Shown in pieces: positions 1 through 45,624 of a DNA stretch of 45,624 bases. How positions within the stretch are numbered: position 1 is the first letter of the stretch; every line of letters begins with the position of its first letter. Origin of the DNA: an uncultured Bacilli bacterium (GTDB lineage Bacteria; Bacillota_I; Bacilli_A; RF39; UBA660); the NCBI GenBank assembly GCA_944358445.1, contig CALVRC010000010.1:1-45624 (forward strand). The letters are read 5' to 3'. The notes beneath the pieces are model-generated. The model did not search any database. It was not told the DNA's origin and saw only the letters and a program-made list of their open reading frames with translations. Both the position numbers and the translations under genes were made by a program.

Positions 1-48
1 TCCCATTATTATATAATTTCTATTAGTTCTGTTTAATCTTTTATTCAT
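1..48 (-). CDS. Start of a secreted TasA/camelysin-like paralogue (cut by window edge)
   Basis: Only the first 16 codons are inside the window. They read MNKRLNRTNRNYIIMG, which matches the N-terminus of the complete gene at 36891-38183 (MKMNRKLSRTNRNYIIAG) apart from its first two residues. An AGGAAGG-type ribosome binding site lies about 10 nt before the ATG at 48. The match continues upstream: the element at 181-258 is about 95% identical to the one in front of the 36891 gene. The product is therefore probably a secreted or surface protein with the same signal-type N-terminus. The rest lies off the left edge, so its domains cannot be judged. Confidence 0.75.
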   Translation of the reverse strand, partial: MNKRLNRTNRNYIIMG

Positions 49-180
49 TTGTTTACTTCCTTCCTACTACTATTATGAATAATTTATTCTTTTCTATTCC
101 ACAATTTAATTATAGAATATTTTTAATCATAAAGCAACAATTATTCATTATCCTATTTTTACTTTACATACCAATTTTAT

Positions 181-258
181 CAAAAAAACAAGTAATATTT
201 TTGATAAATCATTTTCTTGATATATACTTGTCACTTTTTATTTACTATATGAAAACAA
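181..258 (-). promoter_or_regulatory. Leader repeat A with terminator-like hairpin
   Basis: A 78-bp element that recurs at 38215-38293 with about four differences. Both copies lie between an upstream minus-strand gene and a TasA-like paralogue. On the minus strand it folds as ACAAGTA...TACTTGT with an inner ATCA/TGAT stem and is followed by seven Ts, which is the layout of an intrinsic terminator. It may simply end upstream transcripts (here lysS) or act as an attenuator in the paralogue's leader. The sequence alone does not decide. Confidence 0.6.
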
Positions 259-276
259 CTTCAAATTAATGAAGTT
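257..276 (-). terminator. Terminator-like hairpin after lysS
   Basis: AACTTCA / TGAAGTT, a 7-bp inverted repeat with a 6-nt AT loop, lies 10 nt after the lysS stop and is followed on the minus strand by GTTTTC. The T run is weak, so the hairpin at 181-230 may add to termination. Confidence 0.5.
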
Positions 277-286
277 ATTTTAATTA

Positions 287-2206
<1,920 letters not shown>

Positions 2207-2215
2207 CTACTAATA

Positions 2216-2221
2216 ATTATA
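2216..2221 (-). promoter_or_regulatory. Extended -10 box for lysS
   Basis: TATGATATAAT on the minus strand contains a TGnTATAAT extended -10 motif 25 bp before the lysS ATG. The TGA of the motif is also the stop codon of the upstream gene. No good -35 is visible, as is common with extended -10 promoters. It would let lysS be made independently of the threonine T-box. Confidence 0.55.
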
Positions 2222-3034
2222 TCATATTTTTTTTACCTTTTGATAACCTTCACTCAACTTCAATACAAAATCATCCGGTAATTTAGAAAAAGCTTGCTCT
2301 TTTAAATCATTAGGAATACCATAATATGCCTCTGCCATAGAACCTGTAATAGCCCCAATAGTATCAGTATCTCCTCCTAAAGAAACTGCTTTACGAACAG
2401 CGTCTTCAAATGAATTACTATCAAAAAAAGCAGCTAAACACTTATCAAACACCAAACAAGATGAATCAAATTTATTGTCAAGTCTTATTTTATCAAATTG
2501 TCTATGAATAGGATAAAATTTAATTATTACTTCTTCTTTAGTATAACCTTTTCTTCCTAAATAAATTAAATTAGTTAAAGCCTGAGCCGATACAATTGCA
2601 AGCGCAGAATCGTGAGAAGGAATAGTAGCTTTTTCAGTTTCCTCTAAAATAGTTTTAGAATCATCATACAAATATCCAATTGGTGATACTCTCATAAGTG
2701 CACCATTACCCATACTTTTTCCATCACTTTCACCCTTACACCATTTAATAAAATCTGGTGAAAACATATATCTAAAATGATTAGCTTTTGTATTAGGTTC
2801 ATCTAAATAATACTTTAATCCATATTCCTTCAAAACACTTTCGTAATCTTTACCGTTCAAAATAGCATCCAATATAGCAATAGTTAAAATAGTATCATCA
2901 GAATAAAAACTATCCTTTTCAATCAAATTATCTTTATTTAAAACCTCTAATCTTCTATCTAAATTCTTACCACTTTTAAATTCATCATATTCATATAAAG
3001 AACCTGCTAAATCGCCTATAACAGCACCTAACAT
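2222..3034 (-). CDS. ADP-ribosylglycohydrolase family protein (DraG/ARH-like)
   Basis: Members of this family remove ADP-ribose from proteins, nucleic acids or small molecules using a di-metal site. The signature is intact: N-terminal GAVIGDLAGSLYE, the metal-binding SDDT at about 45-48, and the C-terminal SLGGDTDTIGAITGSMAEAYYG, which supplies further Asp/Thr ligands. Length (270) is normal. It starts 4 bp after the thrS stop, so it is cotranscribed with thrS and under the T-box, and its TGA stop is part of the lysS -10 motif. A partner ADP-ribosyltransferase is not seen in the window. The target is unknown; placement between two aminoacyl-tRNA synthetase genes hints at, but does not prove, a translation-related substrate. 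Confidence 0.9.
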   Translation of the reverse strand: MLGAVIGDLAGSLYEYDEFKSGKNLDRRLEVLNKDNLIEKDSFYSDDTILTIAILDAILNGKDYESVLKEYGLKYYLDEPNTKANHFRYMFSPDFIKWCKGESDGKSMGNGALMRVSPIGYLYDDSKTILEETEKATIPSHDSALAIVSAQALTNLIYLGRKGYTKEEVIIKFYPIHRQFDKIRLDNKFDSSCLVFDKCLAAFFDSNSFEDAVRKAVSLGGDTDTIGAITGSMAEAYYGIPNDLKEQAFSKLPDDFVLKLSEGYQKVKKI

Positions 3035-3038
3035 TTTC

Positions 3039-4790
3039 TTACCTTCTTTCTTCTATTTGTTTTAAAAGCACCTTTTCAAATTCTTTTATAGATAAAGTTT
3101 CAGTTTCTTTATGTCCAAACAAACGATAACTTACAGTTTTATCATCTTTCTCTTTATCTCCAATTATAACTGTATATGGAATTTTATGAGACTGACTTTC
3201 TCTCATTTTATAACTTAATTTTTCATCTCTATCATCTAATTTAATTCTAATATTTTTATTAGATAATCTTTTCATTAATTTCTCAGCACATTTCAAGTGA
3301 TATTCATTATTAACCGGAATAATATTGACTTGAACTGGAGCAAGCCAAAGTGGAAGTACACCTTTAGTTTCTTCTAAATAATAAGCAATAAATCTATCCA
3401 AACTACCAAATACTGCTCTATGAAGAACAACTGGAGTTTTCTTCTTTCCATCCCTATCAACATAAGTTAAATCAAATTTCATAGGTAAACAGAAATCTAA
3501 TTGACATGTAGACAAAGTATATTCATTACCAACAGCCGGTTTAACTTGAACATCTAATTTTGGTCCATAAAAAGCAGCTTCCCCAATCTTTTCTACATAA
3601 TCAATACCAAGCTCATTAAGTACTCTTCTAAGTGTATTTTCTGCATGATCCCACATTTCATCATCTTGAAAATATTTAACTTTATCTAAAGGATCACGAA
3701 GTGATAATTCAAATCTATAATCTGTAATATTAAGTTCTTTATAAACTTCTAATATTAAATTAACAACTAACCCAAATTCATCTTTAATTTGCTCAGGAGT
3801 TACAAATATATGAGCATCATTTTGACAAAATGATCTAGCTCTTTCAATACCTTTTAAAGCTCCACTTGCCTCGTATCTGCAATCTCTAGCGATTTCTCCA
3901 ATTCTTATTGGTAAATCCCTATAAGAATGAAGTTCATTACTATAAATCATCATATGATGTGGACAATTCATAGGTCTTAAAACAAACTCCTCATCATCAA
4001 TTTTCATAGCAGGAAACATATCGTCTTTATAATGATCCCAGTGACCACTAGTCTTATATAACTCAACACTGCCAAGTGGTGGAGTCAAAACATGACGATA
4101 TCCAAGTTTACGTTCTTTTCCCTTAATATAATTTTCTAACTCTTCCCAAATAATATACCCGTTTGGTAAATACATAGGTAAACCCTTACCAACTAAATCA
4201 GATGTCATAAACACGTTTAATTCTTTACCAATCTTACGATGATCTCTTTCCTTAGCCTCTTCTAATAAAGTCAAATGTTTTTCTAAATCTTCCTTAGAAT
4301 CAAAACAAACACCATAAATTCTTTGCAAAACTTTATTTTTAGAATCGCCTTTATAATATGCTCCAGATACCTTAAGTAATTTAAAATTTTTACACTCTTT
4401 CACACTATCAACATGTGGGCCTCTACATAAATCCGTAAAATCGCCTTGCGTATAACAACTAATTACCTCATCTGAAGGAAGTTCATTAATAATATCTATC
4501 TTATAAGGATCATCCTTAAACTTTTCTAAAGCTCCTTCCCTAGAAAGCTCTTCTCTATAAATTCGTTTACCATCTTTAGCAAGCTTCTTCATTTCTTTAG
4601 AAATTCTATCTAAATCATCATCAGTCAAAGTATGATTCCCTAAATCCATATCATAATAAAATCCTTCTGAAATAACTGGTCCAACCCAAAATTTTGCATT
4701 TGGAAATAAATGCTTAACTGCTTGTGCAAGTAAATGAGCACAACTATGATTCAATACACTTAATCTTTCATTTTCTTTAATATCTATCAT
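3039..4790 (-). CDS. thrS: Threonyl-tRNA synthetase lacking the TGS domain
   Basis: Charges tRNA-Thr. At 583 residues it is shorter than the usual ~640 because it starts directly at the editing domain: the ~60-residue N-terminal TGS domain is absent. Editing residues are kept (HSCAH near residue 17 and CRGPH near 123). The class II core has MNCPHHM, AHIFVTPEQ and the motif-3 region VLHRAVFGSLDRF, which supply the Cys-His-His zinc site, and a normal C-terminal anticodon domain follows. I chose ATG 4790 because AAAGGA lies 8 nt before it; the earlier in-frame ATG at 4799 has no spaced site. The gene overlaps the preceding small gene by 14 nt, suggesting translational coupling, and is controlled by the threonine T-box. 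Confidence 0.96.
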   Translation of the reverse strand: MIDIKENERLSVLNHSCAHLLAQAVKHLFPNAKFWVGPVISEGFYYDMDLGNHTLTDDDLDRISKEMKKLAKDGKRIYREELSREGALEKFKDDPYKIDIINELPSDEVISCYTQGDFTDLCRGPHVDSVKECKNFKLLKVSGAYYKGDSKNKVLQRIYGVCFDSKEDLEKHLTLLEEAKERDHRKIGKELNVFMTSDLVGKGLPMYLPNGYIIWEELENYIKGKERKLGYRHVLTPPLGSVELYKTSGHWDHYKDDMFPAMKIDDEEFVLRPMNCPHHMMIYSNELHSYRDLPIRIGEIARDCRYEASGALKGIERARSFCQNDAHIFVTPEQIKDEFGLVVNLILEVYKELNITDYRFELSLRDPLDKVKYFQDDEMWDHAENTLRRVLNELGIDYVEKIGEAAFYGPKLDVQVKPAVGNEYTLSTCQLDFCLPMKFDLTYVDRDGKKKTPVVLHRAVFGSLDRFIAYYLEETKGVLPLWLAPVQVNIIPVNNEYHLKCAEKLMKRLSNKNIRIKLDDRDEKLSYKMRESQSHKIPYTVIIGDKEKDDKTVSYRLFGHKETETLSIKEFEKVLLKQIEERR

Positions 4791-5193
4791 TTTTATCATC
4801 CTTTCTTAATTTTATGGTTCTTTTTAAACTTTTTTGCCTACCTTTTTTGTCGAATTTAACCTCTTCAACAACCATACTAATATAAGATAAACCAAGTTCT
4901 GTATCAAATTCATTATTCCATGAAACTTCCCTATTTGGATTAACATAAGGTGCCGGATTACCAAAAGCATCCTCAACTAAAATAATAGTACCATTCAATG
5001 TTTGTTCATTAGATACCAAATCAAAATTTGTTCTAATAAGATTAACACCATAAAGGGGAGCAACTTTCTTTAAATCTTTATGAGATAAAGCACAAAGTTC
5101 AGAAATTAATTTCTCATTATCAATCCCATAATAGTTTCTTAAAAAATGTCCCATATCCATTTTATGACTTTTACGTACCTGTTTTTTGTTCAT
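4777..5193 (-). CDS. Conserved-looking small protein, first gene of the threonine T-box operon
   Basis: A 138-residue soluble protein of unknown function. It has no signal peptide, membrane segment or motif that I recognise; it is rich in charged residues, with a basic start (MNKKQVRKSHK) and a basic end (KKGRQKSLKRTIKLRK). A central part reads EDAFGNPAPYVNPNREVSW. Being first behind a threonine T-box and overlapping thrS by 14 nt, it should be made when uncharged tRNA-Thr accumulates. A role linked to ThrRS (for example standing in for the missing TGS domain) is conceivable but purely inferred. Its SD, AAGGAG, lies inside the T-box terminator stem. Confidence 0.8.
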   Translation of the reverse strand: MNKKQVRKSHKMDMGHFLRNYYGIDNEKLISELCALSHKDLKKVAPLYGVNLIRTNFDLVSNEQTLNGTIILVEDAFGNPAPYVNPNREVSWNNEFDTELGLSYISMVVEEVKFDKKGRQKSLKRTIKLRKDDKNDRY

Positions 5194-5195
5194 AT

Positions 5196-5408
5196 AAAAG
5201 CTCCTTGCAAATTAAATTGTCAAGGAGCGTATAAACGCGGTACCATCCTACCTTATAACTTAATTTATTAGATAACGGTAACTAACCGGAATAATCTTTC
5301 GAAAACCTGCTTCAAGGTAGTAATTATTAAAATCATCTATTTAGTTTCCACCAACACTAAACTCTCTATAAAATTACCTTTAATAATCATGTCCTCTTCA
5401 TCACATTT
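5196..5408 (-). promoter_or_regulatory. T-box riboswitch leader (threonine-specific)
   Basis: The minus strand carries the hallmark T-box sequence AGGATGGTACCGCG (5236-5249). Upstream is a Stem I whose arms ATTATTAAA and TTTAATAAT enclose the distal loop. Right after the second arm come ACT and ACC (5316-5321), both threonine codons; ACC at 5316-5318 is the likely specifier. Downstream is the competing terminator hairpin GCTCCTTG / CAAGGAGC (5200-5228) followed by TTTT. Uncharged tRNA-Thr should stabilise the antiterminator and switch on the small gene, thrS and probably the ADP-ribosylglycohydrolase gene. Confidence 0.93.
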
Positions 5409-5414
5409 AACTAT

Positions 5415-5442
5415 ATTTTATCACAGTATATGGCTTTGTCAA
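5415..5442 (-). promoter_or_regulatory. Promoter of the T-box operon
   Basis: TTGACA (5437-5442), 16 bp spacer, TAAAAT (5415-5420) with an upstream TG (extended -10). The -35 box contains the TGA stop codon of the upstream gene. Confidence 0.8.
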
Positions 5443-6068
5443 CCCTTATTTTTCAAAATCTCACTCATTATTAAATTACTACTTACTAAAATAAATTCCT
5501 TTATATTTGACATATCAAATAAATATTTTTTCTTAATTTTAGAATTCTCAATTATCACACTAAATGCATCCAATAATTCTTGAAGTCTATCTATAGGTAT
5601 CTCATCCATTTCAACATTAGGAATTTTAACTGGATTATAAAGTAATGATAAATCAAGATTATATTCATCTATTAATTTAACATTTAAATTAGTATAATCA
5701 TTATATAAATATTTTACAAATGTATTTTCATCGTATTCTATTTTTGTTCCATCCATCAAAGTAATTAATCCCTTATATTTAATATCCCTAATAAAATACT
5801 TAAACCATAAATAATCAGTATATAAATGAACAAAATACCCAAGCATAAAATCACTATCCAATTTATTTCCATACTTTTCCAAAAATTTATTTATATCTGG
5901 ATATATACTTTGTTTTGAATAAATAAAATGAGAAAGATCACGGCTCCATCCAACCACACGAGAAATATCAGGTGCAATAGAACCAAGTAAAAACTCATCA
6001 TAATTTTTAAGCTCAATTTTTTTACTAATCTCACTAGCTACACACATATGAATAACTATACTAGCCAC
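5439..6068 (-). CDS. Zinc-dependent phospholipase C-like protein
   Basis: 209 residues resembling the zinc-dependent phospholipase C / nuclease P1-like all-helical fold: an early HMCVASEI helix, FLLGSIAPDISRVVGW, a DLSHF pair, then FMLGYFVHLYTDYLW, giving the His/Asp ligands expected for a metal site. It has no clear signal peptide, so it may act in the cytoplasm, unlike secreted toxins of this fold. It uses a GTG start (6068) preceded by AAGGTGA. It follows dnaI closely (9 bp) and ends inside the T-box promoter, so it is probably the last gene of the dnaB-dnaI operon. Actual substrate unknown. Confidence 0.7.
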   Translation of the reverse strand: MASIVIHMCVASEISKKIELKNYDEFLLGSIAPDISRVVGWSRDLSHFIYSKQSIYPDINKFLEKYGNKLDSDFMLGYFVHLYTDYLWFKYFIRDIKYKGLITLMDGTKIEYDENTFVKYLYNDYTNLNVKLIDEYNLDLSLLYNPVKIPNVEMDEIPIDRLQELLDAFSVIIENSKIKKKYLFDMSNIKEFILVSSNLIMSEILKNKG

Positions 6069-6077
6069 TATATCACC

Positions 6078-6998
6078 TTATTTTCTCAAATTTTTACTAA
6101 TCATTTCTTGATATTCTGTCAATTGTTTTATCCTAGAAATAATTCTTCCAGCTTTAATAATTTCATCCCCCTTAGAAGTAATTGCTAAATGATTTTCTAA
6201 AGACTTTAAATCCAAATTAGAAGTAAAAAATGTTGGTAATTTTTCATCCATTCTATACTGTAAAAGTGGGCATAAAATTTCATCACGACTCCAAGATGTA
6301 ACAGCTTCTGCACCCAAATCATCAATCAAAAGCAGAGGAACCTTTTTTACATAATTATATTTATTCCTAAATTCACTTTTTACCTCTGAATTAAAAGAAG
6401 CTTTTAAACTATTTAAAAACTCAGGCCAAAAAACAATCGCACTTTTAATTCCTTCTTTACCAAGTTCATTAAAAATAGCTGCTATTAAATATGTTTTACC
6501 ACAACCAAAATTACCACATAAATATAGCCCTTTTTGATGAACATCCTTCTTATATTTTTTTATAAAATCAGTAAGCCACAAAATAGTTTTATATCTATTT
6601 TTATCAGTTTTATAAATCTTTTCGATTGATGCCTCTTTAATTTCCTTAGGAACATTAAAAAGCATTGTATTACTATTTACTCTTTCTTCCTCATCAAATT
6701 TTTTCTTATATTTACAAGGTTTATATACAAATTCTAATCCATCGCCACTTAATTTAGGCAATTTTGCATAACCTACAAGTTTATTCTGACAAGCAGCTAA
6801 TCCCGGACAATTCTTACAATTAAAATATTCTATAGAACTTTCTTCCAAAAGAGATGTATATTTTTTAAGCACTTCTCTTTTTATTTTTAATCTACTAACA
6901 AACTCTTTAAACTTATCATTTTCAAGAGCTTCATCATAAGCTTCATCCAAAATATTTTCTAAATTACCTTTAATTAAATTATCTGATACCTTTTGCAT
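6078..6998 (-). CDS. dnaI: Primosomal protein DnaI, helicase loader
   Basis: AAA+ ATPase that loads the replicative helicase onto DNA with DnaB/DnaD. Length 306 is close to Bacillus DnaI. The N-terminal helicase-binding part has a cysteine cluster (CKNCPGLAAC, about 62-71) expected for its zinc site. The ATPase part has Walker A GNFGCGKT, Walker B LLLIDDLGAE and a sensor FFTSNLDLKSL. GGAAGTGA precedes the ATG. It lies 11 bp after dnaB, the gene order also seen in Bacillus. Confidence 0.94.
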   Translation of the reverse strand: MQKVSDNLIKGNLENILDEAYDEALENDKFKEFVSRLKIKREVLKKYTSLLEESSIEYFNCKNCPGLAACQNKLVGYAKLPKLSGDGLEFVYKPCKYKKKFDEEERVNSNTMLFNVPKEIKEASIEKIYKTDKNRYKTILWLTDFIKKYKKDVHQKGLYLCGNFGCGKTYLIAAIFNELGKEGIKSAIVFWPEFLNSLKASFNSEVKSEFRNKYNYVKKVPLLLIDDLGAEAVTSWSRDEILCPLLQYRMDEKLPTFFTSNLDLKSLENHLAITSKGDEIIKAGRIISRIKQLTEYQEMISKNLRK

Positions 6999-7009
6999 AT
7001 AATCACTTC

Positions 7010-8281
7010 CTACAAATTCTTTAAACTAGCTTCTAAAGCTGCAATATCATCCACACTTGCAGCCTCTTCCTCAATATTTTTATTAAACCACTCTGGTTTT
7101 TCTTCCTTTTTAAAGGTTTTTATATTTTGTTTTCTCTTAGTTCTATTTTCTTTTTTACAAAGGTTAATAGCTTCTTCCACCGTCTTTATATTAGCTCTCT
7201 TCCACTGATTAGCAATAGCTATTACAAAATTTTTAGTTAATTTATTATCATTAATCTTAAGTACATAATCTATTAAAACATTAACTACACCTGGTGTCAA
7301 CTCATAATCAACCATCAAATTTTCAATCAATAATAAATCAGATCTACTAGGTCTTATTCCTTTATTTTTTCCAGTTAAAAAATCATAAGGAGATGTAGTT
7401 TCAAAAGTATAAATAAGTTTTGCCCTTTTAGACCCATCGCTTGTGTTTTTTCTTAAATACTCAGGCTGATTCTTATAAATTAAAGAAGGTTCAACATTTT
7501 GATGCTCAAAAGTATAATAATTGTGACAATTACTTCTAAGTAAATTTTTATCTATAATCTTTCTTTCATCAATTGAATTACGAATAAGTTCTGAAAGTTC
7601 TCCTTCATCCAAATTATAAATATAAGAAAGTTTATAAATTAAAGATTTCACTTCTTTAGTAATAGTTCTATGGTTTAAAATTTCACTAGGAATCATTCCT
7701 AATAAACTATTTAAATCAATTTTCTCATCAACAACCAAATCAAGTTGTTTCACTTTTCTAACATCATCAGTACCAGAAATTTCTAAAGAATCATTCACTT
7801 CAAAAGTACCAGAAAAAGAAGAACTAATATCCTCATATCCATCTAAATCAAAAGATGGCACTTTAAAAAAAGCTAAAGTCTTATCATATTCACTTTTACC
7901 AATATTACTCACTAAAGCAGTAGCTAAAATAGGGTTATCTATAAACTCATCTGGCTCTAAAGGCGAATATAACTCGTAAATATAATTATTAATATTTCCC
8001 TTTTTTAAATAAGTTTTTAAAAGACCAATAGCCTCCAACTTTTCTCTAGCTTCCAAAATATCCTCTAATTTAATACGCATAAGAGCCATTAAATTGTGAT
8101 GATTATATTCTGTTGAAATAATTTGACTAGTATCCAAATTACTCCATAAAGTAAAATATAAATTAATAGCTACGCTACCTATAATAGGTTGATATAATTT
8201 TATTAAAATAAGGCGAGATTCATTATTTAAAATAGTTGCATTTTTAACAATATATGTATCAGCTGGTAACAAATTAGTCAT
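7010..8281 (-). CDS. dnaB: Replication initiation and membrane attachment protein DnaB (DnaB/DnaD family)
   Basis: The firmicute primosome component (not the helicase) that works with DnaD and DnaI in loading the replicative helicase. 423 residues. The N-terminal winged-helix part contains LIKLYQPIIGSVAINLYFTL, typical of the family, and the C-terminal DnaD-like part contains ENLMVDYELTPGVVNVLIDY and NFVIAIANQWKRANIKTVEEA. Immediate linkage to dnaI supports the call. It begins the dnaB-dnaI-phospholipase-like run. Confidence 0.92.
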   Translation of the reverse strand: MTNLLPADTYIVKNATILNNESRLILIKLYQPIIGSVAINLYFTLWSNLDTSQIISTEYNHHNLMALMRIKLEDILEAREKLEAIGLLKTYLKKGNINNYIYELYSPLEPDEFIDNPILATALVSNIGKSEYDKTLAFFKVPSFDLDGYEDISSSFSGTFEVNDSLEISGTDDVRKVKQLDLVVDEKIDLNSLLGMIPSEILNHRTITKEVKSLIYKLSYIYNLDEGELSELIRNSIDERKIIDKNLLRSNCHNYYTFEHQNVEPSLIYKNQPEYLRKNTSDGSKRAKLIYTFETTSPYDFLTGKNKGIRPSRSDLLLIENLMVDYELTPGVVNVLIDYVLKINDNKLTKNFVIAIANQWKRANIKTVEEAINLCKKENRTKRKQNIKTFKKEEKPEWFNKNIEEEAASVDDIAALEASLKNL

Positions 8282-8335
8282 TATCTCACCCTCTTCTAAA
8301 TATTAGTTTATCATATTTTCAAACAAAACCAAAGA

Positions 8336-8359
8336 AAAACTTAGTCGAAACTAAGTTTT
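8336..8359 (-). terminator. Intrinsic terminator, surface-protein operon
   Basis: AAAACTTAGT / ACTAAGTTTT, a 10-bp stem with a 4-nt loop (TTCG on the minus strand) and flanking T-rich sequence on both strands, 4 bp after the stop of the adhesin gene. Confidence 0.85.
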
Positions 8360-8363
8360 ATTT

Positions 8364-9617
8364 TTATTTATTAGATTTTAATTTTTTATCACGGTAAATA
8401 ATTATAGCAACACCACCAGCAATTATTAATACACCAACTCCCAAAATAATGAAAGAAATATTAGCTGCAGTGTTTGGTACATTAACTGTTGTTCCACAGT
8501 CCCATGCACCATATAAAGTCATATTATTATTTAAAGCCGTACCATCTACCCATTTACCAGTTAAATCTTCTTTTGTATACCAACCATTAAATTTACAGTT
8601 TTCTTGTCTTGTAGTTAAACCTTTTTCTTGATCGTACTTAGTACCCTTATCATAACAACTTGTACCAGGAGTAGGATCAGTTAAATTTGGATCTGGTCTA
8701 ACATCACCAACAATAACATAATCTACACAAACTTTTGGTTTATCTACTTTAGCTGTTAAACTAACAGTCTTAGATAAATCAATATTTTCATCATATAAAA
8801 CGGCTAATCTTTGATAAGAACTATCAGATGGCTCGTAAATATAAGATTTAGTACTAGTTCCAGTAGCTGAAACAGTTACTTTAATAGTTGTTGTTTGTCC
8901 TAAAGCATTAGAAGGTATTTTAACTAAGAATTTTTCACCAGCTTTAAATGTTGCTTTACTTTGTCCATTTACATCCGTAATAACTGTACCAGTAGGTGCT
9001 CCTGAAACTGAAACTTTATAAGAATCAGTACCTGTTAAAGTAGGAGCAATTTGTTCTGATACAAAGTAATTACCATCACTTGATAAATTCATATCCTCAT
9101 TATTTACTTTAACATCTAATGTAGGATCAGCACTTGCTTTTGCATTTTTTGCATCGCTAACCAATTTTTTAATAATTGGTCTTAAATTATAAGGATCAGC
9201 AGCGTTAGTTGTAAAATCTTCACTCAACTTACCAGTTTGTCCAGTATCAGATAAATACCACCAAACAGCTGCTTGAGTTATAAATCTGTCAAATTCAGTA
9301 TTTCCATATGGATGTTTATAAGGATATCCATTTTGAAGAATATAAGTTAATCCTGCATCGCCTTCTTTAACTAAAGTAAGATTAGTTTTTCTCTCAGGCC
9401 ATTTTTTTTCTAAATCCATACAATAAGCAATTTTACCATCAGAAGTTTTAAATTTTCCCCACTTGTAATTTGAACCAATATAAGATACCATTGCTCCTTC
9501 TCTATCAACACTAGGATTTTTAGGAGCAGCATTTATAATGGGCATAGTTGTAACAGTAACAACTGCTACAAGTAAAAACATAATAAATGCATTTAATACT
9601 TTTTTCATATGTTTCAT
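8364..9617 (-). CDS. Cell-wall-anchored thioester-domain adhesin
   Basis: 417 residues. Order: signal peptide (about 1-31, ending INAA); a thioester (TQXA) domain with the reactive Cys in KIAYCMDLEK and the partner Gln in ITQAAVWWYLSDT; an Ig-like stretch (about 160-290); a Listeria-Bacteroides/InlB-type repeat (CKFNGWYTKEDLTGKW); and a C-terminal anchor: VPNTA (LPXTG-like), a TM helix and RDKKLKSNK. Thioester domains of Gram-positive adhesins form an internal Cys-Gln bond that can attach covalently to host targets. VPNTA is a non-canonical sorting motif, and no sortase gene is in the window. It follows the Asp-Pro repeat gene by 21 bp with a good AGGAGGA site, so both wall proteins are made together. 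Confidence 0.87.
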   Translation of the reverse strand: MKHMKKVLNAFIMFLLVAVVTVTTMPIINAAPKNPSVDREGAMVSYIGSNYKWGKFKTSDGKIAYCMDLEKKWPERKTNLTLVKEGDAGLTYILQNGYPYKHPYGNTEFDRFITQAAVWWYLSDTGQTGKLSEDFTTNAADPYNLRPIIKKLVSDAKNAKASADPTLDVKVNNEDMNLSSDGNYFVSEQIAPTLTGTDSYKVSVSGAPTGTVITDVNGQSKATFKAGEKFLVKIPSNALGQTTTIKVTVSATGTSTKSYIYEPSDSSYQRLAVLYDENIDLSKTVSLTAKVDKPKVCVDYVIVGDVRPDPNLTDPTPGTSCYDKGTKYDQEKGLTTRQENCKFNGWYTKEDLTGKWVDGTALNNNMTLYGAWDCGTTVNVPNTAANISFIILGVGVLIIAGGVAIIIYRDKKLKSNK

Positions 9618-9638
9618 GTTTATTCCTCCTTACCGAAC

Positions 9639-11810
9639 TTAACGACTTCTTCCTTTAACATTAGTTGATTCTTGTAATTCTTCTTGTTGTTTTTTTGATA
9701 ATACCCATGCTTTTGCAAATAATTCCAAATCATCTTCATAATCATGTGGATTGATAATTTGTCCATCATTATATAATTTTTCTAAATCGTCATAAGTAAT
9801 TTTTTGATTTTCTTTTTCTAAATCAGTTTTACCGTTTCTTTTCTTTTTATTCATAGCAACTCCTGCTCCTGCTAATGCAACACCACCAGCTGCCATTCCT
9901 AAAGCTGCAGCAGCTTGCTCAGCTACACCAGTATTTGGAAGTTCACTCTTAGGAGTATCTACTGGTCCACCTTTTTCAGGATCAGGTTCTGGATCAGGAT
10001 CAGGTTCAGGATCTGGGTCTGGGTCAGGATCTGGATCTGGATCTGGGTCTGGATCAGGATCAGGATCTGGATCTGGGTCTGGATCAGGATCAGGATCTGG
10101 ATCTGGATCAGGATCTGGGTCTGGATCAGGATCTGGGTCTGGATCAGGATCAGGATCTGGATCATCTGCACCAGGTTTATTTCCTAATTCACTATCAGGA
10201 TCATGAGAATCTTGATAATTATCTTCTAAATCATCATTTTGACCTACATCTATAGTATCATCCTTAATATCAGTACCATTATCCTTATTATTCGTAATCA
10301 CAATTTCACCATCAACTCGTGTATATGTGTTATCACCAATAGTAACTGATAATCCATCTTCATCAGGTAAACCATTAATTATTGGAGTTTCACCTTCAGG
10401 AAGTTTTCCTTGTGATTGTAAATCAGAAATCAAATCAGCTAATTGATCTGGATTTAAGCCAACACCTCCAACAACCAAATGATAATCACCATTTTCATCT
10501 TGGGCAACAAAGTATTCATCACGATCTATATCAACATGTATATCGCCGTTTTCATCTTCATAAACATCATCTTCAGTTTGATTTTGCGAATTTTGATCAT
10601 CTTGAGTGTTTTCCTTTTGAGAAGTCCAGCTGTAAACCTCATTGCCATTTGCATCTCTAACAACAATATTTCCATCAGCATCCTTAGAAGCTGTATAACC
10701 TGAATTACCTAAGTTTCCTGTTTCACCAGGATTGATTTGAGAATTAATTGTATCATAATCAAATACATTTGAATTATTAACTACATCTTCACCATATTTA
10801 TTAGTTAAATCCTCAACAATTTGATCTAATTGGTCTTCAGGAATATTACCAACTATAACTAAACTACCATCTTGTTCAATAATTTGATAGCCTTCATTTT
10901 CTTGTACATTTTCTGAAGTTTCATCAGTTTGTGTCTCTTGGTTTTGTTCACCACCCATAGTATTATCTTCTTGAACTGGTGGATTTTCTGATACAGTATT
11001 ATCTATTTCATCTGATTCTGTATTATTTTCTAAATTTTCATCAACTGTTTCACTGCCAGTATCAATTTGTGAATTATTTAATTCATCATTTTCACTAACT
11101 TCCGTAGTTTCTTGTCCTTCAGTATCCACACTTGAATTTATTTCTGTGTTATCTGTAACTTCTGTATCATTGCCAGTATCTACTTGTGGAACTCTTGAAT
11201 CAATTTCTTCATTTATTCCAGTAGTTACTTCATTTTCTATAGTATTTACAGTAGAATCACTGACTGTATTATCTGTAACCTCTGTAGTACTACCAGTATC
11301 AATTTGTGAATTATTTAATTCATCATTTTCACTAACTTCCGTAGTTTCTTGTTCTTCAGCTGTACCAACACTTAAGTTTGTTTCTGTATCATTAGCGACT
11401 TCTATAGGAGCAGCAGTTTCAACCTGTGGAACTCTTGAATCAATTTCTTCGTTTATTCCAGGAGCTGTTTGATTTTCAAACACACTAGATGTTTGAACAT
11501 TCTCCTGTCCTAAATTAACATCTTGTGCTTGAGCTACTGCATCAGCAATTATAGCATCGTTTTCTGCTTGCATAGAATCATAATCCACAACTTGTTCATT
11601 ACTAACTGGATTAGTTGTATCTACAATATTATTTTCAGCTGCCATAGCAGGTGTTGCACCGAAAAACGTTCCAACAAGTGCTGCAGCAACAGCAATTCCT
11701 CCAAAATTTCTTTTAGGCCCATCAAATAATGCACGTAATCTACTTCTAATAGGTCCATCTGTACTTTCAGCTCTTAAATGTTTAGCATTCTTATACAAAA
11801 TAAATTTCAT
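9639..11810 (-). CDS. LPXTG-type surface protein with long Asp-Pro repeat stalk
   Basis: 723 residues. A long basic n-region (about 35 residues) and hydrophobic core end at PAMAAE, an unusually extended signal peptide. Then comes an acidic Asn/Thr/Glu-rich region holding two ~90-residue near-repeats (each with INEEIDSRVPQV and TTEVSENDELNNSQIDTG), then small beta-type modules (DGSLVIVGNIPEDQLDQIV, DENGDYHLVVGG). A (DP)n stalk of about 60 residues runs to the LPNTG motif at about 624. After the TM helix and KKKR there is a further ~65-residue charged tail, whereas LPXTG proteins normally end after a few basic residues. It may be wall-anchored or remain membrane-anchored with a cytoplasmic tail. 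Promoter at 11873-11901. Confidence 0.85.
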   Translation of the reverse strand: MKFILYKNAKHLRAESTDGPIRSRLRALFDGPKRNFGGIAVAAALVGTFFGATPAMAAENNIVDTTNPVSNEQVVDYDSMQAENDAIIADAVAQAQDVNLGQENVQTSSVFENQTAPGINEEIDSRVPQVETAAPIEVANDTETNLSVGTAEEQETTEVSENDELNNSQIDTGSTTEVTDNTVSDSTVNTIENEVTTGINEEIDSRVPQVDTGNDTEVTDNTEINSSVDTEGQETTEVSENDELNNSQIDTGSETVDENLENNTESDEIDNTVSENPPVQEDNTMGGEQNQETQTDETSENVQENEGYQIIEQDGSLVIVGNIPEDQLDQIVEDLTNKYGEDVVNNSNVFDYDTINSQINPGETGNLGNSGYTASKDADGNIVVRDANGNEVYSWTSQKENTQDDQNSQNQTEDDVYEDENGDIHVDIDRDEYFVAQDENGDYHLVVGGVGLNPDQLADLISDLQSQGKLPEGETPIINGLPDEDGLSVTIGDNTYTRVDGEIVITNNKDNGTDIKDDTIDVGQNDDLEDNYQDSHDPDSELGNKPGADDPDPDPDPDPDPDPDPDPDPDPDPDPDPDPDPDPDPDPDPDPDPDPDPDPDPEPDPDPEPDPEKGGPVDTPKSELPNTGVAEQAAAALGMAAGGVALAGAGVAMNKKKRNGKTDLEKENQKITYDDLEKLYNDGQIINPHDYEDDLELFAKAWVLSKKQQEELQESTNVKGRSR
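9977..10164 (-). repeat. In-frame hexanucleotide-type simple repeat coding for (Asp-Pro)n
   Basis: About 190 bp of alternating GATCC/GACCC-type units (seen on the plus strand as ggatct/ggatca/gggtct) encode the Asp-Pro stalk, with a few Glu substitutions near its end. Long open frames on both strands here are by-products of the repeat. Such tracts tend to change length. Confidence 0.9.
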
Positions 11811-11826
11811 ATTTATCCCCCATTTC

Positions 11827-11847
11827 CTAAATCATAAAATTAAGCAT
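11827..11847 (-). other. Possible six-codon leader ORF before the surface-protein gene
   Basis: In the leader, AAGGAG is followed by ATA ATG and the tiny frame M-L-N-F-M-I-stop, ending 16 nt before the ATG of the LPXTG gene. It has its own Shine-Dalgarno site and could be a leader peptide, but six codons give little proof. Confidence 0.3.
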
Positions 11848-11872
11848 TATTCTCCTTGTTAATTTGCCAGAT

Positions 11873-11901
11873 ATAATATCACTAAACTAATTATTTGTCA
11901 A
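11873..11901 (-). promoter_or_regulatory. Promoter of the surface-protein operon
   Basis: TTGACA (11896-11901), 17 bp spacer, TATTAT (11873-11878) on the minus strand, giving a leader of about 55 nt before ATG 11810. Confidence 0.8.
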
Positions 11902-11918
11902 ATTAACACAATAATAAT

Positions 11919-12473
11919 TTAAACATATATAAAAGGTTCAATTTCGCTATATTCTTCTTTCAAAATTTCCATTTGAATTTCATCATAAAATTTTCCTTTA
12001 AAATAATGTGATTTATGTCTTGTTCCAAACTTTTTAAACCCTAAACTTTCATACACCTTGATAGCTCTTTTATTAAATGAATACACACTAAGCATAATAT
12101 TATTTAAATTAAGGTTATTAAAACCATATTCTAAAAGTAACTTTATAGCTTCTTTACCGTAACCCTTACCACGATTACTATCATCACCAATAAATATTCC
12201 TAAAACTGCATTTCGATGAATCAAATCAGCCTCAATTAAACTTATATTACCAATAAGTTTATCATTTTCTTTCAGGACAATAGCAAAATTATACTTATTT
12301 TGATTTTCCTTAAGCCACTCCTTTTCACTTTCTAAAGTTGTAATTTTTGTATCCATTCCTATATTTTCACTAACAGTTGGATCATTCAGCCATTTAACAT
12401 AAATTGCCGCATCTTCAACACTCATTGGTGACAAATATAATCTGTTTCCTACTAACTTTGGAAAATACTTCAT
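11919..12473 (-). CDS. GNAT family N-acetyltransferase (RimJ/RimL type)
   Basis: Transfers an acetyl group from acetyl-CoA to an amine; RimJ/L-type members act on protein N-termini or small molecules. 184 residues from ATG 12473, which has AAGGTG six bases upstream; an earlier in-frame GTG (12482) overlaps that site and is less likely. The family start GNRLYLSPMSVEDA, the acetyl-CoA loop DDSNRGKGYGKEAI (R/Q-x-x-G-x-G/A type) and the C-terminal NKRAIKVYESLGFKKFG are all present. Lies between murD and the surface-protein operon on the same strand. Substrate unknown. Confidence 0.88.
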   Translation of the reverse strand: MKYFPKLVGNRLYLSPMSVEDAAIYVKWLNDPTVSENIGMDTKITTLESEKEWLKENQNKYNFAIVLKENDKLIGNISLIEADLIHRNAVLGIFIGDDSNRGKGYGKEAIKLLLEYGFNNLNLNNIMLSVYSFNKRAIKVYESLGFKKFGTRHKSHYFKGKFYDEIQMEILKEEYSEIEPFIYV

Positions 12474-12582
12474 CACAAACACCTTCTACACCTATAATTA
12501 TAACAGAATAATAACATTTTTACCATTCTTTTTCAAAACTTTTATCTTATTTTACATCCCTATAATTACTATATAAAGATTG

Positions 12583-13908
12583 CTAGCTAAGTTCACTAAC
12601 AATCTTTTTAAATTCATCACCACGTTCTTCAAAATTTTTATATTGATCCCAGCTTGCACAAGCCGGACTAAAAAGTATTGTATCACCCTCTAAAGAAATA
12701 TTATATGCAGCATGAGTTGCTTCTTCCAAATTATCTGTTACCGTTACATCTATATTATTCTTATTAGCAAACTCTTTAATTCGCATTTTTGTTTCACCAT
12801 AACATACAATATGCTTAACATTTTTCAAATATGGAAGCAAGGGCTCAAAGCTATGTCCTCTATCTAAGCCACCTAAAATAAGTACAATTTCATTATCAAA
12901 TGATTTTAAAGCTGTTATAGTAGAATCAACATTAGTAGCCTTTGAATCATTATAAAATTCTCTCTCATTAATTCTCCTTGCAAACTCAATTCTATGCTCA
13001 ACACCAGCAAAATTATTTAAAACCTCTTTAATAACTTTATCAGAAATATTAAATTCCTTAGCTACTAAAATTGCTGCCATTATATTTTCATAATTATGAA
13101 TTCCTTTAACTCTAATATCAGAAAGACTAACTATAATATCACCTTTATAAATAATATTGTTATCTTTTATACAAATATCAGCATCACCCTTAGAAGAAAA
13201 ATATTCTTTTCTAGCCACCAAGTTCTTAGTAAGTTTACAAACTTCTTCATCTCCACTATTTAAAATAGCTAAACTTTTTTCATCTTGATTATTAAAAATT
13301 CGTAATTTATTTAATTTATATTTTTCATAACTACCAAAGAAATCCAAATGAACCTGATATAAATTAGTTAACACTGCAACATCCACCTTGAATTTATCTA
13401 AATTAACCAGTTGATGGCTAGAAATCTCAGTAACTATAATATCACCATCTTTAATATCAGCTATTTGACTACATAAAGGATAACCAATATTTCCAGCCAA
13501 ATGAACAGATAAACCAGCACTTTTCAAAAATTCATAAGCAATTGTTGTTGTTGTTGTCTTACCATTAGAACCAGTAATACCAACTATTTTTACACTAGGC
13601 AAATATCTATAAGCAACTTCTAGTTCTGTAATAATAGGAATTCTAAACTTATTAGCTTTTAAAACAACTGGGTGATCAAGTCTAACACCAGGATTTTTAA
13701 CCACATAATTATAACTTTCATCAAAAATTTCTTCCTGATTCTTAGTAATAATTACATTAACCCCTAAATTTTCTAACTCCTTTATTAATTCTAAATCATC
13801 GCATTTAATATCAGTAATTAAAACATGATTATCCTTAGCCAAAAGTTTTGCAACTGAAACCCCACTTTTACCCATACCTAAAACAAATATTTTCTTATTT
13901 TTAAACAT
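12583..13908 (-). CDS. murD: UDP-N-acetylmuramoyl-L-alanine--D-glutamate ligase
   Basis: Adds D-glutamate to UDP-MurNAc-L-Ala in cytoplasmic peptidoglycan precursor synthesis. 441 residues, normal length. N-terminal UMP-binding part with VLGMGKSGVSVAKLL; central ATP site GITGSNGKTTTTTIAYEF; the family's HRIEFARRINEREFYNDSKATN stretch, which includes the DSKATN motif; and C-terminal ILGGLDRGHSF and FSPACASWDQYKNFEERG. It shows that the organism makes a cell wall. It follows the histidine-kinase-like gene by 28 bp across a small hairpin; other mur genes are not adjacent. Confidence 0.96.
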   Translation of the reverse strand: MFKNKKIFVLGMGKSGVSVAKLLAKDNHVLITDIKCDDLELIKELENLGVNVIITKNQEEIFDESYNYVVKNPGVRLDHPVVLKANKFRIPIITELEVAYRYLPSVKIVGITGSNGKTTTTTIAYEFLKSAGLSVHLAGNIGYPLCSQIADIKDGDIIVTEISSHQLVNLDKFKVDVAVLTNLYQVHLDFFGSYEKYKLNKLRIFNNQDEKSLAILNSGDEEVCKLTKNLVARKEYFSSKGDADICIKDNNIIYKGDIIVSLSDIRVKGIHNYENIMAAILVAKEFNISDKVIKEVLNNFAGVEHRIEFARRINEREFYNDSKATNVDSTITALKSFDNEIVLILGGLDRGHSFEPLLPYLKNVKHIVCYGETKMRIKEFANKNNIDVTVTDNLEEATHAAYNISLEGDTILFSPACASWDQYKNFEERGDEFKKIVSELS

Positions 13909-13925
13909 AATTTATCTCCTATCTA

Positions 13926-13948
13926 AAAAGGTTTTATTAAAACCTTTT
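13926..13948 (-). terminator. Hairpin between kinase-like gene and murD
   Basis: AAAAGGTTTT / AAAACCTTTT with a 3-nt loop, followed by T-rich sequence on the minus strand. The kinase gene's stop codon sits in the loop. It probably reduces read-through into murD. Confidence 0.6.
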
Positions 13949-15760
13949 CATAATTCTATCAATTTCAGACTCTAATTTTGATTTCATAATACAGTCAGCA
14001 AATCCATCCTGTAAATAATGAAGCCTAATAAATTCCTTATTATCATTAATCATAACCACAACAGGAATATTAAATTTCTTATTCTTCTTAAGCTCTTTTA
14101 AAACTTCCAAAGCGCTATAAGTACTAGTCTCGTCATCTAATAATATTAAATCATATTTAATATTAGAAGCAATTTTTTCAATAGCATCTCTACCAAACAA
14201 TGACCCACTTACTGAAGCATCATGGTTTTCAAGAAAAGTTGTAATTTGTGCAAGTTCTTTAGCATCATCATCAACAACCATAACCCTTTTATTTCTATAT
14301 AAACTTTGCTCATAACTTTCGAGTTTTTTAGAAATCTCAGTTTCTTTAGATTCAACAATCTTTTGTTCAAGTACTATACTAATAGTTGTACCAGATTTTT
14401 CTTCACTTTTAACCATAAAGTTACCACCAAGTAAAGAAATCAACTTTTTAACTTCTTTCAAGTTTAAAATATCTCCGTCACGATTTTTTAAATCAATACG
14501 CGAAAGTTCTTCACTATTTAAGCTTAAAATATTATTAACTTCTTCAATACTTATACCATCTCCGGTATCACTAATAGTAATAATAAGTCTGCACACACCA
14601 TATTTAACAATTCCACTAACATCTAAATTAATTTCTCCAGTATTAGTATGTTTTAAAGCATTAGTTAATACCGAATTAACGGCTTGCTTTAACTTAATAG
14701 AATCACCATATAAATAACTAGGAATTACATTACTAATAGTAAAATTAAATTTAACGTCTTTATCTATTTGCTTTTCAAATCTATATTTAATTTCTTTGAA
14801 AATATTAACTGGATTATAACGGCTATCAAATATTTTTAATTTTTTAGTAGTCATACTAGAAACATCAAGTGCATCATTAATCAAATAATCAAGATTATTA
14901 CTAGTATTATTAATATATTTAATACCTTCTTTAATTTCCTTCATATCATTATAATCCTGTAATTTTTCACTAATTTCTATAATATCTTTAACCGGTTTTT
15001 TAATATCTTGTGTCATTCTAAATAAGAAATTAGAAGTATCTTGATTAGACTTTTCAACTAATTTTTTATTCCTATAAAGTTCTTCCATCATCTGAACATC
15101 TGGATTTTCAATTGTAAAATACATAAGCACAGTTATAAAAGCAAATGTAGAATTAATTAAAATAATACCAGGATTAACATTTCTAATAATTAAAACAATA
15201 ATCATCAAAACAATTAAAACGTACAAAGGATAATATTGTCTATTTTTCATATTCTTTTTATTTTTAAAAACGCACCAAATATCAAACAAAATAGTAGCTC
15301 CACCAAAAATCATTAATAAATTAGCAGATGGGCCGTAACTATAAACGTATTCACCATCACTATAATAATAAAGTGGTAAAACAAATGATAAGACAAATAA
15401 GACTGCATATATAATACCCAAAACAGCATTTATTCTTTTTTTACTATGTTTAAGTGAAAATTTATCCTTAAAAGTCACAAAAAATACATAACAGGTAAAT
15501 ACAAATAACCAACTTAACATATATAAAATAAAAATTCTATTGACAACAGCACACATTATTTCATGAAAAATTGAAACATGTTCATAAAAAGTAAAATAAC
15601 AACAAATAAGTTCATTAAATAAACCGAAAATATTCATACAAACCATTAGTTTATATATTTTATTTTCAATATTATTAATTCTTCTTTTAGTAAAATACAA
15701 AATTGTAAGCATAATACTATAAATTAAACTACAAATTATAACTGATACACCTATTATCAT
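13937..15760 (-). CDS. Membrane hybrid histidine-kinase-like protein with degenerate phosphoacceptor
   Basis: 607 residues: about six to seven TM helices (1-218), a coiled linker, a HisKA-like helix pair (about 244-300), an HATPase_c domain (about 320-465) with N-box SVLTNALKHT and G1 box ISDTGDGI, and a C-terminal receiver domain (about 491-605) with acidic pocket VDDD, candidate phospho-Asp 542 (LILLDDE) and Lys 593. In the H-box the usual M-S-H-E-I-R is M-T-Q-D-I-K, so position 251 is Gln and the normal phosphorylated His is gone. The receiver's conserved Thr/Ser is Ile 571. It may sense a signal without classical phosphotransfer or act with a partner. No response-regulator gene is adjacent. 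The upstream region shares an element with the PAP2 gene. Confidence 0.82.
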   Translation of the reverse strand: MIIGVSVIICSLIYSIMLTILYFTKRRINNIENKIYKLMVCMNIFGLFNELICCYFTFYEHVSIFHEIMCAVVNRIFILYMLSWLFVFTCYVFFVTFKDKFSLKHSKKRINAVLGIIYAVLFVLSFVLPLYYYSDGEYVYSYGPSANLLMIFGGATILFDIWCVFKNKKNMKNRQYYPLYVLIVLMIIVLIIRNVNPGIILINSTFAFITVLMYFTIENPDVQMMEELYRNKKLVEKSNQDTSNFLFRMTQDIKKPVKDIIEISEKLQDYNDMKEIKEGIKYINNTSNNLDYLINDALDVSSMTTKKLKIFDSRYNPVNIFKEIKYRFEKQIDKDVKFNFTISNVIPSYLYGDSIKLKQAVNSVLTNALKHTNTGEINLDVSGIVKYGVCRLIITISDTGDGISIEEVNNILSLNSEELSRIDLKNRDGDILNLKEVKKLISLLGGNFMVKSEEKSGTTISIVLEQKIVESKETEISKKLESYEQSLYRNKRVMVVDDDAKELAQITTFLENHDASVSGSLFGRDAIEKIASNIKYDLILLDDETSTYSALEVLKELKKNKKFNIPVVVMINDNKEFIRLHYLQDGFADCIMKSKLESEIDRIMKRF

Positions 15761-15784
15761 AAACGTAACCTCCCCATTATTTAC

Positions 15785-15814
15785 ATTATATCACGTTAAA
15801 GAGCAAAATACCAA
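15785..15814 (-). promoter_or_regulatory. Promoter of the kinase-like gene
   Basis: TATAAT (15785-15790) with TTGGTA (15809-15814) 18 bp upstream on the minus strand. The PAP2 gene has the same arrangement (TTGGCA, 18 bp, TATAAT). Confidence 0.6.
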
Positions 15815-15873
15815 AATAAATTTTGATATTAGCTTACCTCACGGAAGCTTTTTCTATTCAGGTAAAATCTAAG
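15809..15873 (-). repeat. Duplicated upstream element E, copy 1
   Basis: About 65 bp that recurs at 45557-45624 upstream of the PAP2 phosphatase gene. It contains the palindrome CAAAATTTATTTTG, then AGCTT-CC GTGA GGTAAGCT, which forms a stem with a GTGA loop, and a shared CTTAG block. It overlaps the -35 box at its gene-proximal end. The function is unknown; candidates are an operator region or an RNA element. The remaining bases of the 15761-16044 gap hold nothing else that I recognise. Confidence 0.6.
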
Positions 15874-16031
15874 ACTCTTCCATAAACCAAATAATTGCAG
15901 TTATACTTTATATGACATACCATCACCTTCCATTTTTATTACAATCGATATAAAATATACAATTTATCTCATAAGTTTTTATTACCTATAATCTATTTTT
16001 TACAAAACAAATTCCTAATACACAAAAAAAC

Positions 16032-16046
16032 AATGGTTTTTCCATT
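16032..16046 (-). terminator. Terminator of the AMP-ligase gene
   Basis: AATGG / CCATT with a 5-nt A loop on the minus strand, followed by GTTTTTTTG and overlapping the stop codon. The stem is short, but the T run is good. Confidence 0.65.
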
Positions 16047-17913
16047 ATTTTTTTATTTTTTGATTATGTTTTGCTATAGCTTTTTCATTAGCATCTTGTT
16101 GTAATTTTTTAATATCTATTTTTGCAACCGGAGTAAGTGGCATAACATCTAAACATTCATATGCACTAGGCCATTTAAAATCAGGTAATTTTGATTCACA
16201 TAATAATTGTAAACGTTCTTCTATTTCTTTAATATCATTATACCCAGGTTTTAAAGTATAATAAACCTTTAGAAGTTGATCATTATCAATTTCAGGATTA
16301 TCAAATCCAACAACCTTAACATCGTCAATAGCTGGATCAAGTAAAATAACATCTTCTATTTCCTTAGGTGGAGTTTTAAATCCAGTATAACGAGCTACAA
16401 ATTCCTTAGAACGTCCAACAATATAAACTACACCATCTTCATCTACAAATCCAATGTCACCAGTATGCAACCATGTTCTACCATCATGTTCAATTAAAGT
16501 ATTTTTAGTTGCTTCTTCATTATTATAATAACCTTTCATTACATTAGGTCCAGATATACATATCTCACCAGTAAATTCATCAGGCACATTATATCCCATT
16601 TTATTTGGGACATAAGGAAGTTCCTTATAACTAACACTACCATCTTCATTTTCTATTGTTCTAAAAGTAGAAACCACACACATTGGCATTGTTAAACCTG
16701 CAGATTGAGCCTTAGCATATTCTTCAGTTCCAGGAGCAGACGCCGCTCCAGCACATTCAGTCAATCCATATCCAACCCTTAAACATGTTGGCCCACCATG
16801 AGTTTCCAAAAATTCATTAACTGTTTTTTCATGATTAACATTAATATTTTTTCCACCTAAAATTGGTGAATAAAATGCTGAAAAATCAATATTTTGTGCA
16901 TCAGGATGTTTTATTAATTCAGTATAAAAATTAGGTCCACCCGCCATATGATTAATCGGTTTTCCCATCTTATTTCTTCTATTAAAAGCTTTAATCATAC
17001 TTTCAATTGATGGCTGCGGCTCTAAAACAGTTTCCATACCTTTAGCAAGAGGTAAATGAAGTCCATCCACAACACCAAAAGCAATAAAATCAGGCATTAA
17101 ATCATACCAAGTATGTTCACGTTTAAAATCAAAACCAGCATTTATACATTGATATACAGCTCCATTGATTGTATCATTGGTAAGTTCTACAAGCTTTGGT
17201 TCGCCAGTAGTTCCTCCTGTACCAATAGTAACAACAGTTCTATTTTGCTCGTATTTTGGTAAAGTAATTTCTCTTACATTTCTACCATCTTTAAGAAATT
17301 GCTTCCAATTTATACAACCTTTAGCAAAATCAGTAGTTTTCATATTTTTAGCATTCTTAAGTAAATCCAAATTATTCAAAATAGCCATCAAAGTAACTGA
17401 ATTACTAGGTGATATCATAATAAGCTCTTCACAAGATGTATTCTTTTTAGCATTTTTTAAAGCATCATTTGTTGCTGTCGTTGCAATTACAAGTTTTGAG
17501 TCAACCCTATCAATTGCATGTTCTAAATAACTTGCAGGATATCTCGGATCAACCAAATTAGCCACTGCTCCTATTCTACTCAATGCATATATTAAATAAA
17601 ATGTTTCAGGCTGAGTTGGCAACATTAAAGTAACAAAATCGCCTTCTTTTACCCCATATTCTTTTAAAGATTGAACAGTCTTATTAATATTATCAAAAAA
17701 TTGTTTATAAGTAATTCTCGCTCCTAAATAATCAAAAGCATAATTTTCTAAAAAAAACTTATTATTTTGATAAATATAATCATAGATTGTCATCAAAGGC
17801 ATTGCGTTTCCATCGTATTGAAAATTTTTTTCATGATTTTTATCAATAGATGGAAAACCAGTCTTCTTATTTACATCTAACAGCTCACTACTTTGTATAT
17901 TTACGTTATCCAT
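16045..17913 (-). CDS. AMP-forming acyl-CoA synthetase-like enzyme
   Basis: Member of the ANL superfamily, which activates a carboxylate as acyl-AMP and usually passes it to CoA. 622 residues from ATG 17913, which follows GGGGGGAA; the longer frame to 17958 lacks a ribosome site. Motifs: phosphate-binding loop TIGTGGTTGEPK, GYGLTE, LHTGDIGFVDEDG, hinge VGRSKEFVARYTGFKTPP and the C-terminal catalytic Lys in TPVAKIDIKKL. Two short insertions (near 185-235 and 395-430) make it longer than fatty acyl-CoA ligases (~550). The substrate cannot be read from sequence; medium-chain or aromatic acids are possible. It is a monocistronic unit with its own terminator. Confidence 0.85.
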   Translation of the reverse strand: MDNVNIQSSELLDVNKKTGFPSIDKNHEKNFQYDGNAMPLMTIYDYIYQNNKFFLENYAFDYLGARITYKQFFDNINKTVQSLKEYGVKEGDFVTLMLPTQPETFYLIYALSRIGAVANLVDPRYPASYLEHAIDRVDSKLVIATTATNDALKNAKKNTSCEELIMISPSNSVTLMAILNNLDLLKNAKNMKTTDFAKGCINWKQFLKDGRNVREITLPKYEQNRTVVTIGTGGTTGEPKLVELTNDTINGAVYQCINAGFDFKREHTWYDLMPDFIAFGVVDGLHLPLAKGMETVLEPQPSIESMIKAFNRRNKMGKPINHMAGGPNFYTELIKHPDAQNIDFSAFYSPILGGKNINVNHEKTVNEFLETHGGPTCLRVGYGLTECAGAASAPGTEEYAKAQSAGLTMPMCVVSTFRTIENEDGSVSYKELPYVPNKMGYNVPDEFTGEICISGPNVMKGYYNNEEATKNTLIEHDGRTWLHTGDIGFVDEDGVVYIVGRSKEFVARYTGFKTPPKEIEDVILLDPAIDDVKVVGFDNPEIDNDQLLKVYYTLKPGYNDIKEIEERLQLLCESKLPDFKWPSAYECLDVMPLTPVAKIDIKKLQQDANEKAIAKHNQKIKK

Positions 17914-18002
17914 TAAATTCCCCCCGATCAATTGTAATATACAAATAAAATATAACATTTTCTAGCATTTTTTACAATAATATCAATCAAAAAATAAAAA
18001 AA

Positions 18003-18022
18003 ACGAATAATTTTTTACTCGT
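18003..18022 (-). terminator. Terminator of the small membrane-protein gene
   Basis: ACGAGTAA / TTATTCGT (one G-U pair) followed by eight Ts on the minus strand, just after the stop of the gene at 18029. Confidence 0.8.
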
Positions 18023-18028
18023 TTAACC

Positions 18029-18388
18029 TCATTTGCGTAAAGTTTTTACTTTATCTATTTTCTGTTTCTTTTCTTTTTCTAATCCTTCTAAAATTCCTTT
18101 ATTCATATATATTTGATAATTTAATTCACCAATTTTAATTTTTTTAACAGCATAAGGAAGCATAGCACCAACAACATATCCTCCCATACTAGCAAACATC
18201 ATTAAATCAAGTGCCGGTACTTTAACTCTAGCCATGCCAACAATAGCTCCAATAGATCCACATATACAAACATGAGAAAACTTAACTTCTCTATCACTTA
18301 TTTGATTTTTTTTGTCAATATATCTATCAATTAATTCTTCTGTAACATCTATATTCATATTTATCTGTTTTAAACTTTTTTCTTTCAA
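18029..18388 (-). CDS. Small membrane protein of unknown function
   Basis: About 119 residues: a charged N-terminal helix, two hydrophobic segments (VCICGSIGAIVGMARV and LMMFASMGGYVVGAMLPY) forming a probable helical hairpin, and a Lys-rich C-terminal helix. I do not recognise the family. The start is uncertain: TTG 18388 follows GGTGAT by four bases; an ATG at 18358 lacks a clear site; further GTG/TTG codons lie upstream to 18400. It has its own terminator and is the last minus-strand gene before the plus-strand tRNA-linked island. Confidence 0.65.
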   Translation of the reverse strand: MKEKSLKQINMNIDVTEELIDRYIDKKNQISDREVKFSHVCICGSIGAIVGMARVKVPALDLMMFASMGGYVVGAMLPYAVKKIKIGELNYQIYMNKGILEGLEKEKKQKIDKVKTLRK

Positions 18389-18473
18389 AATAATCACCAA
18401 TTAGATATTATAAAGATTATTAAATTAAAAATCAATCATATTTTCCAATTTCACAAAATTATCTACAAAAGTA

Positions 18474-18502
18474 TTGAAAGATTTTTTTTATTTTGATATA
18501 AT
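18474..18502 (+). promoter_or_regulatory. Promoter of the tRNA-Met gene
   Basis: TTGAAA (18474-18479), 17 bp, TATAAT (18497-18502), 13 bp before the first base of the tRNA. Confidence 0.88.
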
Positions 18503-18515
18503 GTTTTTGTCGCAT

Positions 18516-18592
18516 GGCGAGATAGCTCAGTTGGCTAGAGCATACGGTTCATACCCGTAGGGTCGAGGGTTCGAATCCCCCTCTCGCTACCA
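18516..18592 (+). tRNA. tRNA-Met (CAT), elongator type
   Basis: 77 nt including the encoded CCA. Cloverleaf: acceptor GGCGAGA / TCTCGCT with a terminal G-U pair, as in Bacillus elongator tRNA-Met; D arm AGCTCAGTTGGCTAGAGC; anticodon stem TACGG/CCGTA around loop TTCATAC with CAT at 18550-18552; T arm GAGGGTTCGAATCCCCC. The last 45 nt are repeated three times downstream, so this is the intact copy of a site used repeatedly for integration. The anticodon CAT could also be lysidine-modified to read Ile, but the acceptor stem resembles elongator tRNA-Met. Confidence 0.96.
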
Positions 18593-18603
18593 ATATGTAT
18601 TTA

Positions 18604-18630
18604 ACTAGATAGAAATATCTAGTTTTTATT
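18604..18630 (+). terminator. Terminator of the tRNA-Met gene
   Basis: ACTAGATA / TATCTAGT around a GAAA loop, then TTTTATTTT. Near-identical hairpins follow the tRNA fragments at 22240-22284 and 24134-24178. Confidence 0.85.
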
Positions 18631-18703
18631 TTACCTTGATATTTAAAGGATTTTAACATCATCATATAATAATTATACTAGTTACCTAATATGAATATTA
18701 AAT

Positions 18704-18874
18704 ATCCATAAAAAATCTGTAGTTAAATTTTAGTTATTTTTTATAAAAAATAATTCAAATTTACTTATATTTAATCAAATCTATTCAAACTTACTCAAGT
18801 TTTACAAATAATAAAAAGCCTTAAAAATAAAGGCTTTTTTGATATTTTACACTAGACTACTAATTAGAACTTTT
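18704..18874 (+). repeat. Right-end repeat R1 of the tRNA-Met cassettes
   Basis: About 170 bp, closely similar to 22064-22239 and 23971-24133. It contains TTTGTAGTTAAATTTTAG-like sequence, two 14-nt direct repeats TTCAAATTTACTTA (18754) and TTCAAACTTACTCA (18784) spaced exactly 30 bp apart, an intrinsic terminator AAAGCCTT/AAGGCTTT plus Ts (18815-18840) and a CTAATTAGA box just before the att copy. Confidence 0.8.
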
Positions 18875-18919
18875 TTCATACCCGATAGGTTAAAGGTTCG
18901 AATCCCCCTCTCGCTACCA
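18875..18919 (+). repeat. att-like copy 1 of the tRNA-Met 3' half (degenerate)
   Basis: 45 nt aligning without gaps to 18548-18592 from TTCATACCCG to CCA. It has six substitutions, clustered in the variable/T-arm 5' side; the last 25 nt are identical. It is not a tRNA gene because the 5' half is missing. Confidence 0.88.
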
Positions 18920-19058
18920 ATTTTGATTATTTTACTAGGTTTTAAGCCTAGTTTTTTTATTGGGAATATCTAAACAGGTATTCCCATCTTTTTTATTTTA
19001 AGAATAAATGATATAATTATCTAAACAATAAATAGTAATGTGTAGAGAGGATTAGAAA

Positions 19059-19598
19059 ATGAATTTAGAACAATTAAAAAAAGATTGCATAAAAAAACAA
19101 AAGAAAGGTATCCATTTTATTCTTGCGTCAATAGTAATATGGACTATGGTTTTAATGGTACAATTAACAAGTTTTCCTATATTAACAAAAAATCTATTAA
19201 CATTTTGTTGTACAGCACCATTATTGCCAATATCGTTTTTAATATCCAAAATATTGAAAATACAATTTCAAGATAAAAGTAATCCATTAAATAATTTAGG
19301 TATATTATTTTCTGCAAATCAAATGATATATCTTTTAATAGCAATGTGGGTTTATCCTACATTGCCAGATAAAATGTTAATGGTTATTGCTATGATTTTT
19401 GGAGCTCATTTATTACCTTATGGTTGGTTATATAATTCAAAATCATATATGGCATTGTCAATAATTATTCCAATATTATCTCTAATAGTTGGTTTGAATT
19501 TTGCAAGTTATATTCTTGCAATGATGATGATAGTAATAGAAATAATATTTAGTGTACTTTTATTATTTGAAAATAAGAAAATAGGAAATAATAGTTAA
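19059..19598 (+). CDS. Four-to-five-TM membrane protein (DUF7010-like)
   Basis: 179 residues, mostly hydrophobic, with about five TM segments after a short basic N-terminus (LEQLKKDCIKKQKKGIHFI). The N-terminal pattern and length recall the DUF7010 family of uncharacterised Bacillota membrane proteins, but I cannot confirm this without a profile search. No catalytic motif is visible. GAGAGGATT precedes the ATG and a TATAAT box lies about 40 bp upstream. First of four genes in the unit; probably cotranscribed with the CPBP protease and ABC genes. Confidence 0.75.
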   Translation: MNLEQLKKDCIKKQKKGIHFILASIVIWTMVLMVQLTSFPILTKNLLTFCCTAPLLPISFLISKILKIQFQDKSNPLNNLGILFSANQMIYLLIAMWVYPTLPDKMLMVIAMIFGAHLLPYGWLYNSKSYMALSIIIPILSLIVGLNFASYILAMMMIVIEIIFSVLLLFENKKIGNNS

Positions 19599-19627
19599 AT
19601 AAATAGTAATTTGAAAGTGAGATAGTT

Positions 19628-20332
19628 ATGAAAAAAATATTTGAAAAGCACGAAACATTATTTTGTATATTGTTAATAGTATTCTATATAATAGTAAATT
19701 CATATTGCATACAAAATTTTGGAATAGAAGATTATAGAAGTACAATCATAAATACAATATTTTCGTTAGTGTTAATTTTTGTGATAGTAAAACTAAAAAG
19801 AGTTTCTTATTATGGACTAGCAAAAGTAAGCAATTTAAAAAGATATTTATATTTTATACCATTATTATTGATTATATCAGTTAATCTATGGAATGGTATT
19901 AACATCAATAATACACCAAACGAAATAATATTTTATATTTTAACAATGATTAATGTTGGCTTTTTAGAAGAAGTTATCTTTAGAGGTTTTTTATTTAAAA
20001 TGATGGAAAAAGACAATGTTAACAGAGCGATAATTATAAGTGCCTTTACTTTTGGTATAGGTCATATTATTAATTTGTTAAATGGTGCGAATTTAATTCC
20101 AACTTTAATGCAAGTATGTTATGCAATTTCAGCAGGGTATTTATTTGTTATAATATTTTATAAGAGTAAATCTCTTATTCCTTGTATCATAACTCATTGT
20201 TTAGTAAATTCGCTTTCTATATTTAATGTTGAAAACACAATATCATTATATGTAGCACCTATATTTTTAACAATAGTACCATTAGTTTATGCAATTTATA
20301 TAAATAAAAGCATAAAAAAACAAGACATATAA
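19628..20332 (+). CDS. CPBP family intramembrane metalloprotease (Abi/CAAX-like)
   Basis: 234 residues, about seven TM helices. The three family motifs are present: EEVIFRGFLF (motif 1, Glu-Glu-x-x-x-Arg), FGIGHIIN (motif 2, His) and HCLVNS (motif 3, His/Asn). Such proteins are membrane-embedded glutamic/metal proteases; in Gram-positives they often accompany bacteriocin loci as processing or immunity factors. Starts 29 bp after the previous gene and ends 24 bp before the ABC ATPase gene, so it fits an operon. Its substrate is unknown. Confidence 0.88.
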   Translation: MKKIFEKHETLFCILLIVFYIIVNSYCIQNFGIEDYRSTIINTIFSLVLIFVIVKLKRVSYYGLAKVSNLKRYLYFIPLLLIISVNLWNGININNTPNEIIFYILTMINVGFLEEVIFRGFLFKMMEKDNVNRAIIISAFTFGIGHIINLLNGANLIPTLMQVCYAISAGYLFVIIFYKSKSLIPCIITHCLVNSLSIFNVENTISLYVAPIFLTIVPLVYAIYINKSIKKQDI

Positions 20333-20356
20333 ATTACAATTTAGGAGTGAGATTTA

Positions 20357-21232
20357 ATGAATAAGAAAATATTAGAAATTAAAAATTTGACGAAATATTA
20401 TGGAAAAGTTCTAGGAGTAAAAGATTTATCGCTTACTCTTTATGAGGGAGAAGTATTTGGCTTTATTGGACCAAATGGAGCAGGAAAATCAACAACAATT
20501 AGGTCAATTATGAATCTCATTAATAAAACAGAAGGTTGTGTTTTACTAAATGGAAAAGAATTAAACAAAGATAATATTGCCTTAAAAGAATTAATCGGCT
20601 ATTTACCAAGTGAAATTCATTTATACGAAGATTTGTCTGTGAAAGAAATGTTAGATTATCATGAATCATTTTATAAAAAGAATTGTCATAAAAGGAGAAA
20701 AGAATTAGTTAAAAAACTAAAACTAGATGAGTCTAAAAAAATAGAAGAATTATCTTTGGGTAATTCAAAAAAATTAGGCATCGTTCTAGCATTTATGCAC
20801 GAACCAAAATTACTTATATTAGATGAACCTACAAGTGGATTAGATCCAATTATGCAACAAATATTTTATGATTTATTGAAAGAAGAAAAAGATAAGGGAA
20901 CGACAATTTTTTACTCAACACATATATTAAGTGAAATTTCTAAAGTTTGTGATCGTGTTGGAATTATAAAAGATGGTCATCTAATAACTGTGGAAACAAT
21001 GGAAGAAATGCAAAAGAAAAATTTAACATTTGTTACACTAGAATCAAATGAAATAACAAAAATTGTGGATGATTTAAAGTTAGATATTCACCCAAAAAAA
21101 GAAAATACAATCAGGTTTAAAAATGGATTATCTTCTGATAAACTTATAAAATCACTTGCTAAATATAAAATAGATAAAATATTAATAGAAGAAGCAACCT
21201 TGGAAGATGTATTCTTACATTACTATAAGTAG
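20357..21232 (+). CDS. ABC transporter ATP-binding protein
   Basis: 291 residues, the ATPase partner of the next gene. Walker A GPNGAGKST, Q-loop region YLPSEIHLYEDLSV, a divergent signature LSLGNSKKLGI in place of LSGGQ, Walker B LLILDEPTSGLD and switch His in YSTHILSEI. The ~80-residue C-terminal extension (VTLESNEITKIVDDL...) is typical of ABC-2 exporters of the bacteriocin/antibiotic self-protection group. TTTAGGAGTGA precedes the ATG. It is followed 10 bp later by its permease. Confidence 0.94.
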   Translation: MNKKILEIKNLTKYYGKVLGVKDLSLTLYEGEVFGFIGPNGAGKSTTIRSIMNLINKTEGCVLLNGKELNKDNIALKELIGYLPSEIHLYEDLSVKEMLDYHESFYKKNCHKRRKELVKKLKLDESKKIEELSLGNSKKLGIVLAFMHEPKLLILDEPTSGLDPIMQQIFYDLLKEEKDKGTTIFYSTHILSEISKVCDRVGIIKDGHLITVETMEEMQKKNLTFVTLESNEITKIVDDLKLDIHPKKENTIRFKNGLSSDKLIKSLAKYKIDKILIEEATLEDVFLHYYK

Positions 21233-21242
21233 GAGGTAGATT

Positions 21243-22034
21243 ATGTTTAAAAGAGAAATGAAAGTTAATTTTAAAAGTTTTCTAATATGGTTATTGTTAT
21301 TAATTGGAATTTTTACAATATCATTTTCAATTTATCCATCCATTATAAATAGTGATAATATAAAAATGATGGATGAAATGATGGAAATGTTTCCAGCAGA
21401 AGTATTAAAAGCCCTTAATATGGATATTTCATCCATTGATAGTGTATTTGGCTGGTTGAAGTCAGAGGGCTTTGTGTTTGCATTATTGCTAATAGGATGT
21501 TATTCTGGAATTCTTGGATCTAACATCTTATTAAAAGAAGAAAGTGATAAAACAATTGAATACTTAAATAGTTTACCTATTAAACGAAGTACCATAGTAT
21601 TAAATAAAGTTTTATGTGGATTATTGTATATAGTTTTAATGGTTGGAATTCTTGGAATATTTAATTATATAGGACTTTCTTTAAGTGGAGAATTTGATAA
21701 GAATTTATATATTTTACTTAGCATTACACCAATATTTTCTTCGGTAGTAATATACTTTGGATGTATGTTTTTATCAACTTTCACACATAAAACAAAAAAG
21801 ATGCTAGGTATCAGTCTAGGGATAGTTTTAATCAGTTATGTATTACAAGTATTATCTTCTCTTGCAGAAACAACAGAATTTCTTAAATATTTCTCTGCTT
21901 TTACTCTTGCTGATATAAGAAATGTAATAATGGATATTTCTATAAATCCTTTGTTGATATTAATAAGTATTGGTTTATCTGTAATGTTTTTAGGATTAAC
22001 TATAATTCGTTATAATAAAAAAGAATTGGTATAA
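21243..22034 (+). CDS. ABC-2 type transporter permease
   Basis: 263 residues with six TM helices: an N-terminal amphipathic start (FKREMKVNFKSFLIW), a large extracytoplasmic loop containing the acidic MMDEMMEMFPAEVLKALNMD stretch, and the typical EESDKTIEYLNSLPIKRSTI elbow before TM3. Forms a homodimeric or heteromeric exporter with the preceding ATPase. Strong AGGAGGT site. The repeat R2, with its terminator, begins about 30 bp after the stop, closing the operon. Confidence 0.88.
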   Translation: MFKREMKVNFKSFLIWLLLLIGIFTISFSIYPSIINSDNIKMMDEMMEMFPAEVLKALNMDISSIDSVFGWLKSEGFVFALLLIGCYSGILGSNILLKEESDKTIEYLNSLPIKRSTIVLNKVLCGLLYIVLMVGILGIFNYIGLSLSGEFDKNLYILLSITPIFSSVVIYFGCMFLSTFTHKTKKMLGISLGIVLISYVLQVLSSLAETTEFLKYFSAFTLADIRNVIMDISINPLLILISIGLSVMFLGLTIIRYNKKELV

Positions 22035-22063
22035 TTGTTAGATAAATTACAATTTATCGGTTA

Positions 22064-22239
22064 AATATTTATAAAAAATTTGTAGTTAAATTTTAGTTAT
22101 TTTTTATAAAAAATAATTCAAATTTATTTATATTTAATCAAATCTATTCAAACTTACTCGAATTTTACAAGTAATGAAAAGCCTTAAAAATAAAGGCTTT
22201 TTTGATATTTTGCACTATATCACTAATTAGAGCTTTTTT
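22064..22239 (+). repeat. Right-end repeat R2 of the tRNA-Met cassettes
   Basis: Second copy of the ~170-bp element. The 14-nt direct repeats start at 22117 and 22147, again exactly 30 bp apart. The terminator AAAGCCTT/AAGGCTTT (about 22178-22203) ends the ABC operon. Just before the repeat is the palindrome GATAAATT-AC-AATTTATC (22041-22058), partly kept before R3 as well. R2, att copy 2 and the left block of C3 together fill the gene-free stretch 22035-22518. Confidence 0.8.
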
Positions 22240-22284
22240 TTCATACCCGTAGGGTCGAGGGTTCGAATCCCCCTCTCGCTACCA
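22240..22284 (+). repeat. att-like copy 2 of the tRNA-Met 3' half (exact)
   Basis: 45 nt identical to 18548-18592, from TTCATACCCG in the anticodon loop to CCA. The identity continues downstream through the terminator hairpin and about 90 bp beyond, nearly matching what follows the intact tRNA. Confidence 0.92.
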
Positions 22285-22518
22285 ATATGTATTTAACTAG
22301 ATAGCAATATCTAGTTTTTGTTTTACCTTGATATTTAAAAGCTTTTAGCATCATAATATAATGATTATACTAGTTACCTAATATAAATATTAAATATCTA
22401 TAAAAAATTTGTAGTTATATTTTAGTAAATTTTTTATAAAAAAATTAATTGAAAATATTAACAAATTAATCACTATTAATGATATAATAATAGCTATATC
22501 TATAAAAGGAGGGAAAAT

Positions 22519-23220
22519 ATGGAATACAATATCTATTGTGATGAAAGTTGTCATTTAGCAAGCAATAATAGTAAATATATGTTAATCGGAGCAGTTTATT
22601 GTCCAAAATTTAAAGTTAAAAAAGTTAATGAATATATAAATCATTTAAAAAATAATTATAATTTGTCCAACAAAATAGAATTAAAATGGAATAAAGTTGA
22701 CAAAAAAACCGAAAAATTATATTTAGATATTATCAATTATTTTTTTAATAATGATGATTTAAAATTTAGAATTATTGTAATTGATAAAACAAAATTAAAC
22801 CACAAAAAATATAATCAAACTGAAAATGATTTTTATCACAAAGCATACTATGAAATGTTAAAATATATTATTATTCCTGGTAATTCATATAATATATACC
22901 CTGATATAAAAGACACACATTCATACTACTATCATCAAATAACACTAAATTATTTAAGGATTAAAATGTCTGACACTAATAAAAAAACCATAAAAAAAAT
23001 ACAACCAATTAAATCTTATGAAGCACCAATATTACAAATTAATGATATTTTAATTGGAGCATTATCATATTATTATAGAAACCTATCAACAAATAGTATA
23101 AAACTAAATATTATTCATGAAATTCAAAGATTATATCAGAATAGTTTTGATATATCATCATCCTATAGTAATACTAAATTTAATATATTTATTTGGAAAT
23201 CAAAAGATGACAGAAACTAA
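22519..23220 (+). CDS. DUF3800 domain protein
   Basis: 233 residues. N-terminal YCDES motif (acidic pair at the end of strand 1), IVIDKTK after strand 4, the IYPDIKD segment and the C-terminal INDILIGALSYYYR with its Asp: this is the DUF3800 pattern, an RNase H-like fold with acidic residues suggestive of a metal-dependent nuclease. Several conserved RNA motifs (DUF3800-I to -XI) have been reported next to genes of this family. AAAGGAGGG precedes the ATG. It overlaps the next gene by 14 nt, so the two are translated as a pair. The biological role of the family is not settled; defence or mobile-element functions are often suspected. Confidence 0.82.
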   Translation: MEYNIYCDESCHLASNNSKYMLIGAVYCPKFKVKKVNEYINHLKNNYNLSNKIELKWNKVDKKTEKLYLDIINYFFNNDDLKFRIIVIDKTKLNHKKYNQTENDFYHKAYYEMLKYIIIPGNSYNIYPDIKDTHSYYYHQITLNYLRIKMSDTNKKTIKKIQPIKSYEAPILQINDILIGALSYYYRNLSTNSIKLNIIHEIQRLYQNSFDISSSYSNTKFNIFIWKSKDDRN

Positions 23221-23719
23221 AAATAAATGTGGATTTAATGGCCCATTACCTAAAACTACTACAGATGATGAATTATACGATTATTTCATAAAAAATATAT
23301 ATTATGGCAATTTAAAAATAAATGGAATGAACATTAAAGTATTTACTACCCCATTTGAAGATAATAAAATGCAAGGATTTTTTCATTTAACCACTAAAAC
23401 TCAAAAAAAATTAGGAATAAAAATAAGAATGAAAGAATCTCGTGCTTATTTTATAAATTATGTTGCTCCTATGATAAAAAATTATTCAAAATGCCCTAAT
23501 TGTGAAGATACAAAATGCAATAAGATTAAAATATGGACTGCTCCATATAAAAACACAAAAAGAACAAAGTTACTATATAGTAATGATTTATATAGTTATA
23601 TAATCATTCTTGAAAAAAAGAAAAGTGATATGTACATAATAAGTTCATACTTAATTGATGAACCCAAATATTTACAAAAAGTATTAAAAGAATATAATGA
23701 ATATAAAAAAGCTTCTTAA
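23207..23719 (+). CDS. Putative BECR-fold (RelE/colicin-like) RNase partner of DUF3800
   Basis: 170 residues from ATG 23207, which overlaps the DUF3800 stop; the open frame extends to 23117 but lies inside that gene. The pattern GFFHLTTKT, SRAYFINYVAPMI, a Cys cluster CPNCEDTKC, then KIKIWTAPYKN, RTKLLYSNDLYSYIIILEKK and DMYIISSYLID resembles phage-type Barnase-EndoU-ColicinE5-RelE (PBECR) nucleases, where a basic strand leads into the EKRK-type strand and a conserved Tyr/Asp ending. That assignment rests on pattern recognition alone. The C-P-x-C-E-D-T-K-C insert is unusual. A toxin or antiviral RNase controlled by DUF3800 or the nearby RNA is an inference. Confidence 0.68.
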   Translation: MTETKNKCGFNGPLPKTTTDDELYDYFIKNIYYGNLKINGMNIKVFTTPFEDNKMQGFFHLTTKTQKKLGIKIRMKESRAYFINYVAPMIKNYSKCPNCEDTKCNKIKIWTAPYKNTKRTKLLYSNDLYSYIIILEKKKSDMYIISSYLIDEPKYLQKVLKEYNEYKKAS

Positions 23720-23738
23720 TTGTTTTTAAGAGGCTTTT
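23707..23738 (+). terminator. Hairpin after the putative RNase gene
   Basis: AAAAGCTTCTTAA / TTAAGAGGCTTTT: 13 bp with one G-U pair and a 6-nt loop, overlapping the stop codon. There is no long T run beyond the stem. The loop also carries the candidate -35 box of the RNA that follows. Confidence 0.6.
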
Positions 23739-23747
23739 AAATATAAT
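23720..23747 (+). promoter_or_regulatory. Candidate promoter of a small RNA
   Basis: TTGTTT (23720-23725), 16 bp, TATAAT (23742-23747). The expected start is GG at 23754-23755, just where the structured sequence begins. Confidence 0.5.
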
Positions 23748-23753
23748 ATAAAC

Positions 23754-23820
23754 GGACAACGCAACTAATAGATAGTTGCGTCTCCAGGACTCATATAACA
23801 CTTGGTCATTGAGTAACTAA
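23754..23820 (+). ncRNA. Candidate structured RNA associated with DUF3800
   Basis: Starting GGACAA, it has an 8-bp perfect hairpin CGCAACTA/TAGTTGCG (23760-23780, loop ATAGA). Then CCAGG (23784) can pair with CTTGG (23801) and ACTCA (23789) with TGAGT (23810), an interleaved order that forms an H-type pseudoknot or two alternative stems. It is far richer in G and C than its surroundings and lies behind a promoter-like sequence. Conserved RNAs near DUF3800 genes are known as a class; whether this is one of them needs a covariance-model search. It could also be read on the minus strand. From 23821 to R3 (23971) I see only AT-rich sequence. Confidence 0.55.
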
Positions 23821-23970
23821 ATTGTAGCACAAACTATATTTAAAGTCAATCCACGGATTTTATATGCACCACATTATATAGTATTCCAATAAACAATAAA
23901 ATATACTTTATATTGTAAAATTTCAAATTAAAAAATACCAATTTAGTAAATTACAATTTATCTATCAAGC

Positions 23971-24133
23971 ATATATAAAAAATTTGTAGTTATATTTTAG
24001 TTATTTTTTATAAAAAATAATTCAATTTTACTTATATTTAATCAAACTTACTTATACTTACTCAAACTTTATAAACCCTCAAAAATAAAGGCTTTTTGGG
24101 TATTTTGTATTATATTACTAATTAGAGCTTTTT
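23971..24133 (+). repeat. Right-end repeat R3 of the tRNA-Met cassettes
   Basis: Third, most diverged copy. Direct repeats TTCAATTTTACTTA (24021) and ATCAAACTTACTTA (24041), then ACTTACTCAAACTTT, so the spacing differs from the 30 bp in R1 and R2. The terminator's 5' arm has decayed (ACCCTCAAAAATAAAGGCTTTTTGGGT) but can still pair in a shifted register. The CTAATTAGA box and T run before the att copy are kept. Confidence 0.75.
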
Positions 24134-24178
24134 TTCATACCCGTAGGATCGAGGGTTCGAATCCCCCTCTCGCTACCA
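24134..24178 (+). repeat. att-like copy 3 of the tRNA-Met 3' half
   Basis: 45 nt with a single substitution (GTAGGATCG for GTAGGGTCG) relative to the intact gene, followed by the same terminator hairpin ACTAGATAGCAATATCTAGT. No further copy is seen between here and fhs, so the right boundary of the island is either this copy or a point after the next gene. Confidence 0.9.
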
Positions 24179-24318
24179 ATATGTATTTAACTAGATAGCA
24201 ATATCTAGTTTTATTTTTCCTTGATATATAAAGCCTTTCACCAAAACTATATAAATAATTATAGTATTTTAAAATGAAAAATGATATAATAATTTAAATT
24301 TTATTGAGGTGATTAAAT

Positions 24319-25578
24319 ATGTTAAAAATTGGTACAATAATAGGAGGCTATTTAAAAGGAAGTCAAATATATAAGCTTAATGATAATTGTATAGGCGTAT
24401 TTTGGAATGATACTTTTGTTATTGAAATTAATAACAGTTCTATTGAATCATGTCAAAATATAAATACAAATCAAAAAAAATCTTTGCCACTTTCTTTAGC
24501 CGGTGATATTATATTTGGCACTGCTGGAGTTTTAGCAATGGGTAACAAACAAACATATACAATAGAAATAACTTGGATTAATAAAGAGAAATCTTTAATA
24601 CAAATAAATTCAGCGTCAGCTTACAATTATTTTATAGCCAAAACATATGACAATGGAAAAAATAAATACTTTACAACAAACTATGGCTTAGATAAACCTC
24701 CAATAATTCAAACAATAAATTCATGTGAAAAATATATTCAAGAAACTCACAAAAAAATCTGTAATGATCTTTTAAACTCCAAAAATACATATACACTTAT
24801 GTTTCTTATTCCTTACTATAAAGCTCAATACGAAAACAATTTTTCTATGTTAGATACATATAAAAAATATGAAAAAGAATATAAAATAGTTGCTGAAATA
24901 CTAAGAAAAAAATTAAATAGCATCCTAATAGAAGTAATGAGCCAATTGGATCTATTTAATTACTATGAAGAGTTAAAAAAATGCGAAAATGATCCTGTTA
25001 AAAAAAATTTATTAATGAAATTTAGGCCTGATTTAGATGAGAATAAAATTAAAAAAGAATTAAAATCAGAATATATAAAAATGTTTAATCAAATTAAGCA
25101 AGAAAATAAAAAAGAAATTATTGAACCTACATTAGAAAAAAAACTAATAATCTCTAAATTCTATTCATTGGCTAAACAAATTCACGAAGAAAATGGATAC
25201 ATCTATTTTGCTAAAGATAAAGAAAGCCAATATATACAGCTTAAAAAATATTGCAATAATATGTCTCCCCTTCTTTACCAAAATTTAGAAAAAATTATAG
25301 ATCAAACTGTTACGGAAGAAGACATACCCTATCTTTACTTAGTCGATGTTAATGATATTTTTGGCAAATTTCCCACCCACTATAGGCTAAGTGCCATTGT
25401 TAATTGCTACTTTGGTAAAAACTATTTTAACCAAGCAAACACAGAAAATAATAAAACTAATAATACAAATTTTAACAAATATGATGAATTAAAAAAGCTA
25501 AAGGAATTATTAGATATTGAGGCTATCACCCAAGAAGAATTTGAACAAGAAAAAGCTAAAATTTTAAATAATAATTAG
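24319..25578 (+). CDS. SHOCT-domain protein of unknown function
   Basis: 419 residues, soluble. The N-terminal ~110 residues look like a bacterial PH-like module (DNCIGVFWNDTFVIEINNSS, a Gly-rich AGDIIFGTAGVLAMG loop, YTIEITWINKEKSLIQI), then a Lys/Glu-rich helical middle (about 130-370). The C-terminus has a SHOCT domain (DELKKLKELLDIEAITQEEF), a short helical module often at the ends of membrane-linked or oligomeric proteins. TTGAGGTG precedes the ATG and a TGATATAAT box lies about 35 bp upstream, like the promoters of the other units. It may be a fourth cassette cargo or the resident gene next to the tRNA; no att copy follows to decide. Confidence 0.72.
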   Translation: MLKIGTIIGGYLKGSQIYKLNDNCIGVFWNDTFVIEINNSSIESCQNINTNQKKSLPLSLAGDIIFGTAGVLAMGNKQTYTIEITWINKEKSLIQINSASAYNYFIAKTYDNGKNKYFTTNYGLDKPPIIQTINSCEKYIQETHKKICNDLLNSKNTYTLMFLIPYYKAQYENNFSMLDTYKKYEKEYKIVAEILRKKLNSILIEVMSQLDLFNYYEELKKCENDPVKKNLLMKFRPDLDENKIKKELKSEYIKMFNQIKQENKKEIIEPTLEKKLIISKFYSLAKQIHEENGYIYFAKDKESQYIQLKKYCNNMSPLLYQNLEKIIDQTVTEEDIPYLYLVDVNDIFGKFPTHYRLSAIVNCYFGKNYFNQANTENNKTNNTNFNKYDELKKLKELLDIEAITQEEFEQEKAKILNNN

Positions 25579-25617
25579 ATATATATTTCAATTAAAAATA
25601 ATTAAAAAAAATCAAAA

Positions 25618-25655
25618 AACTAGATAAATAAGATTCACTTCTCATTCATCTAGTT
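25618..25655. terminator. Bidirectional terminator between island and fhs
   Basis: AACTAGAT / ATCTAGTT with a 22-nt loop, T runs on both sides. The stem arms match those of the tRNA-Met terminator, though loop and context differ. Serves the converging SHOCT gene and fhs. Confidence 0.7.
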
Positions 25656-25659
25656 TTTT

Positions 25660-27318
25660 TTAAAATAAACCATAAATAGTTCCATCAGCATCAATTTTCA
25701 TATTTTCATAAGCTGGATTTTTAGATAAACCTGGCATCGTCATAATCTTACCCATATAAACAACTATAAACCCAGCTCCACTATTTACCTTCAAATTTCT
25801 AACCGTTATTTCATAATTATTAGGATAACCAAGTTTTTTAGGATCATCACTTATAGAATACTGTGTTTTAGCCACACATATTGGTAATTTATCTAATTTT
25901 AATTTTTCTATTTCCTTTATATTTTCTAAAGCATCCTTTAAATAATTCACCTTTCTAGCATGATATATTTCTTTAGATATTTTTTCAATCTTATTTTTAA
26001 TACTATCATTTTCATCATAAAGTAAATAAAAATCTTTCTCTTTAGTACATAATAAAGCTATTTTTTTAGCTAAATCTAAAGCTCCTTCTCCCCCATTTTC
26101 ATAAGACGATGAAATAGCAAATTCACATTCCAAATCTTCACAATATTTTTTAACATATCTAATTTCTTCTTCATCATCAAACGAAAATTTGTTTAAACAA
26201 ACAATAATGTTATCTAAATACTTTTTCATATTTTCTATATGCACTTTTAAATTACAAATGCCCTTTTCCAAATAATCCATATTTTTAGTATTTAATTCAC
26301 TCTTACTCATTCCACCATTATATTTTAAACTTCTAATAGTTGCATTAATAACAATTACACTTGGTTTTAAATTACCTTTTCTACACTTAATATCTAAAAA
26401 CTTTTCAGCTCCTAAATCAGCTCCAAATCCAGCTTCCGTAATTACATAATCAGCTAACTTTAATCCTAACTTAGTCGCAATCAAACTATTACATCCATGC
26501 GCGATATTAGCAAAAGGTCCACCATGGATTATAACAGGATTATTTTCTAGAGTTTGAACCAAATTAGGTTTAATAGCATCTTTAAGCAATATTGTCATAG
26601 CGTCCTCTACATGTAAATCCTTAACAAATAAAGGTTTTCCAGTAATATCATAAGCAAATAAAATATTACTAATTTTTTCCTTTAAATCCATCAAATCTTT
26701 AGCTAAACATAAAATAGCCATAACCTCAGTAGCCACAGTAATAGAATAGTGATTTTCATGAGCCACATCCATACCTAAATCTAAACCTACCGTAACCGAT
26801 CTAAGTGCTCTATCATTCATATCAACACATCTATCAAATAAAATTTTATTTTTATCAATATTTAAACTATTACCTTGAAATAAATGATTATCAATAGCCG
26901 CACAAAGCAAATTATTAGCCGCACCAATTGCATGCATATCACCAGTAAAATGTAAATTAATATCATCCATTGGGACAACCTGTGAATATCCACCACCAGC
27001 TGCCCCGCCTTTAATTCCAAAAACTGGTCCTAAAGAAGGTTCTCTTAAAACAGCTAAGCTGTTAAACCCTAGTCTCCTCATTCCATCGTGAATACCAATA
27101 CTCATAGTGGTTTTTCCTTCACCAAAAGGTGTTGGATTAATTGAAGTAACTAAAATTAGTTTTCCATTTTTATTATTTAAATTATTTAAAATATCCAAAT
27201 TAATCTTAGCTTTATATTTCCCATAACATTCTAAATAATCCTTATCAATATTTAACTTAGAAGATATATCTTCTATTTTCAACATTTTGCATCCTCTTGC
27301 TATTTCAATATCCGTCAT
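25660..27318 (-). CDS. fhs: Formate--tetrahydrofolate ligase
   Basis: ATP-dependent synthesis of 10-formyl-THF from formate, feeding purine and fMet synthesis. 552 residues, normal length. Family start DIEIARGCKM...YGKYKAKI, ATP loop TSINPTPFGEGKTTMSIG, FGIKGGAAGGGYSQVVPMDDINLHFTGDMHAI, ITEAGFGADLGAEKF and the end NPAYENMKIDADGTIYGLF. AGAGGTGA precedes the ATG. First minus-strand gene right of the island and convergent with it. Confidence 0.97.
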   Translation of the reverse strand: MTDIEIARGCKMLKIEDISSKLNIDKDYLECYGKYKAKINLDILNNLNNKNGKLILVTSINPTPFGEGKTTMSIGIHDGMRRLGFNSLAVLREPSLGPVFGIKGGAAGGGYSQVVPMDDINLHFTGDMHAIGAANNLLCAAIDNHLFQGNSLNIDKNKILFDRCVDMNDRALRSVTVGLDLGMDVAHENHYSITVATEVMAILCLAKDLMDLKEKISNILFAYDITGKPLFVKDLHVEDAMTILLKDAIKPNLVQTLENNPVIIHGGPFANIAHGCNSLIATKLGLKLADYVITEAGFGADLGAEKFLDIKCRKGNLKPSVIVINATIRSLKYNGGMSKSELNTKNMDYLEKGICNLKVHIENMKKYLDNIIVCLNKFSFDDEEEIRYVKKYCEDLECEFAISSSYENGGEGALDLAKKIALLCTKEKDFYLLYDENDSIKNKIEKISKEIYHARKVNYLKDALENIKEIEKLKLDKLPICVAKTQYSISDDPKKLGYPNNYEITVRNLKVNSGAGFIVVYMGKIMTMPGLSKNPAYENMKIDADGTIYGLF

Positions 27319-27350
27319 TATATCACCTCTTACAGATATTATACAGCATT

Positions 27351-28124
27351 TTAATAAAATAAATTAACTATTTTTGCAAATAAATTATGCGAAAAAGGAG
27401 CACTATAACGAAAATGTGGTTTATAAGCAGTAATTGCATCATATATTTTATTTGAAATACTATTTAAACTTTTTCTTTCAAATAAACTTAAAAATATATT
27501 CTCACTTTTTCTAATAAGTTCAATTTGGCCTTTAAAAAAAGATTCATAGTCCATTAAATCATATTTTTTATCAAAAGCAAGTTTATTAAAACCTGTTCTA
27601 TATAAACCAGGTTCTACTAAAATAATATCTAGCTTAGAAGTAAGCAATAAACTTTCATAATGCATAATTAAACTCATCATAGATAAAGAAGCTTTACTAG
27701 CGCAGTAACTTCCTAAAAAAGGTATAGGCATTTTACTAGCCAAAGAAGAAATTACAACTATTCTTCCTTTTCCTTTATCTATCATTTTTTTAGATATCTT
27801 TTGAATAAGTTTCAAATTAGAAAAAACATTAACCTCAAAATTTTCCTTAACCTTCTCCATAGGTATTTCAAATAAAGACCCACTCTCAGCCACTCCAGCA
27901 TTACAAACCAAAATATCGATATCTAAATCGTCTATTTTTTTTAAATCTTTAGTTATATCTAATTTAATACACTTAATATTTTGACTATTTATATATAATC
28001 TTAAAACCCTTTCTCGTTCACTATCCGTATGTACTGTTACATATAAAAAATAATTTTCTTTTAATCTTTGTATAACAGGATAAATAAGCCCACTACAAGC
28101 CCCTGTAATCAAAATTTTTTTCAT
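27351..28124 (-). CDS. Short-chain dehydrogenase/reductase
   Basis: NAD(P)-dependent oxidoreductase. 257 residues from ATG 28124, which has GTAGGTG seven bases upstream; a GTG nine bases earlier overlaps that site. Cofactor loop TGACSGLIYP (Gly-x3-Gly pattern, with Leu-Ile where Gly-Ile-Gly is usual), CNAGVAES, and catalytic Ser (VISSLAS) with YCASK. Substrate unknown; sequences like this include 3-oxoacyl reductase-like and cell-envelope SDRs. It ends 32 bp upstream of fhs and may be cotranscribed with it. Confidence 0.88.
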   Translation of the reverse strand: MKKILITGACSGLIYPVIQRLKENYFLYVTVHTDSERERVLRLYINSQNIKCIKLDITKDLKKIDDLDIDILVCNAGVAESGSLFEIPMEKVKENFEVNVFSNLKLIQKISKKMIDKGKGRIVVISSLASKMPIPFLGSYCASKASLSMMSLIMHYESLLLTSKLDIILVEPGLYRTGFNKLAFDKKYDLMDYESFFKGQIELIRKSENIFLSLFERKSLNSISNKIYDAITAYKPHFRYSAPFSHNLFAKIVNLFY

Positions 28125-28170
28125 AAATATCACCTACATTAATATTTACAAAATAAACTAAATTATGCAT

Positions 28171-28199
28171 TTGACACTAATCTAAATTACATGTATAAT
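28171..28199 (+). promoter_or_regulatory. Perfect consensus housekeeping promoter
   Basis: TTGACA (28171-28176), exactly 17 bp, TATAAT (28194-28199). It is the only full consensus match that I see in the window and drives the plus-strand gene at 28233. Confidence 0.92.
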
Positions 28200-28232
28200 A
28201 CGTTCTATCAATTTTTAAGGAGGGGAATATAA

Positions 28233-28817
28233 ATGAATAATAGTGAATTTTATAATACTATTAGATTTATTTCAGAACACAAAAATACCATAGCATTAAT
28301 AAATATAAATGAATTTAGAAGATTAAAAAGAATTAATGGAGAATATAAATGGATACCTTTTGAAATAGGTAATCTGAAAGCATTACCAATAAAAACAACA
28401 GACTTCAAAGAGAAATTCAGAAACACTAAAGAAATTGTCAATATTGAACTAACACCTGTATGGACATATCTTACAAATGGTAAAAATATTATTACTCCAA
28501 ATATTGAAACATTTGAATTAACTGAGTATAGCAACTCTCGTCCAAGATACAAATTGTCAAGAAAAATATATAATAATCATCACTACTTATCAAACACAAC
28601 ATGGAAAAATATTTTTGATAAAGCTGTAGCCCAAGAAGAAAATGCAATAGAATGGAAGAAAAAAAGTACCTCCAGCTTACTCACACCAATTGATGAACCT
28701 TTATTAAAAATGTTTTTATCAAAATATCAAGATGAATTAGAAGAATTTAATAGTCTTTATGAAGAAAGTGTAAAAACAACCAAAGAACTAAGAGCATATC
28801 AAAGAAAACTAAAATAG
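28233..28817 (+). CDS. Lone plus-strand gene, unknown function
   Basis: 194 residues, soluble, no family recognised. The N-terminal part (FRRLKRINGEYKWIPFEIGNLKALPI) and LTPVWTYLTNGKNIITPNIE look like a compact beta-rich fold; the C-terminal 60 residues are helical and charged. AAGGAGGGG precedes the ATG. It is a self-contained unit, with consensus promoter and own terminator, inserted between minus-strand genes, the layout of a 'moron' or recently acquired gene. Three strong expression signals suggest that it is well expressed. Confidence 0.8.
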   Translation: MNNSEFYNTIRFISEHKNTIALININEFRRLKRINGEYKWIPFEIGNLKALPIKTTDFKEKFRNTKEIVNIELTPVWTYLTNGKNIITPNIETFELTEYSNSRPRYKLSRKIYNNHHYLSNTTWKNIFDKAVAQEENAIEWKKKSTSSLLTPIDEPLLKMFLSKYQDELEEFNSLYEESVKTTKELRAYQRKLK

Positions 28818-28837
28818 CCCCATATCTGGAGCTATTT
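28812..28837 (+). terminator. Terminator of the lone plus-strand gene
   Basis: AAATAGC-CC / GG-GCTATTT with one mismatch and a 6-nt loop, then TTT; overlaps the stop codon. Confidence 0.8.
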
Positions 28838-28838
28838 T

Positions 28839-29000
28839 TTACATCATATTATCTAACTGATCTGTTAACTGCTCTGCTTGATGAGCAGCATTACCAAAAG
28901 CATTTTTTACAGCTTTCATCATTGGTTTATTATATTTTTGATAAGCCAATGTAATCGCACTACCCATTGCCATCAAAGCCACATTTTTCATCATATTCAT
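28839..29000 (-). CDS. 53-residue small protein, possibly DUF3918/YrzQ-like
   Basis: Minus-strand frame starting MNMMKNVALMAMGSAI and ending QLTDQLDNMM, with GTAGGTGA seven bases before the ATG. A short hydrophobic N-terminal helix, a KYNKPMMKAVKNAF linker and an amphipathic helix. It recalls the tiny DUF3918 proteins such as B. subtilis YrzQ, encoded near recD2 there too, but the similarity is by eye. It is 59 bp downstream of recD2 here. The terminator of the opposing gene abuts its stop codon. Confidence 0.6.
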   Translation of the reverse strand: MNMMKNVALMAMGSAITLAYQKYNKPMMKAVKNAFGNAAHQAEQLTDQLDNMM

Positions 29001-29031
29001 TTTATCACCTACTTGTCAGAAACATGATGTC

Positions 29032-29050
29032 GTATGTTTTTAAAACATAC
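29032..29050. other. Perfect 9-bp inverted repeat between recD2 and the small gene
   Basis: GTATGTTTT-T-AAAACATAC. There is no T run after it on the minus strand, so it is a poor intrinsic terminator; an operator is equally possible. Confidence 0.4.
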
Positions 29051-29059
29051 ATTTATATT

Positions 29060-31276
29060 CTAAGTATTTTTTTCAAATTTATACTTAATTTTTTCTAAAA
29101 GTTTTGAATTTCTAATATACTCATGATTATTTTGAACACTTAAAGCAAAAGCATCTGGTTCACCAATTAAAATTAACTTTCTTTTAGCCCTAGTTACCCC
29201 AGTATAAACTAATTTTTTATAAAGCATTCTTCTATAAGAGTGAGTCATTGGCATAATTACCATCTCAAATTCACTACCTTGACTTTTATGAATACTAATT
29301 ATAAATCCATGTTTTATTTTAGCAAAATCTTTTGGAGTATACTTAACTAAATTACCATCAAAATCAACATATATTTCATCTTTTTTACTTTTACTAGTAT
29401 TTCCATATTTAATATACTTTATAACTCCAATATCACCATTAAATACATTTTCCTCAGGCATATTCACAAGTTGCAAAATCTTATCATTTTCCCTAAATAC
29501 AATATTTCCAGACTTAATTTCTCTTTTTTCAGATGAAGCCGGATTAAATACATCCTGAAGTTCTTTATTTAAAGTATCAATACCATTTTCACCCTTGTAC
29601 ATAGGAGCTAATATTTGCAATCTTTTATAATCATATCCCTTATCAATAACCTTTTCACATAATCTTTTTAAATTACTTTTAATATGATTAGCTGAACACT
29701 TTAAAAAAGTATAATCATTATATGAATTTAAATAATTTTCACTAAGAATACCATCTTTAATTTCATAAGCTAGCGAAATAATATAAGAGTCCTCTCCTTG
29801 TCTATATAAATGCTTTAAATGAACAACATCTATTACATCACTACATATTAAATCTTTAAGCAAATTTCCAGGACCAACACTTGGTAATTGATCATAATCG
29901 CCAACTAAAATTAACTTAACATTTCTTTTTAGTCCTTTAAGCAAGCTATCAAATAAATTAATATCTATCATACTAACTTCATCAACAATAACCAAATCTA
30001 CATCTGATTTATTCTCTTCATTTACCATAAATTCTAAAGTTTCTTTATTCCATTTTAAAAACCTATGAATTGTTGAGGCAGGCAAAAAAGTCGATTCACT
30101 CATTCTTTTACTCGCCCTACCAGTAGGCGCAAGTAAAGCCAAATGTTCAGTAAACTCATCATAATCGAGTTTATTAACATGCTGATAAAGTTCAGTAATA
30201 GCTTTAATGATAGTTGTTTTACCAGTTCCTGGCCCACCAGTTATAATCAATATATTATTTTCTAAAGCTTTAACAATAGCTTTTTTTTGTTCATCATTAT
30301 ATTTTATATCATTGATTTTTTCAAGTTCCGATAGTAAATTATCTAAATTTTTATATTTTTTTAATGGCTTAGATGCCATATCATAAAGTCTCTCTGCAAT
30401 ATTTGCCTCCGCGTTCCAAATATCTTCCAAATAATAATCATCACCATCTATGACAATATAATCCATCTCTTCTAACTTTTTAAAAACCTCATCATAATTA
30501 TTATAATCAATATTTAAAAACTTATTAACATTACTAACAATAACTTCTTTACTTAAATAACTATCACCATTTTGATAAATCAAATTCTTCATAACATATA
30601 AAGTAGCCGCTTTTACCCTTCTATCATCTGCTGAATCAATATTTAATAAATAACCTGCTTTATCAATTTTTAAAAATGATATATCAGATAAATTATAAGA
30701 AATCTGATAAATATTATTATCAATAATCTTCATTGTATTAGTCTTATATTCATTATAAATACTAAGAGCTTCCCTCATTGAAAATCCCAAATCAATTAAC
30801 CTAGCAATTGTTTGATGACTTTCCTCATATTTTTTCAAAATATTAACTATTTTTTTTATTTTATTTTCCGTCAATTTTGGTATCAAATAAAGACAACTTT
30901 CATCTTCCAAAATTTTATCTATTGCATTATCTCCCAAAGTATCAGCAATACTTTTAGCTAACTTTTCTCCAACACCAGGAAATAAATCGCTAGATAAAAA
31001 TTCTACAATAGCATCTTTCCCAGTTGGTTTCATTCTTTCATATCTATTAGTTTGAAATTGAAAACCATACCGTGGATGATTAACAGCTTCACCATATAAA
31101 ATATAAGTATCATCCTCATTAAGTTCATGAAAATAGCCTGTAAAAGTAATAGTTTGATTTACATACTCTTCTAAAATATCATCATTAGTTTCTCTAACCT
31201 TAAAAAGGCCAATAACATAACCTTTATCTGATTTAAAAATACTTTTTCTAAAATTACCTTTAATATAGCTATCCAT
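29060..31276 (-). CDS. recD2: ATP-dependent DNA helicase RecD2
   Basis: SF1 5'-3' helicase acting in repair and replication-fork maintenance, independent of RecBC. 738 residues, like B. subtilis YrrC (~800). N-terminal OB-like region (ITFTGYFHELNEDDTYIL), helix-hairpin-helix tandem (FPGVGEKLAKSIADTLG), then the helicase core: Walker A ITGGPGTGKTTIIKAI, LAPTGRASKRM, Walker B LVIVDEVSMID, GDYDQLPSVGPG, and C-terminal SIHKSQGSEF and YTGVTRAKRKL. No recB/recC-type gene is adjacent, as expected for RecD2. Confidence 0.95.
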   Translation of the reverse strand: MDSYIKGNFRKSIFKSDKGYVIGLFKVRETNDDILEEYVNQTITFTGYFHELNEDDTYILYGEAVNHPRYGFQFQTNRYERMKPTGKDAIVEFLSSDLFPGVGEKLAKSIADTLGDNAIDKILEDESCLYLIPKLTENKIKKIVNILKKYEESHQTIARLIDLGFSMREALSIYNEYKTNTMKIIDNNIYQISYNLSDISFLKIDKAGYLLNIDSADDRRVKAATLYVMKNLIYQNGDSYLSKEVIVSNVNKFLNIDYNNYDEVFKKLEEMDYIVIDGDDYYLEDIWNAEANIAERLYDMASKPLKKYKNLDNLLSELEKINDIKYNDEQKKAIVKALENNILIITGGPGTGKTTIIKAITELYQHVNKLDYDEFTEHLALLAPTGRASKRMSESTFLPASTIHRFLKWNKETLEFMVNEENKSDVDLVIVDEVSMIDINLFDSLLKGLKRNVKLILVGDYDQLPSVGPGNLLKDLICSDVIDVVHLKHLYRQGEDSYIISLAYEIKDGILSENYLNSYNDYTFLKCSANHIKSNLKRLCEKVIDKGYDYKRLQILAPMYKGENGIDTLNKELQDVFNPASSEKREIKSGNIVFRENDKILQLVNMPEENVFNGDIGVIKYIKYGNTSKSKKDEIYVDFDGNLVKYTPKDFAKIKHGFIISIHKSQGSEFEMVIMPMTHSYRRMLYKKLVYTGVTRAKRKLILIGEPDAFALSVQNNHEYIRNSKLLEKIKYKFEKNT

Positions 31277-31310
31277 TAAATCACCTTCTTATTCATTATA
31301 ACAAAATTAA

Positions 31311-31329
31311 AAGACCTTTACTAGGTCTT
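31311..31329 (-). terminator. Terminator upstream of recD2
   Basis: AAGACCT / AGGTCTT followed by TTTAATTTTG on the minus strand; ends the transcript of the small membrane protein at 31352. Confidence 0.75.
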
Positions 31330-31351
31330 ATACCAACATTTGTTCTATAAA

Positions 31352-31774
31352 CTACATTTGTCTTCCAATGCTATCACTATTTTGACTATAACTTTTAGCG
31401 AGATCTCTCGCTTCTATTCCATTAAAATTAGATACTCGTGTTCCATTAGAAGTTGTAATATATGAAAAATCAGGATTTTCTGTTACATTTAAAGTAGCTC
31501 CCTCTGGTAATGGTTCTGTAGCTACTACTGTCGAATTTTGAATCATACTTTGATGTTGCATATAACTAACAGCGGTCACATATCCAAAAGCTGAAGCAGC
31601 AATAACCGCAGCAATAATTGCACTTCTAATTTTATGTGATGACTCTCTTTGAACACTATAAGACATATTTACCTCAGGTAAACTTTCTACATCAATGTTA
31701 TAATTATTTCTATATGGCTCAGTATTTACCATATTATTTCTAATACTATTTGGATACTCGTTCATTTGTCTCAC
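31352..31774 (-). CDS. Small single-pass membrane protein, unknown
   Basis: 140 residues. An Asn-rich cytoplasmic N-terminus (~45 residues) with no signal peptide, one TM helix (IRSAIIAAVIAASAFGYVTAV, about 50-70) and a Ser/Thr/Asn-rich C-terminal part, presumably outside (type II orientation would fit). No family recognised. It lies 25 bp downstream of mtaB and ends at a terminator, so it is probably the last gene of that transcript. Confidence 0.7.
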   Translation of the reverse strand: MRQMNEYPNSIRNNMVNTEPYRNNYNIDVESLPEVNMSYSVQRESSHKIRSAIIAAVIAASAFGYVTAVSYMQHQSMIQNSTVVATEPLPEGATLNVTENPDFSYITTSNGTRVSNFNGIEARDLAKSYSQNSDSIGRQM

Positions 31775-31799
31775 CTCTATTAATATTATAACAAAATTA

Positions 31800-33068
31800 T
31801 CAGATTAATTCAAAACTTTTTATCTCACCCAAACAATAAGGATACTCTACTTTACTAATTTTGACTATAACTTCTTGTTTTAGTAAAGATTTATCGCCTA
31901 AAGCTTTAACCATCAAATAATTAGGAGTATGACCAATCAAATAACCATTTTCATAAACTTCAGGTATAAATGAGACATCAAAGCCTATATGTTTATTCAT
32001 ATAATCAATTTCTAAATTCTTAGAAATTTCTAACAATTTATTGACTCTATTTTTTTTAACATTACCAAACACTTTATTTTCCATTTTACTAGCCACAGTA
32101 CCTTCTCTATCTGAATAAGGAAAAACATGTAATTTAGTAAAACCTATTTTTTTTATAGTATCTATGCATTCTTCAAAATCCTCTTCACTTTCTGAAGGAA
32201 AACCCACAATAACATCAGTTGTAATATTCATATCAGGTTTAATGCTTTTAATTTTTTTAATCTTATTAATAAAATAATTTTTATCATACTTTCTATTCAT
32301 AAGGTTTAAAATTCTATCAGAGCCCGATTGAAGAGGAATATGCATATGATTTACTAAAATATTGCTATTTCTTATAACACTCAAAACCTCATCATTTAAC
32401 TCAGTTATTTCAATCGAAGAAATTCTAAGTCTTTTAAGACCATCTATTTTAACTAAATCTTTAAGCAAATCAGCAAAACTATAATTACCATCATGATAAT
32501 GTCCAGTATGAATACCAGTTAAAACAATTTCCTTATGACCATTTTCAATTAATCTTTTAGCTTCACTAATTACCTTCTCATGTTTTTTACTTCTAACATG
32601 ACCTCTAACATACGGAATAATACAATATGAACAGTAATTATCACAACCATCTTCAATTTTAATATATGCTCTAGTTAAATCAAAATTATTTAAGCTCATA
32701 TCCTCAAATTCAGCATCTTCCATATCACCAACTATATTTATTTTATTTTTATATTCTTCAATTAAGCTTACAACATCAGTTTTATGAGTATTACCTATTA
32801 TGATATCAGCATCAATATCTAGTTTATCCTTTTTATTTTGAATCATACATCCCATAACAGCCAGTATTGCATTTGGATAATTTCTCCTTAAACTTCTAAT
32901 CATTTTTCTAGATTTACTATCAGCAGTATTAGTAACAGTACATGTATTTATAATACAAACATCTGGATTCTCTGATTTAATATATCCATGATTTTCAAGT
33001 AAATTAGAAATCACTTCACTTTCATATTCATTAACCTTACATCCAAGTGTAATTATTTTATACTTCAT
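31800..33068 (-). CDS. mtaB: tRNA (N6-threonylcarbamoyladenosine(37)-C2)-methylthiotransferase
   Basis: Radical-SAM enzyme converting t6A37 to ms2t6A37 in ANN-decoding tRNAs. 422 residues from ATG 33068, which has GGAGGG five bases upstream; the longer frame to 33095 starts inside the terminator of the preceding gene. N-terminal MTTase cysteines in TLGCKVNEYESE, INTCTVT and VMGC; radical-SAM CxxxCxxC in GCDNYCSYCIIP; HIPLQSGSDRIL, DVIVGFPSESEEDF; C-terminal TRAM-like part. The KVNEYES pattern distinguishes MtaB from MiaB/RimO. Confidence 0.95.
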   Translation of the reverse strand: MKYKIITLGCKVNEYESEVISNLLENHGYIKSENPDVCIINTCTVTNTADSKSRKMIRSLRRNYPNAILAVMGCMIQNKKDKLDIDADIIIGNTHKTDVVSLIEEYKNKINIVGDMEDAEFEDMSLNNFDLTRAYIKIEDGCDNYCSYCIIPYVRGHVRSKKHEKVISEAKRLIENGHKEIVLTGIHTGHYHDGNYSFADLLKDLVKIDGLKRLRISSIEITELNDEVLSVIRNSNILVNHMHIPLQSGSDRILNLMNRKYDKNYFINKIKKIKSIKPDMNITTDVIVGFPSESEEDFEECIDTIKKIGFTKLHVFPYSDREGTVASKMENKVFGNVKKNRVNKLLEISKNLEIDYMNKHIGFDVSFIPEVYENGYLIGHTPNYLMVKALGDKSLLKQEVIVKISKVEYPYCLGEIKSFELI

Positions 33069-33088
33069 ATAAACCCTCCAAAAGAAAA

Positions 33089-33102
33089 AAGCCATATGGC
33101 TT
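33089..33102 (-). terminator. Terminator between the coiled-coil gene and mtaB
   Basis: AAGCCATATGGCTT palindrome overlapping the upstream stop, followed by TTTTCTTTT on the minus strand. The mtaB SD begins immediately after the T run. Confidence 0.75.
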
Positions 33103-33796
33103 ATAAATTTTTTCTAAACTCCTTAAGTGAATTCAAAAAATCAATATTTTGTTTCTTTTCACTTTTTACCAAATCCTCTTCATAAGCTCTACCTATTATA
33201 CCATTACTTTGGCTTTTTGATAAGCTTTTTTTATTTTCTCTTTGAATACCATAAATTGGTGAAATAATATCAGAATTTTTAAATCCATGACTTTCTTTTT
33301 TAGGCTCTACATCTAAATTAGTTCTTAAATTATGCTCTTTATATGTATCCATTGCTGCATTAACCATAATATCAGCATTATTTTCAGCATGTTCTTCATA
33401 TTTATTAGTCTCTTGTTTTAATTTTTCAGCTTGAGCCATCAATTCCTGATAACTAATAATAGCATTTTCTTCTTGTTCTCTTTCAAACTCATCAATATCA
33501 TCAGTTTTTTCCTCTTGTTTTTCTAAATCCATACTCATTTGTTGATAAACTCTTTCTAACTCTTCTTTTGCAGCTTTCTGTTCATCAGTTAATTTTGATT
33601 CTTCTGTTATTTTTTCTACCTTTATTTCATCAGTATTATTATCTTCATTATCAAACCTTTCATCTTCACTAATCGGTTTTACTCTATCTCCCCTAATGGC
33701 AGCTCTAAATATGATTGTAGCCACAATTATAATAGCAACAAAAATAACACCAATAATAATTAAATCTCTATCCGCAATTTCAAATAAAATATTCAT
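33101..33796 (-). CDS. Single-TM, coiled-coil membrane protein, unknown
   Basis: 231 residues from ATG 33796 (TTGGAG eight bases upstream; a GTG at 33805 overlaps that site). One N-terminal TM helix (DLIIIGVIFVAIIIVATIIF) followed by a long, acidic, Glu/Lys-rich cytoplasmic region with predicted coiled coil (about 65-150) and a basic C-terminus. Architecture resembles envelope or division-associated membrane scaffolds, but no specific family is recognised. The gene has its own upstream region of about 215 bp (33797-34011) with a possible TATAGT -10 near 33890 and the terminator of the previous gene. Confidence 0.72.
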   Translation of the reverse strand: MNILFEIADRDLIIIGVIFVAIIIVATIIFRAAIRGDRVKPISEDERFDNEDNNTDEIKVEKITEESKLTDEQKAAKEELERVYQQMSMDLEKQEEKTDDIDEFEREQEENAIISYQELMAQAEKLKQETNKYEEHAENNADIMVNAAMDTYKEHNLRTNLDVEPKKESHGFKNSDIISPIYGIQRENKKSLSKSQSNGIIGRAYEEDLVKSEKKQNIDFLNSLKEFRKNL

Positions 33797-33991
33797 ACAA
33801 TCCACTCCAAATACTAAAGTTCAATAAAGCTTAAAAGAAATAAAAAACAAATTATTTTTGTTTTTTAAGACCCACTAGGCTCACATACTATATATACAGT
33901 TTACCACAAACCAAAATCATTTTCAAAGGTTTTAAAACATTTTCTTACATATTTTTTAAAATGGTTGATTTTTTTAAAAAAAAATTCAAAA

Positions 33992-34013
33992 AAGATAGAC
34001 CAAAGTCTATCTT
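33992..34013 (-). terminator. Terminator of the Yip1-like gene
   Basis: AAGATAGAC / GTCTATCTT, 9-bp stem, 4-nt loop, followed by TTTT and more Ts on the minus strand; overlaps the stop codon of the gene at 34012. Confidence 0.87.
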
Positions 34014-34704
34014 ATGATAAAATCATTGAAATAATAAACATAACTAATCCATAAAATACTGTTGTTATCAAATAAATATATCCATGTTTATTTTCATCTT
34101 TCACCCCTAAATTTTCAATACCTTTATATACGTAAACCATATTTAAAGTTGAGCCAAGTAAGAAAATAAGGAAACCTAAAACCGGATGAATAAACATAAA
34201 AATTGCAGCAACAAGTAAGGCAGTAGTTGTAATTATGGAATTAATCCCATACATTGTAAATACTTTTTTGAAACTTTTCTCTCCTTTAAACATAACAGAA
34301 TTTACTAAATATAAAAGTCCAGTATAAACAAATATAAAGGCAATTGCAATAATTAAAACTACAAAGAATATTTTCAAATATGGTATTTGCATTCTTCCCA
34401 TACCAACTGTATAAAGGGTTAAAGCACCCATAGAACTAGTTGCATCAGCTAAATTTTTAACTAAAGAAATAACAAATAAAGAAATTGCTAAAGAAAATAC
34501 TCCAAGTAATATTAAAGCTAAATTAAAATTACTCTCATCAGTATATTTTTTAATAGTACTAATAGGCTTAACAAACATTCCCTTTAAAACTTCCGATAAA
34601 TTTGTTCCTAAATTATTTGCTTGCGACTGAACAGTATTTGCCCTACAATCACAAACTTCTCCTTCCTCTAATTTTTTACCACAATGTATACAATATTTTG
34701 CCAT
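34012..34704 (-). CDS. Zinc-ribbon membrane protein (Yip1-like)
   Basis: 230 residues. N-terminal half zinc ribbon CIHCGKKLEEGEVCDC, then a linker and five TM helices (about 65-230) with the even spacing of Yip1-family proteins; the second part FKGEKSFKKVFTMYGINSII is typical of that group. Function unknown in bacteria. It follows the TcaA-like zinc-ribbon gene by 12 bp with a good GGAGGAG site, so both are probably one operon. Confidence 0.78.
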   Translation of the reverse strand: MAKYCIHCGKKLEEGEVCDCRANTVQSQANNLGTNLSEVLKGMFVKPISTIKKYTDESNFNLALILLGVFSLAISLFVISLVKNLADATSSMGALTLYTVGMGRMQIPYLKIFFVVLIIAIAFIFVYTGLLYLVNSVMFKGEKSFKKVFTMYGINSIITTTALLVAAIFMFIHPVLGFLIFLLGSTLNMVYVYKGIENLGVKDENKHGYIYLITTVFYGLVMFIISMILS

Positions 34705-34716
34705 TAACTCTCCTCC

Positions 34717-35898
34717 TTAAAATCTTGAAAAATAAGTTGCTAAACTTGTCATATCTACAAGTTTAAAGCCATTATTATAATCAAATGTTAAATAAGCAGT
34801 ATCATCGTCTGAATTTGAAATAATATCATCTGAAAAATAATCTTTTACTGAATATTTATATTCCAAACTAACTGTTACATATAAATATCCATCTTCTGTA
34901 ATTGAAAGCCTTTCAACATCTAAATCAGTTAATTCATAAGATTTTAGTTCACTACTCTTAACAGATCTTGCAAAAGAACCATAAGCATCTTCCAAATCAG
35001 TTAAATCAGAATCTTTATATTCATAATCTTTTTTAATATCACTAAAAGATTTAGAATCAATCGCTGATTTATAAAGTTTATTAACATTCTCTTTAATTGA
35101 ACTTTCTAAATTCTTCTCATCTTTATCAGATAATTCAAAAGTATTAATAGTAGTGCTATAACCACTAACATCTATTTTACTCTCAGTAGTAAGTCCATTT
35201 TTTAAAGTAATTTTTGCATCATAATCACCTTTAAAAAGTGTTGGAATTACATAAGTATCATATCTAGTACTATCACTATCTTTTTTATACTTAGAAGAAA
35301 CCTCTACACCCTCTAAACTTAAAGTTGCCCCTTTAAATACCGTAATCTCATAATCTTCTTCAATTAAAGAACTGCCATCACTAATTTTCCAATTATCAAA
35401 TATTAACATTTTATTTTTCTTATCTTTAACCAAATAAATTGTTTTTTCTAAAGCAGATTGTCTTCCTTCTAAAGTATAACTAATTTTAACTTGTGCTGAT
35501 AATCCGTCATTAGATATTTGTTCACTAACAACTTGATAATTAACTAAATCTTTATCATCATTATCCACAACCTCATTAAAAATTTTCTTAGAAGTAAATT
35601 CGCTATCGGGAACATTGATATAATCATAAAGCTTATTTGTATCATCATTCATTAAAGCCACAAAATAACCTTCAGCTATTTTTGATGGTGTATAATTATT
35701 AGATAAAATTATTCCTCCACCACCCAAAACAACCACTAAAGCTATAACAACGGCAATAATAATTTTATTTTTTTTGCTCATCGGTTTTTTAGTCTTCTTA
35801 GGTAAAATTACTTTGCTTTCTTCAGCTATCTTAGTTCCACAAAACTCGCAAAATTGTGCCTCCTCCTTATTTTTTTTACCGCACTTAGGACAAAACAT
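34717..35898 (-). CDS. Zinc-ribbon, single-TM protein (TcaA-like)
   Basis: 393 residues. N-terminal zinc ribbon CPKCGKKNKEEAQFCEFCG, basic stretch, one TM helix (IIIAVVIALVVVLGGGGIIL, about 49-68) and a large outer region of repeated NTF2-like/beta domains (residues ~75-390). This layout matches the TcaA/YvbJ-type membrane proteins of Bacillota, implicated in envelope stress or glycopeptide response in staphylococci. The assignment to TcaA itself is tentative. First gene of a two-gene operon with the Yip1-like gene. Confidence 0.78.
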   Translation of the reverse strand: MFCPKCGKKNKEEAQFCEFCGTKIAEESKVILPKKTKKPMSKKNKIIIAVVIALVVVLGGGGIILSNNYTPSKIAEGYFVALMNDDTNKLYDYINVPDSEFTSKKIFNEVVDNDDKDLVNYQVVSEQISNDGLSAQVKISYTLEGRQSALEKTIYLVKDKKNKMLIFDNWKISDGSSLIEEDYEITVFKGATLSLEGVEVSSKYKKDSDSTRYDTYVIPTLFKGDYDAKITLKNGLTTESKIDVSGYSTTINTFELSDKDEKNLESSIKENVNKLYKSAIDSKSFSDIKKDYEYKDSDLTDLEDAYGSFARSVKSSELKSYELTDLDVERLSITEDGYLYVTVSLEYKYSVKDYFSDDIISNSDDDTAYLTFDYNNGFKLVDMTSLATYFSRF

Positions 35899-35968
35899 AA
35901 ACCCTACTCCTTTCTAAGATAAAGTACCTCTCTATCTGCTTTAATTATATACTATTAAATTAATTTTA

Positions 35969-36841
35969 TCAATTATTTTTAATATATTTATCAAACCCTT
36001 CAGTCATAGTAATTTCATCATTTATCCATAAAGCTTCAGCATGATAATCATTAACTAATTTTTTTCCTTCATCCATATCCATCAAATATAAACTATTGAC
36101 AAGCATATTAGCTGTTAAATTATCATCAGCAATCACCACTACCCCGTCATATTTACTTTCTTTCTTACTAGTTTTAGGATTAACCATATAACTTTTAAAT
36201 TTACTAACTGTATTTCTAGTAGCCATAGATTTATTTTCTAAATTAATTAAATATAAAACCTCGTCACTATTAGGTTTATTTATACTAATAGAATACTCAC
36301 CCTTATCATAATAATCACCTGCTGTAATATCACCATCTTCTGACACAATATATTTTTTAATATCATTTTGTTTAAAATAATATAAAACCTCATTAGTCGC
36401 ATAACTACCTATAATATTTTCAAAATTAAAATCAATATCATTAACTAATTTATTCTCTTTAATTTCTACCTTTTCAATTTCACTTTTAAAATTATATTCT
36501 TTATCACTTTTTATATTTTCAAGTAACTTTCCACTAGTAACATCAATATATCCATCAGTTTTATAATAAAGAATTTTTCCATATTCAACTAAAGTTTTTT
36601 TATCCTCATCAAGCTTCCCACTTAAATCAATATCATCATATTTCTTATATATATTATTTATTTCTTCAGTTATCTTTTTATGATTAACCTTATCATAAAT
36701 CTTATAAGTAATAGTTTCCCCATAATAATTAAATGTTTCCATATATATTTTCTTTTCGTTAAAAAATAAAATCCAAATAAATAAAATAATTATTACAACT
36801 AAAATTATATAATTTCTTTTATCGAGTATTTTTTTTACCAT
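35969..36841 (-). CDS. ApbE-like FAD:protein FMN transferase homologue with degraded active site
   Basis: 290 residues from ATG 36841 (GGTGA five bases upstream), with an N-terminal TM anchor instead of a lipobox. The ApbE layout can be followed: METFNYYGETITYKIY start, YIVSEDGDITAGDYYDKGEYSI corresponding to the GGD strand, MATRNTVSKFKSYMVNPKT (the ATSG/H-NP-TG region) and a C-terminal ADDNLTANMLVNSLYLM. Key residues are changed: the D-x-G-G-x-x-K-G motif is NFENIIGSYA, and the Mg-binding Asp of the last helix is Asn. It is probably not a normal flavinyltransferase. No RNF/NQR target gene is nearby. Confidence 0.7.
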   Translation of the reverse strand: MVKKILDKRNYIILVVIIILFIWILFFNEKKIYMETFNYYGETITYKIYDKVNHKKITEEINNIYKKYDDIDLSGKLDEDKKTLVEYGKILYYKTDGYIDVTSGKLLENIKSDKEYNFKSEIEKVEIKENKLVNDIDFNFENIIGSYATNEVLYYFKQNDIKKYIVSEDGDITAGDYYDKGEYSISINKPNSDEVLYLINLENKSMATRNTVSKFKSYMVNPKTSKKESKYDGVVVIADDNLTANMLVNSLYLMDMDEGKKLVNDYHAEALWINDEITMTEGFDKYIKNN

Positions 36842-36868
36842 ATTATTCACCATTTAAAGTATAACAAA

Positions 36869-36892
36869 AGACCAAGCATATAAGCAAGGTCT
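36869..36892 (-). terminator. Terminator of the secreted-protein gene
   Basis: AGACC-TT-GC / GC-TT-GGTCT with an internal mismatch, followed by TTTTG; overlaps the stop codon. Confidence 0.7.
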
Positions 36893-38183
36893 AATTTGTA
36901 ATTATAAATGGATTACCCTCAGTTCCATCTCCTATTAAAGTGATAGAAGATGTTAGATATAGAGTTGGGGAAATACCAGCAACTGAAACTCTCGCTGTAA
37001 GCCCAGGCATGTAACCTGCATAACTACTGCTACCCTCAACAACTATAACAAATCTATTATTACCGTCATCAGGAGAAATAGTCCATAAATAACCTCCAGA
37101 TGGTACAATACCATACATCCAATTGGTTGTTAAGCATGTTGCTCTATTTGTATTATTTATATTCATATTTTCACATTGTTCTTTATTTGTATTTGCTCTT
37201 AAATATTCACTTGCTGTTATTGTTCCTACACTTGCATTTTGGGATTGTGTTCCATTTTCATCATTTATTTGTCCAGCTAAATCAGTATTGTTATATGTTA
37301 CTCCACCTATACTCCATGTATGTGATACTATTTTATCCTTATTTATTGTTATTGTTGGTAAATATGTATCATTTAAATATGTTTTTATATCTGATGTTTC
37401 CCATGCATTACTATCTCCAGAATCAAAAGACATATTATCAATACTTTCATTTCTCATTATCTTTAATGTATTATCAGCCCCTATAGAAATTATTCTCCAC
37501 ATTTCATTATTAAAAGTTATATAATTATTTGGATTTACTCCTTTATAAGTATATTTCCCTGGTTCATATTCATCTGCATACAATCCATCACCCTCAGTAA
37601 CAACCAAATCTTTTAAATCTTCTGTAGTTAATATATCTCCAGGCCCTGGTCCTACAATGCTTCCATTACCTTGTTCATATGTTAAATCTACTTTTAATGT
37701 ACTATCTAAATCAGCAGGTTGACTTGTTACAGCAGTATTGTATGTCACTTTTACTTGCATAGTTGCAGTTTCTCCTACATTTAAAGGATCTCCTTCATTT
37801 ACTCCTGAAGTCTCAAATAAAATTGCACTATTACTTGCATCTGTTTTACTTATTGTTTTTAATACTGCATCTATAGTTCCCTGATTTTCGATAGTAATAT
37901 CATATGTTATTGAATCTCCTGGAGACTGTAATGTTGTTCCAAAAGTTGCACTCGTATCATTATATGTTGTTACATCTGGCTTATCGGCTGCTCCTCCACT
38001 TTTACTTGATACTTCTATACCAGTTATTTTTACTAAGAAATTACTTGCTATATTTGATGTTCCTGATATTTTAAGTTGACTAGAAAATGCCGCATATCCT
38101 ACTCCCATTATGACTAATATCATACATAAGCCGGCGATTATATAATTCCTATTAGTTCTACTTAATTTTCTATTCATTTTCAT
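36891..38183 (-). CDS. Secreted/surface TasA- or camelysin-like protein
   Basis: 430 residues from ATG 38183 (AAAGGAGTG just upstream). N-terminal basic stretch and hydrophobic core (YIIAGLCMILVIMGVGYAAF), the pattern of SipW-type signal sequences; residues ~45-185 form a TasA/camelysin-like beta domain (GDSITYDITIENQGTIDAVL), then a Gly/Pro linker and a C-terminal ~220-residue domain (NNEMWRIISIGADNTLKIMR, SDIKTYLNDTYLPTI, GYLWTISPDDGN, SPTLYLTSS) of a type frequent in surface proteins of uncultured gut Bacillota. No LPXTG. It has a paralogue at the left window edge with the same upstream element. No SipW gene is in the window. Confidence 0.78.
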   Translation of the reverse strand: MKMNRKLSRTNRNYIIAGLCMILVIMGVGYAAFSSQLKISGTSNIASNFLVKITGIEVSSKSGGAADKPDVTTYNDTSATFGTTLQSPGDSITYDITIENQGTIDAVLKTISKTDASNSAILFETSGVNEGDPLNVGETATMQVKVTYNTAVTSQPADLDSTLKVDLTYEQGNGSIVGPGPGDILTTEDLKDLVVTEGDGLYADEYEPGKYTYKGVNPNNYITFNNEMWRIISIGADNTLKIMRNESIDNMSFDSGDSNAWETSDIKTYLNDTYLPTITINKDKIVSHTWSIGGVTYNNTDLAGQINDENGTQSQNASVGTITASEYLRANTNKEQCENMNINNTNRATCLTTNWMYGIVPSGGYLWTISPDDGNNRFVIVVEGSSSYAGYMPGLTARVSVAGISPTLYLTSSITLIGDGTEGNPFIITN

Positions 38184-38214
38184 ACACTCCTTTATCTTAC
38201 AAAAACAGTATAAA

Positions 38215-38293
38215 CAAAAAAACAAGTAATATTTTTGAAAAATCATTTTCCTTGATATTTACTTGTCATTTTTTATTTACTATATGAAAACAA
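38215..38293 (-). promoter_or_regulatory. Leader repeat B with terminator-like hairpin
   Basis: Counterpart of 181-258 (four differences, one of them a 1-nt insertion). On the minus strand ACAAGTAA/TTACTTGT plus TTTTTTTG forms a terminator-like structure 32 bp before ATG 38183. It follows the Fic gene, so it may terminate that transcript, or it may act as an attenuator for the secreted-protein gene. Confidence 0.6.
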
Positions 38294-38337
38294 TCATATT
38301 TTATAACTAACATATTATATTTAATGAGAAAGATAAA

Positions 38338-39330
38338 TTAAACTTTATAATACATTTGATTTTTACTAGTTGGTTTATCAGGAATAGTAAGCTTAACTAA
38401 TCCCTCTTTAATTGCCGGTTCAAGATAATTACCTCTAAGTGTTTCCTTAGATTTAATTCCTAATTTATCCATAATTTCATTCGCACTCATAGGAACATCA
38501 TATTCCATAACATCTAATAATTTTTTAATATAAATATTAGAATTTATAATCGTATCTTGTGAAAGATTTATAATTTCCCCTAACACTTCATCAATCATTT
38601 TAAGCATAAACATTATAAATTTATTTGAATTACCACATTTATTACATTCATTAATTGTTTCGTAATATTCATCTTGATATTTAAAAATTTGTGTTTCAAT
38701 TGGTAAATATTCAAAAAACTTTTTATATTTTGAAAGTATAACTGTTTGCCATAATCTAGCTGTTCTACCATTGCCGTCATTAAAAGGATGAATAAAGACA
38801 AATTCATAATGAAATATTGAAGAAAGTATTAACGGATGAATAATATCTTTATTCTCATTCATCCAGTCAAAAAGATTATTCATCAAAATAGGAACTCTAT
38901 CCGCAGGAGGTGCCATAAATATACATTTATCACCATCAAAAACACCTTCATCACCTGTTCTAAATTCACCAAAGTCATCTACAGTTAAATAAGTCAAATA
39001 TCCATGTGCTTTCTTTAAATCATTCAAACTGTATGGATTATAACTTCCTATTTGTTCATAAGCTTTATAAGCATTTTTTACTTCCTGAACTTCTTTTTGT
39101 GGACCAAGAACTAACTTACCATTAATAATGTCTTTAACTTGTCCTAAAGATAAAGAATTAGCCTCTATTGCTAGTGAAGAATGAATTGATTTAATACGGT
39201 TATTTCTCCTAAGTATTGGCATCTTATCTAAATAAGCATAATTACTTAACTTACCTATTTTTTCCATAATAGAAGAAACTAAATTTAACATATCATTACT
39301 TATTTCAAAAGGTGGTACATATTTATCCAT
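38338..39330 (-). CDS. Fic family protein (class II-like, self-inhibited)
   Basis: 330 residues. Fic core motif HPFNDGNGRTARLW (about 175-188), which is the full HxFxDGNGRxxR signature of active AMP-transferases. The inhibitory helix lies N-terminal (SSLAIEANSLSLGQV; S-x3-E-A-N instead of E-G-N), as in class II Fic proteins. The C-terminal ~60 residues form a winged helix (PMSANEIMDKLGIKSKETLRG). Such stand-alone Fic proteins AMPylate themselves or DNA gyrase/topoisomerase-like targets; here the target is unknown. GAGGCGAT precedes the ATG. Confidence 0.92.
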   Translation of the reverse strand: MDKYVPPFEISNDMLNLVSSIMEKIGKLSNYAYLDKMPILRRNNRIKSIHSSLAIEANSLSLGQVKDIINGKLVLGPQKEVQEVKNAYKAYEQIGSYNPYSLNDLKKAHGYLTYLTVDDFGEFRTGDEGVFDGDKCIFMAPPADRVPILMNNLFDWMNENKDIIHPLILSSIFHYEFVFIHPFNDGNGRTARLWQTVILSKYKKFFEYLPIETQIFKYQDEYYETINECNKCGNSNKFIMFMLKMIDEVLGEIINLSQDTIINSNIYIKKLLDVMEYDVPMSANEIMDKLGIKSKETLRGNYLEPAIKEGLVKLTIPDKPTSKNQMYYKV

Positions 39331-39367
39331 TTATATCGCCTCTTTAATATATATTATACCAAAAAAA

Positions 39368-39390
39368 CAAGATAATTTCTAGTTATCTTG
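39368..39390 (-). terminator. Terminator of the glycosyltransferase gene
   Basis: CAAGATAA / TTATCTTG, 7-nt loop, followed by TTTTTTTGG on the minus strand. Confidence 0.85.
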
Positions 39391-39410
39391 CTTAAATCTT
39401 GCTTATTATC

Positions 39411-40427
39411 TTACTTATTTACTAAATCTTTTTCTAAAACATATTCATAAACTTTCTTTAATTTATAACCTATTTTCTTTATATCTCTTTCTAAAGCTAC
39501 CTTATATCCTTCCAAAGTTAAATCTGGTAATTTATCTTTTAAAATTAATTTTATCTTATACTCAAAATCATCGATATTCTTAGCTTTATAAACATTAACA
39601 CCATCTTTAAGCCAATCATCATAAATGGGAATATCACTAATTAATGTTTTTGTTTTCATAGCTAATGCCTCTAACAAAACAATCCCCTCAGTCTCTTCCT
39701 TAGTTGGAAAAATATATAAATCACATCCAGCATACGCATCTTTAAGTTCATCGCTTTTAACATAACCCGGAAAAATAACATTATCCGTTTTATTTTTAAT
39801 AGCTTCACTTATTTTAACAGGAATAAGTGAAGGTTTAGTATAACCAAACCAAATAAATTTATATTCTGGCATTCTTCTAGCAAGTTCTAAAAACTCCAAA
39901 ATACCTTTTCTTTCAATATAGAGTCCAACAGCCATAATAACTTTATCATCATTACTAAAACCATACTTTTCCCTAAACCTTTTTCTACTATCTTTATCAG
40001 CTTTAAAGAAATCCAAATCAATTCCGTTAGAAATTGGAATAATTTCCTTACCCAAGTCATATTTTTCTAAAACTCTCTTAGAATATTCTGTTGGAGTAAT
40101 TAATAAGTCAGCTGATCCGTAACATATTTTAAGCCACTGACGAAATATTGGCGAAACTCCATTAGAAAGTTTAAAAGAATTACGAAAATCTTCTTCAGTT
40201 GAATGCGCATGAAAAATAACCTTCTTACCCATCTGTTTACACTTTTTAGCAAGCATTAAAGATTCGGGAAAAATGGTATTAATATGTACAATATCAAAAT
40301 CATCATCAGGATTGGTTGTATAAGGAACATGCACTAAATCCAAAGCTTTCATTTGATGAACAATAGCCTTGCCAACTCCACTTTTTTCAACATCTTTAAA
40401 CTTTCCAGTATGTAGTAATATTTTCAT
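39411..40427 (-). CDS. GT4-family glycosyltransferase
   Basis: 338 residues with a GT-B fold: N-terminal acceptor domain (MKILLHTGKFKDVEKSGVGKAI, HINTIFPESL, FHAHSTEEDF) and C-terminal nucleotide-sugar domain (AVGLYIERKGILEFLELA, VIFPGYVKSDELKDAYAGCD) with the EX7E motif in EETEGIVLLEAL. The closest known functional types by appearance are diacylglycerol glucosyltransferases (glycolipid synthesis) and related lipid glycosyltransferases of Bacilli; the acceptor cannot be fixed from sequence. It follows the PRC-barrel gene by 9 bp. Confidence 0.88.
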   Translation of the reverse strand: MKILLHTGKFKDVEKSGVGKAIVHQMKALDLVHVPYTTNPDDDFDIVHINTIFPESLMLAKKCKQMGKKVIFHAHSTEEDFRNSFKLSNGVSPIFRQWLKICYGSADLLITPTEYSKRVLEKYDLGKEIIPISNGIDLDFFKADKDSRKRFREKYGFSNDDKVIMAVGLYIERKGILEFLELARRMPEYKFIWFGYTKPSLIPVKISEAIKNKTDNVIFPGYVKSDELKDAYAGCDLYIFPTKEETEGIVLLEALAMKTKTLISDIPIYDDWLKDGVNVYKAKNIDDFEYKIKLILKDKLPDLTLEGYKVALERDIKKIGYKLKKVYEYVLEKDLVNK

Positions 40428-40436
40428 AATCTCCTC

Positions 40437-40658
40437 CTAGGTATTTACATTTACTAGTATAACATCTTTACCAATCTTGTCAATTTGAGACCATTTTATT
40501 TTAAAAGCAGCTCCACTAAAAAAAATAAATCTCCTTCTTTGCACACTCATTTCAATAATCTTCCCTTCATTATCTAAACTAACATCAATTATTGAACCAA
40601 CCTTTTTACCATCAAAAACATTGATAATATCCTTACTTTGTAAATCAGAAAGCATCAT
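40437..40658 (-). CDS. PRC-barrel protein, YlmC/YmxH sporulation type
   Basis: 73 residues. SDLQSKDIINVFDGKKVGSI, DVSLDNEGKIIEMSV and a hydrophobic middle with IKWSQIDKIGKDVILV match the YlmC/YmxH small PRC-barrel family, often found in spore-formers. GGGGGTAGT precedes two consecutive ATGs; either may be used. Together with sigG it supports sporulation capacity. It lies upstream of the glycosyltransferase gene on the same transcript. Confidence 0.85.
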   Translation of the reverse strand: MMLSDLQSKDIINVFDGKKVGSIIDVSLDNEGKIIEMSVQRRRFIFFSGAAFKIKWSQIDKIGKDVILVNVNT

Positions 40659-40694
40659 ACTACTACCCCCATATAATTATATTAAAAACAAAAG

Positions 40695-40719
40695 AAGAAA
40701 ATGAATAAATCATTTTCTT
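40695..40719 (-). terminator. Terminator of the serine hydrolase gene
   Basis: AAGAAAATGA / TCATTTTCTT with a 5-nt loop, followed by CTTTTGTTTTT on the minus strand. Confidence 0.8.
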
Positions 40720-42149
40720 ACCATTTTAGTTCTTTCAAAAGTTTTATGTACCAAATCATCTAAAACACCACTTTGTTCCAATTCTGCTTTACGCATTAAC
40801 ACATTTTTAGCAAATCTTAATTTAAGTAAAGTATAAATTAATTCTTCTTTTAAAACATTAGTTATTCTTGTAAAAGGAACGCTATTAATAACCATTCCAT
40901 CATTATTTAAAATTTTAATATTTTTTTCAAAAACTTTAAATTTAACACCATCTTCAAAATAATTATTACAATTCAAAATTTTAAAATCATCATCAGCAAT
41001 AACAATTTCTCTTTCACCTTTACTAGAAAATGGATTAGCCAAAAAATTAGCCGTCAACTTATTTTTTAAATCAAAAATTGCCCATGTTCCCGTAAACCCT
41101 GTAATTGCAAAAGCTTCATCACTCATTACATCAGGTATATCGCTAATTCTAATTCCCTCTGGATGTTTATAATAAACACCCATTCCTCTATTTACTCTTT
41201 TAACATTACCATTATCCAAATTAATTGTACCATCTAAATTTAATAAAATAGGTGTAGAAATAGCTGGAGTAATCATTCTTATAATTGATTCATTTGATAA
41301 AAATCCATTATTCAAATTATCAAATAATTTAATTAAATCTTTAGAAGTACTAAATATACCAGCATGACCTGGATGTATTCCATAACTTTCCATAATTCTA
41401 GCCTTAGAATCGTTTACTTTCTCACCTTCTCTCATACCAGTTAAATTGCCAAAACTAATATCATAAGAAGTGTCTAAAAGATTCATCTCTTCATTAAAAT
41501 AATTATGAAAATAACAATCAGAATCCGGTAAAATATCTTTCAAAATAATAAATGGAATATCACTATAAACAAAAGTACTATCTTTCATAATTTTAGTAGC
41601 TAAAAGCCTTCTTTGAAATTCTTCTAAAGAAATATCTTTATCATCTAACCTACCGTCTGTTCTTAAATCATAATAAAATTTAGCCATTTTTTCTATAGGA
41701 ATATCTAATTCATACTTACCATCTTTATAATCTGAAACTAATCTATTTAAATCAAACTTTCCTTCCTCATTAAGTTTAAGTGTTTCTATAACTGTAAATA
41801 ATTTAGTCAAACTAGCTAAATCAAACCTTGTATTTTCATCAACTATCATATCATCATTTACTTTACCATCATAAGTATAAATAGATACACCACTTTTTTC
41901 ATCTTTAATACCAGTAGATAAACCAGGAACAAGTAAACTTATTGCCTTAACCGTTTTTAAATAATCATTTATTATTAAATCATATATTTCTTTAGGAAAA
42001 CCATCATTCATCGAAATAAGTTTATCTTTGACTGTATCAAACAGTTCTACTAAATAATGATAATTACTTAAATTACCATTTTTAACTAACTCATAAATTA
42101 ATTTATATTCTTCTGAAATAATAATATTTAAATATTCCTGTACATCCAT
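40710..42149 (-). CDS. Serine hydrolase, class C beta-lactamase/DD-peptidase fold
   Basis: 479 residues, cytoplasmic by appearance (no signal peptide). Nucleophile motif S-x-x-K in FDLASLTKLFTVIETL; the second motif is YSD (TFVYSDIPFIIL) in the usual Y-x-N place; near the C-terminus FAITGFTGTWAIFD contributes the third strand (HTG replaced by GFTGT, as in many esterase-type members). Such proteins act as beta-lactamases, D-stereospecific peptidases or esterases. The missing signal peptide makes a wall-directed role less likely. An N-terminal ~80-residue helical extension is unusual. Confidence 0.82.
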   Translation of the reverse strand: MDVQEYLNIIISEEYKLIYELVKNGNLSNYHYLVELFDTVKDKLISMNDGFPKEIYDLIINDYLKTVKAISLLVPGLSTGIKDEKSGVSIYTYDGKVNDDMIVDENTRFDLASLTKLFTVIETLKLNEEGKFDLNRLVSDYKDGKYELDIPIEKMAKFYYDLRTDGRLDDKDISLEEFQRRLLATKIMKDSTFVYSDIPFIILKDILPDSDCYFHNYFNEEMNLLDTSYDISFGNLTGMREGEKVNDSKARIMESYGIHPGHAGIFSTSKDLIKLFDNLNNGFLSNESIIRMITPAISTPILLNLDGTINLDNGNVKRVNRGMGVYYKHPEGIRISDIPDVMSDEAFAITGFTGTWAIFDLKNKLTANFLANPFSSKGEREIVIADDDFKILNCNNYFEDGVKFKVFEKNIKILNNDGMVINSVPFTRITNVLKEELIYTLLKLRFAKNVLMRKAELEQSGVLDDLVHKTFERTKMVRK

Positions 42150-42189
42150 AAAATCACTTCCAATAAAAATGTATTATAAACATTTATTG

Positions 42190-42924
42190 TTATTTGTCAA
42201 TTTTTGAACTCTCTAAAACTAATCTTTTAAACAAATTTAAATTTATATCTTCTAATTCAGGATGAAATTGTACACCAACGCACCACCAATCATCCCTACT
42301 TTCGATTACTTCAACTACCTTATCTTCACTTACTCCGGTAACCTTAAATAAACTAGTTTGTTCATCAAACAATTCTTCTCTCGCCATAGAATTATGAAGT
42401 GATGGCATATACAAAATATCATCTTTATATATTTCATATATTTTTGAATCTTTATCTAGAATAACCTTATGTTTTGATTTATCAATATCTTTAATTTTAA
42501 AAGGATCTAATTTATTATGACCTTTTTTATCATACAAATAATATTTTTCATCACTATAACTAAAATTTTTAGAAATAATGTCATAATCAATATTTCCCAT
42601 ATGCATTTTCCTAAACCATTCATATCCAGCCATTGTCTGCATACCTAAACAAACTCCTAATACTGGAATTTTGTGTAAATAAGCAAAGTGGAGTGCACAT
42701 ATATGTGAACTACCTAAATGGGGTCCTCCTGAAATAACTAAACCATCACACAAATTCATTTCCTCTTCATTAAAATTTTCTAAAGGAAAAAGAAGTCCAA
42801 TAGGTATTCCCCCAGCTTCCATAATTCTTTTAGAAAAATTATCCACAAATCTAGTTTGATTTTCAAAAGGATTTTCTAAATCAAATCTTCTAGGAGAAAG
42901 TATTCCAATTACCGGTTTTTTCAC
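42190..42924 (-). CDS. Class I glutamine amidotransferase-like hydrolase (PuuD/peptidase C26 type)
   Basis: 244 residues. Family start PVIGILSPRR, substrate loop LVISGGPHLGSS, nucleophile Cys in LGVCLGMQTMAGYEW and catalytic His in VGVQFHPELED. This pattern fits gamma-glutamyl-GABA hydrolases and related peptidases rather than synthetase-linked amidotransferases. Followed 40 bp later by the serine hydrolase gene; both could take part in recycling gamma-glutamyl or wall peptides, but this is inference. Confidence 0.87.
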   Translation of the reverse strand: MKKPVIGILSPRRFDLENPFENQTRFVDNFSKRIMEAGGIPIGLLFPLENFNEEEMNLCDGLVISGGPHLGSSHICALHFAYLHKIPVLGVCLGMQTMAGYEWFRKMHMGNIDYDIISKNFSYSDEKYYLYDKKGHNKLDPFKIKDIDKSKHKVILDKDSKIYEIYKDDILYMPSLHNSMAREELFDEQTSLFKVTGVSEDKVVEVIESRDDWWCVGVQFHPELEDINLNLFKRLVLESSKIDK

Positions 42925-42939
42925 TAAACATCACCCACC

Positions 42940-43488
42940 TTAAAAATAACTTATTAATATCATAAAAATCACAAAAAAACATAGACAAAATATTATATTC
43001 AAGAAAAGTAAAAAAGAACTATTACTCCTATGACTAGCCAAAATAAACTTATAATTTTTAGGATTAACTTTTATTATTTTTTTTATACTTTTTTTATCCA
43101 AATAAAGAATAAAAGAATTTAAAACACCAGCTAATATTAACCTCACAAAAATCCAAAGAGTTAAACTCATAAAAAGTCCGAATACAAATTGGTACCACAT
43201 AGCAAAAGACTCAAAAAATCTATATACATAGTAAAAACAAACTACTTCTATAAACGATAATAATACTCCGGTTATTACATGTCCTTTATATCCAATATAA
43301 AATGTTCCAAGTAAATATGGCTTCCATAATTTTCTATTATGAATCATATCATCATAATCTTTTTCATAAATTTCTAAATCAGATTTTTTATCATCATAAC
43401 TAACACTGATTTTATTACCACTTTTCATATATCCACATTTAATACATACACCATCTATCATCTTACATTTACACCTAGGACACTTCAT
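42940..43488 (-). CDS. Zinc-ribbon membrane protein, unknown
   Basis: 182 residues from ATG 43488 (GGTGAGAA upstream); the longer frame to 43533 lacks a site. N-terminal zinc ribbon CPRCKCKMIDGVCIKCGYM, an acidic linker, then four TM helices (about 70-180). A motif such as YLLGTFYIGYKGHVITG between linker and TM1 recalls zinc-ribbon TM proteins of uncultured Bacilli; function unknown. One of three zinc-ribbon membrane proteins in the window (see 34012 and 34717). Confidence 0.72.
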   Translation of the reverse strand: MKCPRCKCKMIDGVCIKCGYMKSGNKISVSYDDKKSDLEIYEKDYDDMIHNRKLWKPYLLGTFYIGYKGHVITGVLLSFIEVVCFYYVYRFFESFAMWYQFVFGLFMSLTLWIFVRLILAGVLNSFILYLDKKSIKKIIKVNPKNYKFILASHRSNSSFLLFLNIIFCLCFFVIFMILISYF

Positions 43489-43539
43489 ATTCTCACCATC
43501 TAAAGTATAGCACAAAAGAAAAGCATACCTCAAGTATAA

Positions 43540-44313
43540 TTATTTAATTAACTTTTTTATTTTAGCAAGACCATTTTTTTCTAAACGTGATATTTGAGCT
43601 TGACTAATACCAATTTCCTCGGCCAATTCCGTTTGCGTTTTCCCTATTAAATATCTTTGTAAAATAATATATTTTTCCTTTTCTTTTATTTTATTCAAAG
43701 CATCTTTTAATGAAATTCTAGTTTCTAAATCATAAATTTCATCATCATTCGAAAGCTGATCAGACAAATAAATAACATCTCCACCATCATTATAAATAGG
43801 CTCAAACATACTAACCGTATCCTTTAAAGAATTCAAAGCCTGAATCACATCCCACTCTGACATGTTCAATCTTTTCGCTATCTCTAAAGCAGTTGGTTCT
43901 CTATTATTTAAAAAAGTAAGTTCGTCCTTAATTTTAAGAGCTTTATAAGCTAAATCCTTGATACTTCTAGAAACTCTTAAACTACTATTATCTCTTAAAT
44001 ACCTCTTAATCTCTCCTATTATCATTGGTACAGCATAAGTACTAAATTTAACCTCATGATTTAAATCAAAATTATCAATAGCCTTAATTAATCCAATAAC
44101 TCCAACTTGAAATAAATCATCCATATTATCTACTCTACCAGAAAAACTTTTTAAAACAGACAACACTAACTTCAAATTGCCCTTAATCAATTCATCTTTA
44201 GCTGTCATATCACCACTGTGATATCTATCAAAAAGTTCTAACATTCTTTCCAAAGTCAAAACTTTAATATTAGCTGTATTAACATTTACAATTTCAACCT
44301 TGTGTTTAGCCAT
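43540..44313 (-). CDS. sigG: RNA polymerase sporulation sigma factor SigG
   Basis: Directs late forespore gene expression. 257 residues. The start KHKVEIVNVNTANIKVL corresponds to the SigG-specific N-terminus of B. subtilis (NKVEICGVDTSKLPVL); region 2 has NGNLRLV-type NLKLVLSVLKSF, DDLFQVGVIGLIKAIDNFD and VKFSTYAVPMIIGEIKRYLRDN; region 3 SIKDLAYKAL; region 4 IGKTQTELAEEIGISQAQISRLEKNGL. The FEPIYNDGGD segment is shared with SigF/SigG. Translation is probably limited by a hairpin that masks its SD (44315-44348). sigE and spoIIGA are not adjacent, unlike in Bacillus. Confidence 0.95.
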   Translation of the reverse strand: MAKHKVEIVNVNTANIKVLTLERMLELFDRYHSGDMTAKDELIKGNLKLVLSVLKSFSGRVDNMDDLFQVGVIGLIKAIDNFDLNHEVKFSTYAVPMIIGEIKRYLRDNSSLRVSRSIKDLAYKALKIKDELTFLNNREPTALEIAKRLNMSEWDVIQALNSLKDTVSMFEPIYNDGGDVIYLSDQLSNDDEIYDLETRISLKDALNKIKEKEKYIILQRYLIGKTQTELAEEIGISQAQISRLEKNGLAKIKKLIK

Positions 44314-44314
44314 A

Positions 44315-44348
44315 TATTTTCACCTCATTTTTATAATGAGTGAAAATA
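44315..44348 (-). promoter_or_regulatory. Shine-Dalgarno-masking hairpin in the sigG leader
   Basis: On the minus strand TATTTTCAC-TCATT (loop ATAAA) AATGA-G-GTGAAAATA: 14 bp with one bulged G. The 3' arm contains the GAGGTGA ribosome site and ends one base before the ATG. In B. subtilis a leader hairpin limiting sigG translation has been reported, so the same logic is likely here. Confidence 0.75.
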
Positions 44349-44355
44349 ATATTTT

Positions 44356-44898
44356 TTAAACAAAAAGTTTAAATATAATCAAAATAATAATAAAAGGAAC
44401 AACAAAAATTAATAAAGAAATTAGTCTATTTTTTAAATCAAGTTTTAATATTTTATCTAAAACAAAATATAAAACAAATAAATATAAAATCAAAATTATT
44501 ATTAAGAAAATATATGAAAATATAAAAGAAATAGAAATAAATAAACATGAACATATAAGACCAAAAATTAAAATAACATTTAAAATTGAAAACAAATTAA
44601 ATATATAAATAAATTTTTTGTTTAAAAATTTACTTAAAACAAAAGAAATAATGAAAAAAAATAAAATTGAAATGATAAGACCAATCATAAAAAAGTTAGT
44701 CTCTGATGGTCTTCCAGTAGACTCTGTTATATAAGCTCCAAGTACTCCCGTACCTTCTAAAAATTTATCCGCACTCACCTCAAAAGTATTATCTTTTAAA
44801 AGTGAATAAAAAATTCCTATAAACAAACTTGTTAAACCAGTAATAACAACAGATATATAAAATAAATTTCTATTCAAATATTTTTTAACTATCTCCAT
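44356..44898 (-). CDS. Five-TM membrane protein, unknown
   Basis: 180 residues, five TM helices; the only large hydrophilic loop (about 35-65, FEVSADKFLEGTGVLGAYITESTGRPSE) should lie outside. No family recognised. It overlaps the PAP2 gene by 14 nt and is followed 42 bp later by sigG, so the three may be read together. Confidence 0.7.
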   Translation of the reverse strand: MEIVKKYLNRNLFYISVVITGLTSLFIGIFYSLLKDNTFEVSADKFLEGTGVLGAYITESTGRPSETNFFMIGLIISILFFFIISFVLSKFLNKKFIYIFNLFSILNVILIFGLICSCLFISISFIFSYIFLIIILILYLFVLYFVLDKILKLDLKNRLISLLIFVVPFIIILIIFKLFV

Positions 44899-45511
44899 TT
44901 AAATCACCAAATTTCAAACACTTTTTAACACAAGTTATATACAAAATTAAATAAGCTAAACTTACCATATAACCCGCTAAAACATCACTCGCATAATGAA
45001 CCCCTAAATAAATCCTACTTACTCCAATTAAAATAATTAAAGCTCCAAGTAACACTGAAAATATAATCTTAGCACTCTTAGCTAAATTAAAGTGCCAAAG
45101 CAAATAAATAATAAATCCATAAAACCCAAAAGCAGCCATCGCATGACCAGATGGAAAACTATATCCAACCTCATCAATAATCATAAGTTCATAAGGTCTA
45201 TCACGCATAAATAAAAGCTTAAGTACAAAATTTAAAACAAAAATATTAAATACATTTAAAAATATAAACCCACCATATCTTTTGTTTTTAAATATAATTA
45301 AGAATACTAAAGATATTATTCCAACCATTATTCCACTAGCAAAATTAGTTATAAACTTATAAAAACCAGAAATAAAATCCGTTTTATTAAAAGTAACTAT
45401 TTTATAAATAAAACTATCAAATTCTCCAGTCTTACCTTTCAAAACAAAATAAGCTAAAAAACTAAATATTAAAATAGCTATTACAAAAATCACCCATTTT
45501 ATTTTCTTCAT
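44885..45511 (-). CDS. PAP2-family lipid phosphatase
   Basis: 208 residues with six TM helices. The three PAP2 motifs are present: KLLFMRDRPYE (K-x6-RP), PSGHAMAAFGF and SRIYLGVHYASDVLAG (SR-x5-H-x3-D). Such enzymes dephosphorylate phosphatidic acid, phosphatidylglycerophosphate or undecaprenyl pyrophosphate at the outer membrane face; the exact substrate cannot be told. First gene of a possible PAP2-membrane protein-sigG operon. Its promoter region shares the E element with the kinase-like gene. Confidence 0.9.
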   Translation of the reverse strand: MKKIKWVIFVIAILIFSFLAYFVLKGKTGEFDSFIYKIVTFNKTDFISGFYKFITNFASGIMVGIISLVFLIIFKNKRYGGFIFLNVFNIFVLNFVLKLLFMRDRPYELMIIDEVGYSFPSGHAMAAFGFYGFIIYLLWHFNLAKSAKIIFSVLLGALIILIGVSRIYLGVHYASDVLAGYMVSLAYLILYITCVKKCLKFGDLNGDS

Positions 45512-45532
45512 CCAATCACCATCTTATACAAA

Positions 45533-45562
45533 ATTATATCATTACCCTGAACAAAATGCCAA
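45533..45562 (-). promoter_or_regulatory. Promoter of the PAP2 gene
   Basis: TTGGCA (45557-45562), 18 bp, TATAAT (45533-45538) with upstream TGA (extended -10 TGATATAAT). Confidence 0.65.
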
Positions 45563-45624
45563 AATAAATTTTGACATTAGCTTACCTCACGGTAAGCTTT
45601 TTCTACTTCACAGAAACCTAAGGC
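45557..45624 (-). repeat. Duplicated upstream element E, copy 2
   Basis: Matches 15809-15873. Perfect stem AGCTTACC/GGTAAGCT around GTGA (minus strand; 45579-45598), the palindrome CAAAATTTATTTTG and a CTTAGGTTT block. Runs to the window edge, so its full extent is unknown. Confidence 0.6.

Follow-up and report, generated by a model that had tools for sequence, protein, structure and literature searches.

Chromosomal integrons hold small cassettes of the same orientation with common recombination sites, and the enzyme lies outside the cassette. IMEX and pdif modules are mobile without a recombinase of their own and use XerCD, and the cis-mobilizable elements (CIMEs) of tandem accretion are att-flanked units with neither recombinase nor transfer genes. 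For Dehalococcoides, the parts of the published account that deal with ssrA describe sixteen islands with a serine integrase module and 15 without an integration module, the latter suggested to be cis-mobilizable (PMC3146451). Flexible genomic islands of the additive type, in which tRNA fragments are repeated, are presented in the respective sections on Ca. Methylopumilus (fGI-2, cassettes of 330 bp to 42 kb; PMC10872708) and Ca. Actinomarinales (cassettes transferred between genera; PMC7771536). Tycheposons, as summarized in PMC10872708, measure 4-200 kb, encode a tyrosine recombinase, carry tRNA-anchored cargo and have tRNA-Met among their targets.

Here we describe an array at a tRNA-Met gene in a 45,624-bp stretch of DNA from an uncultured Bacilli bacterium (GTDB RF39; UBA660), in the following called the window. 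The original prediction had read this locus as an integron-like cassette array without a named counterpart in Bacilli. The latter was too strong, as the cited parts of three accounts cover additive islands and integrase-less tandem CIMEs outside Bacilli (PMC10872708, PMC7771536, PMC3146451). "Integron-like" holds as an analogy only.

Array layout at the tRNA-Met gene

As predicted, an intact tRNA-Met gene is followed on the same strand by three copies of its final 45 nt, so that 3' tRNA fragments form a series downstream of the complete gene (Table 1). This gene is the sole tRNA called in the window by ARAGORN and is presumed to be both the anchor of the array and the insertion target. The start-to-start distances of the tRNA ends and halves are 327, 3365 and 1894 bp and agree with the unit sizes given before. 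An element of about 180 bp, termed R, precedes each of the three displaced halves, and each unit thus ends in a common element plus a tRNA fragment, as had been stated. Within the genome to which the window belongs, this array is the only place where R plus half was found; two further matches, 22-26 nt long, are AT-rich scraps. Unit 1 lacks ORFs of at least 60 aa and has no cargo, while genes on the plus strand are present in units 2 and 3, in line with the unrelated cargo expected of all units but the first. A unit like unit 1 was also found in another genome (G016, locus L072).

Table 1. Features of the tRNA-Met array and its surroundings (positions in the window).
Feature	Position	Strand	Evidence or remark
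Intact elongator-type tRNA-Met(CAT)	18516-18592	+	ARAGORN; Rfam tRNA, 64.3 bits
Left end LB, unit 1	18593-18716	+	92.7% to 22285-22410
R, unit 1	18698-18876	+	92.7% to 22061-22239
First displaced tRNA-Met 3' half	18875-18919	+	6 mismatches
Left end LA, unit 2	18920-19052	+	two terminator hairpins, at 18934-18952 and 18961-18986; promoter box of extended -10 type; AAATAGTAAT leader
DUF7010 protein, unit 2	19059-19598	+	Pfam 1.3e-64
Rce1/CAAX-type protease, unit 2	19628-20332	+	Pfam 6.4e-20
ABC transporter ATPase, unit 2	20357-21232	+	Pfam 8.6e-29
ABC-2 type permease, unit 2	21243-22034	+	Pfam 1.3e-20
R, unit 2	22053-22239	+	palindrome; TCAAA-type repeats 22117-22158 at ~10-bp spacing; terminator 22176-22202; ACTAATTAGAGC end
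Second displaced tRNA-Met 3' half	22240-22284	+	identical, 0 mismatches
Left end, unit 3	22285-22454	+	LB (22285-22410) plus partial R copy
Partial R copy, unit 3	22390-22454	+	first 62 nt of R
DUF3800 protein, unit 3	22519-23220	+	PADLOC PDC-M04A, 3.8e-71; Pfam 3e-11
Second gene, unit 3	23117-23719	+	PADLOC PDC-M04B, 2.3e-26, residues 50-198; coordinates counted from first start codon
R, unit 3	23971-24134	+	84% to 22061-22239
Third displaced tRNA-Met 3' half	24134-24178	+	1 mismatch
LB-like sequence	24179-24269	+	behind last half; 82.6% to LB
SHOCT-domain gene	24319-25578		behind last half, no R after it, ahead of FTHFS gene
Chromosomal FTHFS gene	25660-27318	minus	beyond the array

The units are flanked by att-like repeats, and neither recombinase nor transfer genes were recognised in them. 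No phage or transfer genes were recognised in the cargo proteins examined across loci (20 proteins by Pfam, 17 of them cargo; the rest by eye). In an Rfam scan of positions 18000-26000 only the tRNA reached the gathering score, and R was accordingly rejected as a known RNA element.

Conserved cassette ends

The left ends LA and LB, the partial R copy in unit 3 and the SHOCT-domain gene were absent from the original prediction. The promoter box and leader of LA stand before the first gene of unit 2. The LB start of unit 1 resembles the sequence behind tRNA-Met or a half in five congeners (G007, G027, G030, G060, G064), and LB followed by a partial R, as in unit 3, has a similar arrangement in one of them (G060, L138). 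The LB-like sequence behind the last half either belongs to the tRNA gene as its native terminator or is another left end. Terminators are found in both LA and R; seven were predicted in the region compared with 1.0 in shuffles. The promoter scan does little to back cassette promoters, with 82 sigma-70-like sites compared with 67.7 (sd 8.7) in shuffled sequence.

R was aligned from 47 sequences, chance matches among them, and degraded copies exist in G021, G704, G646 and unit 3. With regard to a folded attC site, as found at the end of integron cassettes, folding of R is only slightly better than that of shuffles (z -1.8 and -1.7), and for the minus strand of the R end together with the half z was -2.9. 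That the R end imitates the D-arm of the tRNA (TAGAGC, same spacing) was rejected, since 1127 of 20000 shuffles match as well and another register does too.

Occurrence in other genomes and shared cargo

A search of related genomes for the tRNA core plus R had been proposed as a check. In a scan of about 85,000 species genomes, R borders directly on the 3' half of a tRNA-Met in 36 of the 40 pattern matches, with the boundary at the anticodon; in these the half begins with CATACC, and the other four were chance matches. Judged from the sequences, chance is excluded as the source of the array layout, because the R/half junction recurs in other genera. Few arrays are complete, because at 28 of the 36 R sites the sequence stretch ends no more than about 410 nt away; repetition of the cassette ends may be the reason why metagenome contigs often stop at the tRNA-Met locus. 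Within the family, R was matched in 17 of 386 genomes (12 of 150 genera) and LA in 27 (20 genera), or in 17 genomes from 13 genera if LA had to extend over at least 90 nt. Thirteen of 20 LA regions checked lie directly behind tRNA-Met or a half; the remaining seven comprise the promoter part only or lie away from both. Local tandem duplication of the tRNA end, the ordinary origin against which the original prediction had been set, was rejected: R and LA, and the junction of R with the half, recur across genera beside differing tRNA halves. Close to some loci (L066, L074) pilus/competence-like genes were read by eye.

An array identical in all relatives, the other outcome that had been considered adverse, was not found between species. 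In this comparison, with one genome per species, both the number and the content of units at the tRNA-Met locus differ between relatives. Within the genus, three R/half copies occur in the window, an SDR unit is present in G021 and a DUF3800 unit in G004 and G060, and R plus half was not found in G015, G022 and G035.

The Rce1 gene has nucleotide identities of 98.6% in G650 and 95.3% in G646, which belong to two other genera and have an FTHFS protein of only 60% identity. All three Rce1 copies of at least 95% identity sit inside the cassette frame: the copy of G650 has R and a half on its right and the contig end on its left, and that of G646 has tRNA-LA on its left, while on its right R is degraded and a half was not recognised. 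The ten copies of at most 80% lack LA and have no more than R-like scraps of 41 nt nearby. For the DUF3800 gene nucleotide identities were 97.7% (G060), 89.5% (G004) and 86.6% (G446). Some R copies are 98-100% identical between genera, which together with the 98.6% identity of the cargo points to recent movement.

Search for a mobilizing enzyme

Pfam revealed neither an integrase nor a phage gene among the seven cargo proteins of the interval, and a profile search of 91 loci (966,334 bases, window included) yielded no tyrosine recombinase; in this respect the window is as predicted. Some of the 91 loci overlap, and tRNA-Met loci that lack R are among them. Xer-type proteins made up most of the training set of the profile, which recovered five of five controls, three of them from outside that set. 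Supply of an integrase from elsewhere in the genome, the source supposed originally, was not borne out: the window's own genome has eight PF00589 matches, all on contigs other than that of the array, and in five R-bearing genomes (G021, G438, G367, G562, G704) the only PF00589 matches are two Xer-sized proteins, by their size and presence probably XerC and XerD. Among 14 R-bearing genomes, recombinases on the contig of R were only Xer-sized (G188, G438, G704) and about 20-40 kb from R, with a second one far off in G704. None of the matches listed for integrase neighbourhoods had R close to a recombinase of other than Xer size. Serine recombinases (PF00239) had no match in the R-bearing genomes G367 and G562 and were present in the other eight of the ten genomes searched.

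R was not found in the viral, phage and plasmid collections IMG/VR, INPHARED and PLSDB; four matches of the R search in IMG/VR all lack the tRNA half, and the match to one uncultured phage in INPHARED is confined to 56 nt in the region of the tRNA half. LA was not found in IMG/VR (exact box) or INPHARED. No helper element came to light in these searches for R and LA in IMG/VR and INPHARED and for R in PLSDB. The similarity of the junctions to the dif site of Bacillus subtilis was no higher than that of shuffled sequence, and XerCD/dif was rejected with respect to this dif, from which the hosts' own may differ.

Proposed mechanism and alternatives

With a probability of about 0.65, we interpret the units as mobile cassettes that insert site-specifically at tRNA-Met through a recombinase acting in trans. 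Such a cassette would consist of LA with terminators and its own promoter box, the cargo, and R with a terminator and 10-bp-spaced repeats, which resemble recombinase arm sites. Insertion would take place at the gene for elongator tRNA-Met or at one of the displaced 3' halves, with the left junction of recombination at the anticodon (R/CATACCC). Each insertion would leave the tRNA intact and add one copy of the 3' half, so that units pile up. The enzyme would most likely be a tyrosine recombinase that arrives with a phage, a plasmid or a conjugative element. The cassettes would pass through circular forms and be expressed from the promoter box of LA; no excised circle was seen. The cassette array as originally proposed is in part upheld, by the tRNA half at the junctions, the variation of units between species and the occurrence of the same cassette genes in different genera; its enzyme was not found.

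In genus after genus, LA begins straight after CCA and R stops right before CATACC. R is conserved up to its final base, and what follows is a tRNA half of host-like type. Among 24 junctions from 20 hand-picked genomes with known genus labels, 79 of 82 cross-genus pairs showed a lower similarity in the half than in R; G000 and G650, for example, share 98% over 110 nt of R and 79% of the half. The correlation between LA and half across genera was -0.11 (21 junctions from 17 of 22 hand-picked genomes; LA filtered at 72% identity to that of the window). In the six of 22 genomes with a recognisable tRNA half and a displaced half, the own half and the best other half tied at all seven junctions, the own being strictly better at none; the ties were with congeners or genomes of the same tRNA type. 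In most cases the half is of host type, and from genus to genus it goes with neither R nor LA. This is not simply predicted by the classic model of a carried attP and counts against our interpretation in that form, because an attP core should track R or LA.

By analogy with CRISPR adaptation, the array might be a capture system, in which a non-integron enzyme would add standardised promoter- and terminator-bearing cassettes with conserved ends and free of tRNA sequence at the elongator tRNA-Met gene and duplicate the host's 43-nt tRNA 3' end each time, so that the array grows; we consider this unlikely. Similarly, it is unlikely that units reaching from LA to R, again without tRNA sequence, enter by duplicative insertion, in which staggered cuts double the host's 43-nt 3' half much as Cas1-type integrases duplicate the CRISPR repeat and casposases their target. 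The constant borders at CCA and CATACC and the mostly host-like half between ends common across genera would fit such an insertion. However, a 43-bp duplication is to our knowledge unusual outside CRISPR, and an interior half in G545 (L253) is of another genus's type, within a 543-bp block 95% identical to G562, which indicates that the half can travel. Moreover, halves within a tRNA gene are constrained by tRNA function, which makes their host type weak evidence.

Rather improbable is an exchange of cargo by homologous recombination, with LA and R as homology arms, unequal crossing over and no dedicated recombinase today. It would account for host-like halves on both sides and for the missing enzyme, and the pilus/competence-like genes seen by eye near L066 and L074 would suit it; scattered breakpoints inside R would be expected, however, whereas genera share R haplotypes up to the last base, and the first entry into each genus at an identical junction would stay unexplained. 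That the arrays are fossils of decayed integrative elements (prophage or ICE satellites) with lost integrases is very improbable: degraded halves (six mismatches at 18875, nine in G021) and degraded R (84% in unit 3, 75% over 97 nt in G704) agree with decay, but the near-identical R and cargo speak for recent movement and the cargo proteins examined include no recognised phage or transfer gene. Use of the host XerC/XerD pair, as by IMEX elements at dif, has hardly any likelihood, for even with two Xer-sized proteins as the only PF00589 matches in five genomes, the target is a tRNA half and the junctions are no closer to the B. subtilis dif than shuffles.

If insertion by a recombinase in trans is right, the array would represent a route by which genera of Bacilli that have hardly been studied, some of them known from chicken gut, share genes. 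Its vehicles would be small cassettes ready for expression, with candidate phage-defence genes among their cargo. The conserved ends provide a probe for mining uncharacterised cargo genes. Two puzzles arise: which enzyme moves enzyme-less units in hosts that may have just two Xer-sized tyrosine recombinases, and how the tRNA half is host-like although both cassette ends are common to several genera.

Comparison with known systems

The array shares its cassette traits with chromosomal integrons, but its site is a tRNA half, its cassettes have their own promoter box and terminators, and the scan of 91 loci yielded no tyrosine recombinase that could correspond to an integrase beside attI. With IMEX and pdif modules it shares the lack of a recombinase; a dif-like site, as judged by that of B. 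subtilis, is missing at its junctions. The SCC and Dehalococcoides ssrA types need a serine recombinase, a family without a match in two R-bearing genomes. Tycheposons are likewise tRNA-anchored cargo elements, whereas the units in the window measure 0.3-3.4 kb and have no tyrosine recombinase (compared with the summary in PMC10872708). CIMEs and the Dehalococcoides islands resemble the array as att-flanked, enzyme-less units in tandem at an RNA gene, but no enzyme-bearing sister unit corresponding to the serine integrase islands in the ssrA sections of PMC3146451 was found here. The additive islands are similar in tRNA anchor, repeated tRNA fragment and variable cassettes; the sections on them in PMC10872708 and PMC7771536 describe no conserved promoter-bearing left end and no conserved right element, whereas here R occurs in 12 of 150 genera and LA, over at least 90 nt, in 13. 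For a standardised expression-cassette frame we found no description in the literature; in kind, the array is an additive tRNA island or CIME array.

Structure of the tRNA-Met Array

The coordinates and the layout of the array given in the original prediction were confirmed by re-measurement, namely the tRNA gene, the three 45-nt copies of its 3' part and units of 327, 3365 and 1894 bp. The tRNA-Met(CAT) is the single tRNA gene in the window. Each displaced copy, called half here, is preceded by a right-end element of about 180 bp (R; identities 93%, reference and 84% in order). In the genome to which the window belongs (1.43 Mb in 40 contigs, completeness 91%) the array is the sole place where R plus half was found.

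R contains a palindrome and terminates in ACTAATTAGAGCTTTTTTTT; from CATACCC onwards the sequence is that of the tRNA 3' half. In addition, we found a conserved left end, LA, which was absent from the original prediction. It comprises two terminator hairpins followed by TGATATAAT inside a conserved box; this box ends with AAATAGTAAT(T/G)TG and precedes a stretch resembling a ribosome site, behind which the first gene lies. Terminator-like sites number seven in 18400-25700 (1.0 in shuffles). Promoter-like matches are barely higher than in shuffles (82 vs 67.7, sd 8.7), so that conservation, and not the scan, is the basis for the putative promoter of LA. In units 1 and 3 the left end is of another kind, LB, and its start is similar to the sequence behind tRNA-Met or the half in other genomes of the genus.

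Features of the array and of related loci (L, loci from compared genomes, G)
Feature	Position	Strand	Remarks
ORF of 121-123-aa protein beside tRNA-Met	18029-18400	minus	similar ORFs in L138, L078 (by eye)
tRNA-Met(CAT)	18516-18592		
First 45-nt copy	18875		6 mismatches
LA	18920-19052		
TCAAA(C/T)TTA-type repeats of R	22117-22158		about 10 bp apart
Terminator hairpin of R	22176-22202		
Second 45-nt copy	22240		0 mismatches
Third 45-nt copy	24134		1 mismatch
SHOCT-domain protein gene	24319-25578		behind last half; LA-like -10 box, no R after it
Unit 2 cargo			DUF7010 protein, Rce1-type protease, ABC ATPase, ABC permease
Unit 3 cargo			DUF3800 protein and partner; PADLOC PDC-M04A (3.8e-71), PDC-M04B (2.3e-26)
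Further left-end type	L240, 8346-8460		98% over 89 bp to L249, two genera
Further left-end type	L249, 124-1	minus	
LA promoter/leader box before a gene	L243 (contig C30, window's genome), 99-60	minus	

PDC in the PADLOC names stands for phage defence candidate. Elsewhere, genes adjoining R or LA encode, among others, XRE and MarR regulators, a flavodoxin, an SDR, proteins with a VTT domain or DUF1706, and small membrane proteins. The SHOCT-domain gene is either native or a cassette with a lost right end. By eye, several members of the genus encode an unnamed protein, resembling the product of the minus-strand ORF, beside tRNA-Met.

Three side observations concern cassette-like sequences. The left end in L240 and L249 has the same promoter box ahead of cassette-type genes and no tRNA was found in these stretches; this style of cargo may use a different target site. 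L243 looks by eye like a fragment of a conjugative element (antirestriction, methylase and sortase-like genes), and its LA box is a possible link of the cassettes to a helper element. In L195 (14782-20000) and L199 (minus-strand orientation, past its R) LA is followed by long one-strand runs of small accessory genes (by eye XRE regulators, lipoproteins, GNAT-, glyoxalase-like) with no R recognised between them, perhaps old cassettes with worn-away ends.

Distribution and Variation

Among 84,980 species genomes the R/half-junction pattern matched 40 stretches; in 36 (34 bins) R is followed by the tRNA-Met 3' half and four are chance matches. The record titles mostly name uncultured Bacilli, besides Tenericutes (n=2), Clostridia, Ca. 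Onthousia and Ca. Coprovivens (n=1 each). As expected of an assembly-breaking repeat, 28 of these 36 sites are no more than about 410 nt away from a stretch end, so that most arrays are visible only in part. In the genus, R was matched in 15 of 44 genomes (E < 1e-13, some only partially), and in the family in 17 of 386 genomes and 12 of 150 genera (1e-12). LA was found in 27 of these family genomes (20 genera), and over at least 90 nt in 17 (13 genera). A strict R pattern, which fails to detect the window's own copies, matched 2 of 395 genomes class-wide, both of the family.

Within the genus, the loci compared belong to different species. In the window, G015 and G028, an AMP-binding-type gene (identified by eye) and an FTHFS gene flank the tRNA; R-half lies about 100 bp ahead of FTHFS in G030, G032 and G002. 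In other members tRNA-Glu neighbours tRNA-Met; the two are 91 bp apart without a unit in G022 and G035 and enclose a single SDR unit in G021. The window's 327-bp unit is also present in G016, and the DUF3800 unit occurs in G004 and G060. In L084 (G033, between 3834 and 17240) an island of 13 kb, by eye made up of glycan-type genes, extends from tRNA-Met to a displaced half with a different right end; no recombinase was recognised in it. L055 (G001) has the same type of right end.

Sequences Shared between Genera

Over 705 bp, the Rce1 gene shares 98.6% identity with its copy in G650 (Ca. Coprovivens) and 95.3% with that in G646, despite FTHFS proteins of 60% identity. It was matched in 13 of 386 genomes, and all three copies of at least 95% sit in the frame of cassette ends: in G650 R and half lie behind it and the contig ends on the left, and in G646 tRNA and LA lie ahead, with a degraded R and no recognised half behind. 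Within 1.5 kb of the 10 copies of at most 80%, no LA and R-like scraps of 41 nt at most were found. For the DUF3800 gene, the identity to the G446 copy is 86.6% (FTHFS protein 55%).

We compared 24 R-half junctions from 20 chosen genomes (233 cross-genus pairs). R was at least 90% alike in 82 pairs, in 79 of which the half was less similar (half mean 0.795). Similarities of LA and half were uncorrelated (r = -0.11; 189 pairs, 21 half-LA junctions). At seven junctions of six genomes, halves scored 0.91-1.00 against the host's own tRNA, tied with the best other genome at all seven, and on average 0.76-0.84 against others. Thus, LA to R is what the genera have in common, and the half mostly belongs to the host. 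If an attP core were carried along, it should track LA when the crossover is at the anticodon, or R when it is at the 3' end. Possible reasons for the host-like halves are selection to keep the tRNA functional, gene conversion, donors from within the genus and target duplication.

A single exception shows that halves can travel: G545 has a half of another genus's type within a block of 543 bp that is 95% identical to G562, with neighbours of about 65%. This R-half-LA junction (L110 in G562; L253/L129 in G545), in the block 95% alike between two genera, is near ribosomal-protein and processing genes (by eye), in stretches with no tRNA gene.

Recombinase Search and Related Systems

A profile built on 31 tyrosine recombinases, mostly Xer-type, from these genomes found no tyrosine recombinase in the 91 loci (966,334 bases) surrounding tRNA-Met, R or LA sites, and detected five of five in control loci, three of these being outside the training set. 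The R-bearing genomes G021, G438, G367, G562 and G704 (90-95% complete; R degraded in G021 and G704) hold just two PF00589 matches each, both Xer-sized and, by size and presence, probably XerC and XerD. A serine recombinase gave no match in G367 or G562. A dif-type site is not supported, the junctions being no closer to the Bacillus subtilis dif than shuffles are.

We propose that the cassettes would be inserted site-specifically by a trans-acting recombinase, the likeliest candidate being a tyrosine recombinase brought in by a visiting element; this reading is favoured by the junction in the anticodon loop and the arm-like repeats in R. The anticodon loop is a classic site of tyrosine integrases. 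Duplicative insertion and homologous exchange between the conserved ends are less likely rivals.

The open-licence literature, which most subscription journals are outside of, yielded no description of the LA/R frame in Bacilli. The kind of system is already known. An island located behind tRNA-Lys, in which the last 20 nt of the tRNA are repeated, has sizes from 330 bp to 42 kb (PMC10872708). Gene cassettes found at tRNAs, also between genera, are recognisable by a telltale repeat of the tRNA (PMC7771536). Among ssrA islands arranged in tandem, 16 have an integration module and 15 lack one; those lacking it have been suggested to be cis-mobilizable (PMC3146451).
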